A stretch of 64,000 bases of DNA from Sphingobium sp. HWE2-09 (GTDB lineage: Bacteria; Pseudomonadota; Alphaproteobacteria; Sphingomonadales; Sphingomonadaceae), in the NCBI RefSeq assembly GCF_035989265.1, contig NZ_JAYKZX010000003.1:806001-870000 (forward strand). Reading direction: 5' to 3'. Shown here one piece after another: positions 1-64,000 of the stretch. The first letter of the stretch is position 1, and every line of letters begins with the position of its first letter. The notes below the pieces were generated by a model, which made no database searches, was not told the DNA's origin, and saw nothing but the letters and a program-made list of their open reading frames with translations. Made by a program: the position numbers and the translations under genes.

Positions 1-62
1 GGTTTCAAGATCAGGTGCTGCCGTTTTTCGACCGGCATCTGGATTTTGCGACAGGGAGTTAG
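1..62 (+). CDS. 3' end of an unidentified gene (partial)
   Basis: An open frame enters the window at its left edge and ends with TAG at 60-62. The last 19 residues end in a QVLPFFDRHLDF-like tail. Such tails are common at the C-terminus of alpha/beta hydrolases of the prolyl-oligopeptidase or dienelactone-hydrolase type, which would fit a carbohydrate-esterase neighbour. The fragment is too short to prove this. It lies about 140 nt before the next gene on the same strand. Confidence 0.4.
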   Translation, partial: FQDQVLPFFDRHLDFATGS

Positions 63-102
63 ACAGTTGTGAGCGTTTATCGCGCGGCTGGTCATCGATT
101 TT

Positions 103-116
103 AGATAGCGATAACA
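103..116. promoter_or_regulatory. Candidate LacI-family operator upstream of the acetylesterase gene
   Basis: AGATAGCGATAACA matches 11 of 14 positions of the palindrome TGTTAGCGCTAACA that recurs upstream of other genes in this locus (14428, 20646, 20820). It lies about 85 nt before the start codon at 202. A LacI-family regulator is encoded at 16754-17800. This is the weakest of the four sites. Confidence 0.5.
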
Positions 117-201
117 AAATCGTTGTGACGGAGTGAAAATCGGTTATCTCTACGGCAACGGTCCGGCACAGGGCTGACCCTTGTGGGAGGAGCCGACGGC
201 C

Positions 202-2166
202 ATGTTTTCGCGCGATCATTTGAGATGCTTGTCAAGCTTCTTTTTGAGCGGTGCTGCGTTGATGCCCATGGCTGCATGGGCGGTGCCACAATTCGATCCT
301 GTGTTCAGCGACCATGCGGTGATCCAACGCGATCATCCCGTGATCGTAACAGGACGCGGTGCGCCGCAAGAAATGATTGCGGTAACATTTGGGATGGAAA
401 CCCGCGAGGTGCGAGCGGACAAGGACGGTCGGTTCGAGGCCCGCTTTGCGCCGACCAGCGCGATCGGGCCGGTGCGGCTGGAGGCGCGTGCGGCGTCGGG
501 CAGCGTTACCGCGCAGGATGTGGCAGTGGGCGACGTGTTCCTGTGTTCGGGCCAGTCCAACATGGAATTGGAAGTGCGCAATGCGCAGGATGCCGGGACG
601 CAGATCCGCACTTCTGCCGATGATCAATTGCGCCTGCTGCTGGTGCCTCGCGTTGTTGCGGACAATCCGCTGCTCGATTTTAAGCAGCCGGTATCTTGGC
701 GGCCTGCCGGGCCGGATAGCGTCGCTGATTTTTCTGCCGCGTGCTTCTATATGGCGCGCGAGTTGCGCAAGACGGCCAAGGTGCCGATCGGCGCGATCGC
801 CAGCAGTTGGGGCGGATCGCGGATCAGCCCATGGATGGGCGCGCGGGCGCAGGCGGCGGTCGGGCAGGGCGCGCAATCGGCGCTGGTGTCGCTGCATGGG
901 CGTGATCCTTTCGCGGCGGAGCGGGCGGCGAGTGCGGAATGGGAAAAATGGTGGCGCAAGGCGACGGGCGATGCTGCTGGTAAGGAGCCTTGGCAGCCCG
1001 ATAGCGGCATTGCCTGGAACGATGTGCCGCGCATCGGGCCATGGGAAGAATGGGGCGTGCCTGCGCTCGCCGACTATAATGGCATGGTCTGGTATCGGCG
1101 CGAGATCGACCTGACGGCGGCGCAGGCCAAGGCGAGCGGCATATTGTCGCTGGGGCTACTGGACGATGTCGGCCGGGTGTGGATCAACGGCAAGCCGGTG
1201 GGCATGAGCGCGCGCAGCTGGCAGCCGAGCAGCTTCGATGTACCGCCCGGCTTGTTCAAGCCGGGGCGCAATGTGATCGTCGTCAATGTGCTGGACGCTT
1301 ACGCCAATGGCGGCCTGTCCGGTCCGGCCGAGGTGATGAAACTGTCACTGGGGTCGGAAGGGGACATGCCTCTGAGTGATGGGTGGCGCTATGCGGTGGC
1401 GACCCGGTCGCCGCCGGGCGCGCCGCGCGTGCCGTGGGGCGATACGACCGGGGTGGGCACACTCTATAACGGCATGATCGCGCCACTGGGAGCGATCGGG
1501 TTGAAAGGGGTCGCCTGGTATCAGGGCGAATCTGACGTCGACCTGCCGGGCTATGCCCAGCGGATGCAAGCGATGATGGCCGATTGGCGGCAGCAGTTCG
1601 GATCGCCCGACCTGGCCTTCGTCGCGGTGCAGCTGGCGGGCTATGGCGATCCGATCACCAAGCCTGCGGAGAATGGCTGGGCGGCGATGCGGCAGGTGCA
1701 ATATCAGGCGATGGCGCAGGACGATCATGGCGGGCTGGCGACGGCGATCGATCTGGGCGATCCGTTCGATATTCATCCGGGGGAAAAACAGGAGGTCGGG
1801 CGTCGGCTGGCGCGGGCGATGCGGGCGGTGGCCTATGGCGAGGCGGTATCGCGCACGGGGCCGCAGGCGGCGCGGGCGACCGCCAGTGCCGATGGCGGCG
1901 CAGCGATCGATTTCACCGGGCTGACCGGGGGGCTGCAGACGCGTAGCGCGGCGCAGGCGATCGGTTTCGAACTATGCGGCGCGGCGGCGGGCAGTTGCCG
2001 CTTTGTGGTCGGCCGGATCGAGGGCGCGCGCGTGATCCTGACCGGCGACAGCCAGCCAGCGGTGCGGGTGCGCTATGCCTGGGCGGGGTCGCCGGTGGTG
2101 AACCTGTATGACGAGGCGCCCTTGCCGGTCGGATCGTTCGAATTGCCGATCGCGCCAGTGCGCTGA
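202..2166 (+). CDS. Sialate O-acetylesterase-family carbohydrate esterase (SGNH/SASA type)
   Basis: A predicted exported esterase of 654 residues that removes O-acetyl groups from a sugar polymer, here probably acetylated xylan or its oligosaccharides. The ATG at 202 is preceded by GGGAGG at a good distance and opens a signal peptide ending near AWA (residues 25-27). The nucleophile block CSGQSNMELEV lies at residues 115-125, with the serine of GQSN at 119. A second catalytic block, DIHPGEKQ, lies near residue 525. Between them is an inserted beta-sandwich of roughly residues 270-390 with a VWINGKPVG motif like GH2-type sugar-binding domains, which is usual for this family. It is followed by GH51 on the same strand after about 100 nt. 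Family assignment is firm; acetyl-xylan specificity is inferred from the neighbours. Confidence 0.88.
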   Translation: MFSRDHLRCLSSFFLSGAALMPMAAWAVPQFDPVFSDHAVIQRDHPVIVTGRGAPQEMIAVTFGMETREVRADKDGRFEARFAPTSAIGPVRLEARAASGSVTAQDVAVGDVFLCSGQSNMELEVRNAQDAGTQIRTSADDQLRLLLVPRVVADNPLLDFKQPVSWRPAGPDSVADFSAACFYMARELRKTAKVPIGAIASSWGGSRISPWMGARAQAAVGQGAQSALVSLHGRDPFAAERAASAEWEKWWRKATGDAAGKEPWQPDSGIAWNDVPRIGPWEEWGVPALADYNGMVWYRREIDLTAAQAKASGILSLGLLDDVGRVWINGKPVGMSARSWQPSSFDVPPGLFKPGRNVIVVNVLDAYANGGLSGPAEVMKLSLGSEGDMPLSDGWRYAVATRSPPGAPRVPWGDTTGVGTLYNGMIAPLGAIGLKGVAWYQGESDVDLPGYAQRMQAMMADWRQQFGSPDLAFVAVQLAGYGDPITKPAENGWAAMRQVQYQAMAQDDHGGLATAIDLGDPFDIHPGEKQEVGRRLARAMRAVAYGEAVSRTGPQAARATASADGGAAIDFTGLTGGLQTRSAAQAIGFELCGAAAGSCRFVVGRIEGARVILTGDSQPAVRVRYAWAGSPVVNLYDEAPLPVGSFELPIAPVR

Positions 2167-2270
2167 GGCTTGGCCTGCCTGATGGGGCGGGCGCTGGATA
2201 CGCAATGCAGGATGAAGGGACGCGCGGCGGCGTGGTGTCGCGGCGCGCCTATGACAGGAGAGGAAAAACC

Positions 2271-4376
2271 ATGCGACACACCCATAGGTGGACGACGGCC
2301 TGCTGGATGACGCTGGCCGTGGCGAGCGCAACGGCGGCCTCGGCGGATGCCCAGGCGATCCGCGCGACGATCGATACCAGCCGCACCAGCGCGGCGGTGA
2401 CACCTTATGAATATGGCATGTTCATCGAGCCGATCGGCGGTCTGGTGAACCGGACGCTGTGGGCGGAGATGCTGGACGACCGGAAATTCCATTATCCGGT
2501 GCGGGTCGAGAGCAAGGATGAGAAGGTGCCAGACACGGTCGAGGGGCGGCCCGCGCCCGCCTTCCGCAAATGGCGGCCGATCGGTGGCGAAGATGCGGTT
2601 GTGATGGATAGTAGCGATCCGTTCGTGGGTCGCCATAGCCCGGTGGTGGCGCTGTCAGGTGACGCGCCCCGCGGCTTTGGGCAGGGTGGCATGGCGACCA
2701 AGGCGGGGCAGGATTATGTCGGCCGCATCCAATTGAGCGGCGATGCCACGGCCAAGGTGCAGGTCGCGCTGATCTGGGGCGAAGGGGCGCGCGAACGGCA
2801 GGTGGTGACGCTGCCTGCACCGGGCGCGGGGTGGGCGGAACTGCCGCTGCGCTTCACGGCGGGCAAGGCGTCGGCCGACGCGCGGTTGGAGGTGACGGGG
2901 ACGGGCAGCGGGCGCTTCCGCGTGGGGGCGGTGTCGCTGATGCCTGCAGACAATATCAATGGCTGGCGTGCGGATACGACGGCGATCGTCCGTTCGCTCA
3001 AGTCCGGCATGTGGCGCCTGCCCGGCGGCAATTTCCTGTCCAATTGGGACTGGCATCAGGCGCTGGGGCCGCGTGACAAGCGGGTGCCGATGTTCGACCA
3101 TGCCTGGAGCGCGATGCAGACCAACGACATCGGCATGGACGAATGGATGGAGTTGACCCGCATCCTGGAGGTCGAACCCTATGTGACCGTCAATGCGGGC
3201 CTGGGCGACGCCAATTCGGCGGCGGAAGAGGTGGAATATCTGAACGGGGCGGCGACCAGCGAGTGGGGCGCGAAGCGGGCGGCGAACGGTCACCCCGCGC
3301 CCTATGGCGTCAAATGGTGGAATATCGGCAACGAACCCTATGGCTGGTGGCAGATCGGCAAGACCTCGCTCGATTATTATCTGATGAAGCATAAGGAATT
3401 TGCCGCGGCGATGCGGGCGAAGGAGCCGGGCATCACATTGATCGCGTCGGGCGCGATGCCCGACCAGTTGCATCCCCGCGACGTGAAGGAAAACCCGTCG
3501 TTGGAAAGCATCCAGAAGAAATTCGGAACCGAGGAGGATTGGACCGGCGGCTTCTTTGCGAACGCGATGGGAACGTTCGATGGCATCACCGAACATTGGT
3601 ATGATCGCGGGGAGGAGCGCCCGAACGCCCCGGCGGACGAGGAACTGATCGAGTTCGCGCGGTCGCCGTCGAACCATGTGCGCATGAAGGCCGAGGAATG
3701 GGCCATTTATCGGCAACGGTATCCGGCCATGGCACAGGCGAACAATGGCAAGGGCGTTTTCATGTCGATGGACGAATATGCCTATATGGCCAAGGACGGG
3801 GCGACGCTGAAGTCGGCGCTGGCCTATTCCATGGTGATCCAGGAAATGCTGCGCCATACCGATTTCCTGACGATGGCGGCGTTCACGTCGGGCGCATCGA
3901 CCATGGACATTACGCCGACCGATGCGGTGCTGAACACGACCGGGCTGGTGTTCAAACTATATGGCGCGCATTTCGGCGCGGGGACGGTGCCGGTCGCGCT
4001 AGACGGCAATGTGCCGCAGCCCGACCCCAAGCATGTGGTGGGATCGGCGCATCCGCAGGTGAAGGCGGGTAGCGCGACCTGGCCACTGGATATGGTGGCG
4101 GCGCTCAGCCCCGATGGCAAGGCGGTGCGGGTCGGCATCGTCAATGCGACGTTCAAGCCGCAGAGCGTGGCGATCGATATGCCATCGGCGCGGGCGAAGG
4201 GGGCGGGGAAGCTGTGGCGGATTACCGCGCAATCGCTGGCTGCCGCGAACAAGGTGGGGGCTAAGCCGGGGGTGACGATCACGCAGGCCAAGGCGCCGAC
4301 GTTCAATGGGCGGTTGACGGTGCCGCCGCTTTCGACGTCGGTGTTCGAATATCCGATCGAGGGTGGGGGGCGTTGA
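2271..4376 (+). CDS. GH51 alpha-L-arabinofuranosidase, exported
   Basis: Predicted retaining alpha-L-arabinofuranosidase of 701 residues that removes L-arabinofuranosyl side chains from arabinoxylan or arabinan. The ATG at 2271 follows AGGAGAGGAAAAACC and starts a signal peptide ending ASADAQA near residue 28. The TIM-barrel carries the acid/base in NIGNEPYG (Glu355) and the nucleophile in SMDEYAY (Glu502). A carbohydrate-binding-like insert of about residues 105-225 lies before the barrel. The all-beta arabinofuranosidase C-terminal domain closes the protein with the typical LPPLSTSVFEY-like end. It lies 104 nt after the esterase gene and probably belongs to the same transcript. The signal peptide suggests a periplasmic or surface location, unlike many cytoplasmic GH51 enzymes. 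Confidence 0.92.
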   Translation: MRHTHRWTTACWMTLAVASATAASADAQAIRATIDTSRTSAAVTPYEYGMFIEPIGGLVNRTLWAEMLDDRKFHYPVRVESKDEKVPDTVEGRPAPAFRKWRPIGGEDAVVMDSSDPFVGRHSPVVALSGDAPRGFGQGGMATKAGQDYVGRIQLSGDATAKVQVALIWGEGARERQVVTLPAPGAGWAELPLRFTAGKASADARLEVTGTGSGRFRVGAVSLMPADNINGWRADTTAIVRSLKSGMWRLPGGNFLSNWDWHQALGPRDKRVPMFDHAWSAMQTNDIGMDEWMELTRILEVEPYVTVNAGLGDANSAAEEVEYLNGAATSEWGAKRAANGHPAPYGVKWWNIGNEPYGWWQIGKTSLDYYLMKHKEFAAAMRAKEPGITLIASGAMPDQLHPRDVKENPSLESIQKKFGTEEDWTGGFFANAMGTFDGITEHWYDRGEERPNAPADEELIEFARSPSNHVRMKAEEWAIYRQRYPAMAQANNGKGVFMSMDEYAYMAKDGATLKSALAYSMVIQEMLRHTDFLTMAAFTSGASTMDITPTDAVLNTTGLVFKLYGAHFGAGTVPVALDGNVPQPDPKHVVGSAHPQVKAGSATWPLDMVAALSPDGKAVRVGIVNATFKPQSVAIDMPSARAKGAGKLWRITAQSLAAANKVGAKPGVTITQAKAPTFNGRLTVPPLSTSVFEYPIEGGGR

Positions 4377-4459
4377 TCGTTACCTGGCGCGGGTTGGGGG
4401 ACAGTTGAGAGCGTGGAACTGGACCCCGGCCTGCGCCGGGGAACAGGCGATTTTTACCG

Positions 4460-4537
4460 CCGTTCGCCCTGAGCCTGTCGAAGGGTTGCGCTTCTTGAAG
4501 AGAAGAACAGGGCTTCGACAGGCTCAGCCCGAACGGG
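4460..4537. repeat. Large imperfect inverted repeat between convergent genes (REP-like element)
   Basis: The left arm (4460-4496) and right arm (4498-4537) share the block GAGCCTGTCGAAG in inverted orientation, flanked by GTTCG on both outer sides. The element fills the gap between GH51 and the convergent GH127/146 gene, where it could end both transcripts as a hairpin. A related element with the core CTCGACAGGCTCGAA lies at 63116-63190. Elements with this core are, to my knowledge, dispersed in sphingomonad intergenic regions. Confidence 0.7.
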
Positions 4538-4539
4538 AC

Positions 4540-6870
4540 TTATGATAGGGGGCGCGCTTCGACGCTGCGGACGCCGTAGATGGCGCTTTTCCCCTTTAGC
4601 GCGGTCAGCGTGACGGTGGATTGCGCGGCCTGGGTGGGTGGCAGCGGATAATCGACGACCAGCCATTCATTCTGCGACCGCCGCTCGCGGCGCTCGACTG
4701 CGATGTCCTTGCCATCGACGGCGATCCGCATGACGCGGCCGGTGTCATTGCCCCAATAGGTGATCTGAAGCGTGGCGGGGCCGGGGCGGCGCTGGATGGT
4801 GAAGCGCATCTGTGCGCCTTCGGGCAGGGAGCGGTTTTTCTTGCCGTAAAATTCGCCGCCTGCCCCGGCGGTGGCGGTCAGGGCGTGATCGCGTTCCGGC
4901 TGCATTTCACCGATGTGGAAAATATCGATCGTGCGGCGGGCGAGGTCGGCGCGGGCGGCTTCGGCGGTCTGGTAGGCGGTGCGTTCCTTTGCCCAGCTAT
5001 CGGGCGTGAAGGTGCGGAAATAGACTGCGGTGCGCCGGTCGTAGAGCGGGTAGAAGGGGACGAGGTTGTGCTGTTTCCCCAGCACATCGGTCGTCTGATA
5101 GCGGTGCGGCTGGTTTTGCGGGACCAGCGCATCGCGGGGATCGTTGCGCATCAGCAGGGCAGGCGCGGGACCGTCGAACCGGACATCGGCCGCGCCCAGA
5201 TCGGCCGCCAGCGCCAGCGGGCCGCTCATATAGGCATAGGTGTCGGGCGCGCCCGACAGGGCTTCGGCCCGCAGCGTCATCGGGATGGTGATCGCAATGC
5301 GATCGCCCGCGCGCCAGCGCCGGTCGATGCGCCAATATCCCTCGACAATCGGCGCGTCGAGCGGCTGGCCGTTGAGCGCGATGGTCGCGCCATCGGCCCA
5401 GGCCGGACGACGAAGGGCGATGGCGGCGGCGCGGCGCGGAGCGCGCGCGATGGTCAGGCTGACCTGGCCGTTTTGCGGATAGGCGGTGTCCATCTCCAGC
5501 TTCATGCCGCCGGGCATGTCCAGCGTGGAGGGGATGAAGAGATTGACGAACAGCGTCGATCCGTCGCGCCAGTAGATGGAGTCGGCATGTTTGGCGTGGC
5601 TTTCCATGCCGGAGCCGACGCAGCACCAGAAGCTGTTTTCGGGCGTGGAATAGTCGCGCTTGGCGCCTGCCTCCATCGGCATGAAATAGACGAACTGGCC
5701 GGTGTCGGGCCGCTGATGCGCGAGCATGTGGTTGATCTGCGCGCGCTCATAATAGTCGAACCAGTCGGCGCTGGGTGACCAACTGTAGAGATGGCGCGTG
5801 AGTTTGAGCATATTATAGCTGTTGCACGCTTCGCAGGTGGCGGTCGTCAGTTGTTCACCCTGCCGGTCGGGCTGGCCGAAATGTTCGCGCTCCGAATTGC
5901 CGCCGATGACGTAGCTGTGATGAGTGAGCACGGTTTTCTGGAAGAAGCGAGCGGCGTCGGCGTCCTGCGTATCGCCGCCGACTTCGTAGAGGCGCGCTAG
6001 GCCGATGATCTTGGGAATTTGCGTGTTGGCGTGCAGGCCTGCGAGTTTGTCCTCGCCGCGCATCAGCGGATCGACCACCGAGCGATGGCGCAGCCTCTTG
6101 GCGACGGCCAGCCAGCGCGCGTTGCCGGTCAAGGCGTAGAGTTCGGCATAGCTTTCCAATATGCCGCCATGTTCGACCGACAAAATCTGTTGCACCTGAT
6201 CGTCGGATAGCCCCTCCACGATGGTGGCGAGATAGTCGCCGATGCCCAGCGCGATCGGCAGGGCGGCCTTGCGCCCAGCCAGTTGATGCGCATCGATCAG
6301 GCCCGCAACGATCTTGTGCAGGGCGTAGATCGGCACCCAGGCGCCGTTCAATTCCCAGGTGGTGCGGATGTCGCCGCGGCGCAATTCTTCGAACACGATT
6401 TTGCCGGGAACATAATGGCCGTCGCGCATGACGGTCATGCCGCCCAGATAGCCGTCGCCTTCGGCCGTCTGGATGCGCTGCATCGACGCCAGCGTGCGGT
6501 CCAGAACGGCGGTCAGTTCCGGGTCGCCGTTGTTGGCGATCATCAGCGAGACGGCCGACATCCAGTGGCCCATCGTGTGGCCCGCGATGCTGTCGCTTTC
6601 CCAGCCGCCATAAACCGGCGCGGGGGCGGGCAGCCGCGCAGAGGTGTAGAAATTATGCAGCAGCCGTTCGGGGTCGAGCGACAGGAGATAGCGGCGATTT
6701 GCGGCCATGGCATCAGCATAGGGCGATGGCTTGAGCGTGACATGGCGGCTGGGGACTGGTTCGGCGCGCCGTTCGCGGCGCGGGGTCGCGGCCTTCAGCA
6801 TGGTGGGCGACAGCGGCAGGAGCAGGCTGGCCGAGGTCAGCAAGGCGCGACGGGTAAGGACGTGGTGCAT
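4540..6870 (-). CDS. GH127/GH146-type beta-L-arabinofuranosidase (DUF1680)
   Basis: Predicted exo-glycosidase of 776 residues releasing beta-L-arabinofuranose. Residues 1-27 form a signal peptide with a twin-arginine-like LTRRALL stretch. The (alpha/alpha)6 barrel carries the family's unusual cysteine chemistry: CEACN (Glu347, Cys349) and the pair WCCVGSG (Cys416-Cys417) form the zinc-thiolate site with a cysteine nucleophile, and the REHF motif (Glu329) is the likely acid/base. Beta-sandwich domains follow, including a C-terminal segment rich in Trp and Tyr. The ATG at 6870 is chosen over a TTG nine codons earlier because the latter lacks a ribosome site and the signal peptide starts at MHHVLTRR. 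It is last in the minus-strand operon, 30 nt after GH27. GH127 and GH146 cannot be separated by eye. Confidence 0.85.
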   Translation of the reverse strand: MHHVLTRRALLTSASLLLPLSPTMLKAATPRRERRAEPVPSRHVTLKPSPYADAMAANRRYLLSLDPERLLHNFYTSARLPAPAPVYGGWESDSIAGHTMGHWMSAVSLMIANNGDPELTAVLDRTLASMQRIQTAEGDGYLGGMTVMRDGHYVPGKIVFEELRRGDIRTTWELNGAWVPIYALHKIVAGLIDAHQLAGRKAALPIALGIGDYLATIVEGLSDDQVQQILSVEHGGILESYAELYALTGNARWLAVAKRLRHRSVVDPLMRGEDKLAGLHANTQIPKIIGLARLYEVGGDTQDADAARFFQKTVLTHHSYVIGGNSEREHFGQPDRQGEQLTTATCEACNSYNMLKLTRHLYSWSPSADWFDYYERAQINHMLAHQRPDTGQFVYFMPMEAGAKRDYSTPENSFWCCVGSGMESHAKHADSIYWRDGSTLFVNLFIPSTLDMPGGMKLEMDTAYPQNGQVSLTIARAPRRAAAIALRRPAWADGATIALNGQPLDAPIVEGYWRIDRRWRAGDRIAITIPMTLRAEALSGAPDTYAYMSGPLALAADLGAADVRFDGPAPALLMRNDPRDALVPQNQPHRYQTTDVLGKQHNLVPFYPLYDRRTAVYFRTFTPDSWAKERTAYQTAEAARADLARRTIDIFHIGEMQPERDHALTATAGAGGEFYGKKNRSLPEGAQMRFTIQRRPGPATLQITYWGNDTGRVMRIAVDGKDIAVERRERRSQNEWLVVDYPLPPTQAAQSTVTLTALKGKSAIYGVRSVEARPLS

Positions 6871-6900
6871 GGGAGCAGTCTTTCTTGTCTGGCGCAAATC

Positions 6901-8799
6901 TTAGCGGCGCAGGGCCGCGTCGCCCCAGGTGACGGGGACGGCGTTGCCCTTCACGCCATCGGCGCGGGCGACGAGTTCGAGCAGGGCGACGCCCTGCACA
7001 TTGGCGGCCAGCGGCTGCGGCGCATCGCCCCGGCGCAGGGGTGGCGTGCTGGCGAGCGGCTTGCCATCGCCATAGAGGAAGAAGCGGACGGGCTGATCGG
7101 CTTCGAGCGCGCTGTCGTCCACGCCGACGCTGGCGGTGAAGCGGGCAAAGTCCTTGTTGCGCACTTCAAGACGAGAGTTGGCGAGGACGCCGATGCCCGA
7201 CGCGAAGCCCTTGCCGCCGACGAACAGGGGCTGGTCGTAGGGGGTGGCATCGGGCATCGCGCCGCCCCACCCCGCATGGATGGGCCGTTCGCCGATGCCG
7301 CGCGTGCCGCGCCAGCCGGGAATGGAGCGATAGATGGTGGGGTCGGGCTGCGGATTGACGACGCCGTCGACCGCCGGATTGACGATGCCGGGCTGTTCGG
7401 ACAGGTAAACGCCGTCCGCCAGGGTACGGGCGCCTGATGCGCGGAACACCAGCGTCTGGCGCGGTTCGACGCGCAGCTTCGTCTCCTTGGTGAAGGCGCT
7501 TTTCGCGCCGGTCCACAGGTCAATGAGGGCGATGTCGCGGTCGGCCAGGAACTTCAGATGATCGGCGGTCAGCACCGCGTCTACCGGGGCAAGGCCGCGA
7601 TTGAAAAGGGCGACGGCCTTGTCGCCATTGGCGAGCGTCTTGACCAGGATATGGAGGCTGTCGCTGTCGAAGGCGACGACGGCCTGATTGCCCGCCGCGT
7701 CCTGATTAAGCGCGATGAGGCCCGCATTGCCGAAGATGTCGAGCAAGGGTTGGGGGGTGGTGCGCAGGTCCGCGCCGATCAGCAGCGGGGCGTTCATCAT
7801 CGCCCAGAGCGCGAAGTGTGAGCGGGCTTCGGTCAGATGCTGCGCGTCGAAATCGCCCGCGCCGATGAACAGCATGTCGGGATCATTCCATGTTCCCGGT
7901 TTGGCGTAGAGCGCGCGGCGGACGGCACTGTCATAATTGGTCAGCATCCGGCTCCAGTCGGACGAGATATCGTCGCTGGTGCGGGAGATGTTGCCGACAT
8001 CCTTGCCCCAGGCGCGGACATTGGCGCTGCCCCAGATGCAGAGCGAGAGGAGATAATCATTGTCCGGGTTGTGCTTGCCAAGCGACTGGTTGATCTCGGC
8101 GAACAGCGCCTTGACCGCCGGGACGTTGGAGCGGGTGATCGATGTCTGGTCGATCAGCGGGGTGAGCGCGCGGAAGCGGCCGCTCGTCACTCGTTCTTCG
8201 TCCGCGGCGAAGGCGCGGATGCCGCAGCCATCGACCTTGATCGCGTCGAAGCCCCAATCGGCGAAAAACAGGCGGATATCCTGATCGATATGGCCGTAGA
8301 GGCCCACTTCGCGCTCCGCCACGCTGCCTTCGGGCAGTTGGGCGGGGCCGGTCGAATAGGCCTGCGAACAGCTGTTGCGGCCAAGGTCGGAATAGATGCC
8401 CGCCTTGAACCCCATGGCGTGGAGCTTGTCGGTCAGGGGGCGGAAGGAGGGGTCGCCCTTCCTGGTGCGGGCGGAGGGGAATTTGTCGGCGCGGATGATC
8501 AGCTTGCCATCGCTGGTGCGGCGTTTGAGCCACCAGCCATCGTCGATGTTGATGTGTCGATAGCCCTTTTGCACCAGCCCGGTTTCGATGATGCGCCGGG
8601 CCGATCCCATCAGCTTTTCCTCGTCAATTTCCGTCTGGAACGCGTTCCAGCTGTTCCAGCCCATCGGCGGCAAGGCGGCATCGCCCGCCTGATAGGCGCT
8701 CCAGCGGCCGGTGGGGGCGAGCGGATCGGCGCTTTGCGCCGACAGGGTGGTTCCGGCGCATAACAAGGCTAGAGGCAGGAGGAAGCGGCGCAGGGTCAT
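6901..8799 (-). CDS. GH27 alpha-galactosidase (melibiase) with C-terminal NPCBM-like domain
   Basis: Predicted exported retaining alpha-D-galactosidase of 632 residues. The signal peptide ends near TLSAQS. The barrel begins with PPMGWNSWNAF (residues 44-54). The nucleophile lies in KVDGCG (Asp190) and the acid/base in SDDISSDW (Asp276/277). The IDDGW pair (Asp86-Asp87) that contacts galactose is intact, which favours alpha-galactosidase over the beta-L-arabinopyranosidase variant of this family. After the Greek-key domain, residues of about 480-632 form an extra beta-sandwich with the GVDDSALEADQPVRFFLYGDG pattern of NPCBM modules. Its ATG overlaps the stop of GH95 as ATGA at 8796-8799, so translation is probably coupled. 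In this locus it may remove galactose caps from arabinoxylan side chains. Confidence 0.88.
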   Translation of the reverse strand: MTLRRFLLPLALLCAGTTLSAQSADPLAPTGRWSAYQAGDAALPPMGWNSWNAFQTEIDEEKLMGSARRIIETGLVQKGYRHINIDDGWWLKRRTSDGKLIIRADKFPSARTRKGDPSFRPLTDKLHAMGFKAGIYSDLGRNSCSQAYSTGPAQLPEGSVAEREVGLYGHIDQDIRLFFADWGFDAIKVDGCGIRAFAADEERVTSGRFRALTPLIDQTSITRSNVPAVKALFAEINQSLGKHNPDNDYLLSLCIWGSANVRAWGKDVGNISRTSDDISSDWSRMLTNYDSAVRRALYAKPGTWNDPDMLFIGAGDFDAQHLTEARSHFALWAMMNAPLLIGADLRTTPQPLLDIFGNAGLIALNQDAAGNQAVVAFDSDSLHILVKTLANGDKAVALFNRGLAPVDAVLTADHLKFLADRDIALIDLWTGAKSAFTKETKLRVEPRQTLVFRASGARTLADGVYLSEQPGIVNPAVDGVVNPQPDPTIYRSIPGWRGTRGIGERPIHAGWGGAMPDATPYDQPLFVGGKGFASGIGVLANSRLEVRNKDFARFTASVGVDDSALEADQPVRFFLYGDGKPLASTPPLRRGDAPQPLAANVQGVALLELVARADGVKGNAVPVTWGDAALRR

Positions 8800-11141
8800 A
8801 GAAAGTCTTTCGAAGTCAGTGTGACCGGCATGCCGGCTTTAAGGGATAGGGTGCGGCTTTGGCCATCGAGGCGGAGCGTTCTGTTGCCAGCGCGTTCGGG
8901 GCGCAGCATGGCCTGGTCCAGGCGGCCGTCGCGCCATTTTATGTCCACGCCGCAGCGGTTGCGGGCGCGCAGGCCGGTTATGTGGCCGGTGGGCCAGGCG
9001 CGGGGCAAAGCGGGGAGCAGGTCGATGAGGTCGCCATGGCTGTCCATCAGCATTTCCACCATACCCGCCGCACCGCCGAAATTGCCGTCGATCTGGAAGG
9101 GCGGATGGGCGTCGAACATATTGGGATAGGTGCGTTCGGGGCCGAGGAGGAAGCGCAATATGTCATGGGCATGGTCGCCCTGCCGCAGTCGCGCCCACAG
9201 GTTGATGCGCCAGGCGGTGGCCCAGCCGGTGGCGCGATCGCCCCGGATTTCGAGCGTGCGGCGCGCGGCGGCGGCAAGGTCCGGCGTGGCGTCGGGCGTG
9301 ATCTGGCGCGAGGGGTGCAGGCCGTAGAGATGGGAGACGTGGCGGTGGTTCTGTTCGGGCGCGTCGGCATCCCAATCCTGCTGCCATTCCTGAAGCTGGC
9401 CCTGGCGGCCGATGCGGTAGGGGGCAAGGTTGGCCCGGGCGGCGCGGATTTCGCTGACCAGTGCCGCGTCCATATTCAGGATCGTCGCGGCCTGGATCGT
9501 CTGATCGAACAGGTCGCGCAGGATCGCCATGTCCATTGTCGGTCCGGCGCAAAGGGTGCCGCCATGGCCGTGGGGATTTTCGGGACTCATGGACGGGTTG
9601 GTGACGAGATAGCCGGTGGCGGGATCGCGTTGCAGCGTGTCGAGGAAGAAGCGCGCCGCGCCTGCCATCAGCGGGTAGATGGAGGCGAGATAGGCAGGAT
9701 CGCGGTTATAATCATAATGATCCCAGAGGTGGGTGCAGAGCCATGCGCCGCCCGTGGGCCACAGGCCGAATTGCGCGCCGTCGATCGGGGCGGTGGCGCG
9801 CCACAGGTCCGTATTGTGATGCGCAATCCAGCCGCGTGCGCCGTACATGGTGCGAGCGGTGCGTGCGCCGGTGATGGCAAGGTCACGGACCATCTCCACC
9901 AGCGGCGTCACGCATTCGCCCAGCGCGGTCGGCTGGGAGGGCCAATAGTTCATCTGGGTGTTGATATTGATCGTATATTTGGACCCCCAGGGCGGATTGA
10001 GGCTGTCGGTCCATAGCCCCTGGAGATTGGCAGGCTGGCCGCCGGGACGCGACGAGGCGATCAGCAGGTAGCGGGCATAGTCGAAATAGAGCGCGGCGAG
10101 TGCGGGGTCGTCGCTGGTCTGGGAGGCGGCAATGCGTTCGTCGGTGGGTAGTGCGGCTGCGGGTGTGGCGCCAAGGTCGATGGCGACGCGGCGGAACAGG
10201 CGCTGATGCGCGGCGGCGGTGTCGGCGGCGATCGTGGCGAAGGATCGGGCGCGGGCTTTGGAGAGGATGGCGGCGGTGGTGGCGATGGGGTCGCCGCTGA
10301 TGTCCGCGAACCCTTTGTAGCTGGTCGCCATGGCGATAAACAGGGTGACGGCCTTTGCGCCACGGATATGAAGGCGGCCGTCGGGGGCGTGAGTGGTGCG
10401 GCCGCCTTCGACTTGCGTGGAGAGGCGGGCGGCGAAACGCAGGTTGCCGTCAATCCCCTTGGATGCGCCGTTGCGGCCTGTCATCAGCAGGCCGGTGGGT
10501 CCGTCCGCGGCGATCTGAACGTCGCGCTGGGGGGAACGCAGGCCGATATCGACGTCCAGTTTGCCTGCGCCGGTCGTGGACAGGCGTATTGCGACGACCT
10601 GGTCTGTGGGGGACGCGACGACCTGCCGGAGATGGCTGACGCCGCCTGCGTCGAAGCGCGTCGTCGCCATCGCGCTGTCGAGATCGAGTTCGCGGTGATA
10701 AAGGTGGGTTGCGCCGAGATCGGGGAAGTCCAGGATCAGGTCGCCCAGCATCTGATAGGGCATTTGGCTAAGCGGCTTGGCCATCAGCGTCTGGTTGGCG
10801 AGGGCTTCGGCTTCGGCGATCCTGCCTGCGAAGATCAGGGCGCGGACTTGGGGCAGCGCCGCCTTTGCCTCCGGATTGACCGGATCATAGGGTTGGCCCG
10901 CCCAGAGCGTGCTTTCGTTGAGTTGCAGCCGTTCCTGCGTGGTGCCGCCGAATATCATCGCGCCCAGACGGCCATTGCCGATGGGCAGCGCTTCCGTCCA
11001 TGTGGCGGCGGGCTGGCGATACCAGAGGGTCGTGGGCTTGGGTGCCGCCGCCGCTTGGCTGGCCGCGCGACCGGGCTTGGCGGCGAGCGCCAACGTGCCT
11101 GCCGCGAGGCTCATTGCGGCTTCGCGGCGGCTGACGCTCAT
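8796..11141 (-). CDS. GH95 alpha-L-fucosidase / alpha-L-galactosidase
   Basis: Predicted inverting exo-glycosidase of 781 residues with an RR-containing signal peptide (residues 1-27). The N-terminal beta domain has LPIGNGRLGAMIFGG (52-66). The (alpha/alpha)6 barrel has TININTQMNYWPSQP with the two catalytic asparagines Asn392 and Asn394, the acid Glu521 in SPENPHG, and Asp685 in QIDGNFGG. The residue two before the first asparagine is Thr390. As I recall, His at this place marks alpha-L-fucosidases and Thr marks an alpha-L-galactosidase acting on corn xylan, so L-galactose may be the real substrate. Start and stop overlap both neighbours by 4 nt (8796-8799 and 11138-11141), placing it inside a tightly coupled glycosidase operon. 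Confidence 0.88.
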   Translation of the reverse strand: MSVSRREAAMSLAAGTLALAAKPGRAASQAAAAPKPTTLWYRQPAATWTEALPIGNGRLGAMIFGGTTQERLQLNESTLWAGQPYDPVNPEAKAALPQVRALIFAGRIAEAEALANQTLMAKPLSQMPYQMLGDLILDFPDLGATHLYHRELDLDSAMATTRFDAGGVSHLRQVVASPTDQVVAIRLSTTGAGKLDVDIGLRSPQRDVQIAADGPTGLLMTGRNGASKGIDGNLRFAARLSTQVEGGRTTHAPDGRLHIRGAKAVTLFIAMATSYKGFADISGDPIATTAAILSKARARSFATIAADTAAAHQRLFRRVAIDLGATPAAALPTDERIAASQTSDDPALAALYFDYARYLLIASSRPGGQPANLQGLWTDSLNPPWGSKYTININTQMNYWPSQPTALGECVTPLVEMVRDLAITGARTARTMYGARGWIAHHNTDLWRATAPIDGAQFGLWPTGGAWLCTHLWDHYDYNRDPAYLASIYPLMAGAARFFLDTLQRDPATGYLVTNPSMSPENPHGHGGTLCAGPTMDMAILRDLFDQTIQAATILNMDAALVSEIRAARANLAPYRIGRQGQLQEWQQDWDADAPEQNHRHVSHLYGLHPSRQITPDATPDLAAAARRTLEIRGDRATGWATAWRINLWARLRQGDHAHDILRFLLGPERTYPNMFDAHPPFQIDGNFGGAAGMVEMLMDSHGDLIDLLPALPRAWPTGHITGLRARNRCGVDIKWRDGRLDQAMLRPERAGNRTLRLDGQSRTLSLKAGMPVTLTSKDFL

Positions 11142-12703
11142 GGGTTGAGGGACGACAGGGTGAAGCTGTCAATGTCGAGATAGCCGCCGGTGGGCGCGGC
11201 ATTATAGCAGGAAAGCGCGATCTGCTGGCCCTGGAAGGTACCGGTGCGCCAGTCGAAGGCCAGCGGAAACGTGCCGCCAACATCGGTCCAGCGACGGTTG
11301 TCGAGGCTGTAGGCGGTGCGGCCCTGGCTGGTGGTGAAATCCATGTCGGTGCGCAGCCAGAGGGTGCGGCCCTTGATCGGGATGGACGGGACGCGGACGT
11401 CGGTCTTGGGACCATCCTTGGTGGATTCGGTGAGTTGCATCCGCAGGCTGCGCGCGCCCTTGGCCCCGCCGACGACCGACAGTTGCGCGTTATATTTGCC
11501 GAAGGTGCCAAGGCCGCAGATATCGCCCGGCTTGATGCCGCTGGTGTCGAGCTTCACCATAGCGCGGGCGCGTGGCCCCTGCGCCTTTTGCGTCAGCGTG
11601 TTGCGCGCGGTCCAGATGCCGTCCGCCTGTGTCGCGTGCAGGCGCAGATAGCCGGGCCGCTGTGTCAGCGACCATTGGCTGTCGTCGGGATTATGGTTCC
11701 ACTGCCATTGCAGGCCGAGTTTGGGCGCGGAGAAGTCGTCGGAAGAGGGTGGCTCCGCGAAGGGGTGGCCCTGGATCGGCTTGGGCGATCGGTCGGGGAC
11801 GTGATCGGGCTTGTCGGGCGTGCCCCACCACGGCCAGTCGTCCTTCCAGAAGATCGGGCTGATATTGGTCATGCGGCCGATCGCGCCCTTGTCCACCATG
11901 ACGAAGCCGTACCAGCTGCCGTCCGGCATATCGACGATCGCGCCCTGATGGCCGCCGGTCGTATCGTCGATGGAGGATTTGGTTTCCCATGGTCCCCACA
12001 GGCTGCGCGATCGCGATACGGTCATCGCCAGCTTGCCGGGGATGGCGTTGAAGAGATAGTAAAAGCCCTCGTGCCGGATGATCTTCGATCCTTCGGCGCC
12101 CTTGTTATAATAGGTTTTCCGCGCGGCGGTGACGGCGGACAGATCCTGGTTCAGCGTCAGCAGCGTGACCGTGCCGTCGGAGCCGATCGAGGTGCCCAGA
12201 TAGGCGGTGCCGTCCGTGTCGATGAAGAGCGCCGGGTCGAAGGCTTCGCGGTCCAGTTCCTTATAGGTCCATGGCCCGTCGATCTTCGGGGCGCGATAGA
12301 TGCGCGTCTTGTGTCCCACCGGCGTGACGGCGAGGTAGAAGATGTCATTATGGAAGCGCAGGCTGGCGGCGTAGAAGCCGTGGCGATAATCGCCGCCGTT
12401 TTTGAGGTCGTAGCGCGGATCGCCGTCCAGCCGATCGACCACATGGGTGACGATCCGCCAGTTCACCAGATCCTTGGAATGGAGGATGGTGACGCCGGGC
12501 GCGTTGGCGAAGGTGGTGGTGACGAAGTAGAAATCCTCACCCACCCGGATGATGTCTGGATCGGGATAGTCGGCGAACAGCACCGGATTGCGATAGGTGC
12601 CGTCGCCCTGGTCCGAGCGCCAGACCTGCGCGGCCACGTCGGTGGCGGACAGCGCGGTGGCGGCGAGGGCAAGGGCGAGGCAGAACGTCCTGTTCATGAT
12701 CAT
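11138..12703 (-). CDS. GH43 beta-xylosidase / alpha-L-arabinofuranosidase with lectin-like C-terminal domain, exported
   Basis: Predicted inverting glycosidase of 521 residues. The signal peptide ends ATDVAAQ near residue 26. The five-bladed propeller shows the three catalytic carboxylates: Asp48 in YPDPDIIRVG, Asp156 in AFDPALF and Glu204 in KGAEGSKII. From about residue 325 a concanavalin-like beta-sandwich of the type found at the C-terminus of GH43 xylosidases closes the active site. Start and stop overlap the adjacent genes by ATGA. Whether it prefers xylose or arabinose cannot be decided from sequence. The signal peptide places it in the periplasm, in contrast to the XynB-type enzyme at 17761-19392. 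Confidence 0.85.
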   Translation of the reverse strand: MIMNRTFCLALALAATALSATDVAAQVWRSDQGDGTYRNPVLFADYPDPDIIRVGEDFYFVTTTFANAPGVTILHSKDLVNWRIVTHVVDRLDGDPRYDLKNGGDYRHGFYAASLRFHNDIFYLAVTPVGHKTRIYRAPKIDGPWTYKELDREAFDPALFIDTDGTAYLGTSIGSDGTVTLLTLNQDLSAVTAARKTYYNKGAEGSKIIRHEGFYYLFNAIPGKLAMTVSRSRSLWGPWETKSSIDDTTGGHQGAIVDMPDGSWYGFVMVDKGAIGRMTNISPIFWKDDWPWWGTPDKPDHVPDRSPKPIQGHPFAEPPSSDDFSAPKLGLQWQWNHNPDDSQWSLTQRPGYLRLHATQADGIWTARNTLTQKAQGPRARAMVKLDTSGIKPGDICGLGTFGKYNAQLSVVGGAKGARSLRMQLTESTKDGPKTDVRVPSIPIKGRTLWLRTDMDFTTSQGRTAYSLDNRRWTDVGGTFPLAFDWRTGTFQGQQIALSCYNAAPTGGYLDIDSFTLSSLNP

Positions 12704-14379
12704 GCGCCGGGCGTGTAATGATAGGGGCCGACCACCGTGCCGACGAAGCCGCCGGCCTTCTTGGTGCTCAGCAACGTCGCATCGACATCGGCCTTAAGCG
12801 TGCGGGTCTTGCCGCCCATGCCATAGTCGAAGGCCAGCGTCCCGCCGGTGGCGCGGATGGTCAGCGTGATCGGGCCGGTGCTCTTGATCGGCGCGGAGGC
12901 GACGAGCGTGTCGGCGTCTGCCGCATCGCGGGTGTAGAGCGCCACGACAGGCTTGCCCGCAATCCGGGTCAGGCCGAAGAAGAGGTTGCTGCGGTCGCTC
13001 TGCACCGCGGCCAGCCCCGCGCGGTCGCCATCCTTGACCGGCGTGTAGCGCAATGTGGTGGAAATGGTCGCGTTGGCATGCTGCTGCCGCCGACCGACGA
13101 ACGCGGGGACGCCGTTCAGGTCGCCGATCGGGGCGCCGCTGTCCAGTTCCAGCGCGCCGCCGGTGACGCGATAGAAGGGCTGGCGCGGCGTGCGGATGCC
13201 GATCCACTGCATCGACAGGCTCTTGCCATCGAACTCGTCGGTATAGGCGAAGTCGCCGCTGGTCGGCAGCGCGGGTTTGGGCTGGGCAGGCAGGCGGGGG
13301 GCTTGGACGACATGAGGGATCGCTTCGCCCTTGGGCAGGATGATCGGCCAGCCATCCTTCCATGTCACCTGCAGCAGGAAGGTTTCGCGGCCGATATTAT
13401 AGAAATCGTCGGTATAGGGGCGCACCGCCAGGAAGGTCGCCCACCAGTCGCCATTCTGCGTTTCCACCAGCGTGGCATGGCCCGCCGATCCGATGAAGTT
13501 CGGCCGCTTGGGGTCCAGATCGCGCTGGGTGAGGATCGGGTTGTTCGCATAGGGGATATAGGGGCCGCGCAGGTCTTTCGAGCGCAGCACGACTTGGGAG
13601 TGGTTGACGCTGGTGCCGCCTTCGGCCGCAGTCAGATAATAATAGCCGTCCTTGCGGAAGATATGTGGTCCTTCGATCCAGACCGGCTTTTTGCTTATGT
13701 CGACGCCGCCGTTGATCAACTGCGTGCTGGGACCGACCATCTTGCCCGCGCGCCAGTCATATTCCTGAACCCAGATGGCGCGATGGCCGTCATAGCGGGG
13801 CGCTTCGTCGGGCGCACGGTTGTTGACGATATAGGCTTTGTCCCCCTCCCAATAGATGGACGGGTCGATCCCTTCGAACGGCAGCCAGATCGGGTTCGAC
13901 CAGGGACCGGCAGGGTCTTTGGCGGTGATGACGAAATTGCCCTTACATTCCACGCAGGTGTTGACGATGTAGAAGGTGCCGTCATGGAAGCTGATGTCCG
14001 GCGCGAACACCGCCTGCGACGTGCGGCGGCCGGTGAAGTCCAGCTGTTCGGGCCGGTCGATCGCGTTGCCGATCTGGGTCCAGTTCACCAGATCCTTCGA
14101 CTTGAAGATCGGCAGGCCGGGATAATGGGCGAAGGAGGAATTGACGAGATAATAGTCGTCGCCCACGCGGGTGACCGAGGGATCGGGATAATAGCCCGAC
14201 AGGATGGGATTGCGATATTCACCGGGCTTGACGGACATTTGCTCGGTCGCCTGTCCCTGATAGGTGAAGCGTTCGAAGCGGGCGGGCGCGGCCTGCGCGG
14301 TCGTGGCGGCAAAAGCGAACAACGACATGGACAGTAAAGCGGGCGTGAAAAGCCGGAATGTCGAGGGCCGGTGCGGCAT
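12700..14379 (-). CDS. GH43 xylosidase/arabinosidase, exported; first gene of the glycosidase operon
   Basis: Predicted inverting glycosidase of 559 residues. The ATG at 14379 follows AGGAGAGAGATTGCA, a strong ribosome site, and begins a signal peptide ending AATTAQA (residues 24-30). Catalytic residues are Asp66 in YYPDPSVTRVG, Asp172 in GIDPSIYW and Glu236 in WIEGPHIF. A C-terminal beta-sandwich occupies about residues 385-559 (DEFDGKSLSMQW to the end). It is the first cistron of the minus-strand unit GH43-GH43-GH95-GH27-GH127/146. A LacI-type operator lies 49 nt upstream of the start (14428-14441), so the whole unit is probably derepressed by a sugar. The exact linkage specificity is unknown. 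Confidence 0.87.
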   Translation of the reverse strand: MPHRPSTFRLFTPALLSMSLFAFAATTAQAAPARFERFTYQGQATEQMSVKPGEYRNPILSGYYPDPSVTRVGDDYYLVNSSFAHYPGLPIFKSKDLVNWTQIGNAIDRPEQLDFTGRRTSQAVFAPDISFHDGTFYIVNTCVECKGNFVITAKDPAGPWSNPIWLPFEGIDPSIYWEGDKAYIVNNRAPDEAPRYDGHRAIWVQEYDWRAGKMVGPSTQLINGGVDISKKPVWIEGPHIFRKDGYYYLTAAEGGTSVNHSQVVLRSKDLRGPYIPYANNPILTQRDLDPKRPNFIGSAGHATLVETQNGDWWATFLAVRPYTDDFYNIGRETFLLQVTWKDGWPIILPKGEAIPHVVQAPRLPAQPKPALPTSGDFAYTDEFDGKSLSMQWIGIRTPRQPFYRVTGGALELDSGAPIGDLNGVPAFVGRRQQHANATISTTLRYTPVKDGDRAGLAAVQSDRSNLFFGLTRIAGKPVVALYTRDAADADTLVASAPIKSTGPITLTIRATGGTLAFDYGMGGKTRTLKADVDATLLSTKKAGGFVGTVVGPYHYTPGA

Positions 14380-14427
14380 TGCAATCTCTCTCCTGGAACG
14401 TGCCGCTATTCTCTGCGACGTCAATGT

Positions 14428-14441
14428 TGATAGCGCTAACA
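14428..14441. promoter_or_regulatory. LacI-family operator upstream of the five-gene glycosidase operon
   Basis: TGATAGCGCTAACA matches 13 of 14 positions of the palindrome TGTTAGCGCTAACA. It lies between the stop of the upstream GH43 gene (14476) and the start of the operon (14379), as expected for a repressor site on its promoter. The same motif precedes three other genes in the locus. Confidence 0.7.
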
Positions 14442-14475
14442 TATTACGGTGTCGAGATAGGTAGCGGCCATGGCG

Positions 14476-15525
14476 TTATTGGCGGACGTCTTTGGCGGTG
14501 ACGCCTGCGTCGGTCTGGACGACGGGCTTCATCGTGCCGTCGGCATTATACTCCAACCGCTCGACCGTCACTGCGCGGCGACCAATCGCGCCGTTGAGAT
14601 CGCCGATCGACAGCGTGGCATTGTGCAGGAACAGATAGGACTGCCCCTTGAAATCCGCGATGCCGGGATGGATGGTGAAGCTATATTTGCCCGATCCCGT
14701 CAGTTCGCCGCGATAGGTCCAAGGACCGGTGGGCGCGGTGGCGGTGGCGTAGGATATGCGCTCGTCGCGATGGGTCGCCCGGTCGAGCGAGGCATAGGTC
14801 AGATAATAGAGATTGCCGCGCTTGTGCAGCCATGGCCCCTCTTCGAAATGGGGCGGGGTAATGTCGATGATTGGCCCGTCGATGTCGATCATATTGGACT
14901 TGAGCTTGGCGATATAGCAGTTGCGGTTGCCCCAGGCGATCCAGGTCGTGCCGTCATCGTCGGTCAGGACGGTGGGGTCGATATCCTCCCAGCTATGCGT
15001 GCCCTTCGGCGTCATCTGGTTGGTGATGAGCGCTGACCCCCTGGCATCGATGAAAGGGCCGGTGGGACTGTCGGACACGGCGACCGCGATCGCCTTGCCC
15101 GAATGGCTGTTGTCATGTTCGACGGCGGCGTAGAACCAATATTTGCCGTTCTTCGCTATGGTCTGCGCGGCCCAGGCATCCTTCTTCGCCCATTTGAAAT
15201 CGGCGACGTTCATGATCGGGCCGTGATCGGTCCAATGTCGCATATCGGTGGTCGAATAGACCAGCCATTCGCGCATGGTGAACATTTCGTCCCGCTGTGC
15301 TTCGTCATGACCGACATAGAGATAGAGGCGATCGCCCACGACCAGCGGGGCGGGGTCGGCAGTGAACTTGTCGCGGATGATGGGATTTGCGCCGGGAGCA
15401 AGGGGTGGTGCAGCCTGCGCCGTTGCAGCAGGGGCGAATGCGGCGAGGAGGAGGAGCGGGGCGACCGACCTGAGCACCGCCGGAAGCGGCTGGCATCTAT
15501 CGATAGGCATGGCTCGGCGGGGCAT
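14476..15525 (-). CDS. GH43 glycoside hydrolase (compact, single-domain), exported
   Basis: Predicted GH43 enzyme of 349 residues, a single propeller without the extra beta-sandwich of its neighbours. The ATG at 15525 is preceded by AGAGGA with a 6-nt spacer; a second ATG five codons later is also possible. The signal peptide ends TAQA near residue 38. Catalytic carboxylates are Asp57 in FTADPAPLV, Asp183 in DIDPTVL and Glu229 in FEEGPWL. The layout resembles GH43 xylosidases/arabinofuranosidases that have a WLVYSTTDM stretch. It is separated from the downstream operon by a 96-nt gap holding the operator, and it is divergent from the alpha/beta hydrolase gene at 15781. The long frame upstream of 15525 is judged non-coding. 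Confidence 0.85.
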   Translation of the reverse strand: MPRRAMPIDRCQPLPAVLRSVAPLLLLAAFAPAATAQAAPPLAPGANPIIRDKFTADPAPLVVGDRLYLYVGHDEAQRDEMFTMREWLVYSTTDMRHWTDHGPIMNVADFKWAKKDAWAAQTIAKNGKYWFYAAVEHDNSHSGKAIAVAVSDSPTGPFIDARGSALITNQMTPKGTHSWEDIDPTVLTDDDGTTWIAWGNRNCYIAKLKSNMIDIDGPIIDITPPHFEEGPWLHKRGNLYYLTYASLDRATHRDERISYATATAPTGPWTYRGELTGSGKYSFTIHPGIADFKGQSYLFLHNATLSIGDLNGAIGRRAVTVERLEYNADGTMKPVVQTDAGVTAKDVRQ

Positions 15526-15780
15526 CCTGCATCCTCTTGGGCTGACTGATTGGGTCGCCGGAGCGCGACGATACCGGTCGTTCCCGGCGATAGGCTGCAT
15601 CCTATTCGATCTTTGGAGCGGGTCAATAACTCCAACAAATAAAATCATGCGATCATTGCGTAACCTTTGCATCATTTTCGAAATCCATCCAAAAACTCGC
15701 AGACGTTGGCGAAAATGCCGGTATGACGATCGCATAAGGCGTCATCTTCAAAGATATGACTCATACAAGTGGAGGACAGG
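15526..15780. promoter_or_regulatory. Divergent intergenic region between GH43 and alpha/beta hydrolase genes
   Basis: This 255-nt region is more AT-rich than its surroundings, especially 15630-15770. It holds an inverted pair ATGAC (15723) ... GTCAT (15741-15745) and a repeated TATGAC. No good copy of the TGTTAGCGCTAACA operator is visible here, so these two genes may be controlled differently from the rest of the locus. Both promoters presumably lie here. Confidence 0.35.
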
Positions 15781-16665
15781 ATGCGTTGGCTGATCATGCT
15801 GGGGTTGACGGTTGCGCTTGCCACGGACGCGCAGGGCGCGCCGGTGGTGGAGCAAGGGAGCGGTCCTTATCCCGCCCTGTTCGAAATGCGGGCGGATCTA
15901 CCGGATCATGTGGTCTATCGGCCCAAGGCGTTGGCGCGGCTGGGTGCCCGCAAACTCGGAATCTATGTGTTCGGCAATGGCGGATGCAGCGCCGATGGCA
16001 CGGCGTCGCGCAATCATCTGCTGGAAATCGCGTCACGCGGCTATCTGGTGATCGCGCCCGGCCATATCCCTGACGGCAAGACGCGCGATCGGCCTGCTCC
16101 GTCCGGCAAGCTCACCGCGCAGACGCCGACCCGGGCGCTGAGCGAAGCGATCGATTGGGCGCAGCGAGAAAATGCGCGACCCGATGGTCCGTTTCAGGGC
16201 CATGTCGCGGTCGATCAGATCGCCGTGTCGGGCTGGAGCTGTGGCGGGTTACAAGCCTTGTCCGTGGCGCAGGAGCCACGGGTGAAAACCGCGATCATCA
16301 TGAACAGCGGCTATTTCAATGACGGCGTCAGTCCGATCGAAGGCATCATATCCGACAAGGCATTGCTGACGAGGCTGCACAGTCCGATCCTCTACATATT
16401 GGGCGGCCCCGCCGATATCGCCTGGCCGAACGGCACCGACGATTTTCGGCGCATCGATCATGTGCCGACCGCGCTGGTCAACGTACCGGTCGGGCATGGC
16501 GGCACCTATATGCAGCCCCATGGCGGCCTTGGCGCGCAGGTGGTGACCGCCTGGCTGGATTGGCAGTTGCGGGGCAGCAAGACGGCGAAACGCCAATTTA
16601 CAGGCAAGGATTGCGGTTTCTGCCGCGACGGGCGGCTGAGGATCGAAACCAAGAATATGCCATGA
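15781..16665 (+). CDS. Exported alpha/beta hydrolase, probable carbohydrate-linked esterase
   Basis: A protein of 294 residues with a signal peptide (1-20, ending DAQGA). The ATG at 15781 follows GGAGGACAGG; a GTG four codons earlier is less likely. The nucleophile elbow is GWSCGG with Ser153. The oxyanion region is FGNGGCS (64-70), and the likely catalytic His is in PVGHGGTY near residue 240. The fold resembles dienelactone-hydrolase and PAF-acetylhydrolase-like esterases. Its place between GH43 genes and the LacI regulator suggests that it removes acetyl or hydroxycinnamoyl esters from xylan, but no sequence feature proves this. Confidence 0.72.
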   Translation: MRWLIMLGLTVALATDAQGAPVVEQGSGPYPALFEMRADLPDHVVYRPKALARLGARKLGIYVFGNGGCSADGTASRNHLLEIASRGYLVIAPGHIPDGKTRDRPAPSGKLTAQTPTRALSEAIDWAQRENARPDGPFQGHVAVDQIAVSGWSCGGLQALSVAQEPRVKTAIIMNSGYFNDGVSPIEGIISDKALLTRLHSPILYILGGPADIAWPNGTDDFRRIDHVPTALVNVPVGHGGTYMQPHGGLGAQVVTAWLDWQLRGSKTAKRQFTGKDCGFCRDGRLRIETKNMP

Positions 16666-16753
16666 AGGCAAGTTGACGCAGGATAAGTTTCCCCTTTTCG
16701 CGGCTCGATCCATGGCCTAGATTGCTCGATTGTATCTGACGCGGGAAGGTAAG

Positions 16754-17800
16754 ATGGCGAGATCGGATCGACCCGGGCGCGGGGCCACGATAGTCGATGT
16801 GGCGGCGCGTGCGGGTGTATCGTCCATGACCGTATCACGCGTCATGAACGGGCGATCCGGGGTGAGCGCGGAAACCCGCATTGCCGTGGAAGAAGCGATC
16901 AAGGCGCTGGCCTACACGCCCAACGTCGCCGCGCGCAATCTGGTGACATCGACCGAATTGCGCATCGGCGTCATCTATTCCAATCCCAGCGCTGCCTTCA
17001 TGAGCGATTTCCTGACCGGCGTGTTCGAGGAAGCATCGGCGCGGGGCGCCCGGTTGATCCTGCTGAAAGGCGAGGGCGGCCGCGCGCCGACGACGGCGGC
17101 GCTGGAGGATCTGGCGTCGTCTGGCATAAGCGGCGTGTTGCTGGCCCCGCCTTTGGGCGAAGCGCCCGAAGTGCTGCGCGTGTTGCGCGACGCGGGGTGC
17201 ATCATGGCGACCGTCGGCGCCTACCAGTCGCCCGACACCATCTGCGTGCGAATCGACGATCGGGCGGCATCCTATCAGATGACCCGATATCTGCTCGATC
17301 TGGGGCATCGGCGGTTGGGGTTCATCCTGGGCAATCCCGACCAGGCCGCCAGCGCCGAGCGCATGGCCGGTTTCTATGCGGCGGTGCGGGAGACCGGCGG
17401 CGTCGTGGTGCAAGTCGTGCAGGGCGACTTCACCTATATGTCCGGCCTGGTCGCCGCCGAACAGTTGCTGGGCGCGAGCGAACCGCCGACTGCGATTTTC
17501 GCCAGCAACGACGATATGGCCGCCGCGGTGGTATCGGTGGCGCATCGCCGTCATCTGGATGTGCCGACCGAACTGACCGTGGCGGGGTTCGACGATACGA
17601 CGGCGGCGATCACTTTATGGCCGCCGCTCACCACCATTCACCAGCCCGTGCGCGCGCTGGCGGCCGAGGCGATGAGCCTGCTGATCGCGGAGATCGGCCT
17701 GCAAGGCCGCAAGTCACGGGTGCCGCGCGAACGGATATTGGAGCATGAACTGGTGGAGCGTCAGTCCACCGGTGCGCTGAGGCCTTCGCCTTCCTCATAG
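16754..17800 (+). CDS. LacI-family transcriptional regulator of the hemicellulose locus
   Basis: A regulator of 348 residues. The ATG at 16754 follows GGGAAGGTAAG; a TTG eight codons earlier is rejected. The N-terminal helix-turn-helix and hinge helix are classic (ATIVDVAARAGVSSMTVSRV, about residues 10-29, then PNVAARNLVT near 56-65). A periplasmic-binding-protein-like sensor domain follows, with IFASNDDMAAAVV near residue 250. It sits in the centre of the locus, and four palindromic operators of LacI type lie upstream of surrounding transcription units, so it probably represses them until a xylose- or arabinose-containing effector binds. Its last 40 nt overlap the 3' end of the convergent xynB gene. 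Confidence 0.92.
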   Translation: MARSDRPGRGATIVDVAARAGVSSMTVSRVMNGRSGVSAETRIAVEEAIKALAYTPNVAARNLVTSTELRIGVIYSNPSAAFMSDFLTGVFEEASARGARLILLKGEGGRAPTTAALEDLASSGISGVLLAPPLGEAPEVLRVLRDAGCIMATVGAYQSPDTICVRIDDRAASYQMTRYLLDLGHRRLGFILGNPDQAASAERMAGFYAAVRETGGVVVQVVQGDFTYMSGLVAAEQLLGASEPPTAIFASNDDMAAAVVSVAHRRHLDVPTELTVAGFDDTTAAITLWPPLTTIHQPVRALAAEAMSLLIAEIGLQGRKSRVPRERILEHELVERQSTGALRPSPSS

Positions 17801-19392
17801 TGGAAGGACGAAAAATCCGCGGGCATCGCCGCGCCCGACAGATCCTGGCACGCCATGCCGACGAAGGTGCCGGTGAAATTGGGCAGGCCCGGGCATGTGA
17901 CTTCATCGGACAGGATGCTGGCGTCATAGCGGTGCGGCAGGCGTTGCCATGCTGCCGCGTCGTGCAGGCGCCAGGCGAAGGTCAGCGCGTCGCCGTCCAC
18001 ATCCATGCGCAGCTCGATCGGGCCGGGTGGCAGCGGGGCGATGACGTCCAGCGTGATATTTTCCTGGTCCGGGGAGGCCATCATCAGCTGGAGAAGGCGG
18101 ACGCCGTCGTCGGTGCTGATGTGCAGATAGTAGAATTTCGTGCTGTTATAATAATAGATCAGCCCCGCCGCCTGTTGGAAGCTGGTCGGTTCGAACGACA
18201 GGCAGGTGCGGGCGGTAAAGCGGAAGTCGGTCTGGCGGCGCGCCACCAGCGCCTGTTCGAACAGGCTTCCCACGGTTTCACGGCCATAGAGGCGCAGATG
18301 GCCGGTACGCGCGGTCAGGCTGAACAGGCGGTCGGCAAAGGGCGTGCGGAGCCATTGAAACTCTTCGGGCAATTGCGCGACATTAAATTGTCCGTCCCAT
18401 TGGGTTTCCGGCCAAGGGGCGGCGGGCAGGGCCGGTGCTTTGGGGGAGGCATCCGGCCGGGCGTCGCCTGCCAGGGTGCGCAGCCAGCAATCCTCGTCCC
18501 AGCGCATCGGCTGGATCGCGGTTTCACGTCCCATGATACAGCGTTCGCGACCGGGCAGCGGGCGTCCGCACAGATAGGCGAGCCAGGGCGTGCCGTCGGC
18601 CAGTTCGACCAGGTCGCCATGGCCCGCGCGGGTGATGGGGCCGTCTTTACCGCCCGCGCCGGTCAGGACCGCGCCGTCGGGATGGACGTCATAGGGGCCG
18701 AAAATATTGCGGGACCGGGCCATGACGACCGCATGATCCCAGCCGGTGCCGCCTTCGGCGACGAGCAGATGATACCAGCCGTCGCGCTTGTAGAGGTGCG
18801 GTCCTTCGGTAAAGCCGCGCTCCGTGCCCTTGAAGATCAGGCTTGGTTCGCCGACCAGCGCCATGGTGCGGCGGTCGAGTTCCTGCATCTGTATGCCCGC
18901 AAAGCGGCCCTGCCCGGAGCGATGGTCCCACAACATGTTGAGCATCCAACTGCGGCCGTCATCGTCATGGAACAGCGCGGGATCGAAGCCGCTGCTGTTG
19001 AGGTGGACGGGATCGGACCAGTCGCCATCAATGCGGTCGCAGGTGACGACATAGTTGGGGAAATCGCGCAGCGACACGCCCTTCGCGCCGTTGACGGTGG
19101 TGGCGCCGTAGCGTTTGACGTCGGTGAATATCAGCCAGAAGCGACCGTCGGTATAGCTGAGGTCCGGCGCCCATACGCCGCAGGAATTGGGGTCGCCCCG
19201 CATGTCGAGATGCGCGGCGCGCGACAAGGGGCGGGCGGCGAGGCGCCAGTGGGCAAGGTCGCGGCTGTGATGGATCTGAACGCCGGGGAACCATTCGAAG
19301 GTGGAGGTCGCGATGTAAAAATCATCGCCGACCCGCACGATCGAGGGATCGGGATTGAAGCCCCGGAGGATCGGATTGGAAATGTCGTTCAT
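17761..19392 (-). CDS. xynB: GH43 (XynB/SXA-type) beta-xylosidase, cytoplasmic
   Basis: Predicted inverting exo-1,4-beta-xylosidase of 543 residues acting on xylo-oligosaccharides; members of this subgroup often also remove arabinofuranose. There is no signal peptide: the protein starts directly with MNDISNPILRGFNPDPSIVR. Catalytic residues are Asp15, Asp137 in GFDPALF and Glu196 in TEGPHLY. Motifs STFEWFPGVQIHHS and WAPDLSY match the well-known Selenomonas beta-xylosidase closely. A C-terminal beta-sandwich covers about residues 325-543. The start codon overlaps the stop of the MFS gene (ATGA, 19389-19392), coupling import with intracellular hydrolysis. Its 3' end overlaps lacI by 40 nt tail to tail. 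Confidence 0.93.
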   Translation of the reverse strand: MNDISNPILRGFNPDPSIVRVGDDFYIATSTFEWFPGVQIHHSRDLAHWRLAARPLSRAAHLDMRGDPNSCGVWAPDLSYTDGRFWLIFTDVKRYGATTVNGAKGVSLRDFPNYVVTCDRIDGDWSDPVHLNSSGFDPALFHDDDGRSWMLNMLWDHRSGQGRFAGIQMQELDRRTMALVGEPSLIFKGTERGFTEGPHLYKRDGWYHLLVAEGGTGWDHAVVMARSRNIFGPYDVHPDGAVLTGAGGKDGPITRAGHGDLVELADGTPWLAYLCGRPLPGRERCIMGRETAIQPMRWDEDCWLRTLAGDARPDASPKAPALPAAPWPETQWDGQFNVAQLPEEFQWLRTPFADRLFSLTARTGHLRLYGRETVGSLFEQALVARRQTDFRFTARTCLSFEPTSFQQAAGLIYYYNSTKFYYLHISTDDGVRLLQLMMASPDQENITLDVIAPLPPGPIELRMDVDGDALTFAWRLHDAAAWQRLPHRYDASILSDEVTCPGLPNFTGTFVGMACQDLSGAAMPADFSSFHYEEGEGLSAPVD

Positions 19393-20638
19393 TTAGGCTT
19401 GCGCACCAATGTCCATAGAAGGGCGGCGCCGATCAGGTCGAGCACGCCAAGAAGGATGAAGAAGGGCGTGTAGCCGACCTGGTCGACCATCTGACCCAGC
19501 AGCAATGTGAAGACGAGGACGCCAAGATTGCCCGCCAGGCCCGCCATGCCGGTCGCCGTCGCCACCGCGTTGCGGGGAAAAGGTCCGACGCCATGGTGAT
19601 GACCGTGACCGACAGCGTCTGGTGCGCGAAGCCGCCCAGGCACAGCAGCGCGATCGCCGCATAGGGGTTGGTCGCCATGCCGACGAACGCCATGCCGGTC
19701 ATCATCACCGCGCCCAGGGTGAAGGCCCAGCGGCGCGCGTCGATCAGGTTGACGTTGCGGCGCTGGAGGAAGGTCACGACGGCGGGGCCGAACAGGCAGC
19801 CCAGGTCAGCGGCCAGGAAGGGCAGCCAGGCGAACAGGGCGATCTGTCCCAGGTCGAAGCCGCGCACGCGGGCGAGGTAGAGCGGCATCCAGAAAGACAG
19901 CATGCCCCAGACCGGATCGGCCAGCATGCGCGGCAGGGCGATGCCCCACATGTCCCGCTGGCGCAGCATGGAGAGGATGGACGGGCGCTGCGCGCGCGCG
20001 GCAAGCCGGGCTTCCTGACCGCTGAGGATATAGTCGCGTTCCAGGTCGCCCAGGCGGCGGTGGCGGGCAGGGGTTTCATAATAGAAAAACCAGAGCAACG
20101 CCCAGACCAGGCCGATGCCGCCTGCGACGACGAAGGCCAGCCGCCAGCTGTGCATTATCACCGCCCAGGCGACGAGCGGGGGCGCGAACACCGCACCGAA
20201 GGAGGCGCCGATATTGTAGATGCCGCCCGCCAGCCCGCGTTCCTTGGACGGGAACCATTCCGCCACCAGCTTTTGCCCGGCCGGTTGCGCCGATCCTTCC
20301 GCCAGACCCAGCAGGCCGCGCAGCGCGGCAAAGCCGAACCAGCCGTTCACGAAGCCATGGGCCATGGTGACGAGCGACCAGGCCGCGACGCAGATTGTAA
20401 AGCCGATCTTCAGGCCGACGCTGTCGAGGAAATAGCCGGCCGCCGGTTGCAGCATGACGCCCAGCTGAAATGCGCTGGTGATCCAGCTATATTCGGCGTT
20501 GCTGATCGCCTGTTCGGTCAGGATGATGGGGGCAGCGACGCCCAGGACGGAGCGGGACAGGTAATTGATCACCATCGCGCCGACAAATAGACCGATGATG
20601 GTCCAGCGGATTTTCCCGATTCTCACGCGTGCAGCCAT
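19389..20638 (-). pseudogene. MFS hexuronate/oligosaccharide transporter (ExuT-like ACS family), frameshifted
   Basis: Reading from 20638, the frame encodes about eleven membrane helices typical of the anion:cation symporter branch (GKIRWTIIGLFVGAMVINYL near the start, EWFPSKERGLAGGIYNIGAS in the middle). It then leaves the coding frame at LFP near 19574-19581. The remaining transporter sequence (FPRNAVATATGMAGLAGN to the end) continues in the -1 frame down to TGA at 19389. One added base in the CCCC or TTTT run of the minus strand restores a single protein of about 416 residues; the total length of 1250 nt is one short of a multiple of three. A sequencing error or a recent mutation is most likely. 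It would import xylo-oligosaccharides or uronate-containing products for XynB. An operator lies 8 nt before the start codon. Confidence 0.8.
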
Positions 20639-20645
20639 ATCAGGG

Positions 20646-20659
20646 TGATAACGTTAACA
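20646..20659. promoter_or_regulatory. Candidate LacI-family operator at the start of the MFS gene
   Basis: TGATAACGTTAACA matches 11 of 14 positions of the TGTTAGCGCTAACA consensus and is itself nearly palindromic. It ends 8 nt from the MFS start codon (20638), overlapping the place where the ribosome site would be. This suggests a promoter very close to the gene and a short or leaderless mRNA, or a site that also affects elongation. Confidence 0.55.
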
Positions 20660-20786
20660 TGCAAGCGGGGATGGGACTGCCGGTTTCGCGCCGCCGGACG
20701 CGGCGGTGCGCCACGTCCCTTCGGTCCGCCTAATAGTTGCTGCGCCTGCAATGCCGTCATCCCCTCAATCTCGTCTTGTCTGAGTA

Positions 20787-20833
20787 TTGACAAGAAAGTC
20801 GGAAAACATCAATAGGTGTTGTTAGCGCTAACG
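20787..20833 (+). promoter_or_regulatory. Promoter and LacI-family operator of the TonB receptor gene
   Basis: TTGACA at 20787-20792 is a consensus -35 box; a poor -10 follows about 17 nt later near 20810-20815. Directly after it TGTTAGCGCTAACG (20820-20833) matches 13 of 14 positions of the operator palindrome, placed over the expected transcription start as for classic repression. An inverted repeat TCTTGTC-N8-GACAAGA (20774-20795) overlaps the -35 box. The rest of the gap 20660-20938 shows nothing else. Confidence 0.6.
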
Positions 20834-20938
20834 ATCTTTCTGTCGAGTCTCTGTCATGGAAGCTGGGCATAGGGGGGTGGCTCCGGGGCAATGGTCCTGC
20901 AAATGCAATCAAAGCATGATTTGGGGAGAGAGAGAGAG

Positions 20939-23905
20939 ATGACAGGTTTCCATTCACGTATCGGTGCAGCGCGTTCGCGCTTTTCGATGGCCAGCATCGT
21001 CGCGGTATCCGCCAGCCTGATGGCGACGCCAGTTCTGGCGCAGGCGCCGCAGGAGGCGCAAGCCCCGCAGGACGCACAAGCGCCGCAGGGCAACGAACCG
21101 CGCGGCAACACCGCCGATATCGTGGTGACGGGATCGCGCATCAAGACCAGCGGCTATACCGCGCCGACGCCGACGACGGTGATCAATTCGGGCGCGATCG
21201 AAGCCAACGCGCAGCCCAATATCTTTACCACCATCGCACAGCTGCCATCGCTGCAGGGATCGTCGGGCACGTCCACCAACACGTTCAGCACGTCGAGCGG
21301 GCAGCAAGGCCTTAGCTCCTTCTCGCTGCGTGGCGTGGGCGCGATCCGTACGCTGACGCTGCTGGACGGCCAGCGCGTCGTCGGCGCGAACGTGACCGGC
21401 GTGCCGGACATCAGCCTGTTCCCGCAATTGCTGATCCAGCGGGTCGATGTCGTCAATGGCGGCGCGTCGGCATCCTACGGGTCCGATGCGGTCGGCGGTG
21501 TCGTCAACTTCATCACCGACACGCGCTTCAAGGGTATCAAGGGCAATATCCAGGGCGGCATCAGCGATTATGGCGACAATGAGCAGGTGCTCGTCCAGCT
21601 TGCCGCCGGGACCAGCTTTGCCGACGATCGCATCCATCTGGTCGTCAGTGGCGAATATGCCAATGAAGATGGCGTTGGCGGTGGCGAATTCGGCCTTGGC
21701 CTGGCGGGCGGGCGCGACTGGTTCAAGCAGACGACCCTGATCGATCGCGGCGTCACCAATGACGGATCGCCACGTTTTGTTTTGCGCGACAATGCGCAGA
21801 CGTACAATTACACCAAATATGGCCTGATCACGTCGGGTCCGTTGCAGGGCACGGCGTTTGATCAGGCGGGCAACCCGTTCCAGTTCCAATATGGATCAAA
21901 CGGCGTGCCGGTGCGCAGTGGGACGAGTACGGCAGTCACCGGATGTTTCCCGGGCTACTGCATCGGCGGCGACCTGTCGGGCAATGTCGATGCGGGCCGC
22001 ACGCTCCAGTCGTCGATCGAGCGTATCAACACCTATGGCCGCCTGGGCTTCGACTTCGCCGACAATGACGAACTATATTTCACCTTCAACTATGGACAGG
22101 TGAAGACTCAGAACCAGCCGGTAGGCGGCATGAACCGGCCGGGCCTGACGATCCAGTGCGCCAATCCCTTCGTACCCGATTCGATCAAGGCGGCGTGCGC
22201 GACCGCGGGCATCACCAGCTTTGGTTACGGGACCAGCAACGCCGCGCTCGGCAATACGCAGGTCCATACCGATCGCCGTCAATATCGCGCGGTGATCGGC
22301 GCGAAAGGCGAGTTCAGCCTGCTGGGCACCGATTGGACCTACGACAATTATTATGAGCGTGGGACCAATTATTCGGACATCGACGTGTCCAACATCATGC
22401 TCAGCAACCGTTTCAACGACGCGATCAATGCGACCACGCTGAACGGCACGGTGGTATGCGCCAGCGCCACCGCGCGGGCCAATGGATGTCAGCCGCTCAA
22501 TATTTTCGGCGGCAACCCGTCGCAGGCAGCGCTAAATTATATTATGCCTGACAACGGGCCGTTCCAGCGCACGCGCCAGACGCAGGACGTGGTCAGCCTC
22601 AACTTTTCCGGTTCGCCGGTCGATCTGTGGGCCGGGCCGCTGTCGATCGCATTCGGTGGCGAATATCGTCATGAATTTTACCGCGTAAGGGCCGACCCCT
22701 ATGGGCAGGGCTTCAATACCGCGCCCGCGACCTCCGACTATCCGGCCGATCCCACGCTGAATGGGGGCGGCAACAATTGGTATGCGGGCAACTACAAGAA
22801 CGGGCAGGGCGCCTATAGCGTCAAGGAAGCCTTTTTCGAGGCGGATTTGCCGGTCATCAATTCCGATGCCCTGGGCAAAGCCAATATCAACGGTGCGGTG
22901 CGCGTGACCGATTACAGCACGTCGGGCGTCAATTGGACGTGGAAGCTGGGCGGTACCTGGAACCTGCCGATCGAGGGCTTCCGCCTGCGCGGCGTCACGT
23001 CGAAAGACGTGCGCGCGCCCAACCTGTCCGAATTGTTCGCAGCGCCGGTCACGACGACCTTGCCCAACTTCTTTGATCCGTTTTCCGGCAGAAACGTGCT
23101 GGCGATCCAGAATGTCATCGGTAACACCAATCTGCGCCCGGAAACGGCGCGCAACACCACTGCCGGTATCGCTTTTTCAGGCGCATCCTGGCTGCCCGGC
23201 CTCAGCTTCTCGTTCGACTACTACAAGATCAAGATTAATGACGTCGTTTCCACCTTGGGCGCGGGCGACATCGTCAACCTGTGCTTCCAGCAGGTCGCGA
23301 CGGAGTTCTGCGACGCTTTCAACCTTAATAACCAGACCGGCCCGAACTTCATCAATGTCCAGCCGTTCAACTTGGCGTCCTGGAAGACCAGCGGCTTCGA
23401 CATCGAAGCCAGTTATCGCTGGCAGCAGCCGCTGGGCCTGCCTGGCAGCCTGACCTTCCGCGCGCTGGCCACCCATGTTCGCGAGTTCGTGGTAAACTCC
23501 GGCATACGGGGCACGATCCCCAACGACACAGCGGGCGTAAACACGGGGGGCACGCCGGATTGGAAGTGGCTGGCGATCCAGAGCTATGAGAATGATAAAT
23601 TCTCGCTGATGGTGCAGGAACGCTGGTTCAGCGACGGTGTGCTGGGCAACCAATATGTCGTGTGCCAGCCGGGCAGCTGCCCTGAATTGACCAACAACCA
23701 TCCCACGATCGACCAGAATTTCATGCCTGGTGCCTTCTATGTGGACATTGGCGGCACGTACAACATCACCAAGTCGATCACCGCCTATGCCAAGGTCGAC
23801 AATCTGTTCAATCGCGATCCGGCCAAGTCGCCCTATTTCGTCAATCCGGCATTGTATGACGTGGTGGGCCGCATGTATCGCGCGGGTGTTCGCTTCCGCT
23901 TCTAA
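20939..23905 (+). CDS. TonB-dependent outer-membrane receptor, probably for xylan oligosaccharides
   Basis: An outer-membrane receptor of 988 residues. The ATG at 20939 follows GGGGAGAGAGAGAG; earlier in-frame ATGs at 20891 and 20903 lack this. The signal peptide ends TPVLAQA near residue 35, followed by a short repeated APQEAQ/APQDAQ linker. A TonB-box-like ADIVVTGSRI precedes the plug (LPSLQGSSGTSTNTFS, LRGVGAIRTLTLLDGQR, ASYGSDAVGGVVNFI). The 22-strand barrel ends in the aromatic C-terminus RAGVRFRF. It is large compared with siderophore receptors, as is common for SusC-like or oligosaccharide TonB receptors in proteobacteria. The operator at 20820 puts it under the LacI regulator. It would take debranched fragments across the outer membrane. 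The ligand is inferred. Confidence 0.9.
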   Translation: MTGFHSRIGAARSRFSMASIVAVSASLMATPVLAQAPQEAQAPQDAQAPQGNEPRGNTADIVVTGSRIKTSGYTAPTPTTVINSGAIEANAQPNIFTTIAQLPSLQGSSGTSTNTFSTSSGQQGLSSFSLRGVGAIRTLTLLDGQRVVGANVTGVPDISLFPQLLIQRVDVVNGGASASYGSDAVGGVVNFITDTRFKGIKGNIQGGISDYGDNEQVLVQLAAGTSFADDRIHLVVSGEYANEDGVGGGEFGLGLAGGRDWFKQTTLIDRGVTNDGSPRFVLRDNAQTYNYTKYGLITSGPLQGTAFDQAGNPFQFQYGSNGVPVRSGTSTAVTGCFPGYCIGGDLSGNVDAGRTLQSSIERINTYGRLGFDFADNDELYFTFNYGQVKTQNQPVGGMNRPGLTIQCANPFVPDSIKAACATAGITSFGYGTSNAALGNTQVHTDRRQYRAVIGAKGEFSLLGTDWTYDNYYERGTNYSDIDVSNIMLSNRFNDAINATTLNGTVVCASATARANGCQPLNIFGGNPSQAALNYIMPDNGPFQRTRQTQDVVSLNFSGSPVDLWAGPLSIAFGGEYRHEFYRVRADPYGQGFNTAPATSDYPADPTLNGGGNNWYAGNYKNGQGAYSVKEAFFEADLPVINSDALGKANINGAVRVTDYSTSGVNWTWKLGGTWNLPIEGFRLRGVTSKDVRAPNLSELFAAPVTTTLPNFFDPFSGRNVLAIQNVIGNTNLRPETARNTTAGIAFSGASWLPGLSFSFDYYKIKINDVVSTLGAGDIVNLCFQQVATEFCDAFNLNNQTGPNFINVQPFNLASWKTSGFDIEASYRWQQPLGLPGSLTFRALATHVREFVVNSGIRGTIPNDTAGVNTGGTPDWKWLAIQSYENDKFSLMVQERWFSDGVLGNQYVVCQPGSCPELTNNHPTIDQNFMPGAFYVDIGGTYNITKSITAYAKVDNLFNRDPAKSPYFVNPALYDVVGRMYRAGVRFRF

Positions 23906-23917
23906 GCTATAGGTTGT

Positions 23918-23947
23918 GCCGGGCGGATCGCGGATGATCCGGTCGGC
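23918..23947. other. Intercistronic stem-loop after the TonB receptor gene
   Basis: CGGATC-GCGGAT-GATCCG with partly pairing GCCG/CGGC flanks forms a hairpin 13 nt after the receptor stop and about 30 nt before the next gene. It has no T-run, so it is more likely an mRNA-stabilising or attenuating structure than a terminator. Confidence 0.35.
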
Positions 23948-23978
23948 CTGACCAAATTATACTGGGGAGAGGACCAAC

Positions 23979-25435
23979 GTGAAACGATTTGCCTTCATCG
24001 CGGCAATCGCGGCCATGATCCCCCGGCCGCCTTGCCGGCAGCCTCTCCCCCTTCTTCTTCTTTGGCGCCAGCGACGAAGCAGCGCCTGATCGTGCTGAGC
24101 GATATCGAGGCGGACCCGGACGATACGCAGTCTTTCATCCGGCTGTTTCTCTATGCCAACCAGATCGACCTGGAAGGACTGGTCGCGACGACATCGGTCC
24201 ATATGAAACAGGGAGTGCATGCGGCGTCGATCCAGCGGATCATCGATGCCTATGCCAAGGTGCAGCCCAATCTCAACCTGCATGAACCGGGCTATCCCGC
24301 GCCCGACCGGTTGCGCGCGCTGGTGCGCGAAGGGCAGCCCGGTTACGGCATGGCGGCAGTAGGCGATGGCAAGGATACGGCAGGATCGCGGCTGATCATC
24401 GACGCGCTGGACAAGGATGACGGCCGACCGCTGTGGGTATCGATCTGGGGCGGGGCGAACAGTCTGGCGCAGGCGCTGCATCATCTGCGCGCGACCCGGT
24501 CGCCCGCAGACGTCGCGCGGCTGCTGGCGCGGTTGCGGGTCTATACGATTTCCGACCAGGACGACAGCGGGGCGTGGATTCGCAAGACCTTCCCCGACCT
24601 GTTCTACATCGTCAGCCCCGGCGGCTATGGCGCGGGGACATGGACCGCGATCCACAGCCGGATCGACGGGATCGACAATGATGTCGTGGGCAATGACTGG
24701 CTGCGCGATCATATTCAGCAGGGCCATGGGCCGCTGGGCGCGGCCTATCCCGACGTCGCCTATGGCATGGAGGGGGATACGCCCGCTTATCTGCCGCTGA
24801 TCCCCAATGGCCTCAGTGATCCCGAACATCCCGACTGGGGCGGATGGGGCGGGCGCTATGAATTATATACGCCCACGCGCGCGACGATGGACCCGGGCGG
24901 CTTTACCGGCGGCGTGCCGATCGATCCGGAGACGCGGCCGATCTGGACCAATGCCATCGATGCCGTCACGCCGATCGTCCGCAAGGATATCGGCCGGGCG
25001 GTTGTGCCGGGCGACCGGACGATCAAGGATTTTCGCGCGACGCTCTGGCGCTGGCGCGGCGATTTCCAGAATGACTTCGCTGCGCGGATGGATTGGTCGA
25101 CCAAGGCTTATAAGGACGCCAACCATCCGCCCGTGGTGAAGATCGCCCATGCCGACCTGTTGCGGGTGAAGGCCGGGCAGCGCTTCGTCCTGAGCGCATT
25201 GGGGTCGAGCGATCCGGACGGCGATAGCCTGAGCTATTACTGGTTCCACTATCCCGAGATCGGCGGTTGGACGACGGCGATCCCGTCCGGCATTTCGCCC
25301 AATATCGTGACGGTGGATTTTACCGCGCCGATGGTGACGGAGCCGCGTGAGGCGCATTTCGTCGTCGCGGTGAGCGACAAGGGCACGCCGCCGCTGACGC
25401 GCTATCGCCGGGTGATCGTGACGATCGAGCCTTGA
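23979..25435 (+). CDS. DUF1593 (nucleoside-hydrolase-like) exported protein, frameshift in the signal peptide region
   Basis: The mature part (from about 24060) is a full DUF1593 protein: QRLIVLSDIEADPDDTQSF matches the Asp-rich calcium-binding start of nucleoside-hydrolase folds (DIEADPDD), then VSIWGGANSLAQAL, and a C-terminal Ig-like sandwich with LSALGSSDPDGDSLSYYW. The best start is GTG at 23979 behind GGGGAGAGGACCAAC, which encodes a signal peptide VKRFAFIAAIAAMIP. That frame does not join the mature part unless one C is added to the CCCCC run at 24020-24024, giving IPPAALPAAS and 485 residues. Otherwise only an unconvincing TTG start at 24032 remains. Members occur in glycan-use loci, and the substrate is unknown. 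A ribosyl- or arabinosyl-type glycoside is possible. Confidence 0.75.
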
Positions 25436-25473
25436 GGCGGAGCGCCGGACGGGGGATGCGGGAGATGGGCAGG

Positions 25474-27570
25474 ATGCGGTGGTCGGGTCTGTTTGCTGTC
25501 GCTGCGGGCTTGGCCGGTTCGGCGATGGCGCAGCTGCCGCCGATGCCCGACATCCCGCGGGTGACGCCGGTCCAGCACGCACCGGGCGGACATTTCCGGG
25601 TCGTGATCCCGAACCGCCCCGATCCGACGCCGGTCATTCTGCATGTGTCGCCACAGGGATCGGATGCGGGCGATGGCACAGCGCAGCGCCCCTTCGCGAC
25701 GCTGGTGCGCACGCAGCAGGTAGTGCGGACGATCAACCGCGATCATGACGTGACCGTGTTGCTGGCGCCGGGCGTGTATAGACTGGACGCGCCCTTGCGC
25801 TTTGGCGCGCGGGACGGCGGGCAGAATGGCTTTACGGTGCGGTGGGAAGGCGCGCCGGGTACGCATGCCATCCTGTCGGGCGGTACGCCGGTGACGGGCT
25901 GGCGGCTGGTGGACCGGCAGCGGAATATATGGGCGGCCAACGTTCCTATGGGGAGCGACCCGCGGCAATTGACCGTCGCGGGAAAGCTGGCGCCGCGCGC
26001 CTCGGTGGAGATACCGCGGGCGGCGGTGGCGTTCCACCCCTGGGGGCTGGAGATCAAGGATCCCGCCTGGCGCTTTCTGGCGCAACTGCCCGGCCAGCAG
26101 CAGATCGAGGTGGAGGGGATGAGCTGGTTCACCCATCGCCATGCCATGGTCGATCGTATCGAGGGCGACAGGATCGTGATGCAGCAGCCCGGATGGCGCA
26201 ACAATCTGGTCGGTTACGACACGATCGCCAGGCCGGTGTCGGTGGAGGTCGCACGGCTATTCCTGGTGAACGCGCTGCCGTTCCTGCGCGATCCGGGGCA
26301 ATGGTTCGTCGATCCCAAGGCGGGGCAATTATACTATAAGCCCCGGCCGGGCGAGGATATGCGTCGTATCGAAGTCGTCCTGCCGCGGCTGGCGCATCTG
26401 CTGTCGATCGCGGGCAGCTATGACGATCCGGTGCGCGACCTGGAGTTTCGCCGGTTGCAGTTCAGTCATACGAGCTGGCTGCAACCATCGGGGCCGGAGG
26501 GCTATGCCAGCCAGCAGAGCGGCGCCTATCTGGCAGGAGAGCTGGCCGATTACCCGGCCGATCCGATCCGCGATTGCAGCTGGGGCTGCTGGTCGTTCGA
26601 GCGGATGCGCAACCGGTGGCGGCAGCAGCCTGCTGCCGTTCAGGTGGCGGCGGCGCGGCGCATCGTCTTCGACGACGACCGCTTCTCGCAACTGGGACAG
26701 ATCGCGCTCGGCATCGGCAATAATCCAGAGGCGAATGCGAGCGGCGTCGGGCTGGGCGCGGCGGCGATCGAGGTGACCAACAGCAGCTTTACCGACCTGG
26801 CCGGCGGGGCGATCATGGCGGGCGGGGTGGAGCCTGATGCGCATCATCCCGCGCGGCCTGAAATGGGATTGCGCGACATCCTGATCCGCAACAACCGGAT
26901 CGCGGGGGTGTCACGCGATTATAAGGAGCAGTCGGCAATCCTGGTGACCTATGCGTCTGGCACGCTGATCCTGCATAACGACGTGTCCGACACGCCCTAT
27001 GACGGGATCGATGTCGGCTGGGGATGGGGCGCGAACGATCCGGGCGGCAGCGCGGAATATTGGCGCAAACAGCGCGGCTATTATGACCAGCCGGGCAATA
27101 TCGTCTATGATACGCCGACCACCCTGCGTGACACGGTGGTCATGGGCAATCGGGTGCGCCGGGTGAAGCAGTGGTTCCCCGATGGCGGGGCGATCTATCA
27201 TCTGTCGGCCGATCCCGGTGCGCTGATCGCGGAAAATTACATATCCGACGTCGCGGGATCGGGCGGGATCGCCATCTATCTGGATGAAGGGTCGCGCTAT
27301 GTCACGGTGCGCAACAATGTCGTGGATCGCGTGGGCGGCGTGTGGCTGAACCTCAACACCCAGTCGCACATCGCGCCCAAACGCACCGCGCTGGACAATG
27401 TCGCGACGGGCAACTGGTATAATAGCGGCAAATTGAACGGCGAATGGAGCGACTATCTCAACAACCGGGCGGCGGACAATGTCGCGGTGGTCGGGAGCCA
27501 ATGGCCAGTCGAAGCCCAACGGGTGATCGACGCCAGCGGCGTGCAGCAGGCCGCGCCGCGCCGTCCGTGA
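25474..27570 (+). CDS. Exported right-handed beta-helix protein (GH141-like layout), putative glycosidase
   Basis: A protein of 698 residues from ATG 25474. In-frame ATGs at 25456 and 25465 are alternatives; 25474 begins the signal peptide MRWSGLFAVAAG directly. N-terminal SPQGSDAGDGTAQRPFATL is the common entry to parallel beta-helix glycan enzymes. SGGTPVTGW and an RQLTVAGK segment follow, as in the family that includes GH141 xylanase/fucosidases. The helix coils are seen as repeated N-rich turns (IRNNRIAGVSRDY, ILHNDVSDTPYDGI, AENYISDVAGSGGI, VRNNVVDRVGGVW). Conserved DVGWGWGANDPGGS may line the active site. It follows the DUF1593 gene with no real gap and shares its transcript. Assignment to GH141 is tentative; pectate-lyase-like activity cannot be excluded. 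Confidence 0.65.
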   Translation: MRWSGLFAVAAGLAGSAMAQLPPMPDIPRVTPVQHAPGGHFRVVIPNRPDPTPVILHVSPQGSDAGDGTAQRPFATLVRTQQVVRTINRDHDVTVLLAPGVYRLDAPLRFGARDGGQNGFTVRWEGAPGTHAILSGGTPVTGWRLVDRQRNIWAANVPMGSDPRQLTVAGKLAPRASVEIPRAAVAFHPWGLEIKDPAWRFLAQLPGQQQIEVEGMSWFTHRHAMVDRIEGDRIVMQQPGWRNNLVGYDTIARPVSVEVARLFLVNALPFLRDPGQWFVDPKAGQLYYKPRPGEDMRRIEVVLPRLAHLLSIAGSYDDPVRDLEFRRLQFSHTSWLQPSGPEGYASQQSGAYLAGELADYPADPIRDCSWGCWSFERMRNRWRQQPAAVQVAAARRIVFDDDRFSQLGQIALGIGNNPEANASGVGLGAAAIEVTNSSFTDLAGGAIMAGGVEPDAHHPARPEMGLRDILIRNNRIAGVSRDYKEQSAILVTYASGTLILHNDVSDTPYDGIDVGWGWGANDPGGSAEYWRKQRGYYDQPGNIVYDTPTTLRDTVVMGNRVRRVKQWFPDGGAIYHLSADPGALIAENYISDVAGSGGIAIYLDEGSRYVTVRNNVVDRVGGVWLNLNTQSHIAPKRTALDNVATGNWYNSGKLNGEWSDYLNNRAADNVAVVGSQWPVEAQRVIDASGVQQAAPRRP

Positions 27571-27589
27571 AGGACGACGCGGCGAGGGA

Positions 27590-28558
27590 TCAGGGATTGA
27601 ACGCTATGACCGTCTGACTGAGTTCGCCGAACGGGCTGCTCCCTTCGGTTACGGCGGTCATGCGCACATGATCGCCAAAGCTCAGAAAGGGCGTGACGGG
27701 CTTACCATGTTCGATCATTTCGATCGCGCGCCGTTCGGACATGCAGGTCGATCCCACCGTCTGATAGTCCGCGTCGGACACGGTGCCGGAACCGATGATG
27801 GTTCCCGCGCACAGATGCCGGGTGCGCGCGGCATGCGCGATCAGTTCATGGAAGCCATAGCCCATATGCTCGCCCGAAGGATGGCCGAACCACGCGCCGT
27901 TGACCTCCACGCGCAGCGGTAGGCAGACCCGCCCGTCGCGCCAATCGTCGCCCAGTTCGTCCGGCGTGATCGCGATCGGCGCGGCGCTGCATGCCGGCTT
28001 GGCCTGAATCCAGCCAAAGCCCGTTTTCATTTCCTTGGGCGCGACGGCACGCAGCGACCAGTCGTTGAGGAGGATGATGAGGCGGATATGCGCCATGGCC
28101 TCGTCCGCCGAACAGCCCATCGGCACGTCGTCGGTGACGATGCCGAACTCGCCTTCGAAATCGATGAAGTCCGTTTCGGTGGGGAAGGCGACATCTTCGC
28201 GCGGGGCAAGGAAACGGTGGCTCATGCCCTGATACATCAGGGGGAGGTCGGTTTCGATGGGCGGGTGATTGAACGCCTTTTCCATCAGGGCGCCGTGGTT
28301 GGCGAAAGCCGATCCGTCGAGCCATTGCCAGGTGCGCGGCAGGGGGGCGAGAAGCGCAGCATGATCGACTGGCTCGCCGCCGCCTGCCTCCAGCGTGGTG
28401 GACAGGGAAACCGCATCATCCAGCAGCGCGTCCCAATCGGCGATCGCGTGCAACAGGTTGGGCCAGCGCGTACCCAGCGCCGCACAGCGCGTGCCATCGC
28501 GCGATATTAGTATCAATTCCCCGTCGGCCGTGCCGTTGGCGCGCGTTGCGAAACGCAT
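27590..28558 (-). CDS. Fumarylacetoacetate hydrolase-family protein
   Basis: A protein of 322 residues of the FAH superfamily, which cleaves or decarboxylates beta-diketo or enol acids formed after aromatic ring cleavage. Metal ligands are visible in FIDFEGEFGIVTDD (the ExE motif) with an upstream fold-specific NHPPIETDLPLMYQG. AKPACSAAPIAI and IIGSGTVSD are typical of the catalytic beta-roll. It is the last gene of the eight-gene minus-strand operon (36190 to 27590), 65 nt after the cupin gene, and ends 20 nt from the convergent beta-helix gene. In the proposed pathway it would act late, on the acyclic product. Confidence 0.85.
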   Translation of the reverse strand: MRFATRANGTADGELILISRDGTRCAALGTRWPNLLHAIADWDALLDDAVSLSTTLEAGGGEPVDHAALLAPLPRTWQWLDGSAFANHGALMEKAFNHPPIETDLPLMYQGMSHRFLAPREDVAFPTETDFIDFEGEFGIVTDDVPMGCSADEAMAHIRLIILLNDWSLRAVAPKEMKTGFGWIQAKPACSAAPIAITPDELGDDWRDGRVCLPLRVEVNGAWFGHPSGEHMGYGFHELIAHAARTRHLCAGTIIGSGTVSDADYQTVGSTCMSERRAIEMIEHGKPVTPFLSFGDHVRMTAVTEGSSPFGELSQTVIAFNP

Positions 28559-28623
28559 AGGTCCGTTTCCTTCCGATATTGTCTGTTGTCGGCGCGCGGG
28601 TTGCCCGCGCGCCGGACCAAGGC

Positions 28624-29193
28624 TCAGCGCTTGAGATTGTCGTCGAACGCGCCGTCGATCAGGATGAAGACGATCCGGCAGTTGCGGTCGGAGCGGTTCG
28701 ACCAGCCATGGTTGGTGCCGCGCTGGATGACGATATCGCCTGCACGGACGGTGGTTTCGCCTTCGTCCATGATCAGCACCAGTTCGCCCTCCACCACGAT
28801 GCCATAGTCGATCGTTTCGGTGCGGTGCATCAGCGCGTGGCGCGACCCTTCGCCATCATGGGCGGACGCGTCATGCGCGCCGACTTCGGCGAAATGGGCG
28901 CGGGCTTCCTCGGGCGACATGGTGCGGATGCCGTCGCCTTCGGGCGGGATGTCGAGCACACGGATGCGGGTGCCATTTTTGGGCGGGGCAAGGATGATGC
29001 CGGTTTCGGCCGGTTCGCCGGAGGCGGCGTCGAGCGGGGCGGGGGTGGCCTGCGTGTTCCAGACTTCGTGAAACATCGGCCCGATGTCGCCGCCGATGCG
29101 CTGGACGCGCTGGACCGGGCCGTCCTCCTGGATGATGGCGCGGCCTGAAGCGTCGTGCCCGGTGACGATGCGGCGAACGGATGCAAATTCCAT
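28624..29193 (-). CDS. Cupin-domain protein of the aromatic catabolic operon
   Basis: A protein of 189 residues. The start at 29193 is preceded by AGGA. The C-terminal half is a single cupin barrel: HRTETIDYGIVVEGELVLI (motif 1 with His and Glu), DEGETTVRAGDIVIQRGTNHGWSN (motif 2 with the third metal His). The N-terminal half (VRRIVTGHDASGRAIIQEDG) is shared with a widespread group of small cupins found beside ring-cleavage genes. The role could be an isomerase, decarboxylase or ring-cleaving dioxygenase step. It is not secreted. It follows the small membrane protein gene by 11 nt. Confidence 0.8.
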   Translation of the reverse strand: MEFASVRRIVTGHDASGRAIIQEDGPVQRVQRIGGDIGPMFHEVWNTQATPAPLDAASGEPAETGIILAPPKNGTRIRVLDIPPEGDGIRTMSPEEARAHFAEVGAHDASAHDGEGSRHALMHRTETIDYGIVVEGELVLIMDEGETTVRAGDIVIQRGTNHGWSNRSDRNCRIVFILIDGAFDDNLKR

Positions 29194-29204
29194 GAGCTTA
29201 TTTC

Positions 29205-29690
29205 CTAGATTAGGTACGCGCCGCCGACCATGCGTCGCAGCACGCGCCATGTGACCCATGCGCCAAGCGCGGCGCCGTAGATGATCTTGACGCCAAGGGC
29301 GATTGGCCAGTCCAGCGTGGCGACATTGCCGGACAGCCAGAGAAACGCGATGCCCGCCCCCAGCGTCAGGGCAGACAGGACCGACATGAAGGCGGCCCGC
29401 AACAGCCACTGGATCGTCACGGGATGACTGGCCGCACTGCCCAGCCGCCCGGCCAGTTGCGCGCGCCGTGCGATCATGCCCGGTACGATACAGGCCATAA
29501 GCGCGACAGCGGCGCTTTGCGGCAGGAAATCGATGGCATAACCCCATTCCCCCACCGCAACGCGCCCCGCCGTACCGAAGACGGCAAGGAAGAACAGCGC
29601 GCCGATCACCCCATTGATCACCGCGCTGACGATCGTCTCCCGCGCGATATAGGCGTCGATGCGGCCGCTCTGTTCTTCCGCAGTCCTCAC
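29205..29690 (-). CDS. Small integral membrane protein of unknown function
   Basis: A protein of 161 residues starting at GTG 29690, whose GTGA overlaps the stop of the upstream alpha/beta hydrolase gene. Four hydrophobic segments are visible (about residues 22-42, 52-73, 98-120, 128-150), with a basic C-terminal WRVLRRMVGGAYLI. No catalytic motif is recognised. Its position inside a compact catabolic operon suggests a role in substrate passage across the inner membrane or as a helper. I do not recognise the family. Confidence 0.7.
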   Translation of the reverse strand: MRTAEEQSGRIDAYIARETIVSAVINGVIGALFFLAVFGTAGRVAVGEWGYAIDFLPQSAAVALMACIVPGMIARRAQLAGRLGSAASHPVTIQWLLRAAFMSVLSALTLGAGIAFLWLSGNVATLDWPIALGVKIIYGAALGAWVTWRVLRRMVGGAYLI

Positions 29691-30844
29691 GCGGTCTTGC
29701 CGCCCAGCGTATCGGCGAACCAGTCGGCGATATAGTCGCGACCGTAGGACATATTGTCCGCGCCGACATGCTCGACCCCGCCTTCGCGTTCGGTGAACAG
29801 CTTGAGCGCGCGCCGCGGGCTGTTGACCAGCTGGTCGTAGCAGTCATGCGCGTAATCGACGCTGATCTGTCGGTCCTTCGCGCCATGGGTGACCAGGAAG
29901 GGCACCTTGATCCCGTCCATATGGCCGTTGAGGTTCATGCCCTCCGCCTTCGCCAGGAAGTCGTCCATGTCGCTCGCGCCGAAGGCCCACATGACATGCG
30001 CCCAATAATGGGGGACGGGGTTTTCGCCTTCGCGTTTCATGCGCTTCTGCTGGACCTCGGCCCAATTATGGTTCGCGCCCCAGACCGCGCCGGACGCGAA
30101 ACGGGGTTCGTAAGCGACGGCGCGCGGGGCGAAATGGCCGCCCAGCGAAATGCCGGTCATGCCGATCCGCTTGGGATCGACATCGTCCTGCTGTTCCAGC
30201 CAGTCGACCGCCTTGCTCGCCCAGTTTTCGCTATGCGGATCGACGGGCAAGTTCTGGAGGCGCAGCGCTTCGCCCGATCCGGGCTGATCGACGCAGAGCG
30301 TGGAAATACCACGCCGCGCGAGCGCTTCAGGCAGGCGCGACCAGTAGAGCAGTTCCTTGCAGCTATCGAGGCCGTTGCAATAGACCACGACCGGATGCGG
30401 GCCTTCCCCAGGCGCGCTCGTGAAGAGGGCGGGCATGGTGCCGGTGCTGAGCGGGATGTCAACGCGGCGACGGTTGATCTGGCCCAGCGCGGTCGAACGG
30501 TCGAACGTGTCGCGCGCCTTGGCATAGGTGGCCTGACGACCGGGATGGCCATGACCCTGCATCCGTTCGGCGTTGAACAGATAGAGCGATGCGCGCTCCA
30601 GCTTGTCGGAGGCGGAGAAAGCACGGCCCTGCGCCTCATCTTCTGCCGCAAGATCGATCAGCTTGTCGGCCATCGCGACCCATTGCGCCATGAACATGGG
30701 CGTGCCCGCATCCGCGCCGGATGCCGCCGCGTCCTTGATCGGCTGGCACATGTCGACGATTTCGCCGATGCGCCCGCCGCTCTCCATCGCGATCGCGACC
30801 GACAGATTCCAGATATAGTTGGGGAAATATTCGAACAAAGCCAT
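29687..30844 (-). CDS. Alpha/beta hydrolase, probable C-C bond or ester hydrolase (FrsA/DHPON-hydrolase-like)
   Basis: A cytoplasmic enzyme of 385 residues. A helical N-terminal segment (about 1-125) precedes the hydrolase core, as in 2,6-dihydroxypseudooxynicotine hydrolase and FrsA-type proteins. The core has VVYCNGLDSCKE (oxyanion region), CVDQPGSGEA, the nucleophile elbow GISLGG with Ser233, and a C-terminal acid/histidine set (VTHGAKDRQI, GGVEHVGAD). It starts 3 nt after the extradiol dioxygenase stop. In a meta-cleavage pathway it would hydrolyse the ring-fission product. The 125-residue cap distinguishes it from ordinary MhpC/BphD-type hydrolases. Confidence 0.82.
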   Translation of the reverse strand: MALFEYFPNYIWNLSVAIAMESGGRIGEIVDMCQPIKDAAASGADAGTPMFMAQWVAMADKLIDLAAEDEAQGRAFSASDKLERASLYLFNAERMQGHGHPGRQATYAKARDTFDRSTALGQINRRRVDIPLSTGTMPALFTSAPGEGPHPVVVYCNGLDSCKELLYWSRLPEALARRGISTLCVDQPGSGEALRLQNLPVDPHSENWASKAVDWLEQQDDVDPKRIGMTGISLGGHFAPRAVAYEPRFASGAVWGANHNWAEVQQKRMKREGENPVPHYWAHVMWAFGASDMDDFLAKAEGMNLNGHMDGIKVPFLVTHGAKDRQISVDYAHDCYDQLVNSPRRALKLFTEREGGVEHVGADNMSYGRDYIADWFADTLGGKTA

Positions 30845-30847
30845 CGA

Positions 30848-31750
30848 TCAGACCTCCACTGCCTGGAACAGACCCTTGTCGGGCGCGGCATGCGGCATGG
30901 TCTGGGGACCACCGACGCCGATGCCCCATTGGTCCATGATGCCGGGGCCGGGGGCATGGACTTTGGCTTCGTGCGTTTCGAAGTCCACATCCTCCAGTTC
31001 CGAACTATATTCGACCGCAAAGCCCGCAGGCGTGGTGAAATAGCTGAACGTGTTGTTGCCCGCGGTGTGGCGGCCCGGACCCCAGCGAATGTCGGTGCCC
31101 TTCAGCCGCAGCCGATTGACGCCGACCATCATGTCATCGACGGTCAGCATGTCATAGGCGACATGGTTGAGGCAGGGCGGTCCAGGCAGGAAGGCGATGC
31201 GATGATGCGCGGCGTTGCAGCGCAGGAAGCACATGAAGTCGCCCAGCCAGTCCGATACCTTGAAGCCCAGAACGTCGCAGAACCATTCCACCATCGCCTT
31301 ATGATCGGGCGAGTGGAGGACGATGTGGCTGATCTTCTGCGGTACGCCTTCCCAACGGGCGAGTTCACGGGCGGTGCGGCGGGCAACGTCGCTCGACACT
31401 TCGAAGGTCAGGCCGTCGGGCGAGAAGAAGCGGAAGCCATAGCCGCCGCCCAGCGAGTCCAGATCCTTGGGCGTGAAGATGATGCGGCAGCCCGAGGCGA
31501 CGACCTTGTCATGCAGGGCGTCGACATCGGCGCGGCTGTCGGCGGCCAGCGCGATCACGTCGATGCGCTGTTCCTCGGCCTGACGCAGGCGCACGACATG
31601 ATGCTCATGCCCGCCGTCGGCGGCGAAATAGACCATGCCGTCCTTTTCTCCCGCCTCGACCAGTTTCCACTGATCGGCGTAGAAGGCGCGCTCGGCTTCC
31701 AGATCGGGCAGGGCGTAACCCACATAACGAATTTCTGTAACGCGGCTCAT
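30848..31750 (-). CDS. Type I extradiol ring-cleavage dioxygenase (VOC superfamily)
   Basis: A protein of 300 residues with two VOC modules. The C-terminal module carries the iron facial triad His142 (KISHIVLHS), His196 (LNHVAYD) and Glu247 (AVEYSSE), together with the extradiol signature GPGRHTAGNNTFSYFTTPAGFAVEY split around residues 224-248. It should open a catechol-like ring next to the hydroxyl pair using O2 and Fe(II). It lies between the FAD monooxygenase (11 nt upstream) and the alpha/beta hydrolase, giving a classical hydroxylase, dioxygenase, hydrolase order. The aromatic substrate is unknown. Confidence 0.88.
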   Translation of the reverse strand: MSRVTEIRYVGYALPDLEAERAFYADQWKLVEAGEKDGMVYFAADGGHEHHVVRLRQAEEQRIDVIALAADSRADVDALHDKVVASGCRIIFTPKDLDSLGGGYGFRFFSPDGLTFEVSSDVARRTARELARWEGVPQKISHIVLHSPDHKAMVEWFCDVLGFKVSDWLGDFMCFLRCNAAHHRIAFLPGPPCLNHVAYDMLTVDDMMVGVNRLRLKGTDIRWGPGRHTAGNNTFSYFTTPAGFAVEYSSELEDVDFETHEAKVHAPGPGIMDQWGIGVGGPQTMPHAAPDKGLFQAVEV

Positions 31751-31761
31751 AGCGGTTTCCT

Positions 31762-32877
31762 TCAGATCGGCTGGGAGACCATCGCGAACATGTCCGCGGT
31801 GGCTTTGTGATTGTCGACGGGCGCGCCCTTACCAAGCTGGCCCATGCAGATTTCGAGCGATTTTTCCACGATGTAGCGGCACCGGTCGTGACGGCGTTCG
31901 TGATAGGCGGTCAGCGCGCTGTCCAGATCGTCATGGCTGGTCAGTTCCTCCGCCAGCACGATGCTGTCCTCGATCGCCATGCCCGCGCCCTGACCCAGAT
32001 GGGGGGTGGTGGCGTGGACGGCATCGCCCAGCAGGACGACGCGGCCCTTGTGCCAGGGGCCGTCCAGCATGAAGGCTTCGAGCGGGCGATAGACGACGCC
32101 GTCATCGTCGGTGATATGCTCGCCCAGCGCCTGGATCGCGGGCGAACAATGGGCGATCTTGGCGCGCATCGCAGCGGCCAGTCCTTCGCGCGGGTAGCGG
32201 GGATTGCCCGGTTCGGCGGTGGTGACGAACATATACATCAGGCTTTTCGAGATCGGGACCAGGCCGACGCCGGTGGGACCATTATAGGCCTGAAGCGAGT
32301 CCATGCCTTCGGTCAGGGGCAGGTTGTAGCGCCAGACCGCTTGCCCCGTATAGTGGGGCGAGGGCGCATCGGGGAACAGCAGCGCGCGGGTCTGCGAATA
32401 GACGCCGTCCGCGCCGATGACCAAGTCGAAGCTGCCCTGCGCGCCGTCCGAAAACTGCACCGTCACTTGGTCGCCCTGATCGTCGATATTAGTCGCGGTG
32501 ACGCCCAGCCGCACTTTGGCGCCCGATGCGATCGTGCGATCGCCCAATACTTTGTGCAGGGCGGGGCGACCGACGCCCAGATTGGCGGGATAGCCATCGA
32601 CCAGACGGGGGGAGGGGACGCGCGCGACCTTCGTACCGTCGGGTGCGAATATTTCGACCGTGTCGAAGCCTGCGCCGGCCGCGATATATTCGTCCAGCAG
32701 GTCCAGATGATCCATGGCGCGCAGCACGTTGGACTGCTGGATGATACCCACGCCATAGACCGACCAGTCGGGATTACGCTCGATGACGGTGACGTCGAAC
32801 CCCTTTCGGCGCAGCGCGATGGCGGAGGTGAGGCCACCTATGCCTCCGCCGATGATGAGGATGTTGAACTTGTCCAT
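31762..32877 (-). CDS. FAD-dependent aromatic monooxygenase (PHBH/UbiH-like)
   Basis: A protein of 371 residues with the Rossmann GGGIGGLTSAIAL motif (10-22), the DG motif (LVIGADGVYSQTR near 150-162) and the second FAD motif GDAVHATTPHLGQGAGMAIED. This architecture is that of single-component group A flavoprotein hydroxylases that add a hydroxyl to a phenolic ring. It is followed directly by the extradiol dioxygenase gene, so its product is probably the catechol-type substrate of that enzyme. No signal peptide is present; it is cytoplasmic. The substrate cannot be told from sequence. Confidence 0.88.
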   Translation of the reverse strand: MDKFNILIIGGGIGGLTSAIALRRKGFDVTVIERNPDWSVYGVGIIQQSNVLRAMDHLDLLDEYIAAGAGFDTVEIFAPDGTKVARVPSPRLVDGYPANLGVGRPALHKVLGDRTIASGAKVRLGVTATNIDDQGDQVTVQFSDGAQGSFDLVIGADGVYSQTRALLFPDAPSPHYTGQAVWRYNLPLTEGMDSLQAYNGPTGVGLVPISKSLMYMFVTTAEPGNPRYPREGLAAAMRAKIAHCSPAIQALGEHITDDDGVVYRPLEAFMLDGPWHKGRVVLLGDAVHATTPHLGQGAGMAIEDSIVLAEELTSHDDLDSALTAYHERRHDRCRYIVEKSLEICMGQLGKGAPVDNHKATADMFAMVSQPI

Positions 32878-32921
32878 GGTCGGTCTAGTGCCTCGTGAGA
32901 AAGGAGCGAGAGGAAGCGGGG

Positions 32922-33902
32922 TCAGAAGCGGTCGAGATCGTTGGCGATCGCGGCCGGTCCGGTGAAATTGTTGCGGATGGCGGCGATGTAGGTGCGGGTC
33001 CGTGCGGCATCGTCCGTTCCACCGGCGATATGGGTGACGGCCACCGCCTTCACCCTGGCGCGAGCGGCCAGCGCGCCGACCTCTTGCGGTGTCAGGTGAT
33101 GGGTGGTCAGATGCTGCAGCATCGTCGCCTTGACGGCGGCGGGCATGTCAGGGCTGGTGCGCGCAACGCGATCCAGCGTGGCGTCTATGTCGATCATTTC
33201 GCTGACCAGCAGGTCCGCGCCCGACGCCAGCTTTTCGACCGCCGCGCTGGGTCCGGTGTCGCCGGTATAGGCGATGGATCGGCCCGGCAGGTCGAATTGC
33301 AGGGCGTAGGATTTATAGTTGCGATCCTCCACGCTGCCGGGCGCGAAGTCGTAGTGCGTGTTCTGCGCGACCTTCACCGTCATGTCGTCAACGCGGATGC
33401 TCTCGCCGTCCCGCAATTCGATCACCGACACGGTATTTTCAGGCGGCGTCCAGGATTTGCCGGGGATGCCATAGCCCGCCTTGGCCGATGGCTGGAGGCT
33501 GGCGACGATGCCAGCCACCAGTTCGCGCGTGCCGGGCGGACCATAAATGGTCAGTATGTCGCGCGCTTCGGTCTGGTTGCGCAGCCCCAATATCGCCGCC
33601 AGCCCGCCAATATGATCGACATGCAGGTGGCTGAGGAAAATGGCGCGGACGGACGGCAGGGGCAGGTCCGCCCGCGCCATCTGTTCCACCGTGCCATCGC
33701 CGGTGTCGACCAGATAGGTCTTGCCATCCTGCAGGATGGCGTTGGCCGGTTGCGAGCGATGTCCGTCCGGCACCGGACCGCCCATCGTCCCCAAAGTGAC
33801 GAAGGCGGCGCGCGGCGGACCGGCCGCCGCCGCTGCCGTCGCCAGCAGGGCGATCATGCCGGACAGCGCCGTGCCGGTGATCCGGGCGGACATCCGCTTC
33901 AC
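32922..33902 (-). CDS. MBL-fold metallo-hydrolase, exported
   Basis: A protein of 326 residues with the metal motif SHLHVDHIGG (His92, His94, Asp96, His97), a later YTGDTGPS and a C-terminal HHLTPQEVG segment, as in RNase Z/arylsulfatase-like MBL proteins. A signal peptide (MSARITGTALSGMIALL...AAA) indicates periplasmic location. The GTG at 33902 overlaps the receptor stop (GTGA); ATG at 33893 is equally possible. Between the receptor and the ring-hydroxylating genes it may hydrolyse an ester, lactone or sulfate on the incoming substrate. That role is inferred. Confidence 0.8.
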   Translation of the reverse strand: MKRMSARITGTALSGMIALLATAAAAAGPPRAAFVTLGTMGGPVPDGHRSQPANAILQDGKTYLVDTGDGTVEQMARADLPLPSVRAIFLSHLHVDHIGGLAAILGLRNQTEARDILTIYGPPGTRELVAGIVASLQPSAKAGYGIPGKSWTPPENTVSVIELRDGESIRVDDMTVKVAQNTHYDFAPGSVEDRNYKSYALQFDLPGRSIAYTGDTGPSAAVEKLASGADLLVSEMIDIDATLDRVARTSPDMPAAVKATMLQHLTTHHLTPQEVGALAARARVKAVAVTHIAGGTDDAARTRTYIAAIRNNFTGPAAIANDLDRF

Positions 33903-36190
33903 AGGTTGAAGCCCAGGCGCACGCCATAGGTGCGCGGCGGACGCAGCGTGCCGACGGGGAAGTCGAGGATCGGACGCGTGCCGGCGCGGGCCAGCACTTC
34001 CTTATCCTCGATATTGTTGACGAAGGCGGTGACGCTCCATTTGTCCTGCGGTCCTTCCAGCGTCAGGAACGCGTCGGACATCATGAAGCTGCCCTGCTTC
34101 TCCTCTTCGCGGAAGTTGGAGTTCATGTAGCGGCTGGATTCGATGTTCGAGCGTGCGCCCGCCACCAGCACCATGTCGCCGCCGACATGGAAGCTGTGCT
34201 GATAGCCCATGTTGATCGCCCATTTGGGCGAATTGACGGTGGGCTTGCCCGAACAGTCGATGTCGTAGAAGCGTGCGCCGTTGATGCCGGGATTGGCGAG
34301 CCGCGATCCGGTGGTCGTGCAGCCGGTAGTGACAGGCGCGCCGGTGGGCGAGAAGTTGGCGGTTTGCAGGCTCTTATATTTGCCGTTCAGATACTGGACG
34401 TTGAGGTTGAACAGATCGTCGCGGGTGGGCGCGAAGCGGGCCTCGACTTCTGAGCCGAAGATGCGCGACTTGCCCGCGTTGGTGGTGAGCGACCCTTGCG
34501 CGAAGATGCCATTGCCGGTCTGGACCCCGCCTACGAACGTGACCTGCTGGTCCTTATAGTCCCAGTAGAAGGCTTCGATATTGAGCTGCAGCTTGTTACC
34601 GAAGAAGCGGTTCTTGGTCCCGATCGTATAGGCGGTCAGGCTTTCCGGGCGGAAGCTGTTGTTGGGCGGTGCGGCGACGTAGAAGCCGCCCGATTTGAAG
34701 CCGGTGGCGACATTGGCATAAACCAGGGATGCGGGCCCGGCGTCGAATTCGACTCCCGCCTTCCAGGTGAATTTGGTGAAGGTCAGGTCGCCGGTGACCG
34801 GCGCGCCCAGCGGCGGATCGACCGGGCCGGGCAGGCCGCCCGCGACCGACGCGGTCAGCTGCGACTTGTCTTCCCGCGTGTAGCGCCCGCCACCGATCAG
34901 ACGCAGATTGTCCCTGAGGTCGAAGGTCAACTGACCGAAGGCCGCGAGGCTCTGCGTCTTGAGGCGGGGGGTGAAGCGGGTGGTGGAAATCCGGCCCTGG
35001 CGGAAATAGTTGAGCGTATCCTGCTGCTCGTTGAAGAAGAAGCCGCCCAGGACATAGCGTAACCGCTGGTCGGCGGCTGAGGTCAGCCGCGCTTCCAGCG
35101 ACATCTGTTCGGCATTATCCTGTATCTCGCCACGGAAGCCGGGCAGATAGGTGCGGAAATTCGCTTCCGACTTGCGCCAGGCTGGGATGACGGACAGCGT
35201 GGCAAAGCCCATGTCGCCATCGACCTGCGCGCTCAGCCCGTAGAAATGATTGTCGAGATAGCCGTCGCTGCCCGCATTTTCGATGCAGCCGCTGGCGATG
35301 AAGCCGCCCGCGCAGAAGGGTGGGGCGAATAGGGTGGAGGCATAGCCGTTAATCGCGGCGATCGCGCGCGGATCGGATATGCTGACCCGATCGTCGAGCG
35401 AGGGTACGGCGAACGCCTTGCTGGGTAGCAGGACCGCGCCGCTGCCCTTGCCGCCCTGATGATAATAGTCGCCTACAATGTTGATCGACCAGATGTCCGA
35501 TGGCTTGAGCAGGAAGGAGGCGCGCACCGCTTCGCCCTTGTCATCGTCATAACCATCGGAAATATAGCCGTCGCGATCGACCACCTGGCCCGCGACGCGC
35601 AGCGCGGCGATCTCCCCGAACGGGACGTTGACGGCTAGGAAGCCCTTCTTGCTGTCGTAATTGCCATATTCGGCCAGACCTTCGACGCCGAATTTGCCGA
35701 GGACAGGCTTCTTGGGCAGGACGTTGATCGCGCCGCCGGTCGCGTTGCGGCCGTAGAGCGTGCCCTGCGGCCCCTTGACCACTTCGACCCGTTCCAGATC
35801 GTAGAAGACACCGGCAGGCGCGGTCGGGCGGCCGACATAGACGCCGTTGAAATTGAAGGCGATCGCGTTTTCGGAGAAGCTGTTCTGCGAATTGGTGCCG
35901 ACGCCGCGCAGGAAGAAGCTGGTCGTGCCGCCGGTAGGCTGCACGACGAGCGCGGGCACGAGTTTACCAAGGTTCGACGTTTCGGTGATGCCGGAGCGGG
36001 TCAGGTCGTCTCCAGTCACGGCGGTGATGGCGATGGCTGCCCGTTGCAGGCTTTCCTCGCGCCTTTGAGCGGTCACGACGATTTCTTCCAGTCCACCGTC
36101 CGACGCCTGCGTATCTGTATTTTGCGCCATGGCGACCTGCGGCATGATCCCGCCGACCAGCATCGTGGCGCACCAAAAAATGCTCTTCAT
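33899..36190 (-). CDS. TonB-dependent receptor heading the aromatic catabolic operon
   Basis: An outer-membrane receptor of 763 residues. The start at 36190 follows GGGAGGATAT. The signal peptide ends QVAMAQ near residue 23, the TonB-box-like EEIVVTAQRREES follows, then a plug with SFFLRGVGTNSQNS and GPQGTLYGRNATGGAINVLPK, and a barrel ending YGVRLGFNL. The plug is of the type common in sphingomonad receptors for small hydrophobic compounds. It is first in the operon that continues with the MBL hydrolase and ring-cleavage genes, so it probably imports the aromatic growth substrate. It is divergent from the NodD-like regulator. Confidence 0.88.
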   Translation of the reverse strand: MKSIFWCATMLVGGIMPQVAMAQNTDTQASDGGLEEIVVTAQRREESLQRAAIAITAVTGDDLTRSGITETSNLGKLVPALVVQPTGGTTSFFLRGVGTNSQNSFSENAIAFNFNGVYVGRPTAPAGVFYDLERVEVVKGPQGTLYGRNATGGAINVLPKKPVLGKFGVEGLAEYGNYDSKKGFLAVNVPFGEIAALRVAGQVVDRDGYISDGYDDDKGEAVRASFLLKPSDIWSINIVGDYYHQGGKGSGAVLLPSKAFAVPSLDDRVSISDPRAIAAINGYASTLFAPPFCAGGFIASGCIENAGSDGYLDNHFYGLSAQVDGDMGFATLSVIPAWRKSEANFRTYLPGFRGEIQDNAEQMSLEARLTSAADQRLRYVLGGFFFNEQQDTLNYFRQGRISTTRFTPRLKTQSLAAFGQLTFDLRDNLRLIGGGRYTREDKSQLTASVAGGLPGPVDPPLGAPVTGDLTFTKFTWKAGVEFDAGPASLVYANVATGFKSGGFYVAAPPNNSFRPESLTAYTIGTKNRFFGNKLQLNIEAFYWDYKDQQVTFVGGVQTGNGIFAQGSLTTNAGKSRIFGSEVEARFAPTRDDLFNLNVQYLNGKYKSLQTANFSPTGAPVTTGCTTTGSRLANPGINGARFYDIDCSGKPTVNSPKWAINMGYQHSFHVGGDMVLVAGARSNIESSRYMNSNFREEEKQGSFMMSDAFLTLEGPQDKWSVTAFVNNIEDKEVLARAGTRPILDFPVGTLRPPRTYGVRLGFNL

Positions 36191-36298
36191 ATATCCTCCC
36201 CATTACGCCCCGATCTTCGCGGGGATGGCCAAAGGGGTGACATGTTTTGAAAAAGCAGTAAAATGGATGATATGTGTTGAAATTAATCAATAGGATTC
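36191..36298. promoter_or_regulatory. Divergent control region for the NodD-like regulator and the catabolic operon
   Basis: This 108-nt gap carries two direct copies of ATGTKTTGAAA (36242 and 36272) spaced exactly 30 nt, about three helical turns. It also has an interrupted repeat CCCCG-ATCTT-CGCGGGG with ATC-N8-GAT (36213-36226), close to the ATC-N9-GAT half of NodD sites. Direct repeats on one helix face fit a LysR-type tetramer site. No clean -35/-10 pair is evident. Confidence 0.45.
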
Positions 36299-37231
36299 AT
36301 GATCGTGAGGCTGGACCGGTTTGACCTCAATCTTCTGGTGGCGTTCGACATATTGGTGGAAGAGCGCAACGTCACCCGTGCCGCCAAGCGGCTGAACCTG
36401 ACGCAATCGGCGATGAGCGCGGCTTTGCGCCGATTGCGCGAGGCCTTTGCCGACGAGATCCTGGTGCAGCATGGCAAGAAGATGATCCCGACCGCAGCAG
36501 CCCTTTCGCTGGCACCGGAAATCTCCACGGTGGTCGCGGAGTTGCGCGGGATCATCGCGCGCGGCCTGACCTTCGATCCGGCGCACAGCCAGCGTATCTT
36601 CCGGATCGTGGCGTCGGACTATGTCACGACGGTGCTGATCGGCCCGATGCTGGCGAAATTGCAGCGATCGGCCCCCGACGTGCGGATCGAGATCACGCTG
36701 CCGCGCAACGACATCCACGCCCGGCTGGAAGATGGCGAACTGGACTTCATCGTGGCGCCCGAGCGTTTTCTGGAAGGGCCGCATCCGCGCGAATTATTGT
36801 TCGAGGAACGCCATGTCGTAGTGGGGTGGTCCGGCAATCCGATCATGCAGCAACCGTTGACAGAGGATCTTTATTATAGCGCCGGCCATGTTGCGGTCAG
36901 CGTGTCGCGCGATGGCACCTTCATTGAAAATCATCTGCGCGAACAGGGCGACCGTCGGCGGATCGAGGTGATCTGCGCGGCGTTCAGCCAGGCGGCGTGG
37001 ATGCTGCCGGGCACGACCAGGCTGGCGCTGATGCACGAGCGGCTGGCGAAAGTGATGGCGTCGATATTGCCGTTGCGCGTCGTGGACCCACCGATCGATC
37101 TGCCGGTGATGCGCGAAATGCTGCAATATCATCATGCGCGTTCGGGCGACACGGGCCTGACATGGATGCGTCATCAATTGCGGGATGCGGTGGCGGAGCG
37201 GACGACGCATGGGGGCATGGCCGAGGGCTGA
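36299..37231 (+). CDS. LysR-family transcriptional regulator, NodD-like
   Basis: A regulator of 310 residues. The start ATG 36299 has TAGGA a few nt upstream. RFDLNLLVAFDILVEERNV (8-25) and the winged helix SQ-type LNLTQSAMSAALRRLRE (33-48) match the NodD/NahR/LinR branch. The sensor domain keeps features of NodD proteins: GELDFIVAPE, an AGHVAVS stretch, RRIEVICAAFSQAAWMLPGT and LPLRVVDPPIDLPVMREMLQYH. That branch commonly responds to flavonoids or related aromatic compounds. It is divergent from the eight-gene catabolic operon and is its probable activator. The inducer is inferred, not shown. Confidence 0.9.
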   Translation: MIVRLDRFDLNLLVAFDILVEERNVTRAAKRLNLTQSAMSAALRRLREAFADEILVQHGKKMIPTAAALSLAPEISTVVAELRGIIARGLTFDPAHSQRIFRIVASDYVTTVLIGPMLAKLQRSAPDVRIEITLPRNDIHARLEDGELDFIVAPERFLEGPHPRELLFEERHVVVGWSGNPIMQQPLTEDLYYSAGHVAVSVSRDGTFIENHLREQGDRRRIEVICAAFSQAAWMLPGTTRLALMHERLAKVMASILPLRVVDPPIDLPVMREMLQYHHARSGDTGLTWMRHQLRDAVAERTTHGGMAEG

Positions 37232-37242
37232 TCCGGCCAGGA

Positions 37243-38566
37243 TCACCGCACGCACGGCACCGTCACTATGGCTCGTACGCCGCCAAGGTCGCTCGTCGCC
37301 AATTGCAGCGTGCCGCCATATAGGGTGATGAGGTCGCGCACGATCGCCAGGCCAAAACCATAGCCCGTGGCGCTCTCATCCAGGCGAATGCCCGATGTCA
37401 TCGCCAATTCACGCTGGTCCGGGGGAATGCCGGGGCCGTCATCATCGATGGCGATCATGGCATGGCCTTCGTCCAGCCTGGTCGTCACGCTGACGGTGGT
37501 GCGGGCGTGGCGCGCCGCATTGTCGAGCAGATTGCCGATGATTTCCGTCAGGTCATGAACATCCACCGCCACGGCCAGATCGTCGGGTATGTCGGCGCTG
37601 ATCGAGACATGGCGATGGAGCGCGCCGATCGTCGCCACTAGATCGGCGATCACCGGGGCGGCCAGCGTGGTGGCGCGCCGACCCACGGCCGCCGTCCGGG
37701 CGCGGGCCAGATGATGGCGAATGACGCCGTCGATCCGCCGGACCTGCGCCGATGCGACCGGATCGTCACCGACGGTCAGCGCTAATGTCGCCACCGGCGT
37801 CTTGAGCGCATGGGCAAGGTTGGCGGCGGACGCGCGGGCGGAAGCCAGCGCCGCCGCGCTGTCGGTCGCCAGCGCATTGAGTTCAACCGCCAGCGGCTTG
37901 AGTTCGGCGGGCTGATCCTCATCCACCGCCTGTCGGGCGCCGCGACGGATGCCCGCGACCTGATCCCGCAGCGCCAGGATCGGTCGCAGCCCGAGCCGCA
38001 ACTGCACGAAAGCGGCGATGGCGAAAATGCCCGCCAGCGTCAGCATCACCGTCAGCAAGGGCACGAGCGCAGAGCGGATCGGGCGCGCGATGACGCCCGG
38101 GGGCGCGGCGGCGGACAGGAGCACCGCCCCTGCGGATGTGTCGATGGTGACGGCGCGGGCGTGGACCGGGCCTTCGCGACCTTCTCCCTCGACCGGCATG
38201 GGGGACGGTAGAGCTGGTTTGTCCATGCCCAAAGGTCCGCCCGGCGGGGGGCGGCAGCGGCGTAGGTGCCAATGCGGGAAAGTCCGCCGATCCGGCGTGC
38301 CCGCGTGGCCCGGTGATGCGCCAGCGCCAGCCCGGGCCACCGCTCAGCACGGCGAGCCTTTGTTCGATGCGCGCCCGGTCGATCGACCCGTCATCGCGCA
38401 CCGCGCTCGCCATCACGGCGAGCTGCGCGTCGAGCCGCTGGTCCAGACCCTGGGTGACGAAGCGTTCCAGGATGCCCAGCATCGCCCAGCCTGCAATGGT
38501 GAGCGCAGCCAGCGTCGCGATGGCGGCCATCACGATCATGCGGGTGCGCAGCGACCAGTTTTTCAT
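37243..38566 (-). pseudogene. PhoQ-like sensor histidine kinase, frameshifted
   Basis: From ATG 38566 (overlapping the regulator stop as ATGA) the frame encodes a membrane anchor (RTRMIVMAAIATLAALTIAGW), a periplasmic sensor and a proline stretch. The frame breaks at the run of six G at 38247-38252. In the next frame the protein continues with GGPLGMDKPALPSPM, a second membrane segment, HAMP, the H-box NLAHALKTPVATL, the N-box EIIGNLLDNAARHA and G-boxes DDDGPGI and GYGFGLAIV, ending at 37243. Removing one G from the run rejoins it into 440 residues; the total of 1324 nt is one more than a multiple of three. The H-box HALKTP is of PhoQ type. A sequencing error is likely, otherwise the kinase is inactivated. 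Confidence 0.82.
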
Positions 38567-39234
38567 GCGCTTTGCTGCCCGCACGTGACGCGATAGCCGC
38601 GCCCGCGCACCGTTTCGATCAGGTCCGCGCCGATCTTGCGACGCAGGCGGCCGATGATCACCTCCAGGCTGTTGGAATCGACGTCGGCATCGCCTTCATA
38701 GACATGCTCCAGCAGATCGAGCCGTTCCACCACCACCTCCCGCCGCAGGATGAGGTGCGACAGCACGCGCCATTCGAACGCGGTGAGGCGAAGCGGCATC
38801 CCGTCCAGTTCGAACTGCCCGGTCTGGCTTTCGAACGATAGCGGGCCGCAGGCGATGCGCGACTGCGCATGACCCGCCGCCCGCCGCACGAGCGCGCGCA
38901 GCCGCATCATCAATTCCTCGACACGAAAAGGTTTGGTCAGATAGTCGTCGGCGCCCGCCTTGAACGCGGATACCTTGTCGGCCCAGGCTTCCCGCGCGGT
39001 CAGGACAAGTACGGGCAGGTCGCGGCCAGCCTCCCGCCATGCCGCCAGCACCCTGGCGCCGTCCTGCCCCGGCAGGCCGAGGTCGAGCACGGCTGCGTCG
39101 TAATTTTCGGTATCGCCTAGATGCTGCGCGTCGATGCCGTCGCGCACCATATCCACGGCGCAGTTTTCCGACCGCAGCGCGCGGGCAATCGCTTCGCCCA
39201 GATCGGGATCGTCTTCCACCAGCAGGATGCGCAT
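38563..39234 (-). CDS. OmpR/PhoP-family response regulator
   Basis: A response regulator of 223 residues. The receiver has the acidic pocket VEDDPD (7-12), the phosphorylation site Asp51 in VLDLGLPG, the T/S switch LVLTAREAW and the lysine in LTKPFRVEEL. The C-terminal winged helix ends with VIIGRLRRKIGADLIETVRGRGYRV. Its stop overlaps the histidine kinase start by 4 nt. It is divergent from the proline-rich exported protein at 39342 and may regulate it, an arrangement seen for PhoP-type systems with a small periplasmic accessory protein. Confidence 0.93.
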   Translation of the reverse strand: MRILLVEDDPDLGEAIARALRSENCAVDMVRDGIDAQHLGDTENYDAAVLDLGLPGQDGARVLAAWREAGRDLPVLVLTAREAWADKVSAFKAGADDYLTKPFRVEELMMRLRALVRRAAGHAQSRIACGPLSFESQTGQFELDGMPLRLTAFEWRVLSHLILRREVVVERLDLLEHVYEGDADVDSNSLEVIIGRLRRKIGADLIETVRGRGYRVTCGQQSA

Positions 39235-39341
39235 CGTGTCGCTCTACCTCCACCGCTTAAACCGAAGCTGAACCGATAGGTTCAGCGGGGGTGGGGCACG
39301 ACTCGTTAGAAAGGGGCCATCGACAACCAAGGAGATATGAG

Positions 39342-40007
39342 ATGGTCGACTGGAAACGTCCAATGGTGCGGGTTTCGCGCCGGACAAGAGTGATGACGGG
39401 CGCGGTTGCGCTGCTGGCGCTGGGCGCGGCGGGCGGGGCAGGGGCGGTGTCGCTGACCCGGCCCGCGATAGAGATGGCGCCGACCGTGCCGACGGCGATC
39501 GCCCGGCTGCCGCAGACAAGCGGTATCGTGACGGTGAAGGGGCGGGTCGCCGAAGTCTATGGCAACCGCTTCGTGGTGCAGGACGGCAGCGGACGCACGC
39601 TGGTCGATGCCGGTCGCGAAGGGGGAAGCGCCGTCCGCACCGGCAGCGGTCTGACCGTACAGGGTCGCTATGATGACGGGCAATTGCGCGCCTCCTATCT
39701 TGTCGATCCGCAGGGACAGGTCGAGGCTGTGGACGGACGCCCGCCCCATGGTGGTCCGGCTGGACCCGGCGGTCCGGACGGTCCGCGTGGCGATGGCCCG
39801 CCGCCGCCTCCGCCGCCACCCCCGGGCGCAGGCGCACCCCCGCCGCCCCCACCCCCTCCGGGCGGGACGGGCGCAGTACCGCCGCCGCCGCCGCAGGGTG
39901 GCAATCCGCCGCCCCCGCCCATGACGCAGGGTACGCCGCCACCAGCCCCCGTGGACGGTCGTGCGCCCCCACCGCCGCCCGCACCGGCTGCTACCCCGCG
40001 CCGCTGA
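39342..40007 (+). CDS. Exported protein with OB-fold-like domain and long poly-proline tail
   Basis: A protein of 221 residues. ATG 39342 follows AAGGAG with a 7-nt spacer. An N-terminal membrane or signal segment (TGAVALLALGAAGGAGAV) is followed by a small beta domain, SGIVTVKGRVAEVYGNRFVVQDGSGRTLVDAG split over residues 60-90, resembling bacterial OB-fold/DUF5666-type periplasmic modules. From about residue 125 to the end the chain is almost only Pro, Gly and Ala with several runs of 5-9 prolines, which would need EF-P for translation and could span the periplasm or bind a partner. It is divergent from the PhoPQ-like system. Function unknown. Confidence 0.75.
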   Translation: MVDWKRPMVRVSRRTRVMTGAVALLALGAAGGAGAVSLTRPAIEMAPTVPTAIARLPQTSGIVTVKGRVAEVYGNRFVVQDGSGRTLVDAGREGGSAVRTGSGLTVQGRYDDGQLRASYLVDPQGQVEAVDGRPPHGGPAGPGGPDGPRGDGPPPPPPPPPGAGAPPPPPPPPGGTGAVPPPPPQGGNPPPPPMTQGTPPPAPVDGRAPPPPPAPAATPRR

Positions 40008-40020
40008 ACCTGAAGAGAGC

Positions 40021-40045
40021 CGCCACGTCCCAGCGGGACGTGGCG
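40021..40045 (+). terminator. Stem-loop after the proline-rich protein gene
   Basis: CGCCACGTCCC-AGC-GGGACGTGGCG is a perfect 11-bp stem with a 3-nt loop, 13 nt after the stop codon. It is followed by ATTTCC rather than a full T-run, so termination is likely but may be incomplete. It separates this gene from the transporter gene at 40120. Confidence 0.6.
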
Positions 40046-40119
40046 ATTTCCATCATGGCGGCCGGATATTTATTCTACCGCCAGAGTTGTGCCCCCGCGA
40101 TCATCCTCGGAGACTGACG

Positions 40120-41397
40120 ATGGCATCGGTTCCACTCGGCACTATGACGGTCTCCTCGACGGATCGCACGCGCGCGACCCGATCCTTGCAGGCGTTGAAT
40201 TTCTTCATGGCCGACATGCAGGCCGGGATCGGCCCGTTTCTGGGCGTCTTCCTGCAACAGCGCGGCTGGCAGACCGGTCCGATAGGGTCGGTGATGACGG
40301 CGGGCGGCGTCGCGGGCATGCTGATGACCGCCCCGGCCGGCGCGTTCATCGACCATACCACCCGGAAGCGCTGGGTGGTCGTGATCACCGGCATCTGCAC
40401 GCTCCTCGCCTCCTTCCTGATCCTGTGGTCGCAGTCGGGCGTGGTGGTGACTGTCAGCCAAGTCGCGACCGCGATCGCGGGCGCGGCGATCGGCCCGGCG
40501 GTCGCGGGCATGACGCTGGGCGTGGTGCGGCAACGCGGCTTCAACGACCAGAATGGCCGCAATCAGGCGTGGAACCACGCAGGCAATATGGTGGGGGCCG
40601 GTCTGTCCGGCTGGCTGGGCTGGGCCTATGGCATGACCGCCATCTTCTACCTCGCCGCCGTCTTCGGCGTGCTGGCGATCATCGCGGTTCTCTCCATGCC
40701 CGAACGCGCGATCGATCACCGCGCCGCGCGCGGGCTGGAAGGGAGTGATGGCGGGGAAGATGACGCCAGCCAGGCGGAAGCGTTCAAGGTCTTGCTGCGC
40801 AACAAACCGATGATGGTGCTGGCCCTTTCGCTCGCCTTCTTTCATTTGGGCAATGGGGCGATGCTGCCGCTTTATGGCCTTGCCGTCGTCGGGGCGGGCA
40901 AGGGCGACGCGTCGATGTTCACCGCCACCACCGTGATGGTCGCGCAGGCGGTGATGATCCTGGCGAGCATATTGGCGATGAAGATGGTATCCGCGCGCGG
41001 CTATTGGCTTGTGCTGCTGATATCTTTTGCCGCTCTCCCGCTGCGCGGCATCATCGCGGGCAGCGTGATCGAACATTGGGGCGTCTGGCCGGTGCAGGCG
41101 CTCGATGGTATCGGGGCGGGATTGCAGAGCGTGGCAGTGCCGGGACTGGTCGCCTGCCTGCTCGATGGAACGGGGCGCGTCAATGTGGGGCAGGGGGCGG
41201 TAATGACGGTGCAGGGACTGGGGGCGAGCCTGTCGCCCGCGATCGGCGGATGGCTGGCGCAATTGCTGGGCTATCATATCGCCTTTTTCGTGCTGGGCGG
41301 TTTCGCGTTGGCGAGCCTGGCGCTGTGGATCGGTTTTGCCGGAATGCTGCGTCCCGCCTGCGCGGGGACGCCTGTCGATGGCGATAGATCCCGGTGA
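40120..41397 (+). CDS. MFS transporter
   Basis: A permease of 425 residues with about twelve membrane helices. ATG 40120 follows CGGAG with an 8-nt spacer; the long upstream frame is non-coding. Typical MFS features are the RSLQALNFFMADMQAGIGPF entry helix, the loop GAFIDHTTRKRW between helices 2 and 3 and GPAVAGMTLGVVRQRGFNDQ, with a second half starting NKPMMVLALSLAFF. Its stop overlaps the GTG of the ArsB-type gene, so the two are probably co-translated. Efflux of a drug, metal-conjugate or aromatic acid is possible. The substrate is not evident. Confidence 0.82.
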   Translation: MASVPLGTMTVSSTDRTRATRSLQALNFFMADMQAGIGPFLGVFLQQRGWQTGPIGSVMTAGGVAGMLMTAPAGAFIDHTTRKRWVVVITGICTLLASFLILWSQSGVVVTVSQVATAIAGAAIGPAVAGMTLGVVRQRGFNDQNGRNQAWNHAGNMVGAGLSGWLGWAYGMTAIFYLAAVFGVLAIIAVLSMPERAIDHRAARGLEGSDGGEDDASQAEAFKVLLRNKPMMVLALSLAFFHLGNGAMLPLYGLAVVGAGKGDASMFTATTVMVAQAVMILASILAMKMVSARGYWLVLLISFAALPLRGIIAGSVIEHWGVWPVQALDGIGAGLQSVAVPGLVACLLDGTGRVNVGQGAVMTVQGLGASLSPAIGGWLAQLLGYHIAFFVLGGFALASLALWIGFAGMLRPACAGTPVDGDRSR

Positions 41398-42638
41398 CGC
41401 TGGTCAACGGCGCGATCTGGGGGATCGCCGCCCTGTCCACCGCAGGCGTGATCGTGCGCCCGATGCGGCTGCCGGAATGGATATGGGCGGTGGTGGGCGC
41501 GGTGCTGCTGGTCGCGCTGGGGCTGATCCCCGTCGTCCTGGCGGGCGCGGCCGTGATGAAAGGCCTCGACGTCTATCTCTTCCTGATCGGCATGATGGTG
41601 TTGAGCGAGACAGCGCGGTTGCATGGCGTGTTCGATTGGGTAGCCGCCTGGTCGGTCGCCCATGCGCGCGGGTCCGCGACCCGGCTCTTCACCTTGGTCT
41701 ATCTGGCCGGGGTGGTGGTGACGATCTTCCTCTCCAACGATGCGACCGCCGTGGTGCTGACGCCCGCCGTGTTCGCCGTCGCGCGCAAGGCGAAGGTCGA
41801 TCCGCTGCCCATGTTGCTGGCCTGCGCCATGGTCGCCAATGCGGCGAGCTTCGTCCTGCCCATTTCCAATCCCGCCAATCTCGTTCTTTATGGCGGGCAT
41901 ACGCCGCCGTTGGGCGCATGGCTCTGCTCTTTCGCGCTGCCATCGATCGGCGCGATCGTGGCGACCTATGTCGCGCTGCGCTTCATGGAGCGGGCGCGGT
42001 TGACCGGCGGTTGCGCGATGGCGAGCGAGCGGGTGGCGCTCGACGCGGGGGGCAAGGTGGCGCTGGGCGGCATCCTCGCCACCGCATTGCTGCTGCTGAT
42101 CGTATCGGCCTTCGATATCCCGCTCGGGCTACCCACGGCGATCGCGGGAACGCTGACCGCGTTCGGAGTCAGTGCGTTGCGTCGGCGCTCGCCCTGGCCG
42201 CTATGGGGCGGCGTCGCCTGGGGCGTGTTGCCGCTGGTGGCGGGGCTGTTCGTATTGGTCGAGGCGCTCGACCGGACCGGCGCTTTTGCGCCGATCGTGT
42301 CGGCGCTGCACGATGCGGCGCGGGAACCGACGTCCGGCGCGCTGGCGTCCGGCACGATCCTGGCGTTCGCCTCCAACCTCATCAACAACCTGCCCGCCGG
42401 GCTGATCGCCAGCACCGCCATCGCGCGGGCGCAGCCGCCGCAGGGCATTATCGACGCGCTATTGATTGGCGTGGACCTGGGGCCGAACCTGTCGGTCACC
42501 GGATCGCTGGCGACGATCCTGTGGCTGCAGGTCATCCATCGCGAGGGCGAGGATATCGGCTTCTGGCGATTTGCGAAGGTGGGCGCGGTGGCGATGCCGC
42601 TGGCGCTGGCGGCGGCGCTGTTGCTGCGATCGGTTTGA
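41394..42638 (+). CDS. arsB: ArsB/SLC13-type anion transporter, probable arsenite efflux permease
   Basis: A protein of 414 residues starting at GTG 41394, overlapping the previous stop. Around eleven membrane helices are visible. ArsB-family marks include MKGLDVYLFLIGMMVLSE, VTIFLSNDATAVVLTPAVFAVARK and FVLPISNPANLVLYGG in the first half, and ASNLINNLPAGLIA and GVDLGPNLSVTGSLATILW in the second. These are the paired SNDATA/NPAN and NNLPA/GPNLS motifs of the ArsB/NhaD superfamily. No arsR, arsC or arsH is adjacent, so arsenite as the substrate is likely from family but not supported by context. Confidence 0.8.
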   Translation: MTLVNGAIWGIAALSTAGVIVRPMRLPEWIWAVVGAVLLVALGLIPVVLAGAAVMKGLDVYLFLIGMMVLSETARLHGVFDWVAAWSVAHARGSATRLFTLVYLAGVVVTIFLSNDATAVVLTPAVFAVARKAKVDPLPMLLACAMVANAASFVLPISNPANLVLYGGHTPPLGAWLCSFALPSIGAIVATYVALRFMERARLTGGCAMASERVALDAGGKVALGGILATALLLLIVSAFDIPLGLPTAIAGTLTAFGVSALRRRSPWPLWGGVAWGVLPLVAGLFVLVEALDRTGAFAPIVSALHDAAREPTSGALASGTILAFASNLINNLPAGLIASTAIARAQPPQGIIDALLIGVDLGPNLSVTGSLATILWLQVIHREGEDIGFWRFAKVGAVAMPLALAAALLLRSV

Positions 42639-42874
42639 TACGGGGCTGCCGAACCGGTTCGGCATCCTGTCCGATCCGAACAGCATAGACATTGCCACAG
42701 CCGCACTCCCATCGTGACCACTGGCACCGGACAGGTGCAGAGGACGATCGTCGGCCTTTGGCGGCGAACCGGACTTAGACACGCTCGCGAGCGCGACCGA
42801 TTCCGAAGGGCCGTGCCAGACTGAGCCGCAGCCACAACTCTTGATTCAGATCTTCGCTAAGTCGGGAGCGTGCA
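42639..42874. other. Non-coding gap between ArsB and PHB-esterase genes
   Basis: These 236 nt separate two convergent genes. They contain the perfect 16-nt palindrome GCCGAACCGGTTCGGC (42648-42663), 9 nt after the arsB stop, and a 12-nt palindrome CGCTCGCGAGCG (42782-42793). The first may help end arsB transcription, although no T-run follows. No gene is supported. Confidence 0.4.
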
Positions 42875-44023
42875 TCATCGCATCAGGCCGGCCGCACGCA
42901 GAGCATCGTGGATAGTCTTTTCCACGCCGGATTTGGTAGAAGAAGGCGGCGTGGACATGTCGGCCGACAAGGGTTCCAGTCGAGCCACCCTCGCTGCCGG
43001 TAGGGGACGCGTGTCACTGTTCGGACGGAGTGCCGTTTGCGCGGCGGGCCGCTCCTGATCGGTGCCCAGCAAGTCCCAGGCGGCGGCAATCCGGTGGGTC
43101 GATGAAATGCCTGCCTCAAGCATATGCGCCATCGCCACGCCGCATGCGTCATCGCCGCTGGTGGCAAGGGGCGTGCCATGGCCCATATTGGCGATATGAT
43201 AGTCTTCGACCACCGGCCGCCCGGTCGCATCCGACCAGATGCGGTGGCGATGACCTGCGATTGTTTCGGTAACATCAGGCGCGTCATTAAGAGCATGAAC
43301 CGAAAGCCATTGGGCGAGAATGGCGTCCGCGTTCGCAATGCTGACGGTCGTATCCGCGGTGCCATGCCATATCGAGATGTGAGGCCAGGGACCGGCGTGG
43401 CTGGACGCGCGGCGCACGCGGTCGCCCAGCGCACTAGGAGGGGCAACGCCGGGATCGCGCATGGCCTCAAGCGCCTGCTGGACATTGGAAGCCGCACCAT
43501 GCGGCAGCCCCGCGATGATCGCGCCGCCTGCGAAGAGTTCGGGATAGCTTGCCAGCAACACAGACGTCATGGCGCCGCCCGCCGACAGGCCGGTCACGAA
43601 TATGCGGGCGGGATCGATGTCATGCATGTCCACCATTGCTGCGATCATCTGGCGGATGGAGAGGGTTTCACCCCGGTCGCGCATAGTGTCTGCCGGCGAA
43701 AACCAATTGAAGCAAAGATTGGGGTTGTTCGCACGCTGTTGTTCGGGGAACAGCAGGACAAAGCCATATTCGTCAGCCATTTGCGACCAGCCCGCGCCGC
43801 GATCATAGCTGTCTGCAGTCTGCGTACAGCCATGTAGAACGACAACGAGGGCTGGTTTTCGTCTGATGTTCGCAGGGACATAGACTTTGGCCTTCAGGGC
43901 GCCCGGATTGGTGCCGAACCCTTCAAGGTCGCGCAGTCGGCTCGGACGACCATCATTGTCTGCAAACGAGAAATTTTGCTGCATCGCAGCAAGCCGGGCA
44001 ATCGTGGTGGATAATTTGGTCAC
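42875..44023 (-). CDS. PHB-depolymerase-family esterase
   Basis: A protein of 382 residues of the esterase/PHB depolymerase superfamily. GTG 44023 is chosen because GGAG lies 8 nt upstream and the family usually starts with an S-x-T-I-x-R-L-A stretch, here KLSTTIARLAAM; a longer frame to 44086 adds unrelated residues. Core motifs are VVVLHGCTQTADSYD (oxyanion region), WFSPADTMRDRGE, the nucleophile elbow GLSAGGAM, and WHGTADTTVS with the acid. The catalytic His is probably in NMGHGTPL. No clear signal peptide is present. Substrates of such enzymes include medium polyesters and feruloyl or acetyl esters. Neighbours do not help. Confidence 0.85.
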   Translation of the reverse strand: MTKLSTTIARLAAMQQNFSFADNDGRPSRLRDLEGFGTNPGALKAKVYVPANIRRKPALVVVLHGCTQTADSYDRGAGWSQMADEYGFVLLFPEQQRANNPNLCFNWFSPADTMRDRGETLSIRQMIAAMVDMHDIDPARIFVTGLSAGGAMTSVLLASYPELFAGGAIIAGLPHGAASNVQQALEAMRDPGVAPPSALGDRVRRASSHAGPWPHISIWHGTADTTVSIANADAILAQWLSVHALNDAPDVTETIAGHRHRIWSDATGRPVVEDYHIANMGHGTPLATSGDDACGVAMAHMLEAGISSTHRIAAAWDLLGTDQERPAAQTALRPNSDTRPLPAARVARLEPLSADMSTPPSSTKSGVEKTIHDALRAAGLMR

Positions 44024-44145
44024 GCCTGCATCTCCATGTTTCAAGCCATCGGCAGATGAGCTGAGCGAATTTATGTTGCACTGCACAATATGGCAGGTAG
44101 GATTGGATACACAAGGCTGGGGAGGAAATAATGTCGATCTCCCAT

Positions 44146-44173
44146 GGTCTGATGCGACCGGGACGATCAGACC
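44146..44173 (-). terminator. Stem-loop downstream of the PepSY-flavoprotein gene
   Basis: GGTCTGAT (44146-44153) and ATCAGACC (44166-44173) form a perfect 8-bp stem with a 12-nt loop, 16 nt after the stop of the minus-strand flavoprotein gene. There is no T-run, so it could also be an operator for the following esterase gene. Confidence 0.45.
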
Positions 44174-44189
44174 TCAACCTTCGCTCGCG

Positions 44190-46718
44190 TCAGTACACAT
44201 CCCTGCGATAACGCCCGTCCTCGGCGAGCGTTTCCAATCTGCCTTCGCCCAATATGGCTGCCAGCACCGCGTGGACGCCCTGCGCCATGCCTTCCAGGCT
44301 GCCGCAGATCAGGATCGTCGCGCCATGGTCGATCCATTCGGCGACGATGTCACCCTGCTGCCGAAGCACGTCCTGAACATAGCGACCGCAGTCGGCATCG
44401 CGAGAGAAGCAACGGTCGAGACGGGTCAGCGTGCCATCGGCCAGCCAAGCGGACAGTTCATCGTCGAAAAAGCTGTCATGAGCACGGCTTCGTTCGCCGA
44501 AGACCAGCCAATGCCCCTTATGCCCGGCATGCGCCGTGGCACGCAGATGCGCGCGCAGACCGGCAATGCCCGTGCCGTTGCCAATCAGGATCAAGGGGCG
44601 CTGCGGTTGGTCGTGCGCGATACGGAAACCAGGGTTTGGCCGCACGCGAAGCGAGGTCGTCGCGCCGACAGGCAGATGGGCGGTCAACCATCCCGATCCG
44701 ATGCCAAGTCGTCCATCGGCATAGCGAACCTGTCGGATGACGAGGTCGAGCGTACCGTCCGCCGCGATCGACGCTGCGGAATATTCGCGAACGGGCAGGG
44801 GGCGGAGGGCGCGCGCGGCGTCGGCCGTGATCGGCTCGCCCGGATCGGGCAGCATCACATCTGCCAGATGCGCGCGCAGCGCCGTCTGCACCTCGATCAA
44901 GTCGCCCTCGCGCGCAGGGGCGGACAGGACGGCTTCGATCGCTTCGGGCGGATTGCACGGCTGCGCCTCGACGATGTCGCCAGCCTCCCATTGCGGGCGC
45001 ACTTCGTCCGTGGGTTCGAACTGCAGGTGGTAGGCTTTCAGGGCATCGCTATCCGGGTTGAGGATGCGCCGCGAAACCAGTCTCCACGCCGCGAAGGGGA
45101 TTACCGTCTGGCCGCGCGTGGCGTCTGCCGCGCCCAGATCGTGCAAAGCTCCATGCCACTGGCGCTCGGCCCCCTCGTCGGCATGATCCATGGCGATCAG
45201 CGGGAAAAGCGGCTTCGCGCCCGCCGCCATAAGCCAGGCGTCTATGCTGCGACCGTAGCCGCAGAAATCGGCATATTCCCGGTCGCCCAACGCCAATATG
45301 CCATAATGGAGATGGCCAAGATCAAGGTCGGCATTGCGCAATAGCCGACGGGTGAAACCGCGCGCCATGTCCGGCGGCTCGCCCTCGCCATAGGTGCTGA
45401 CGACGAACAGGATGCGATGCGCGCTCGCCAGCAGGTCCGGCGTCAGATTGCCGATGGGCAGCACCTGCGCGCGCACGCCGCCCTGCGCAAGCGCCAACGC
45501 GGCATTGCGCGCCCGGATTTCCGCGGTGCCGGTCTGGCTGGCAAAGGCGATCAGCATCTGGTCGGCGCTATCCGGCATGGTGCTGTCGGCCCCAAGCGCC
45601 TTGGCCTCCCGCTTGCGTCGGCGGCGCGACAGATAAAGCATATAGCCGGTGATCGTGAACAGCGGCATGGTGAGGCTGGTCAGCAGCATGACGATCCGGC
45701 CGGGCAGGCCGAAAAAGGCGCCGCGATGCAGTTCGAACATGCTTTGGGTGATGATGACGCCCAACGGTCGGCGATCATACAGATCGCGTTTCTTGAGCGC
45801 CGACGTCACGGGATCATAACTGTAGCGATCCGTCTGACGCAGATGCCGGGCATCGGCAGGGCGGGCCTCGAAACTGATCGCTTTCATCGGTTGGGCGGGC
45901 GCGGGCCGCGTGATCCGGACCCAGGCATATCCAGCACCCGTCTCCCGTCGGAACGCCGTCCAGGCCGGATCGATCGGCGGACGCGGCGCGACGCCGTCCT
46001 TGGTCTTCGCGCGCGCCGCATCCTCGCCGCTGGCCTTGCCCGTCAGTGCATAGGTCACGCCCTGGCGATACCAGTCATAGCTCCACCATAGCCCCGTCAA
46101 CGCGCTCAGCAGATAGAAAAGCAGCACCCAGGTGCCTATAACGACATGCAGCGCGCGCCACAGATTGCGCCCGGTCTTGCGCAAATCCAGCACGAACCAG
46201 GCGCGCCAGTCCAGCGCGCGACGCGGCCAGCGCAGATACAGACCCGACAGCGCGAAGAAGATAAGCGCGATCGCACTGAACGCGGTGATCTGCCGCCCCA
46301 GTCCGTTGCCGCCCCCCGGCAAAGCCAGCCAGCGGTGGAGGTCGTCCATCAGGTGAAAGACGTCGGCGCCGACTGGCTCACCCAACCAGCGCCCGGTCGC
46401 CCGGTCTATCCGACCCTGCAGTCGTCCCCGCCCATCCACCGCGTTCATACGGACGTTGTGCGACCGATCGCGCGACACCTCCCAATCGAGGCGGCTGATA
46501 TAATAGCCCGGATGGTCCGCCTGCACGCGCGCGATCAGCCGGTCGGGTGACAAGTCGGCATCGTTCGGCACGCCCGGTGCGTAATGGCGCGGCGACAGCG
46601 CCTCGCTGATCTCGTCCTCGAAACTCATCGACGCGCCGGTCACGCCCATCAGCGCCAGGACCAGACCCGCCGTGATGCCCAGGAACCAGTGGATCTGAAA
46701 TAATATCGTCTTGGTCAC
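44190..46718 (-). CDS. PepSY-flavodoxin-FNR membrane reductase (siderophore-iron or sulfite-reductase-like flavoprotein)
   Basis: A three-part protein of 842 residues starting at GTG 46718, just before VTKTILFQIHWFLGITAG, the usual start of this family. Residues of about 1-385 are a PepSY-associated membrane domain with four helices and LHRWL and ALHVVIG histidines. Residues of about 400-545 are a flavodoxin domain (AFASQTGTAEIRA, FVVSTYGEGEPPDM, GILALGDREYADFCG). Residues of about 570-842 are an FAD/NADPH reductase of cytochrome P450 reductase type (IGNGTGIAGLRAHL, ending YRRDVY). It should pass electrons from NADPH to a periplasmic acceptor, probably ferric siderophore. It is divergent from a siderophore receptor 131 nt away, which supports an iron role. 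Confidence 0.87.
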   Translation of the reverse strand: MTKTILFQIHWFLGITAGLVLALMGVTGASMSFEDEISEALSPRHYAPGVPNDADLSPDRLIARVQADHPGYYISRLDWEVSRDRSHNVRMNAVDGRGRLQGRIDRATGRWLGEPVGADVFHLMDDLHRWLALPGGGNGLGRQITAFSAIALIFFALSGLYLRWPRRALDWRAWFVLDLRKTGRNLWRALHVVIGTWVLLFYLLSALTGLWWSYDWYRQGVTYALTGKASGEDAARAKTKDGVAPRPPIDPAWTAFRRETGAGYAWVRITRPAPAQPMKAISFEARPADARHLRQTDRYSYDPVTSALKKRDLYDRRPLGVIITQSMFELHRGAFFGLPGRIVMLLTSLTMPLFTITGYMLYLSRRRRKREAKALGADSTMPDSADQMLIAFASQTGTAEIRARNAALALAQGGVRAQVLPIGNLTPDLLASAHRILFVVSTYGEGEPPDMARGFTRRLLRNADLDLGHLHYGILALGDREYADFCGYGRSIDAWLMAAGAKPLFPLIAMDHADEGAERQWHGALHDLGAADATRGQTVIPFAAWRLVSRRILNPDSDALKAYHLQFEPTDEVRPQWEAGDIVEAQPCNPPEAIEAVLSAPAREGDLIEVQTALRAHLADVMLPDPGEPITADAARALRPLPVREYSAASIAADGTLDLVIRQVRYADGRLGIGSGWLTAHLPVGATTSLRVRPNPGFRIAHDQPQRPLILIGNGTGIAGLRAHLRATAHAGHKGHWLVFGERSRAHDSFFDDELSAWLADGTLTRLDRCFSRDADCGRYVQDVLRQQGDIVAEWIDHGATILICGSLEGMAQGVHAVLAAILGEGRLETLAEDGRYRRDVY

Positions 46719-46784
46719 CAGAACCCCGTAGCTGCGATGTCCCTGACGGGCCGAACATGGCCTATCCCGCAATCGCCGCAAAAA

Positions 46785-46805
46785 TGCAATTGCGATCAAT
46801 TTGCA
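46785..46805. promoter_or_regulatory. Candidate Fur-type operator in the divergent iron-gene promoter
   Basis: TGCAATTGCGATCAATTTGCA has perfect TGCAA/TTGCA arms around an AT-rich centre, like alphaproteobacterial Fur boxes. It lies between the divergent flavoprotein (46718) and receptor (46850) genes, where an iron-responsive site is expected. The inner positions pair poorly, so confidence is modest. Confidence 0.45.
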
Positions 46806-46849
46806 GTAGCGCTATCTGCGCGCCGATATTCATGTCGGGGGAAAAGATA

Positions 46850-48925
46850 ATGAGCGTCTGGTTGATTGCGGCATCGGCCGCTGCGCTGGCGTCCGGCGAT
46901 GGCGCGCCCGATCAGGTCGAACGCAAGCTGGACGAAGAGATCGTCGTCACCGGCCAGCGTCCCACGTTCAAGACGGAAGTCGTGCAGGTCGGCGCTTTTC
47001 GCAACCAGTCGATCCTCGACACGCCTGCCAGCATCGCCGTCATCCCCAGGGCTTTGCTCGATGCGCAGGGCGCGACCGGTCTGGAAGACGCGCTGCGCAA
47101 CGCGCCGGGCGTCACGCAACAGGCGACAAGCCCCACCACCAGCAATAATTTCGTATCGCGCGGTGTGCTGATGAACGCGCGCACCAATTATCGCCTTAAC
47201 GGCGCGCTGCAGATCATCAACCTCAGCCCTGTTCCCATAGAGAATAAGCAGCGCGTCGAACTGCTCAAGGGTGTGTCGGCGCTCTATTACGGACTGGCCA
47301 CGCCGTCGGGCATCGTCAATGTGGTGGCGAAGCGTGCGGGCGACCGGCCGGTCACCAACCTCTTCATCAATGCGGACGTGGAGGGTGGCGCCGGTGCGGG
47401 CTTCGATATCGGTCGCAAATTCGGCGACGACGACCAGTTCGGGGTGCGGATCAACGGCTATTCCGCCCATGTCGAAACCCCGATCGACGGCGTCAACGGC
47501 TATCGCTACCTCGCCAGCGGCGCGTTCGACTGGCAGGTGACGGACAAGCTTTCGCTGAAATTCGATGTCGAACATTATCGCCGCGCCACCGACGAGCCGG
47601 GCGGCATCTCGCTGGCGGCCTTCCAACTGCTCAAGGACGTGCCCGATCCGCACAATCGCTACGCGCCCGATAACATGCCCTACCGCACCTGGTCGACCAA
47701 CCTGCTTGGGCGGGCGGATTATGCGCTGGGCGACGCCTGGTCGGTGCGGGCCGAAGTCGGCCTGGCCCAGTCCCGGCGCCAGCGCGGCCGCGCGGATTTC
47801 AGCTTCACCAACGCCGCATCGGTGGCGACCGGCGCAGGCCGGATCGCGGGCAACTATACGCCCGACCAGGAATATCGGAACGAATATGTCCGCACCGAAA
47901 TCGCGGGGAAGGTGCCGACCTTTGGCATAGAACATGAACTGCTGTTCGGCTTCGCCCGCAACCGCCAGGTGCAGGAGGACCAGAACCAGCGCAACTACAC
48001 CGCCGTCGCCCAGAATTTCTATAATCCCCGTCGCATCGCATTCGACGATCTGGTCTTCACCAGCACCCGCTTCCTGGCTGGCAGTGTCAACATTGACACC
48101 GGCTTCTACATGCTCGACATCGCCCATGTGGGAGACAAGATCCTGCTGATCGGCGGTGTGCGACGCGTCCTCTACGACACCAAGGATGCGACGGGCGACT
48201 ATCGGCTGAAGGCCTGGACCCCGACCGGCGGCATCGTGTTCAAGCCGACGCCCAAATCCAGCCTTTACGTCACCTATATCGAGGGACTGGAAAGCGCCGG
48301 CACCGCGCCCAGCGGTACGACGAACGAAGGCGACATATTGCGTCCGGTGCTGAGCAAACAGATCGAAGCGGGCGCGCGTATCGAGGTGGCAGGCGCGCTG
48401 GCGAGCGTCGCCTATTTCCGGATCGACCGGGGGCTGGGCTATATCGACGCGTCCAACACCTATGTCGTCGATGGCCGGGCCATTCATGAAGGGGTCGAGG
48501 GATCGCTGCAGGGCAATCTGACGCCGGCCCTGTCGGTGGCGCTGTCAGGCCAGTATCTCAAAGCCACCCAGCGGGAAACCGGCATTCTGGCGCAGGAAGG
48601 CAAGCGGGTGGACAATACGCCACGCTGGTCGGCGTCGCTGTTCGCGGAATATCGCCCGCCCGTCCTGGGCGGCGTCGGCGTCAATGGCGGCATATATTAT
48701 ACCGGCCTGCGCTATGCCGACGCCCTCAACGCCTATCGCATGCCCGCCTATACGACCTACAGCCTGGGGGCGAATTACCAGGTGAAACTGGCGGATGACC
48801 GCGCCATGATGTTGCGGGTCAACGCCGACAATGTCACCAACAAGCGCTATTGGTCGACCGGCGGCACCATCTTCTATGTCGGCCTCGCCCGACAGGTCCG
48901 TTTTTCGGCCAGCATGGATTTTTAG
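46850..48925 (+). CDS. TonB-dependent siderophore receptor
   Basis: A protein of 691 residues. ATG 46850 follows GGGGAAAAG. The short leader MSVWLIAASAAALASGDG looks like a signal peptide, then EEIVVTGQRP (TonB-box-like). The plug is of FhuA/FoxA type: ILDTPASIAVIPRALLDAQG, LRNAPGVTQQ, VELLKGVSALYYGLATPSGIVNVVAKR. The barrel ends RQVRFSASMDF. The size and plug match ferric-siderophore receptors (TIGR01783-like). It is divergent from the PepSY-flavoprotein reductase, with a Fur-like site between them, forming an uptake-plus-reduction pair. Confidence 0.9.
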   Translation: MSVWLIAASAAALASGDGAPDQVERKLDEEIVVTGQRPTFKTEVVQVGAFRNQSILDTPASIAVIPRALLDAQGATGLEDALRNAPGVTQQATSPTTSNNFVSRGVLMNARTNYRLNGALQIINLSPVPIENKQRVELLKGVSALYYGLATPSGIVNVVAKRAGDRPVTNLFINADVEGGAGAGFDIGRKFGDDDQFGVRINGYSAHVETPIDGVNGYRYLASGAFDWQVTDKLSLKFDVEHYRRATDEPGGISLAAFQLLKDVPDPHNRYAPDNMPYRTWSTNLLGRADYALGDAWSVRAEVGLAQSRRQRGRADFSFTNAASVATGAGRIAGNYTPDQEYRNEYVRTEIAGKVPTFGIEHELLFGFARNRQVQEDQNQRNYTAVAQNFYNPRRIAFDDLVFTSTRFLAGSVNIDTGFYMLDIAHVGDKILLIGGVRRVLYDTKDATGDYRLKAWTPTGGIVFKPTPKSSLYVTYIEGLESAGTAPSGTTNEGDILRPVLSKQIEAGARIEVAGALASVAYFRIDRGLGYIDASNTYVVDGRAIHEGVEGSLQGNLTPALSVALSGQYLKATQRETGILAQEGKRVDNTPRWSASLFAEYRPPVLGGVGVNGGIYYTGLRYADALNAYRMPAYTTYSLGANYQVKLADDRAMMLRVNADNVTNKRYWSTGGTIFYVGLARQVRFSASMDF

Positions 48926-48961
48926 GGGGCAGGGGGCAGCGGCTGGCAATGACCGATCGTA

Positions 48962-49340
48962 TCATTGCCCGCTCGTAACGTCAGCGCCGCCGAATATGAT
49001 CTGGTTGCGCGCCTGTGGCTGAAACAGCCCGTAGAGGAATTTCCCGCCCTCTGCGCTGACGGCGTCCAGTGCCGCAAGATGCTGCTGGGGCAACTGGATA
49101 TCGAGAGCGGCGACATTGTCCGTCACCTGATCGGCACGGCTGACGCCCATTAGGGTGGAGGCGACGCCCGGGCGGCCGACGAGCCAGGCGAGCGCCACCC
49201 GCGCCGCCGTTTCGCCCATGTCCGCCGCCACCCGCTTTACCGCCTCCACGATCTGCCAATTTCGAGCCGTGAACAGCGTGTCGCCAAAGGGATTGTCGCC
49301 GTCGAGGCGCTTGTCGTCGTCGAACCTTCCCCACGGGCGT
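48962..49340 (-). pseudogene. Aldo/keto reductase, C-terminal remnant only
   Basis: The frame from 49340 to the stop at 48962 encodes only the last ~125 residues of an aldo/keto reductase: RPWGRFDDDKRLDGDNPFGD, ARVALAWLVGRPGVASTLMGVSR and a helix ending QHLAALDAVSAE. The upstream two thirds, including the catalytic tetrad, are missing: a stop codon lies directly before RPWGRF and a tRNA gene begins 94 nt further. A GTG near 49249 opens a 95-residue frame, but this could not be a working enzyme. Truncation next to a tRNA 3' end points to a past recombination or island-insertion event. Confidence 0.75.
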
Positions 49341-49434
49341 CAACCATCAACTTGTGGGAACCCGCAACCTTAGCGCACAAGCCAGGGCTTGCATCAGGAG
49401 CGGATATTCGGCCGCACTAATTAATGGATTTTGC

Positions 49435-49509
49435 TGGTGACCCCTACGGGAATCGAACCCGTGTTTCAGCCGTGAGAGGGCCGCGTCCTAACCGCTAGAC
49501 GAAGGGGCC
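49435..49509 (-). tRNA. tRNA-Glu (anticodon CTC)
   Basis: On the minus strand the sequence starts GGCCCCTTCGTCTAGCGG and ends AGGGGTCACCA with encoded CCA, 75 nt in total. The acceptor stem GGCCCCT/AGGGGTC pairs with one G-T. The anticodon arm is CGGCC-CTCTCAC-GGCTG with anticodon CTC, and the T arm is CGGGTTCGATTCCCG. Its 3' end faces the truncated reductase. Confidence 0.96.
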
Positions 49510-49600
49510 AAGGACCGCGCTGGGCGGTCGGCAGGGGCTGCCGTTTAGGCAGGGGCTGCAGTCGCGTCAAGCGAAACTAGCGGCCCGATCTACCCCACAT

Positions 49601-49630
49601 AAAAAACCACCCCATGCAAGCATGGGGTGG
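49601..49630 (-). terminator. Rho-independent terminator downstream of the SapC gene
   Basis: On the minus strand CCACCCCATG-CTTG-CATGGGGTGG forms a perfect 10-bp stem followed by TTTTTT. It lies about 170 nt after the SapC stop at 49801 and before tRNA-Glu. A second, weaker hairpin (GACGCCTCC/GGAGGCGCC, 49647-49670) lies between. The rest of 49510-49800 shows nothing. Confidence 0.85.
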
Positions 49631-49800
49631 CCAGGTTCAGGGAGGAGACGCCTCCAAAGGGGGAGGCGCCCATACGACACACCCGAAAGGGGGGCAGGTG
49701 CACCGTATGATTGAGAGATAGGGCAGGTCGCATCGCCTTTCAAGAGGAATGCGACGCCCTTTCCATCAATTTTTCAAACCCTTTCGGGTTAATTTCCCGT

Positions 49801-50601
49801 TCAGGCGCCTGCCACTTCCGTCGCTGGCTCCGCCGCGGCGGGCAGGGCGATCGGTCCCTTGCCCTGCGAAACCTGCGCTTCGAAAATGTCGCGCATCAGC
49901 TGCAGCGAGAAGAGATGCGCGTGGATCAGCGGCAACATGCCGTTCTGGTTGATCTTGCGCAGCTGGTCGCCGCGCAGCTCGCGCAGCTTTTCCTCGTTGA
50001 TCATGCGGAAGCCGCGATAGACGAAGGGCTGGTCGTTGACCGGCGTCTGGATCGCGACTTCGCCGTCCATCAACAGGTCCAGTTCCTGCAGGTCGCGCAC
50101 GAACTGCGCGGTGCGGGCGGCGGCCTGTTCGAAATCCTCGCAGAATTTCATCACGCCCTGAGTCAGTTCGCTGGGCTTGCCATCGGTGAACAGCGGCTGG
50201 CCGTCCTCGAACACGCCGATCGCGTCGCTGGTGGGATCGAAGCACAGCGACAGGTCGTCGCTGTCGGGACGCAGCTTCGCCAGCATCCAGGGATAGCGAC
50301 GCACATAGGCGGGCACATAGGCCGGACCGCGCAGCTTGCCGTCATCCTCGACGAAGATGTTGACGCCTTCGTTGAGGCCCATCAGCAGCAGCGGCACCGC
50401 ATCATTGCCCGCCGAAAAGATGATCGGGGCGAAACGCTGGGCGGCGACGAACTCGTCGATCGTCAGTGGGATGGCGTGCTGGGTCGTCAGGAACGGCGCC
50501 GAATCGACCTGGCGGGTGCCATAATCCACATGATCCACGCTGCTGAGCGGCAGCAGGTCGTTGTAGAAGATCGGCAGGGTGTTGGCGGGCGCGCTGGCCA
50601 T
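49801..50601 (-). CDS. SapC-family protein
   Basis: A protein of 266 residues of the SapC family, named after an S-layer-linked protein but widespread in sphingomonads and other proteobacteria with no proven biochemical role. The N-terminus PIFYNDLLPLSSVDHVDYG and the stretches HAIPLTIDEFVAAQRFAPIIF, VPAYVRRYPWMLA and MINEEKLRELRGDQLRKINQNG are characteristic. No signal peptide is seen. The C-terminal 25 residues are low-complexity Ala/Pro. It is monocistronic, with its own terminator. Some family members lie beside tryptophan-halogenase and TonB-receptor genes, but not here. Confidence 0.85.
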   Translation of the reverse strand: MASAPANTLPIFYNDLLPLSSVDHVDYGTRQVDSAPFLTTQHAIPLTIDEFVAAQRFAPIIFSAGNDAVPLLLMGLNEGVNIFVEDDGKLRGPAYVPAYVRRYPWMLAKLRPDSDDLSLCFDPTSDAIGVFEDGQPLFTDGKPSELTQGVMKFCEDFEQAAARTAQFVRDLQELDLLMDGEVAIQTPVNDQPFVYRGFRMINEEKLRELRGDQLRKINQNGMLPLIHAHLFSLQLMRDIFEAQVSQGKGPIALPAAAEPATEVAGA

Positions 50602-50732
50602 GGTCCGGGTCCATTTCTGTCAATTGCGGCTGCTTGTACCGGCGCGCCGCGGGCTGAATATTGGGGCAGGGCGATAATGGCCTTGCCCGCCATAGGCAAT
50701 CGCTTTGTCGGTGGTCGGCGCCTTCGCTACGT

Positions 50733-52172
50733 TCAACCTTCACCGGGCAGGGGGATCAGCTTTCCGGGATTGAACAGCCCCTTGGGGTCGAACGCCGCCT
50801 TGATCGCGCGCAGCGCCCCGATCCGCGCTGGCCCCGCCAGCCGCCCCAACTCCGCGCGCTTCATCTGGCCGATGCCATGTTCGGCAGAAATCGAGCCGCC
50901 CGCGGCCACCACCGCATCATGGACGAAGGCGTTGATCGCTTGTCCCTGCGCCGCGATCCACGCCGGGCCGTCCGCCGTCCCCTTGGGCGCGCGCACATGG
51001 AAATGGACATTGCCATCGCCCAGATGCCCGAAGGAGGAGGCGGTGGTGCCCGCAAACGCCCGTTCCGCCGCATTCGCCGCCTCGATCATGAAGGCCGGCA
51101 TCTTCGCCACCGGCACGCTGATATCATATTGCAGCGCCGGACCCTGCGCCTTTTCCGATTCCGACAGCGATTCGCGGATGCGCCAGAAGGCGTGCGCCTG
51201 CGCCTCGTTGGCGGCGATGGCGGCATCGATCGCGATCCCCTGTTCGAATGCCTGGGCCAGCGCGGCTTCCAGCCGTTCGGCCGGTCCCGGTTCGCTGACG
51301 TCGGCATGATCGACTTCGATCAGCACATGCCAGGGCGTGCGCGTTTCGATCGGCGATCGGGTGCCGGGAATATGCCCCAGCACGAATCCCAATGTCTCGT
51401 CGGCGATCACCTCGAACCCCTCGACGCTGTCGCCCAGCATCGTCTCGGCCAAGCGCAGCAATGCCAGCGCATCGGCGGGCGTCGCCACCCCGACCCAGCC
51501 CACCGCCCGCGCGGCGATCGCCGGGACCAGTCGCAACGACGCCGCAGTGACGACGCCCAGCGTTCCTTCCGCCCCGATCAGCAACTGCTTGATGTCATAG
51601 CCGCGATTATCCTTCTTCAGCGCATCCAGCCCGTCGAAGATGCTGCCATCTGGCAACACCGCCTCGATCCCCTCGACCAGCGCGCGCATCGTGCCATGGC
51701 GCAACACCTGCGTGCCGCCCGCATTGGTCGACACCAGACCGCCGATCGTGGCGGAGCCTTTCGCGCCCAGGCTCAGCGGAAAGCGCCGCCCTTCCGCCTC
51801 TGCCGCGCCATGCAGCACGCTCAGGATCACGCCCGCCTCGCACACCGCCAGATTGTCGCCGGGCGACAGGCTGCGAATCCGGTTCATCCGCCGCAGCGAC
51901 AGGATCAGCGCCGATCCGTCCGCTGGCGGCGTCGCCCCGCCCACCATCGACGTATTGCCCCCCTGCGGCACCAACGCGACGCCCAACTCCGCCGCCAGCG
52001 TCACCGCCGCCGCGACCTCCGCTGTGGAAGCGGGCGACAGGATCGCCACCGCCGCACCATGATAGCGCCCGCGCCAATCATGCACCCAGGGCGCGATATC
52101 GTCCGGGTCGGTGATGACGCCCTTCGGCCCGAGCAGCGCGACGAAGCGATCGATAATCTCTTGTTCAATCAT
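50733..52172 (-). CDS. FAD-binding oxidoreductase, GlcD/D-2-hydroxyacid dehydrogenase type
   Basis: A protein of 479 residues with an N-terminal FAD_binding_4 domain (VPQGGNTSMVGGATP for the pyrophosphate loop, LSLGAKGSATIGGLVSTNAGG) and a C-terminal FAD-oxidase domain ending SISAEHGIGQMKRAEL, whose histidine contacts the substrate. This is the layout of D-2-hydroxyglutarate dehydrogenase, glycolate oxidase GlcD and D-lactate dehydrogenase; DGNVHFHVRAPKG provides the metal or substrate ligands. Its cytoplasmic location and single-gene setting favour a D-2-hydroxyglutarate or D-lactate role, but the exact substrate is uncertain. It lies 131 nt upstream of sapC on the same strand. Confidence 0.87.
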   Translation of the reverse strand: MIEQEIIDRFVALLGPKGVITDPDDIAPWVHDWRGRYHGAAVAILSPASTAEVAAAVTLAAELGVALVPQGGNTSMVGGATPPADGSALILSLRRMNRIRSLSPGDNLAVCEAGVILSVLHGAAEAEGRRFPLSLGAKGSATIGGLVSTNAGGTQVLRHGTMRALVEGIEAVLPDGSIFDGLDALKKDNRGYDIKQLLIGAEGTLGVVTAASLRLVPAIAARAVGWVGVATPADALALLRLAETMLGDSVEGFEVIADETLGFVLGHIPGTRSPIETRTPWHVLIEVDHADVSEPGPAERLEAALAQAFEQGIAIDAAIAANEAQAHAFWRIRESLSESEKAQGPALQYDISVPVAKMPAFMIEAANAAERAFAGTTASSFGHLGDGNVHFHVRAPKGTADGPAWIAAQGQAINAFVHDAVVAAGGSISAEHGIGQMKRAELGRLAGPARIGALRAIKAAFDPKGLFNPGKLIPLPGEG

Positions 52173-52251
52173 GGGACATACCTATGCCCCGGAATTCATC
52201 GACGGTTCAACCATTGGTCGATAGCGTGCCTGTCCCATAAAGGGGTCCGTC

Positions 52252-52685
52252 TTGGTTCATTCCATTTTGCTGCTGCTTTCCGCATCCACCGGCGACCCGG
52301 TCCAATGGGCGCAATTGTCGATCCAGCAACGCGTGATCATCCGCGTGCCGATGGCGCGCAAGGGCCGCACGCCTGCCCGCATCGCGCCGGAAGCCCGCAG
52401 CGAATGGCAGGAGAAAAAGGGCCGCGCTGCGTCGCCTTGCGATCGATCCGCAGCGCCGCCATCGCCGTGCAAAATGGCGTCGACCTGATCCTGTCCGACA
52501 ATCATCGCTATCGCGCCCGGCTGGAAAAGGGGTGCGACTCGATCGGCTTCTATTCCGGCTTCTATGTCGAGCCGGACGATGACGGATCGCTGTGTTCGGG
52601 TCGGGACGAATTGCAGGCGCGCAGCGGCCTTAGCTGTGCAATCGACAGTTTCCGCCGTCTCATTCCTGCCGACGACGACGATTGA
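52252..52685 (+). pseudogene. Small conserved-looking protein, frameshifted at an A5-G3 run
   Basis: From TTG 52252 (AGGGG 7 nt upstream) the frame gives VHSILLLLSASTGDPVQWAQ... to WQEKKG. The likely continuation, PRCVALRSIRSAAIAVQNG...FRRLIPADDDD, is in the -1 frame and ends with TGA at 52683-52685. One added base in AAAAA (52414-52418) or GGG (52419-52421) restores 144 residues; the length of 434 nt is one short of a multiple of three. The N-terminus looks like a short signal peptide. The rest contains a CDSIGFYSGFYVEPDDDGSLC segment with paired cysteines. I recall similar small proteins in sphingomonads but no function. Confidence 0.6.
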
Positions 52686-52798
52686 CCAGCGCGGTTTGCG
52701 CGATTTTCTTGACAACAGACCGATATTTCCGCAATGCGCGGCCGATTTCCGTCTCGCATCCGCGCGGGCGGACAAGCCTCCTGTTCCCGGACCATTGA

Positions 52799-54259
52799 AT
52801 GACTTTTGCCGATCTCGGCCTTTCCGACGAATTGCTCAGGGCCGTAACCGAATCCGGTTATGACACGCCCACCCCCATTCAGGCGCAGGCGATCCCGTCC
52901 GTCCTGATGATGCGGGACATTATCGGCATCGCCCAGACGGGGACGGGCAAGACCGCCAGCTTCGTGCTGCCGATGATCGATATCCTGGCCCATGGCCGCA
53001 GCCGCGCGCGCATGCCGCGCAGCCTGATCCTGGAGCCGACCCGCGAACTTGCAGCGCAAGTGGCGGAGAATTTCGAGAAATACGGGAAGTATCACAAGCT
53101 ATCGATGGCGCTGCTAATCGGCGGCGTATCGATGGGCGATCAGCTTGCTGCGCTGGAAAAGGGCGTGGACGTCCTGATCGCAACGCCGGGCCGGCTGATG
53201 GACCTGTTCGGTCGTGGCAAGATCATGCTCAACGGCTGTTCGCTGCTGGTCATCGACGAAGCCGACCGGATGCTCGACATGGGCTTCATCCCGGATATCG
53301 AGGAAATCTGCACCAAGCTGCCCGCGCAGCGTCAGACGCTTCTCTTCTCTGCGACGATGCCGCCGGTGATCAAGAAGCTGGCCGACAAATTCCTGTCCAA
53401 CCCCAAATCGATCGAAGTTGCGCGCCCCGCCAGCGCTTCGATCAACATCACCCAGCGACTGGTGAAGGTCGACGCGCGCAAGAAGCGCGACGTGCTGTCG
53501 AAGATGCTGCGGGAAACCGACGTCACCAGCGCGGTGATCTTCTGCAACCGCAAGACGACCGTGCGCGACCTGAACAAGAGCCTGCAACGCGACGGCTTCA
53601 AGTCGGGCGAGATCCATGGCGATATCGACCAGGGGTCGCGCATCGCCGAACTGGAACGGTTCCGCGCCGGGACCGTCAACATCCTGGTCGCGTCCGACGT
53701 CGCGGCGCGCGGGCTGGATATCAAGGGCGTCAGCCACGTCTTCAACTATGACGCGCCCTGGCACCCGGACGATTATGTCCACCGTATCGGCCGCACCGGC
53801 CGCGCGGGCGCGTCCGGCGTCGCCTATACCTTCGTCACCGACGCCGACGCCGAAGCGATCGACAATATCCAGAAGCTGATCGGCACGAAGATCGAAGTGG
53901 TCGGTGCCGCCGATGTCGTCGCATCCGCCGACCCTGCACCCGCAGAAAAGCGCAGCGACAGCGCCCGGACCCGCCCGGCCCGCAAACCGCGCCAGGACAA
54001 GCCCAAGGCTGAGGCGCCGCGCGAAGAAGAAGCCCGCGAAGAAACGCCGCGTGACGACACGCCACGCCAGGATCGCGCACGGGACGCGCGTCCCCGTGAA
54101 GACGTTCAGCGCGAAGACCGGCCACGGACCGAACGCCCCGATCGCGCGTCCTCCGCACCGCCGCCGCCGCGCCGCCGCAACGACCAGGTCGATGATGGCC
54201 CGGACGATGGCTGGAACGGCCCGATGCCGGAATTTCTCAACTTCGGCTTCAACGCCTGA
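52799..54259 (+). CDS. DEAD-box RNA helicase (RhlE-like)
   Basis: A protein of 486 residues. All core helicase motifs are visible: Q-motif (FADLGLSDELLRAV...TPIQAQAIP), motif I AQTGTGKT, Ia PTRELAAQV, Ib ATPGRL, II DEAD in VIDEADRML, III SAT in LFSATMP, IV VIFCNRK, V ASDVAARGLDIKG and VI HRIGRTGRAG. After about residue 375 the chain becomes a charged low-complexity tail rich in Arg, Glu, Asp and Pro, usual for RhlE-type proteins and probably RNA-binding. It acts in ribosome assembly or RNA turnover. It is monocistronic. Confidence 0.93.
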   Translation: MTFADLGLSDELLRAVTESGYDTPTPIQAQAIPSVLMMRDIIGIAQTGTGKTASFVLPMIDILAHGRSRARMPRSLILEPTRELAAQVAENFEKYGKYHKLSMALLIGGVSMGDQLAALEKGVDVLIATPGRLMDLFGRGKIMLNGCSLLVIDEADRMLDMGFIPDIEEICTKLPAQRQTLLFSATMPPVIKKLADKFLSNPKSIEVARPASASINITQRLVKVDARKKRDVLSKMLRETDVTSAVIFCNRKTTVRDLNKSLQRDGFKSGEIHGDIDQGSRIAELERFRAGTVNILVASDVAARGLDIKGVSHVFNYDAPWHPDDYVHRIGRTGRAGASGVAYTFVTDADAEAIDNIQKLIGTKIEVVGAADVVASADPAPAEKRSDSARTRPARKPRQDKPKAEAPREEEAREETPRDDTPRQDRARDARPREDVQREDRPRTERPDRASSAPPPPRRRNDQVDDGPDDGWNGPMPEFLNFGFNA

Positions 54260-54473
54260 CGCGGCCTTGGGATGGGACGGACACCAAATGCTGTCCTATT
54301 CCATGCCGCCCTGTCATGATGCGCCCGTCGTCCGCCGCTCGAATGGCGGCTTTCCAATAGGATCGCCGCCGCGCAATGAAATGACAAAATCAGCGGGAAA
54401 TGTGCGAAGTTAAGCAGCGGACATCCTATTTCTGGCCCGGCCATTGTCGCGCAAGACCGTGTCTAATCCGCCC

Positions 54474-55169
54474 TTACAACAGCCCTTGCGCCCGCAAGCT
54501 GGTATGGCCGGTCGCCGCCATGATGATATGATCATGCACCGTGATCCCCAGCCTTTTGCCCGCCTCCGCAATCTGCCGGGTGATGTCGATATCCTGCCGG
54601 CTGGGCGATGGATCGCCGGACGGATGGTTGTGCACCAGGATCAGCGCCGCCGACCCCAGATCCATCGCCCGCTTGATCACTTCCCGCACATAGATCGCCG
54701 CCTGATCGATCGACCCGTCGCCCATATGATCGTCGCGGATTAGCATGTTGCGGCTGTTGAGGTGCAGCACCCGCACCCGCTCGATGTTCAGATGCGCCAT
54801 GTCGGCGCGCAGATAGTCGAGCAGCGCCTGCCAGCTTGCCAGCACCGGCCGCGCCGCCACCTCATTGCGCAGCATCCGCAGCGCGGTCGCCTGCACGATC
54901 TTGACGGCGGCGATACTGGTGTCGCCCATGCCGGGCACGCGCGCGATCGATGGCCAGTCGGCGCTCATCAATCCGCCGATCCCGCCAAATTCCCGTAGCA
55001 GTGCCTTGGCCAGCGGTTTGGTGTCGCGGCGCGGGATCGCCAGCGCCAGCAGATATTCGATCAGTTCATGATCATGCAGCGCGTCCCCGCCGCTATCCGC
55101 CAGTTTCTGGCGCAACCGCGCACGGTGGCCGACGCCGTCATGCGGGATTGGTGCATCCTGTTCCGCCAA
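54474..55169 (-). CDS. radC: RadC/JAB-domain protein
   Basis: A protein of 231 residues. The N-terminal UPF0758 helix-hairpin-helix segment (HDHELIEYLLALAIPRRDTKPLAKALL, GLMSADWPSIARVPGMGDT) is followed by the MPN/JAMM metalloprotease-like domain with HNHPSGDPSPSRQDID. This is the standard RadC layout. Despite the name, a DNA-repair role is unproven. It is convergent with the helicase gene across a 214-nt gap (54260-54473) in which nothing else is seen, and its start region is 134 nt from the YdbH start. Confidence 0.93.
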   Translation of the reverse strand: MAEQDAPIPHDGVGHRARLRQKLADSGGDALHDHELIEYLLALAIPRRDTKPLAKALLREFGGIGGLMSADWPSIARVPGMGDTSIAAVKIVQATALRMLRNEVAARPVLASWQALLDYLRADMAHLNIERVRVLHLNSRNMLIRDDHMGDGSIDQAAIYVREVIKRAMDLGSAALILVHNHPSGDPSPSRQDIDITRQIAEAGKRLGITVHDHIIMAATGHTSLRAQGLL

Positions 55170-55303
55170 TTATCGGTCCCCTGTATCGGCCCATTGACGC
55201 TATGCGTTGCGGAATCCTGGGGCAAGGATATTTAGGAGGGCGAAGACGTTATGCTCCCGTTACGGATCATCGATGTCGCAGCAAGCCGGGGTTGGCCATA
55301 AGC

Positions 55304-58300
55304 ATGGAAGAACAGGACGGCGAAGAGACGGTTCGCCGGGCATGGCTGCGCTGGCTGGGGGTGGGCACCGGATCACTGGCGCTGGTGCTGGCGGCGCTAT
55401 GGACGCAACGCGCCCCGATCGCGGAAAATTTCGTCAGCCGCGAACTCAACCGCCGCGGCGTGCAGGCCAATTATGATCTGGTGGATGTGGGCCTGCGCAC
55501 CCAGCGAATCGAAAATATCGTTCTGGGCAATCCCGCCCGGCCCGATCTGACCGCGCGTTGGGTGGAAGTCGATATCGCCTTCGTCGGCCTGACGCCGCAG
55601 GTCGCGGCGGTGCGGGCAGGGGGCGTACGCCTGCGCGGTGCCTATCGCGATGGCGTGCTGCGCCTGGGCGAATTGGACAAGTTTCGCGATTTTGACTCGA
55701 CGGCGCCCTTCAGCCTGCCCGACATGCTGCTATCGGTCGCCGACGCGCGCCTGACGCTGGATACCGATGCCGGTCGAGTCGGGATGCAGTTGGACGGCAA
55801 CGGCAATCTGCAATCGGGCTTCCGCGGTCGCCTAGCCGCCGCTATGCCGCGCGCCGCGGTGGCGGGATGCGGCCTGACGCAAGCGACCGCGCTGGTCGAT
55901 ATCGCCATGCGGCAGGGGCAGCCCCATCTGTCCGGGCCGGTCCGCGCCGACGCCATCGCCTGCCGGAACGCAGCGACCGCGATGGCGCAGCCGGTCGCGA
56001 CGATCGACCTCAATCTTAGCCAGGCGCTCGATCATTGGCGCGGGCATGTCGATCTGTCGGGGCAGGCATTCAAGAGCAACGGCCTGGTGCTGGCGTCCCC
56101 CGCCGGTCGCATCGATCTTGATGGCACGGCAGCACGGACCGGCGGCAAGCTGCGCCTCGGCGCGAAGGCCGCGACCGGCTTTGGCGCCCTGTTGCGCGAT
56201 GCCGGGTTGACCGGCGACTGGGTCGTCGGCGCCGAAGGCAGCAGCCTTAAAGGTCAGTTGACGGGGCAGGACTTGCACATGGCGGATCGCGATCCGTTGG
56301 CGGGTCTGCGATCCGCGACCGCCGCCACGCCGGTCGGCCCGCTCGCCACCCGCCTCGCTGATGCGGTACAACGCGCAGGCGCGGCCAACCAGATGCGAAC
56401 AGGTTTCGCCCTGGTGCAAAAACAGGGCGGCGGCAGCATCGTCATCACCGACGCCGCGCTGAACGCCCGCAGCGGCGCGCGCATCGGCCTGGCGCGCGGT
56501 GGACAGGCGACGCTGTCCTGGCCGGGCAAGCGCGGCGGTCTGGACTGGGCTTTGGACGGCGCGTTGTCGAGCGACGGCGGCGGCCTGCCGCGCGGCGCAC
56601 TACGCCTGGCGCGGCGACCGAGCGGCGGGTTCGGCGGCGAATTGTTCGTCGATCCCTATGTCGCGGGCGACGCGCGTCTGGCGCTGGACCGGGTGCGCTT
56701 CGCCGCCGACGCCAACGGCGCAACCCGATTCGCCACCACGCTGCGTCTTGATGGGCCGTTACCTGACGGCGATCTGCGCGGTTTGACCGTACCAGTCATA
56801 GGCCGCATGGCCGCCAATGGCGCGCTATCCATCAATCCAGCCTGCGTACCCCTGTCGTTCACGGCCGCTCGCTATGGTGCCTTCGCGCTGGGCCAGACCC
56901 GCCAGACGCTCTGCCCGGTCGGCGGTGGCGCGATGTTCGCCACCGGACCAGGCGGCGCCAGCGGCGGCGCGGAAATCCGCGATCTTGCCCTGGTCGGTCG
57001 CAATGGCGATAGCCCGATGCGCCTGACCGCCGCCAGCGCGCGCATGCTGTGGGGCAGCACCGGCTTCGCGCTCGCTAGTCCGGCGCTCACCATCGGCCCG
57101 CAGGACGCGCCGGTACGCCTGTCCGCCGCCACGCTGGACGGCGCGGTGACCAAGGACGGCTTTGCTGGCAAGCTGAGCGGCGCGGGCGGCCAGATCGGCA
57201 ATGTGCCGCTGATCATGGAGCAGGGCGCGGGCGACTGGCGTTTTGCCCAGGGTGCCCTGGCGCTGCGCGCCGCCGTTACCGTGCGCGATTCGCAGGCGCC
57301 CGCCCGTTTCGTCCCGCTGGCCGTCCCCGACTTCGCGCTCGCGCTGAAAGACGGCCGCATCACCGCCACCGGAACGCTCACCGCCACCCGCAACAGCACG
57401 AAGGTCGCCGGTGTCGATATCGTCCACAACCTGTCGAGCGGCAAGGGCCATGCCGACCTGTCGGTGCCGCGCCTGACCTTCGGGCCGGGCCTCCAGCCGG
57501 AGGATGTGACCCCGTTGACGCTGGGCGTCGTCGCTAACGTGACCGGCGACGTCACCGGGCAGGGGCGGATCGACTGGACCGGATCGGCCGTCACCTCGAC
57601 CGGCACCTTCCGCACCGATAACGCCAATCTCGCCGCCGCCTTCGGCCCGGTGCAGGGATTGTCGGGGGAAATCCACTTCACCGACCTCATCGGCCTGGTC
57701 ACCGCCCCGGGGCAGGAAGCGCGGATCAAGTCGGTCAATCCCGGCGTCGAAGCACGCGACGGCGTCATACGCTATCGTTTGGAAGCCGGGCAGAAGGTGC
57801 GAGTGGAGGGCGGCGGCTGGCCCTTCTCCGGCGGCGAACTCACGCTGCTGCCCACCACCATGGATTTCAGCGCCAATGTCGATCGCTACCTGACCTTCCG
57901 CGTCGTCGGCCTGGATGCAGGCGCATTCATCCAGGCGATGGAACTGGACAATATCTCCGCCACCGGCACGTTCGACGGCATCATGCCGTTGATCTTCAAT
58001 GCGCAGGGCGGTCGCGTGGCGGGCGGCGTGCTGGTCGCCCGGCAACAGGGCATGCCGCCGCTCATCATGCCCGAAGGCGTGCTGCCGACCATCCCCTGCG
58101 ATCCCACGCGCCAGTCCGGCGTGCTCTCCTATGTCGGGCCGGTGTCCAACGAGCAGCTTGGCGTCATGGGGAAAATGGCCTTCGACGCGCTCAAGAATCT
58201 CCAATATAAATGCCTCACCATATTGATGGACGGCGCGCTGGATGGAGAGATGGTGACGAACGTCGTGTTCAACGGCGTCAATCGCGGCAAGCTGGGCGAT

Positions 58301-58528
58301 GCGCCGGGCGGCATCGCCCGCAGCTTCATCGGCTTGCCCTTCATCTTCAACGTCCGGGTTTCCGCGCCCTTCCGCGGGCTGCTCGGCACGGCCCAATCCT
58401 TCATCGACCCGTCGCAGCTGATCCAGAACAGCATCGGCGACAAGGTGCAGCAGGAAATGAAGGTAAAGAACGGCCTTGCGGTTCAGCCTGCGGAAAGCGA
58501 CACTGTGCCAAACGGGGAACGCAAATGA
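55304..58528 (+). CDS. ydbH: YdbH-family intermembrane lipid transport protein (AsmA-like)
   Basis: A protein of 1074 residues. The start ATG 55304 opens MEEQDGEETVRRAWLRWLGV followed by one membrane anchor (TGSLALVLAALW). The remainder is a long series of beta-strand repeats typical of AsmA-like bridge proteins (YhdP, TamB, YdbH), ending in the conserved YdbH C-terminal domain (GVLPTIPCDPTRQSGVLSYV, IARSFIGLPFIFNVRVSAPF). YdbH is known to form part of a periplasm-spanning route for phospholipids to the outer membrane. It overlaps the YnbE gene by ATGA, and YnbE overlaps YdbL, the same trio known from E. coli. The open frame upstream to 54950 is not coding. Confidence 0.9.
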   Translation: MEEQDGEETVRRAWLRWLGVGTGSLALVLAALWTQRAPIAENFVSRELNRRGVQANYDLVDVGLRTQRIENIVLGNPARPDLTARWVEVDIAFVGLTPQVAAVRAGGVRLRGAYRDGVLRLGELDKFRDFDSTAPFSLPDMLLSVADARLTLDTDAGRVGMQLDGNGNLQSGFRGRLAAAMPRAAVAGCGLTQATALVDIAMRQGQPHLSGPVRADAIACRNAATAMAQPVATIDLNLSQALDHWRGHVDLSGQAFKSNGLVLASPAGRIDLDGTAARTGGKLRLGAKAATGFGALLRDAGLTGDWVVGAEGSSLKGQLTGQDLHMADRDPLAGLRSATAATPVGPLATRLADAVQRAGAANQMRTGFALVQKQGGGSIVITDAALNARSGARIGLARGGQATLSWPGKRGGLDWALDGALSSDGGGLPRGALRLARRPSGGFGGELFVDPYVAGDARLALDRVRFAADANGATRFATTLRLDGPLPDGDLRGLTVPVIGRMAANGALSINPACVPLSFTAARYGAFALGQTRQTLCPVGGGAMFATGPGGASGGAEIRDLALVGRNGDSPMRLTAASARMLWGSTGFALASPALTIGPQDAPVRLSAATLDGAVTKDGFAGKLSGAGGQIGNVPLIMEQGAGDWRFAQGALALRAAVTVRDSQAPARFVPLAVPDFALALKDGRITATGTLTATRNSTKVAGVDIVHNLSSGKGHADLSVPRLTFGPGLQPEDVTPLTLGVVANVTGDVTGQGRIDWTGSAVTSTGTFRTDNANLAAAFGPVQGLSGEIHFTDLIGLVTAPGQEARIKSVNPGVEARDGVIRYRLEAGQKVRVEGGGWPFSGGELTLLPTTMDFSANVDRYLTFRVVGLDAGAFIQAMELDNISATGTFDGIMPLIFNAQGGRVAGGVLVARQQGMPPLIMPEGVLPTIPCDPTRQSGVLSYVGPVSNEQLGVMGKMAFDALKNLQYKCLTILMDGALDGEMVTNVVFNGVNRGKLGDAPGGIARSFIGLPFIFNVRVSAPFRGLLGTAQSFIDPSQLIQNSIGDKVQQEMKVKNGLAVQPAESDTVPNGERK

Positions 58529-58713
58529 AGACACAGGCAATCATGATCGCGGCATTGGCCGCTTCCGCACTGGGGGGCTGCATTCAGGTGAAGGCGCCCG
58601 ACAAGCCGATTGAAATCAACCTGAACGTCAAGGTGCAGCAGGAGGTCGTGGTCAAGCTGCAACGCGACGCGCAGGATCTTATTCAGAATAACCCGGAGTT
58701 GTTCCCGCAATGA
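58525..58713 (+). CDS. ynbE: YnbE-family lipoprotein
   Basis: A lipoprotein of 62 residues. A short signal peptide ends in the lipobox LGGC (Cys19), followed by IQVKAPDKPIEINLNVKVQQE, the hallmark of YnbE. It overlaps YdbH upstream and YdbL downstream by 4 nt each. YnbE is known to interact with the C-terminal end of YdbH at the outer membrane, so it probably anchors or caps the lipid bridge. The small size is normal for the family. Confidence 0.92.
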   Translation: MKTQAIMIAALAASALGGCIQVKAPDKPIEINLNVKVQQEVVVKLQRDAQDLIQNNPELFPQ

Positions 58714-59111
58714 CACGCAAGATGCTCATGTTCGCCGCTGGCGCCGCAGTTGCGCTGGCAAGCGGCCTCATCATGACCGCGCCCGCCCGCGCCCAGTCCG
58801 GCGCAGTGGCCGCCGCCATCGCGGCCGGGACGGTCGGTGAACAGGCCGACGGCTATCTCGGCATCGCCGGGACGGTCGGCGCAGACGTCCGCTCCGAAGT
58901 CGAATCGATCAACATCAAGCGCCGCGCCGCCTATACCCAGCTGGCGGGTCAGCGCGGCGTGACCGTGCAGGACGTGGCTGCCGCTACCGGTTGCCAAACG
59001 CTCAGCAGCCGGGTGAGGCAGGGCCAGGCTTATCGCATCGGCACAGGCGCCTGGCAGACCAAGGGGGCAGGGGCGATTTCGTTGCCAGCCTATTGCGCGA
59101 CCGCTGGTTGA
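58710..59111 (+). CDS. ydbL: YdbL-family (DUF1318) periplasmic protein
   Basis: A protein of 133 residues with a signal peptide ending TAPARAQ (residues 23-29). The body, GTVGEQADGYLGIAGTVGAD and INIKRRAAYTQLAGQRGVTVQDVAAATGC, matches DUF1318/YdbL. It is slightly longer than the E. coli protein because of a Gly/Ala-rich C-terminal tail. It is the third gene of the overlapping ydbH-ynbE-ydbL unit; YdbL is thought to modulate the YdbH-YnbE complex. No terminator is evident in 59112-59226. Confidence 0.9.
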   Translation: MTRKMLMFAAGAAVALASGLIMTAPARAQSGAVAAAIAAGTVGEQADGYLGIAGTVGADVRSEVESINIKRRAAYTQLAGQRGVTVQDVAAATGCQTLSSRVRQGQAYRIGTGAWQTKGAGAISLPAYCATAG

Positions 59112-59226
59112 TCGCCGCTAGTTATGGGGTGAGCGGCAAGGGTCGGTAACATAAGCCCCTTTCCGGCACCCCATGCGGGACCATCCCGATCTATGTCCAT
59201 AAGATCGGCCGCCTATTCAAATCCGC

Positions 59227-59742
59227 TCAAGGCGTGATTGGTGGTGGCTGCAACGAATAATGCGCGTGCACCAGCCGCCAATCGCCTTTGCCAGATCGGA
59301 TATAGACCTGACTTTCGCGCCCACCGCGCGTGTGGAGTTCCTTGCCGCTCGTCATCACCCCATCAAAATCCCAGGTAAATTCTGCGACCGCAGTGTTGCC
59401 GAAAACCTGTATCGCGGGCGCGACGACCAAACGCAGATCGCGTTTTGTGAATTTGTCGCGAAAAAACGCATGGACCGCGCCGTTGATCGCGGGCCAGCCT
59501 TTATGGATACCCGTGGTGTTGATGAAGGTGATATCGCCGCTGTCGGCCCATATCATTTTGGCTGCATCGACATCGCCATCGTTGATCGAAGCGACATAGC
59601 GATCGATCTGTCGTGCAACCGCCGCCTGCGCCTTGGACATGGGCGCCGACGCATTGACCGCCGGTGCCTGCGCTATGGCCTGAGCGGGAAGCGCGGCGGC
59701 GAGGCAGGACACAGCCATCATCATCTTCAAACCAACAGTCAT
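59227..59742 (-). CDS. Exported NTF2-like (SnoaL/DUF4440) protein
   Basis: A protein of 171 residues with a signal peptide ending AQAIAQA (about residue 27). The remainder is an NTF2-like alpha+beta fold: ARQIDRYVASINDGDVDAAKMIW, a DITFINTTGIHKGWPAINGAV stretch typical of DUF4440/SnoaL-3 proteins, and a C-terminal WRLVHAHYSLQPP. No catalytic set can be named; related proteins bind small ligands or act as isomerases. It stands alone, convergent with YdbL. Confidence 0.78.
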   Translation of the reverse strand: MTVGLKMMMAVSCLAAALPAQAIAQAPAVNASAPMSKAQAAVARQIDRYVASINDGDVDAAKMIWADSGDITFINTTGIHKGWPAINGAVHAFFRDKFTKRDLRLVVAPAIQVFGNTAVAEFTWDFDGVMTSGKELHTRGGRESQVYIRSGKGDWRLVHAHYSLQPPPITP

Positions 59743-59886
59743 TACGGCACCCCATCCCTAGCGCAAAGCACGACGGCAAACCTTATGGCCCGCCTTCGAT
59801 GTGGAACCTAGGTGACGGAATTCTTGGACTGTCAGGTTTTTCTCTACAGATCGCCCATCCATCAAATGAGCCGCCGGAAACCATCG

Positions 59887-60192
59887 TCAATCCCGTCCGC
59901 GCCGCTTTGGCCTTGCCTCCGCTATCCCACGCGCTTGCTCGCAAAAGGGCGACAGGAAATCATAGACCTGCCCGGTCAGTTGATCCACCGCCAGCGAATA
60001 TAACACATATTGCCCGCGCTTCTGCTCACGCACCACACCGGCCGCTTTCAGCACCGCCAGATGCTTAGAAATGGACGGCATCGCCATCTCGAAATTGTCG
60101 GCGATCTCGCCCACCGTCATCGGTTCTTCCGCCAGATGGCGCAGGATGCGGCGGCGTGGTTCGGACGCCAGAGCTTTGAACAATTGGTCCAT
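59887..60192 (-). CDS. ArsR-family HTH transcriptional regulator
   Basis: A regulator of 101 residues with a winged helix: LFKALASEPRRRILRHLAEEPMTVGEIAD, the recognition helix MPSISKHLAVLKAAGVV and the wing REQKRGQYVLYSL. It lacks the CxC metal motif of true ArsR/SmtB sensors (a single Cys near the C-terminus), so it belongs to the non-metal SdpR-like branch that often controls SRPBCC or AHSA1 genes. No such partner is adjacent. It is divergent from the ATP synthase operon. Confidence 0.88.
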   Translation of the reverse strand: MDQLFKALASEPRRRILRHLAEEPMTVGEIADNFEMAMPSISKHLAVLKAAGVVREQKRGQYVLYSLAVDQLTGQVYDFLSPFCEQARGIAEARPKRRGRD

Positions 60193-60278
60193 GCAAATTT
60201 AGCTAAATAGGAAAATGGCTAAGCGCAAGGTTTGTTTTGGCTTCCACGCAAAAGGCGGTTTTACTGACGTTTGCTTGG

Positions 60279-60307
60279 TTGACACTCCCCCCAACCCTTT
60301 CTAGAGG
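60279..60307 (+). promoter_or_regulatory. Candidate promoter of the F0 ATP synthase operon
   Basis: TTGACA (60279-60284) is a consensus -35 box; 17 nt later TAGAGG (60302-60307) is a weak -10. It lies 75 nt before the AtpI start, with no other gene between. The spacer is C-rich. Confidence 0.4.
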
Positions 60308-60382
60308 GGCGTCGCCTTGACGGGTGCAGCCGCAAGCGCCATGCCGACGCCATGGGTTGATACAGCCCGATGGAGACGATGC

Positions 60383-60706
60383 ATGGCAGCGGAGACACCC
60401 GGACAGGACCCGGCGGGCGAGGACTTGCGGATCGCTTCTCTTGAGGAGCGGATCGCGAAGGCAGAGCATGTCGAAAAGGTCAGGCAGGGAGCCAAGGGGC
60501 AAGCGGCGGACGATGGTTCGCGGTTGGGCAACCGGGTTCTTGCGGAACTGATCGGCGGTCTTGTCGGCGGTGCGTTGATCGGCTGGGTTCTTGACCGGCT
60601 GTTCGGCACAACGCCCTGGCTCCTGCTGGTCTTCCTCGGTCTTGGGATCGTGGCGGCGTTCAGGAACATCATCAGATTGACGACGACGAAGCGTCCCGAC
60701 CAATAA
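60383..60706 (+). CDS. atpI: AtpI/AtpZ-family F0F1 ATP synthase accessory protein
   Basis: A protein of 107 residues. ATG 60383 follows GGAGA with a 7-nt spacer. A hydrophilic N-terminal helix (IASLEERIAKAEHVEK) precedes two membrane helices (LIGGLVGGALIGWVLDRLFG and WLLLVFLGLGIVAAFRNI), which is the AtpZ/AtpI layout. It heads the F0 operon and is thought to help c-ring assembly or Mg2+ supply. The next gene begins 45 nt later. Confidence 0.87.
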   Translation: MAAETPGQDPAGEDLRIASLEERIAKAEHVEKVRQGAKGQAADDGSRLGNRVLAELIGGLVGGALIGWVLDRLFGTTPWLLLVFLGLGIVAAFRNIIRLTTTKRPDQ

Positions 60707-60751
60707 GGTCGCTTTCGTCCTAGTCCGATTACAGGCGTTACAGGGGTCAAC

Positions 60752-61537
60752 GTGGCAGAATCCGGCAAAATCGATCCGATGCATCAATTTGCTATCGAAC
60801 CTTTGTTCGGTACGGATCACCTGTCGATCGGCGGCTTCAACATCGCCTTCACCAACAGCGCGCTCTATATGGTGCTGGCTGCTGTGGTGCTGTGGATCTT
60901 CGTCATCGGCGGCATGAAGCGCGAACTAGTGCCGGGTCGCTGGCAGATGGCGGTCGAATATTTCACCGGCTTCATCAAGAATTTGCTGATCTCCAACGTG
61001 GGTGAGGGCGGCAAGAAATATATTCCTTACGTCTTCTCGCTCTTCATGTTCATCCTGCTGGCGAACCTGCTGGGTCTGCTGCCGCTGGGTCTGGTCGGGC
61101 TCCACCCCTTCACCTTCACCAGCCACTTCACCGCGACCGGCGTGCTCGCCATCATGAGCTTCTCGATCGTGCTGATCGTCGGTTTTGCCAAGCATGGCTT
61201 CCATTTCTTCTCGCTGTTCATCCCCCACGGCACGCCCGTGGCGATGGTGGTGCCGCTCTTCTTCATCGAACTCGTTTCCTTCATGGTGCGCCCGTTCAGC
61301 CTTGGCCTGCGACTGTTCGTCGCGATGACCGCTGGACACGTGTTGCTGAAGGTGCTGGCGGGCTTCGTCATCAACAGCGCTAACGCGTCGCCCATGCTGG
61401 GCCTGACCGTCGGCACCGCCAGCTTCGTCCTGATGATCGGCATCAGCGCGCTGGAAATGCTGGTCGCGGTCATCCAGGCCTATGTGTTTGCGCTGCTGAC
61501 CTCGGTCTATCTGAACGATGCCGAGAACCTGCACTAA
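60752..61537 (+). CDS. atpB: ATP synthase F0 subunit a
   Basis: A protein of 261 residues starting at GTG 60752 after AGGGG. It has five to six membrane helices. The essential arginine is in SLGLRLFVAMTAGHVLLKVL, and PYVFSLFMFILLANLLGLLP and LEMLVAVIQAYVFALLTSVYL are the conserved proton-half-channel helices. It forms the stator channel against the c-ring in the inner membrane. It is followed by atpE after 61 nt. Confidence 0.97.
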   Translation: MAESGKIDPMHQFAIEPLFGTDHLSIGGFNIAFTNSALYMVLAAVVLWIFVIGGMKRELVPGRWQMAVEYFTGFIKNLLISNVGEGGKKYIPYVFSLFMFILLANLLGLLPLGLVGLHPFTFTSHFTATGVLAIMSFSIVLIVGFAKHGFHFFSLFIPHGTPVAMVVPLFFIELVSFMVRPFSLGLRLFVAMTAGHVLLKVLAGFVINSANASPMLGLTVGTASFVLMIGISALEMLVAVIQAYVFALLTSVYLNDAENLH

Positions 61538-61598
61538 GTTTTTCAAGTTTCGCCTGATTTCTTCAACATTTATCTGATCTTACAAGGGAGTTTACGAC

Positions 61599-61826
61599 AT
61601 GGACGCAGAAGCCGCAAAGCTGCTCGGTGCTGGCCTGGCCGCCATTGGTGCGGGCATCGCTGCCCTCGGTGTGGGCAACGTGTTCAGCGCGTTCCTCGAA
61701 GGCGCGCTGCGCAATCCTGGCGCTGCTGATGGCCAGCAGGGTCGTCTGTTCATCGGTTTCGCCGCGGCGGAACTTCTGGGTCTGCTGGCGTTCGTTATCG
61801 CCATGATCCTGGTGTTCGTGGCCTAA
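61599..61826 (+). CDS. atpE: ATP synthase F0 subunit c
   Basis: A protein of 75 residues, a normal length. Two membrane helices flank the polar loop ALRNPGAADGQQG. The proton-carrying carboxylate is the glutamate in FAAAELLGLLAF. The glycine-rich first helix (GAGLAAIGAGIAALGVG) packs the ring. A good AAGGGAG ribosome site lies 9 nt before the ATG, in line with the high copy number of this subunit. Confidence 0.97.
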   Translation: MDAEAAKLLGAGLAAIGAGIAALGVGNVFSAFLEGALRNPGAADGQQGRLFIGFAAAELLGLLAFVIAMILVFVA

Positions 61827-61838
61827 CACACGAAATTC

Positions 61839-61881
61839 GGAGCGGGCAGGGTGGCTTCGTGCCATATCCTTGCCCGCTTCC
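61839..61881 (+). other. Stem-loop between atpE and atpF'
   Basis: GGAGCGGGCAGGG (61839-61851) and CCTTGCCCGCTTCC (61868-61881) pair into a strong hairpin with one or two mismatches and a 16-nt loop, 13 nt after the atpE stop. No T-run follows, and downstream genes are needed in the same complex, so mRNA stabilisation or partial attenuation to favour subunit c is more likely than full termination. Confidence 0.55.
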
Positions 61882-61917
61882 CTTATTGACCGCCCTCTGA
61901 CCGGACGGACCCGTAAA

Positions 61918-62412
61918 ATGCCTCAAATCGCGCAAATTGCCGACACCTATTCCAGTCAGATTTTCTGGTTGCTGGTGACGTTCGGCTTCGTCTTCTTCGT
62001 CATCGGCCTTGGCATGGTGCCAAAGGTTCAGGGTACGGCGGACGCGCGCGACGCGAAGATCAGCGGTGATCTGGACGCCGCCAAGGCGGCCTTCGCCCGC
62101 GCCGACGAAGCGGAGGCGGATTATCGCAGCCGTGACGCCGGCAACCGCGCCGCCGCTCAGGCGACGCTGGCACAGGCCAAGAGCGAAGCCGCCAAGGCTT
62201 CCGAAGTCCGTCTCGCCGCCGCCGATGCGGTCGTCGCAGACCGGATCGCCGCCGCCGAAGCCCGTATCCAGGGCGCCAGCCAGGCGGCCATGGCAGAAAT
62301 CGAAACCGTCGCCGCCGATGCGGCGCGCGACATGGTGGCGCGTATCTCCGGCGTGGACGCGTCGGACGAAGCCGCCCGCAACGCAGTAAAGGCGGCACTG
62401 GCCCATGGCTGA
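61918..62412 (+). CDS. atpF': ATP synthase F0 subunit b'
   Basis: A protein of 164 residues starting at ATG 61918; a TTG sixteen codons earlier is rejected. One N-terminal membrane helix (SSQIFWLLVTFGFVFFVIGLGM) is followed by a long Ala-rich amphipathic helix of about 120 residues. It forms the peripheral stalk as a heterodimer with subunit b. The stop overlaps the start of subunit b by 8 nt. The presence of both b' and b is typical of alphaproteobacteria and photosynthetic bacteria. Confidence 0.92.
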   Translation: MPQIAQIADTYSSQIFWLLVTFGFVFFVIGLGMVPKVQGTADARDAKISGDLDAAKAAFARADEAEADYRSRDAGNRAAAQATLAQAKSEAAKASEVRLAAADAVVADRIAAAEARIQGASQAAMAEIETVAADAARDMVARISGVDASDEAARNAVKAALAHG

Positions 62413-63016
62413 GGCAGCATCCCATAGCGCATCGGAGGTTCCGCACTTGAACCAGGCGATCCACAGCGAAGGCATGGAGCCGGTCGGCACCGTCGCCCAT
62501 GAAGGCGTAGCGCCCCATACCGATCCCAAGGCGGTCGGCATGGACGCCACCGCCTGGGTCAGCCTGGCGATGGCGGTGTTCATCGTCATCCTGCTGGTCA
62601 AGAAAGTGCCTGCGTTGATCGGCGGCGCGCTGGACGGCCGGATTGCCCAGATCAAGGAACAGCTGGCCGAAGCCTCGCGCCTGCGCGCCGAAGCCGAAAC
62701 GCTCAAGGGCGAATATGAAGCCAAGCTGGCCGCCGCGGCCGGTGAAGCCGACGCCATGCGCAAGGCCGCCGAGCATGAAGCCGAAGGGCTGATCGCCGAC
62801 GCCAAGGTGAACGCCGAAGCGCTGGTCGCCCGTCGCGAAAAAATGGCCAAGGACAAGATCGGCGCCGCCGAACGCGCCGCGATCACCGCCATCCGCGCGA
62901 AAGCGGTCAACGCAGCCACCACCGCCGCCGCCGTCCTGATCGCGCAGGGCCACGACGCCACGGCCGACAAGGCGCTGGTGGACAGCGCCATCGGCAGGCT
63001 CGGCACGATCAACTGA
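62405..63016 (+). CDS. atpF: ATP synthase F0 subunit b
   Basis: A protein of 203 residues. A long N-terminal extension of about 50 residues before the membrane helix (ATAWVSLAMAVFIVILLVKKV) is unlike the short E. coli form. The remaining coiled helix (LDGRIAQIKEQLAEASRLRAEAETL onward) builds the peripheral stalk with b'. It is the last gene of the operon; a strong terminator follows 18 nt later, so the F1 genes must be elsewhere. Confidence 0.93.
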   Translation: MAEAASHSASEVPHLNQAIHSEGMEPVGTVAHEGVAPHTDPKAVGMDATAWVSLAMAVFIVILLVKKVPALIGGALDGRIAQIKEQLAEASRLRAEAETLKGEYEAKLAAAAGEADAMRKAAEHEAEGLIADAKVNAEALVARREKMAKDKIGAAERAAITAIRAKAVNAATTAAAVLIAQGHDATADKALVDSAIGRLGTIN

Positions 63017-63034
63017 TCGGTTCGACCTGAACGG

Positions 63035-63071
63035 AAAAGGGCCGGTGCGCATCGTCGCACCGGCCCTTTTT
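63035..63071 (+). terminator. Rho-independent terminator of the F0 ATP synthase operon
   Basis: AAAAGGGCCGGTGCG (63035-63049) and CGCACCGGCCCTTTT (63056-63070) form a perfect 15-bp stem with a 6-nt loop, followed by further T residues. It lies 18 nt after the atpF stop. Confidence 0.95.
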
Positions 63072-63115
63072 CGTTTTCAAGCATTCTATCTTGCGCCCGA
63101 GAGGCGACATTTTGA

Positions 63116-63190
63116 TCCGTTCGCTTCGAGCGAAGTCGAGAAGCCTAGAGCGTTGTGCTAGCGTTTCTCGACAGGCTCGAAACGAACGGA
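63116..63190. repeat. Inverted repeat (REP-like element) between the atp operon and the dehydrogenase gene
   Basis: The left arm TCCGTTCGCTTCGAG...GTCGAGAAGC (63116-63143) and right arm GTTTCTCGAC...TCGAAACGAACGGA (63162-63190) are inverted copies. The core CTCGACAGGCTCGAA resembles the TTCGACAGGCTCAG core of the element at 4460-4537, so both may belong to one dispersed family. Confidence 0.7.
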
Positions 63191-63257
63191 TGTTGCTAAA
63201 GTCCGTCTAAGGTCATGAGACCGTGGCCAGTCGGCGCAATCGGAACCGCCTTATCTC

Positions 63258-64000
63258 TCATCCCGCCAGCGTAGCGTTGTCGATTACGAAGCGATATTTC
63301 ACGTCGCTCTTCTGCATCCGCGCATAGGCGTCTTCGATATCCTGGATCGCGATCATTTCGATTTCCGCCGTGATGCCTTTCTCCGCACAGAAATCGAGCA
63401 TTTCCTGCGTTTCGGCGATCCCGCCGATCAGCGACCCGGCAATCGCCCGCCGCTTGAAGATCAGCGCCGCGACATTGGGCGACGGATGCGCATGTTCCGG
63501 CACGCCGACCAGCGTCAGCGTCCCGTCCCGCTTCAACAGCGTGGTAAAGGCGTCCAGGTCGTGGCTCGCCGCCACGGTATTCAGGATGAAGTCGAAGCTG
63601 TTCGCATGCGCCGCCATCTCATCCGCGTTGCGCGATACGATCACCTCGTCCGCGCCCAATTCCAGCGCATCCTGCCGCTTGCCTTCGGACGTCGTAAAGG
63701 CGACGACATGCGCGCCCAGCGCATGGGCCAGCTTCACGCCCATATGGCCCAGCCCGCCGATGCCGACGATCCCGACCTTCATGCCCGGTCCGACATTCCA
63801 GTGGCGCAGCGGCGACCAGGTGGTGATGCCTGCGCAGAGCAGCGGCGCGACGGCGGCCAACTGTTCGGGCGCATGGCTGACCTTCAGGACGAAATCGTCC
63901 TTTACGACGATGATCTGCGAATAGCCGCCCAGCGTATGGCCCGGCGCATCGGCGGTAGGGCCATTATAGGTGCCGACGAAACCCTTCTCGCAATATTGCT
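63258..64000 (-). CDS. Zinc-dependent alcohol dehydrogenase (CAD/YahK-like), 5' end outside the window
   Basis: The C-terminal ~247 residues of a medium-chain alcohol dehydrogenase; the frame runs out of the window at 64000. Visible are the late part of the structural zinc region (QYCEKGFVGTYNGPT), GHTLGGYSQIIVVKDDFVLK, PLLCAGITTWSPLRHW, the NAD(P) motif GIVGIGGLGHMGVKLAHALG and the C-terminal DIEDAYARMQKSDVKYRFVID. The sequence is closest in layout to NADP-dependent cinnamyl-alcohol-dehydrogenase-like aldehyde reductases such as YahK/AdhC. The start codon and the catalytic zinc ligands of the N-terminal domain cannot be checked. Confidence 0.9.
   Translation of the reverse strand, partial: QYCEKGFVGTYNGPTADAPGHTLGGYSQIIVVKDDFVLKVSHAPEQLAAVAPLLCAGITTWSPLRHWNVGPGMKVGIVGIGGLGHMGVKLAHALGAHVVAFTTSEGKRQDALELGADEVIVSRNADEMAAHANSFDFILNTVAASHDLDAFTTLLKRDGTLTLVGVPEHAHPSPNVAALIFKRRAIAGSLIGGIAETQEMLDFCAEKGITAEIEMIAIQDIEDAYARMQKSDVKYRFVIDNATLAG

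Follow-up and report, generated by a model that had tools for sequence, protein, structure and literature searches.

Within the window, which is the whole stretch of 64,000 nucleotides of Sphingobium sp. HWE2-09 DNA analysed here, eight co-directional genes occupy positions 27590-36190 of the minus strand and diverge from a LysR-type regulatory gene on the plus strand (36299-37231, 310 aa). The preliminary description had placed the same nine genes at this locus, and all of them were found there, the start of the cupin gene being the only boundary that required refinement. The gene next to the regulator (33899-36190) encodes a TonB-dependent receptor of 763 aa with the Pfam Plug and beta-barrel domains, and it is followed by a gene for a metallo-beta-lactamase (MBL)-fold enzyme of 326 aa (32922-33902) that carries an apparent signal peptide, recognised by eye. 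This protein shares 140 of 296 residues (47%, 298 bits) with PDB 8gyg, entered as 'Arysulfatase', the next match reaching 59.5 bits, and contains the sequence HLHVDH, an HxHxDH motif, from residue 92. Such identity to a solved arylsulfatase suggests that the enzyme acts on sulfated substrates. The periplasmic MBL enzyme of the earlier view is better described as arylsulfatase-like.

The next three genes form the presumed catalytic core. A group A FAD monooxygenase of 371 aa (31762-32877) scored above the cut-off of NCBIfam PRK06847 and displays GGGIGG and GDAVH motifs. Downstream of it lies a type I extradiol dioxygenase of the VOC superfamily (30848-31750, 300 aa), in which the residues proposed from the sequence, His142, His196 and Glu247, are all three present. 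The nearest solved member of its lineage is PDB 3b59 (E 3e-149), a protein deposited under a generic name; the names of the dioxygenase homologues were likewise uninformative among the matches listed (120 of 2919). The third gene (29687-30844) encodes an alpha/beta hydrolase of 385 aa resembling 2,6-dihydroxypseudooxynicotine hydrolase (DHPONH), a putative C-C hydrolase with PDB matches 2jbw and 8qd7 and with Ser233 placed within a GISLG sequence.

The remaining genes encode a small membrane protein, a cupin and a fumarylacetoacetate hydrolase (FAH)-family protein. The membrane protein (29205-29690, 161 aa) is an open reading frame with a GTG start and gave no match to any Pfam family. A 420-aa open reading frame (28624-29886) considered as the cupin gene was replaced by a shorter one of 189 aa (28624-29193; Pfam Cupin_2), whose probable start is the ATG at 29193. 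The FAH-family hydrolase (27590-28558, 322 aa), with the Pfam domains FAA_hydrolase and FAA_hydro_N_2 and a match to PDB 3lzk (E 2e-73), is likely a C-C hydrolase of an acylpyruvate-type product.

Conservation among sphingomonads and resemblance to fde-type loci

The FAD monooxygenase, dioxygenase and alpha/beta hydrolase are 89-98% identical in three near relatives, namely Sphingobium limneticum (L002), a Sphingobium metagenome-assembled genome (MAG; L007) and a further MAG (L001). The complete order, with the LysR gene divergent from TonB receptor, MBL enzyme, FAD monooxygenase, dioxygenase, hydrolase, membrane protein, cupin and FAH, is the same in L002 and L007, and also in L001 except for the membrane protein, for which that locus gave no match. 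The proteins of the three loci are 80-98% identical to those of the window, with the membrane protein at 71-78%. In L007, the membrane protein match is split into two pieces, as is the FAH match. Genes for the FAD monooxygenase and the dioxygenase are also adjacent in 12 sphingomonad plasmid records, in 10 of which the best hydrolase place is directly next to them; in NZ_CP128493 and NZ_CP019603 the listed best hydrolase place appears elsewhere in the record, away from the pair. Since the trio is kept both in relatives and in plasmid records, the grouping of these genes is more than chance.

A broader set of 62 loci (L001-L007, L009, L014 and L021-L073), in which at least two pairs with identical rows look like one record (L003/L021 and L004/L045) and some genomes give two loci, gave a called hydrolase in 61 neighbourhoods. 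These 61 loci contained the dioxygenase in 54 cases, the FAD monooxygenase in 49 and both in 47, together with FAH (46), a cupin or cyclase (47), a TonB receptor (42), a LysR gene (40), the MBL enzyme (21) and the membrane protein (9). A gene labelled as Rieske protein appeared in none of the 61 loci, nor among the operon proteins of the window.

The latter result is relevant to the fde cluster, in which FdeC is Hsero_1005 and FdeE is Hsero_1007 (available part of PMC10755750), and in which FdeD is a Rieske protein forming the FdeED complex (available part of PMC8552027). For comparison we used the named plasmid loci of Azospirillum B510, Burkholderia anthina and Diaphorobacter HDW4B, which we infer to be of fde type. 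This assignment is backed by P0121, a protein that its source names 'naringenin degradation protein FdeE' and that shares 67% identity with the enzyme of B. anthina. All three loci present the order hydrolase, dioxygenase, Rieske protein and FAD monooxygenase, the hydrolase of B. anthina being followed by an EthD gene, an arrangement that would fit fdeB-C-D-E if fdeB encodes the hydrolase.

The preliminary description had called for a comparison with Fde proteins, and the resemblance proved to be partial. The window hydrolase is 55-57% identical to the hydrolases of the three fde-type loci, the FAH protein 56% to that of B. anthina and 46% to that of Azospirillum B510, and the cupin 48% to that of the one locus compared, B. 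anthina. The FAD monooxygenase showed 39-42% identity to the enzymes of the three loci and 40% to P0121; in the tree, where bootstrap values are unsettled and several long branches meet, it falls outside a four-row clade composed of P0121 and the Rieske-linked enzymes. Its kinship with FdeE would therefore extend to the family and no further, a comparison made through P0121 and not through the H. seropedicae FdeE. The dioxygenase is distant, with 28% and 30% identity over the aligned parts to two of the fde-locus dioxygenases, and 33% to the third across an alignment of 123 residues; judged by these proteins, FdeC itself being outside the comparison, it appears not to be of FdeC type. These identities point to hydrolases for a carbon skeleton common to the fde-type loci and to a dioxygenase from another lineage. 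Plain membership of the fde family was set aside because of the absent Rieske protein FdeD and the distant dioxygenase.

The divergent regulator and its promoter

Among 60 matches listed as a spread from 1056 records, the LysR protein was 36-39% identical to annotated NodD proteins and 28% to NahR. A 57-row tree places it in a 52-row clade (support 100/99) together with NodD, the LysR proteins of the fde-type loci and those of sphingomonad clusters, with NahR, SyrM and LeuO outside. The NodD-like character proposed earlier was thus borne out, and clustering away from flavonoid-type regulators, which would have spoken against a flavonoid operon, did not occur. Inside this clade the window protein is not clearly closer to NodD than to the fde-locus regulators; the fork separating NodD and the sphingomonad proteins from those of the fde loci has weak support (83/59), and the three NodD rows form a separate clade, so that the regulator is NodD-like rather than NodD. 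Given that the sample consists mostly of regulators adjacent to such clusters, with few from outside the group, with several long branches meeting and with FdeR itself absent, the tree speaks for relatedness to NodD but does not establish a ligand. The title of Wassem 2017, as cited in the available part of PMC10799723, calls FdeR NodD-like. On these sequence relationships, the window protein is a regulator of the FdeR/NodD kind with a predicted ligand.

A conserved 48-bp element (36254-36301, plus strand) precedes the LysR gene and includes the half-site patterns AT-N10-GAT (36282) and TTGA-N6-TCAA (36277). It scores 44.9 with a motif trained on 42 sphingomonad promoters, that of the window among them and 5 of the 42 scoring below zero; the next best place in the whole window scores -4.0. 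The intergenic stretch 36191-36301 contains AT-N10-GAT and lacks ATC-N9-GAT, a pattern that 19 of 53 promoters contain, where shuffling gave 1.7 on average; relatedness inflates this excess. In an R. hidalgonense record the second-best place of the motif is directly upstream of nodD1. On the pSymA stretch of S. meliloti, neither nodA nor nodD3 has one of the motif's eight best places immediately in front of it, and for this reason no nod box is claimed.

Association with C-glycoside deglycosidases

In Novosphingobium P6W the operon adjoins C-glycoside deglycosidase genes, encoding a Pfam CGDB protein (the deglycosidase beta subunit) and a TIM-barrel partner that in the PDB matched 8qvc and DgpC-type chains best. 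These neighbours led to a test of co-occurrence across 397 sampled genomes of the family, with a hydrolase cut-off of E up to 1e-100 and Fisher tests that treat genomes or genera as independent. The hydrolase was present in 64 genomes and CGDB in 23, and no genome with CGDB was without the hydrolase (23 of 23; p 1.2e-20). The close form of the enzyme, defined by at least 65% identity, occurred in 51 genomes, the own genome included, with looser matches in 13 others; 22 of the 23 CGDB genomes possess the close form (p 4.5e-21), the remaining one (G420) having a hydrolase of 47% identity. By genus, 13 of 14 CGDB genera were among the 22 close-form genera, of 96 in total (p 1.6e-9). Two control families behaved differently in the same 397 genomes: catechol 2,3-dioxygenase (17 genomes) coincided once with the strict set (p 0.9) and five times with all 64 hydrolase genomes (p 0.12), and GH127 (48 genomes) nine times with the strict set, for 6.2 expected (p 0.14). 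GH127 was found in 3 of the 23 CGDB genomes, with 2.8 expected. The association between CGDB and the hydrolase independently supports a plant polyphenol as the substrate.

In 11 of the 23 genomes no more than 25 kb separates the starts of the two genes; they lie farther apart on the same contig in 8 and on different contigs in 4. Of the 11 closely linked cases, only 5 have the FAD gene at the nearby hydrolase locus and 6 lack it there. Among the 22 strict CGDB genomes, 14 have the complete trio, 5 the dioxygenase and hydrolase without that FAD gene, and 3 the hydrolase without a dioxygenase of the window type, counts that come from 60 fetched regions and not from every hydrolase match. The window genome itself gave no PF19906 (CGDB) match at E up to 1e-5, and CGDB was absent from six genomes of other families bearing the fde-type dioxygenase, in a search that matched nothing anywhere.

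Proposed pathway and relation to known systems

With a probability of about 0.68, the operon represents a sphingomonad variant of an A-ring-cleaving flavonoid catabolic operon of the fde/ifc kind, every step of which is predicted. A flavonoid-type polyphenol, perhaps sulfated, would enter the periplasm through the TonB receptor, where the exported MBL enzyme might remove the sulfate, and the NodD-like regulator would sense the aglycone and induce the divergent genes. The FAD monooxygenase may then hydroxylate the A-ring at the position adjoining the 7-hydroxyl, which is C8 in known systems, allowing the extradiol dioxygenase to open the resulting ortho-diol; the alpha/beta hydrolase would cut a C-C bond in the diketone-like product, and the cupin and FAH hydrolase could channel the fragments into central metabolism.

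Arguing for this reading are the regulator tree, the identities of the hydrolase, FAH, cupin and FAD monooxygenase to fde-type loci, the enzyme kinds of the ifc cluster, the CGDB link and the arylsulfatase match; the initial idea of a flavonoid or similar plant polyphenol has gained support, with substrate, induction and reactions all predicted from the genes. Counting against it are the distant dioxygenase, the absent Rieske protein, the own genome devoid of CGDB, the FAD gene at fewer than half of the close CGDB loci, the lack of CGDB in the genomes with the fde-type dioxygenase, the small number of outgroup regulators, and the dispensability of the ifc hydrolase for daidzein degradation (PMC11069340).

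The strongest alternative, though unlikely, is that the same chemistry serves another plant or fungal polyphenol, such as a xanthone, chromone, dihydrochalcone, anthraquinone or stilbene, of a type likewise occurring as C-glycoside or sulfate. C-deglycosidases have been assayed alike on C-glycosylated flavonoids, a xanthonoid and an anthraquinone (available part of PMC8563793), and a dioxygenase unlike the fde-locus type is what another ring system would predict, but a regulator of NodD/FdeR type and a hydrolase, FAH and cupin resembling those of fde-type loci favour flavonoids first. Meta-cleavage of simple phenols or lignin fragments with no tie to flavonoids is considerably less probable. 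Although a group A hydroxylase, an extradiol dioxygenase and a hydrolase are general parts of meta-pathways, the dioxygenase falls far under the cut-offs of the models for catechol, homoprotocatechuate and biphenyl-diol dioxygenases, and the hydrolase is strongly linked to CGDB with no significant tie to the catechol 2,3-dioxygenase genomes. A nicotine-type or steroid-type pathway is very improbable, as the DHPONH match, the best PDB match of the hydrolase, is weak (65 bits) and nearly equalled by the 'Yellowish-green 1-like protein' 8qd7 (59 bits), and the dioxygenase scores 60.8 bits against an HsaC cut-off of 450; a better match to either pathway, which would have contradicted the first interpretation, did not appear, the fde/ifc kind matching better. 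These dioxygenase model scores, PDB match strengths and the catechol 2,3-dioxygenase control led us to set the simple-phenol, steroid and nicotine pathways aside.

The operon might further constitute the aglycone half of an aerobic sphingomonad route, absent from the papers found, that mineralises C-glycosyl flavonoids and, in the window strain, perhaps sulfated ones, in which a C-deglycosidase or an arylsulfatase frees the aglycone and a NodD-type-regulated operon opens the A-ring with a dioxygenase of non-fde lineage. We put this forward tentatively, at slightly less than even odds. The titles and abstract openings of the papers found on flavonoid and isoflavone degradation and on C-glycosides, few subscription papers among them, contained no apparent description of this operon, and the characterised clusters for bacterial flavonoid A-ring cleavage in the literature found were fde and ifc. 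A conserved sphingomonad version would link sensing of the NodD type to the removal of C-glycosides and to ring opening. It also offers a candidate role for the generically named 3b59 protein and brings the function of the hydrolase within reach of experiments in tractable strains.

Known systems resemble the operon to different extents. The fde naringenin cluster of Herbaspirillum seropedicae SmR1 has in common with it a NodD-like LysR regulator (FdeR), an FAD monooxygenase, reportedly active in the case of FdeE on flavanones, flavones, isoflavones and flavonols (available part of PMC11303751), and an extradiol dioxygenase, and the fde-type loci add the same kind of hydrolase, FAH and, in B. 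anthina, cupin. The window differs by lacking the Rieske protein FdeD, by its dioxygenase, and by adding a TonB receptor and an exported arylsulfatase-like enzyme, FdeC and FdeR lying outside the comparison. The ifc cluster of Variovorax V35, likened here by enzyme kind with the Ifc sequences outside the comparison, likewise combines an FAD hydroxylase, a glyoxalase-type dioxygenase, a DHPONH-like hydrolase and cupins, of which it has two where the window operon has one. In that system IfcA 8-hydroxylates isoflavones and IfcB yields X2, a candidate ring-cleavage product, with some substrate remaining; the pyranone X3 is acted on by the cupins IfcD, and no gene was assigned in ifc to the conversion of X2 into X3 (PMC11069340). 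Mutant and enzyme evidence covers the hydroxylase, the dioxygenase (with partial conversion) and the cupins, whereas disruption of the DHPONH-like hydrolase left daidzein degradation unaffected; IfcA homologues occur in Sphingopyxis (PMC11069340). AtsA-type arylsulfatases (SulfAtlas S4) share with the MBL enzyme the HxHxDH motif and an apparent export signal, in addition to its 47% identity to 8gyg, the activity being predicted and AtsA (P28607) outside the comparison. Finally, C-glycoside deglycosidases (Dgp/Car/Pur; Pfam CGDB) take the sugar off, whereas the window operon, in a genome without a CGDB match, would treat the aglycone; within the family sample, every carrier of the former also carries the window-type hydrolase.

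Genomic surroundings of the operon

The operon adjoins a plant cell-wall sugar locus (window 4540-27570) whose glycosidases comprise GH127, GH95, an alpha-galactosidase-like enzyme and four GH43 members, accompanied by genes for LacI, MFS and TonB receptor proteins as well as Sde182-like and beta-helix proteins. On the other side, directly past the divergent NodD-like LysR gene, lie a histidine kinase and a response regulator (37243-39234), the latter called by eye from the translation.

Related genes elsewhere in the same genome

Another cluster, related in part to the window operon, was observed on contig C1 at about 576-598 kb (L087/L088). It encodes two further NodD-like LysRs (36% and 38% identity to the window LysR), an FAD monooxygenase and an FAH protein (44% and 64% identity to their window counterparts), a cyclase with 83% identity to that of the Novosphingobium P6W operon, two TonB receptors and two VOC proteins. 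A remote FAD monooxygenase paralogue, with 31% identity to the window enzyme, is located at C3:1335130-1336107 and contains an in-frame TGA.

Possible ring hydroxylation and later steps at related loci

Five loci (L023, L029, L030, L047 and L048) contain the dioxygenase and the hydrolase, each in a genome with a C-glycoside deglycosidase beta subunit (CGDB) gene at most 25 kb away, and their fetched stretches held no match to the FAD monooxygenase. Here the diol may be present on the substrate from the start, or a different hydroxylase may be in use; a GMC oxidoreductase was found at L030.

Within a few kb of the operon, locus L009 has pobA as well as a gene for a subunit of a class III extradiol dioxygenase; this arrangement would be expected if a 4-hydroxyphenyl B-ring goes to protocatechuate. 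At L056, L061 and related loci, Amidohydro_2 proteins (in 8 of the 62 compared neighbourhoods, at least two pairs of which are apparently duplicate records) and PrpF proteins (likewise in 8) look like enzymes for later steps of ring cleavage.

Plasmid pNL2 of N. aromaticivorans (L012) carries a remote relative of the operon, in which a gene annotated as sulfatase-like sits between the TonB receptor and an epimerase, and whose hydrolase and FAD monooxygenase share 45% and 47% identity with the window proteins.
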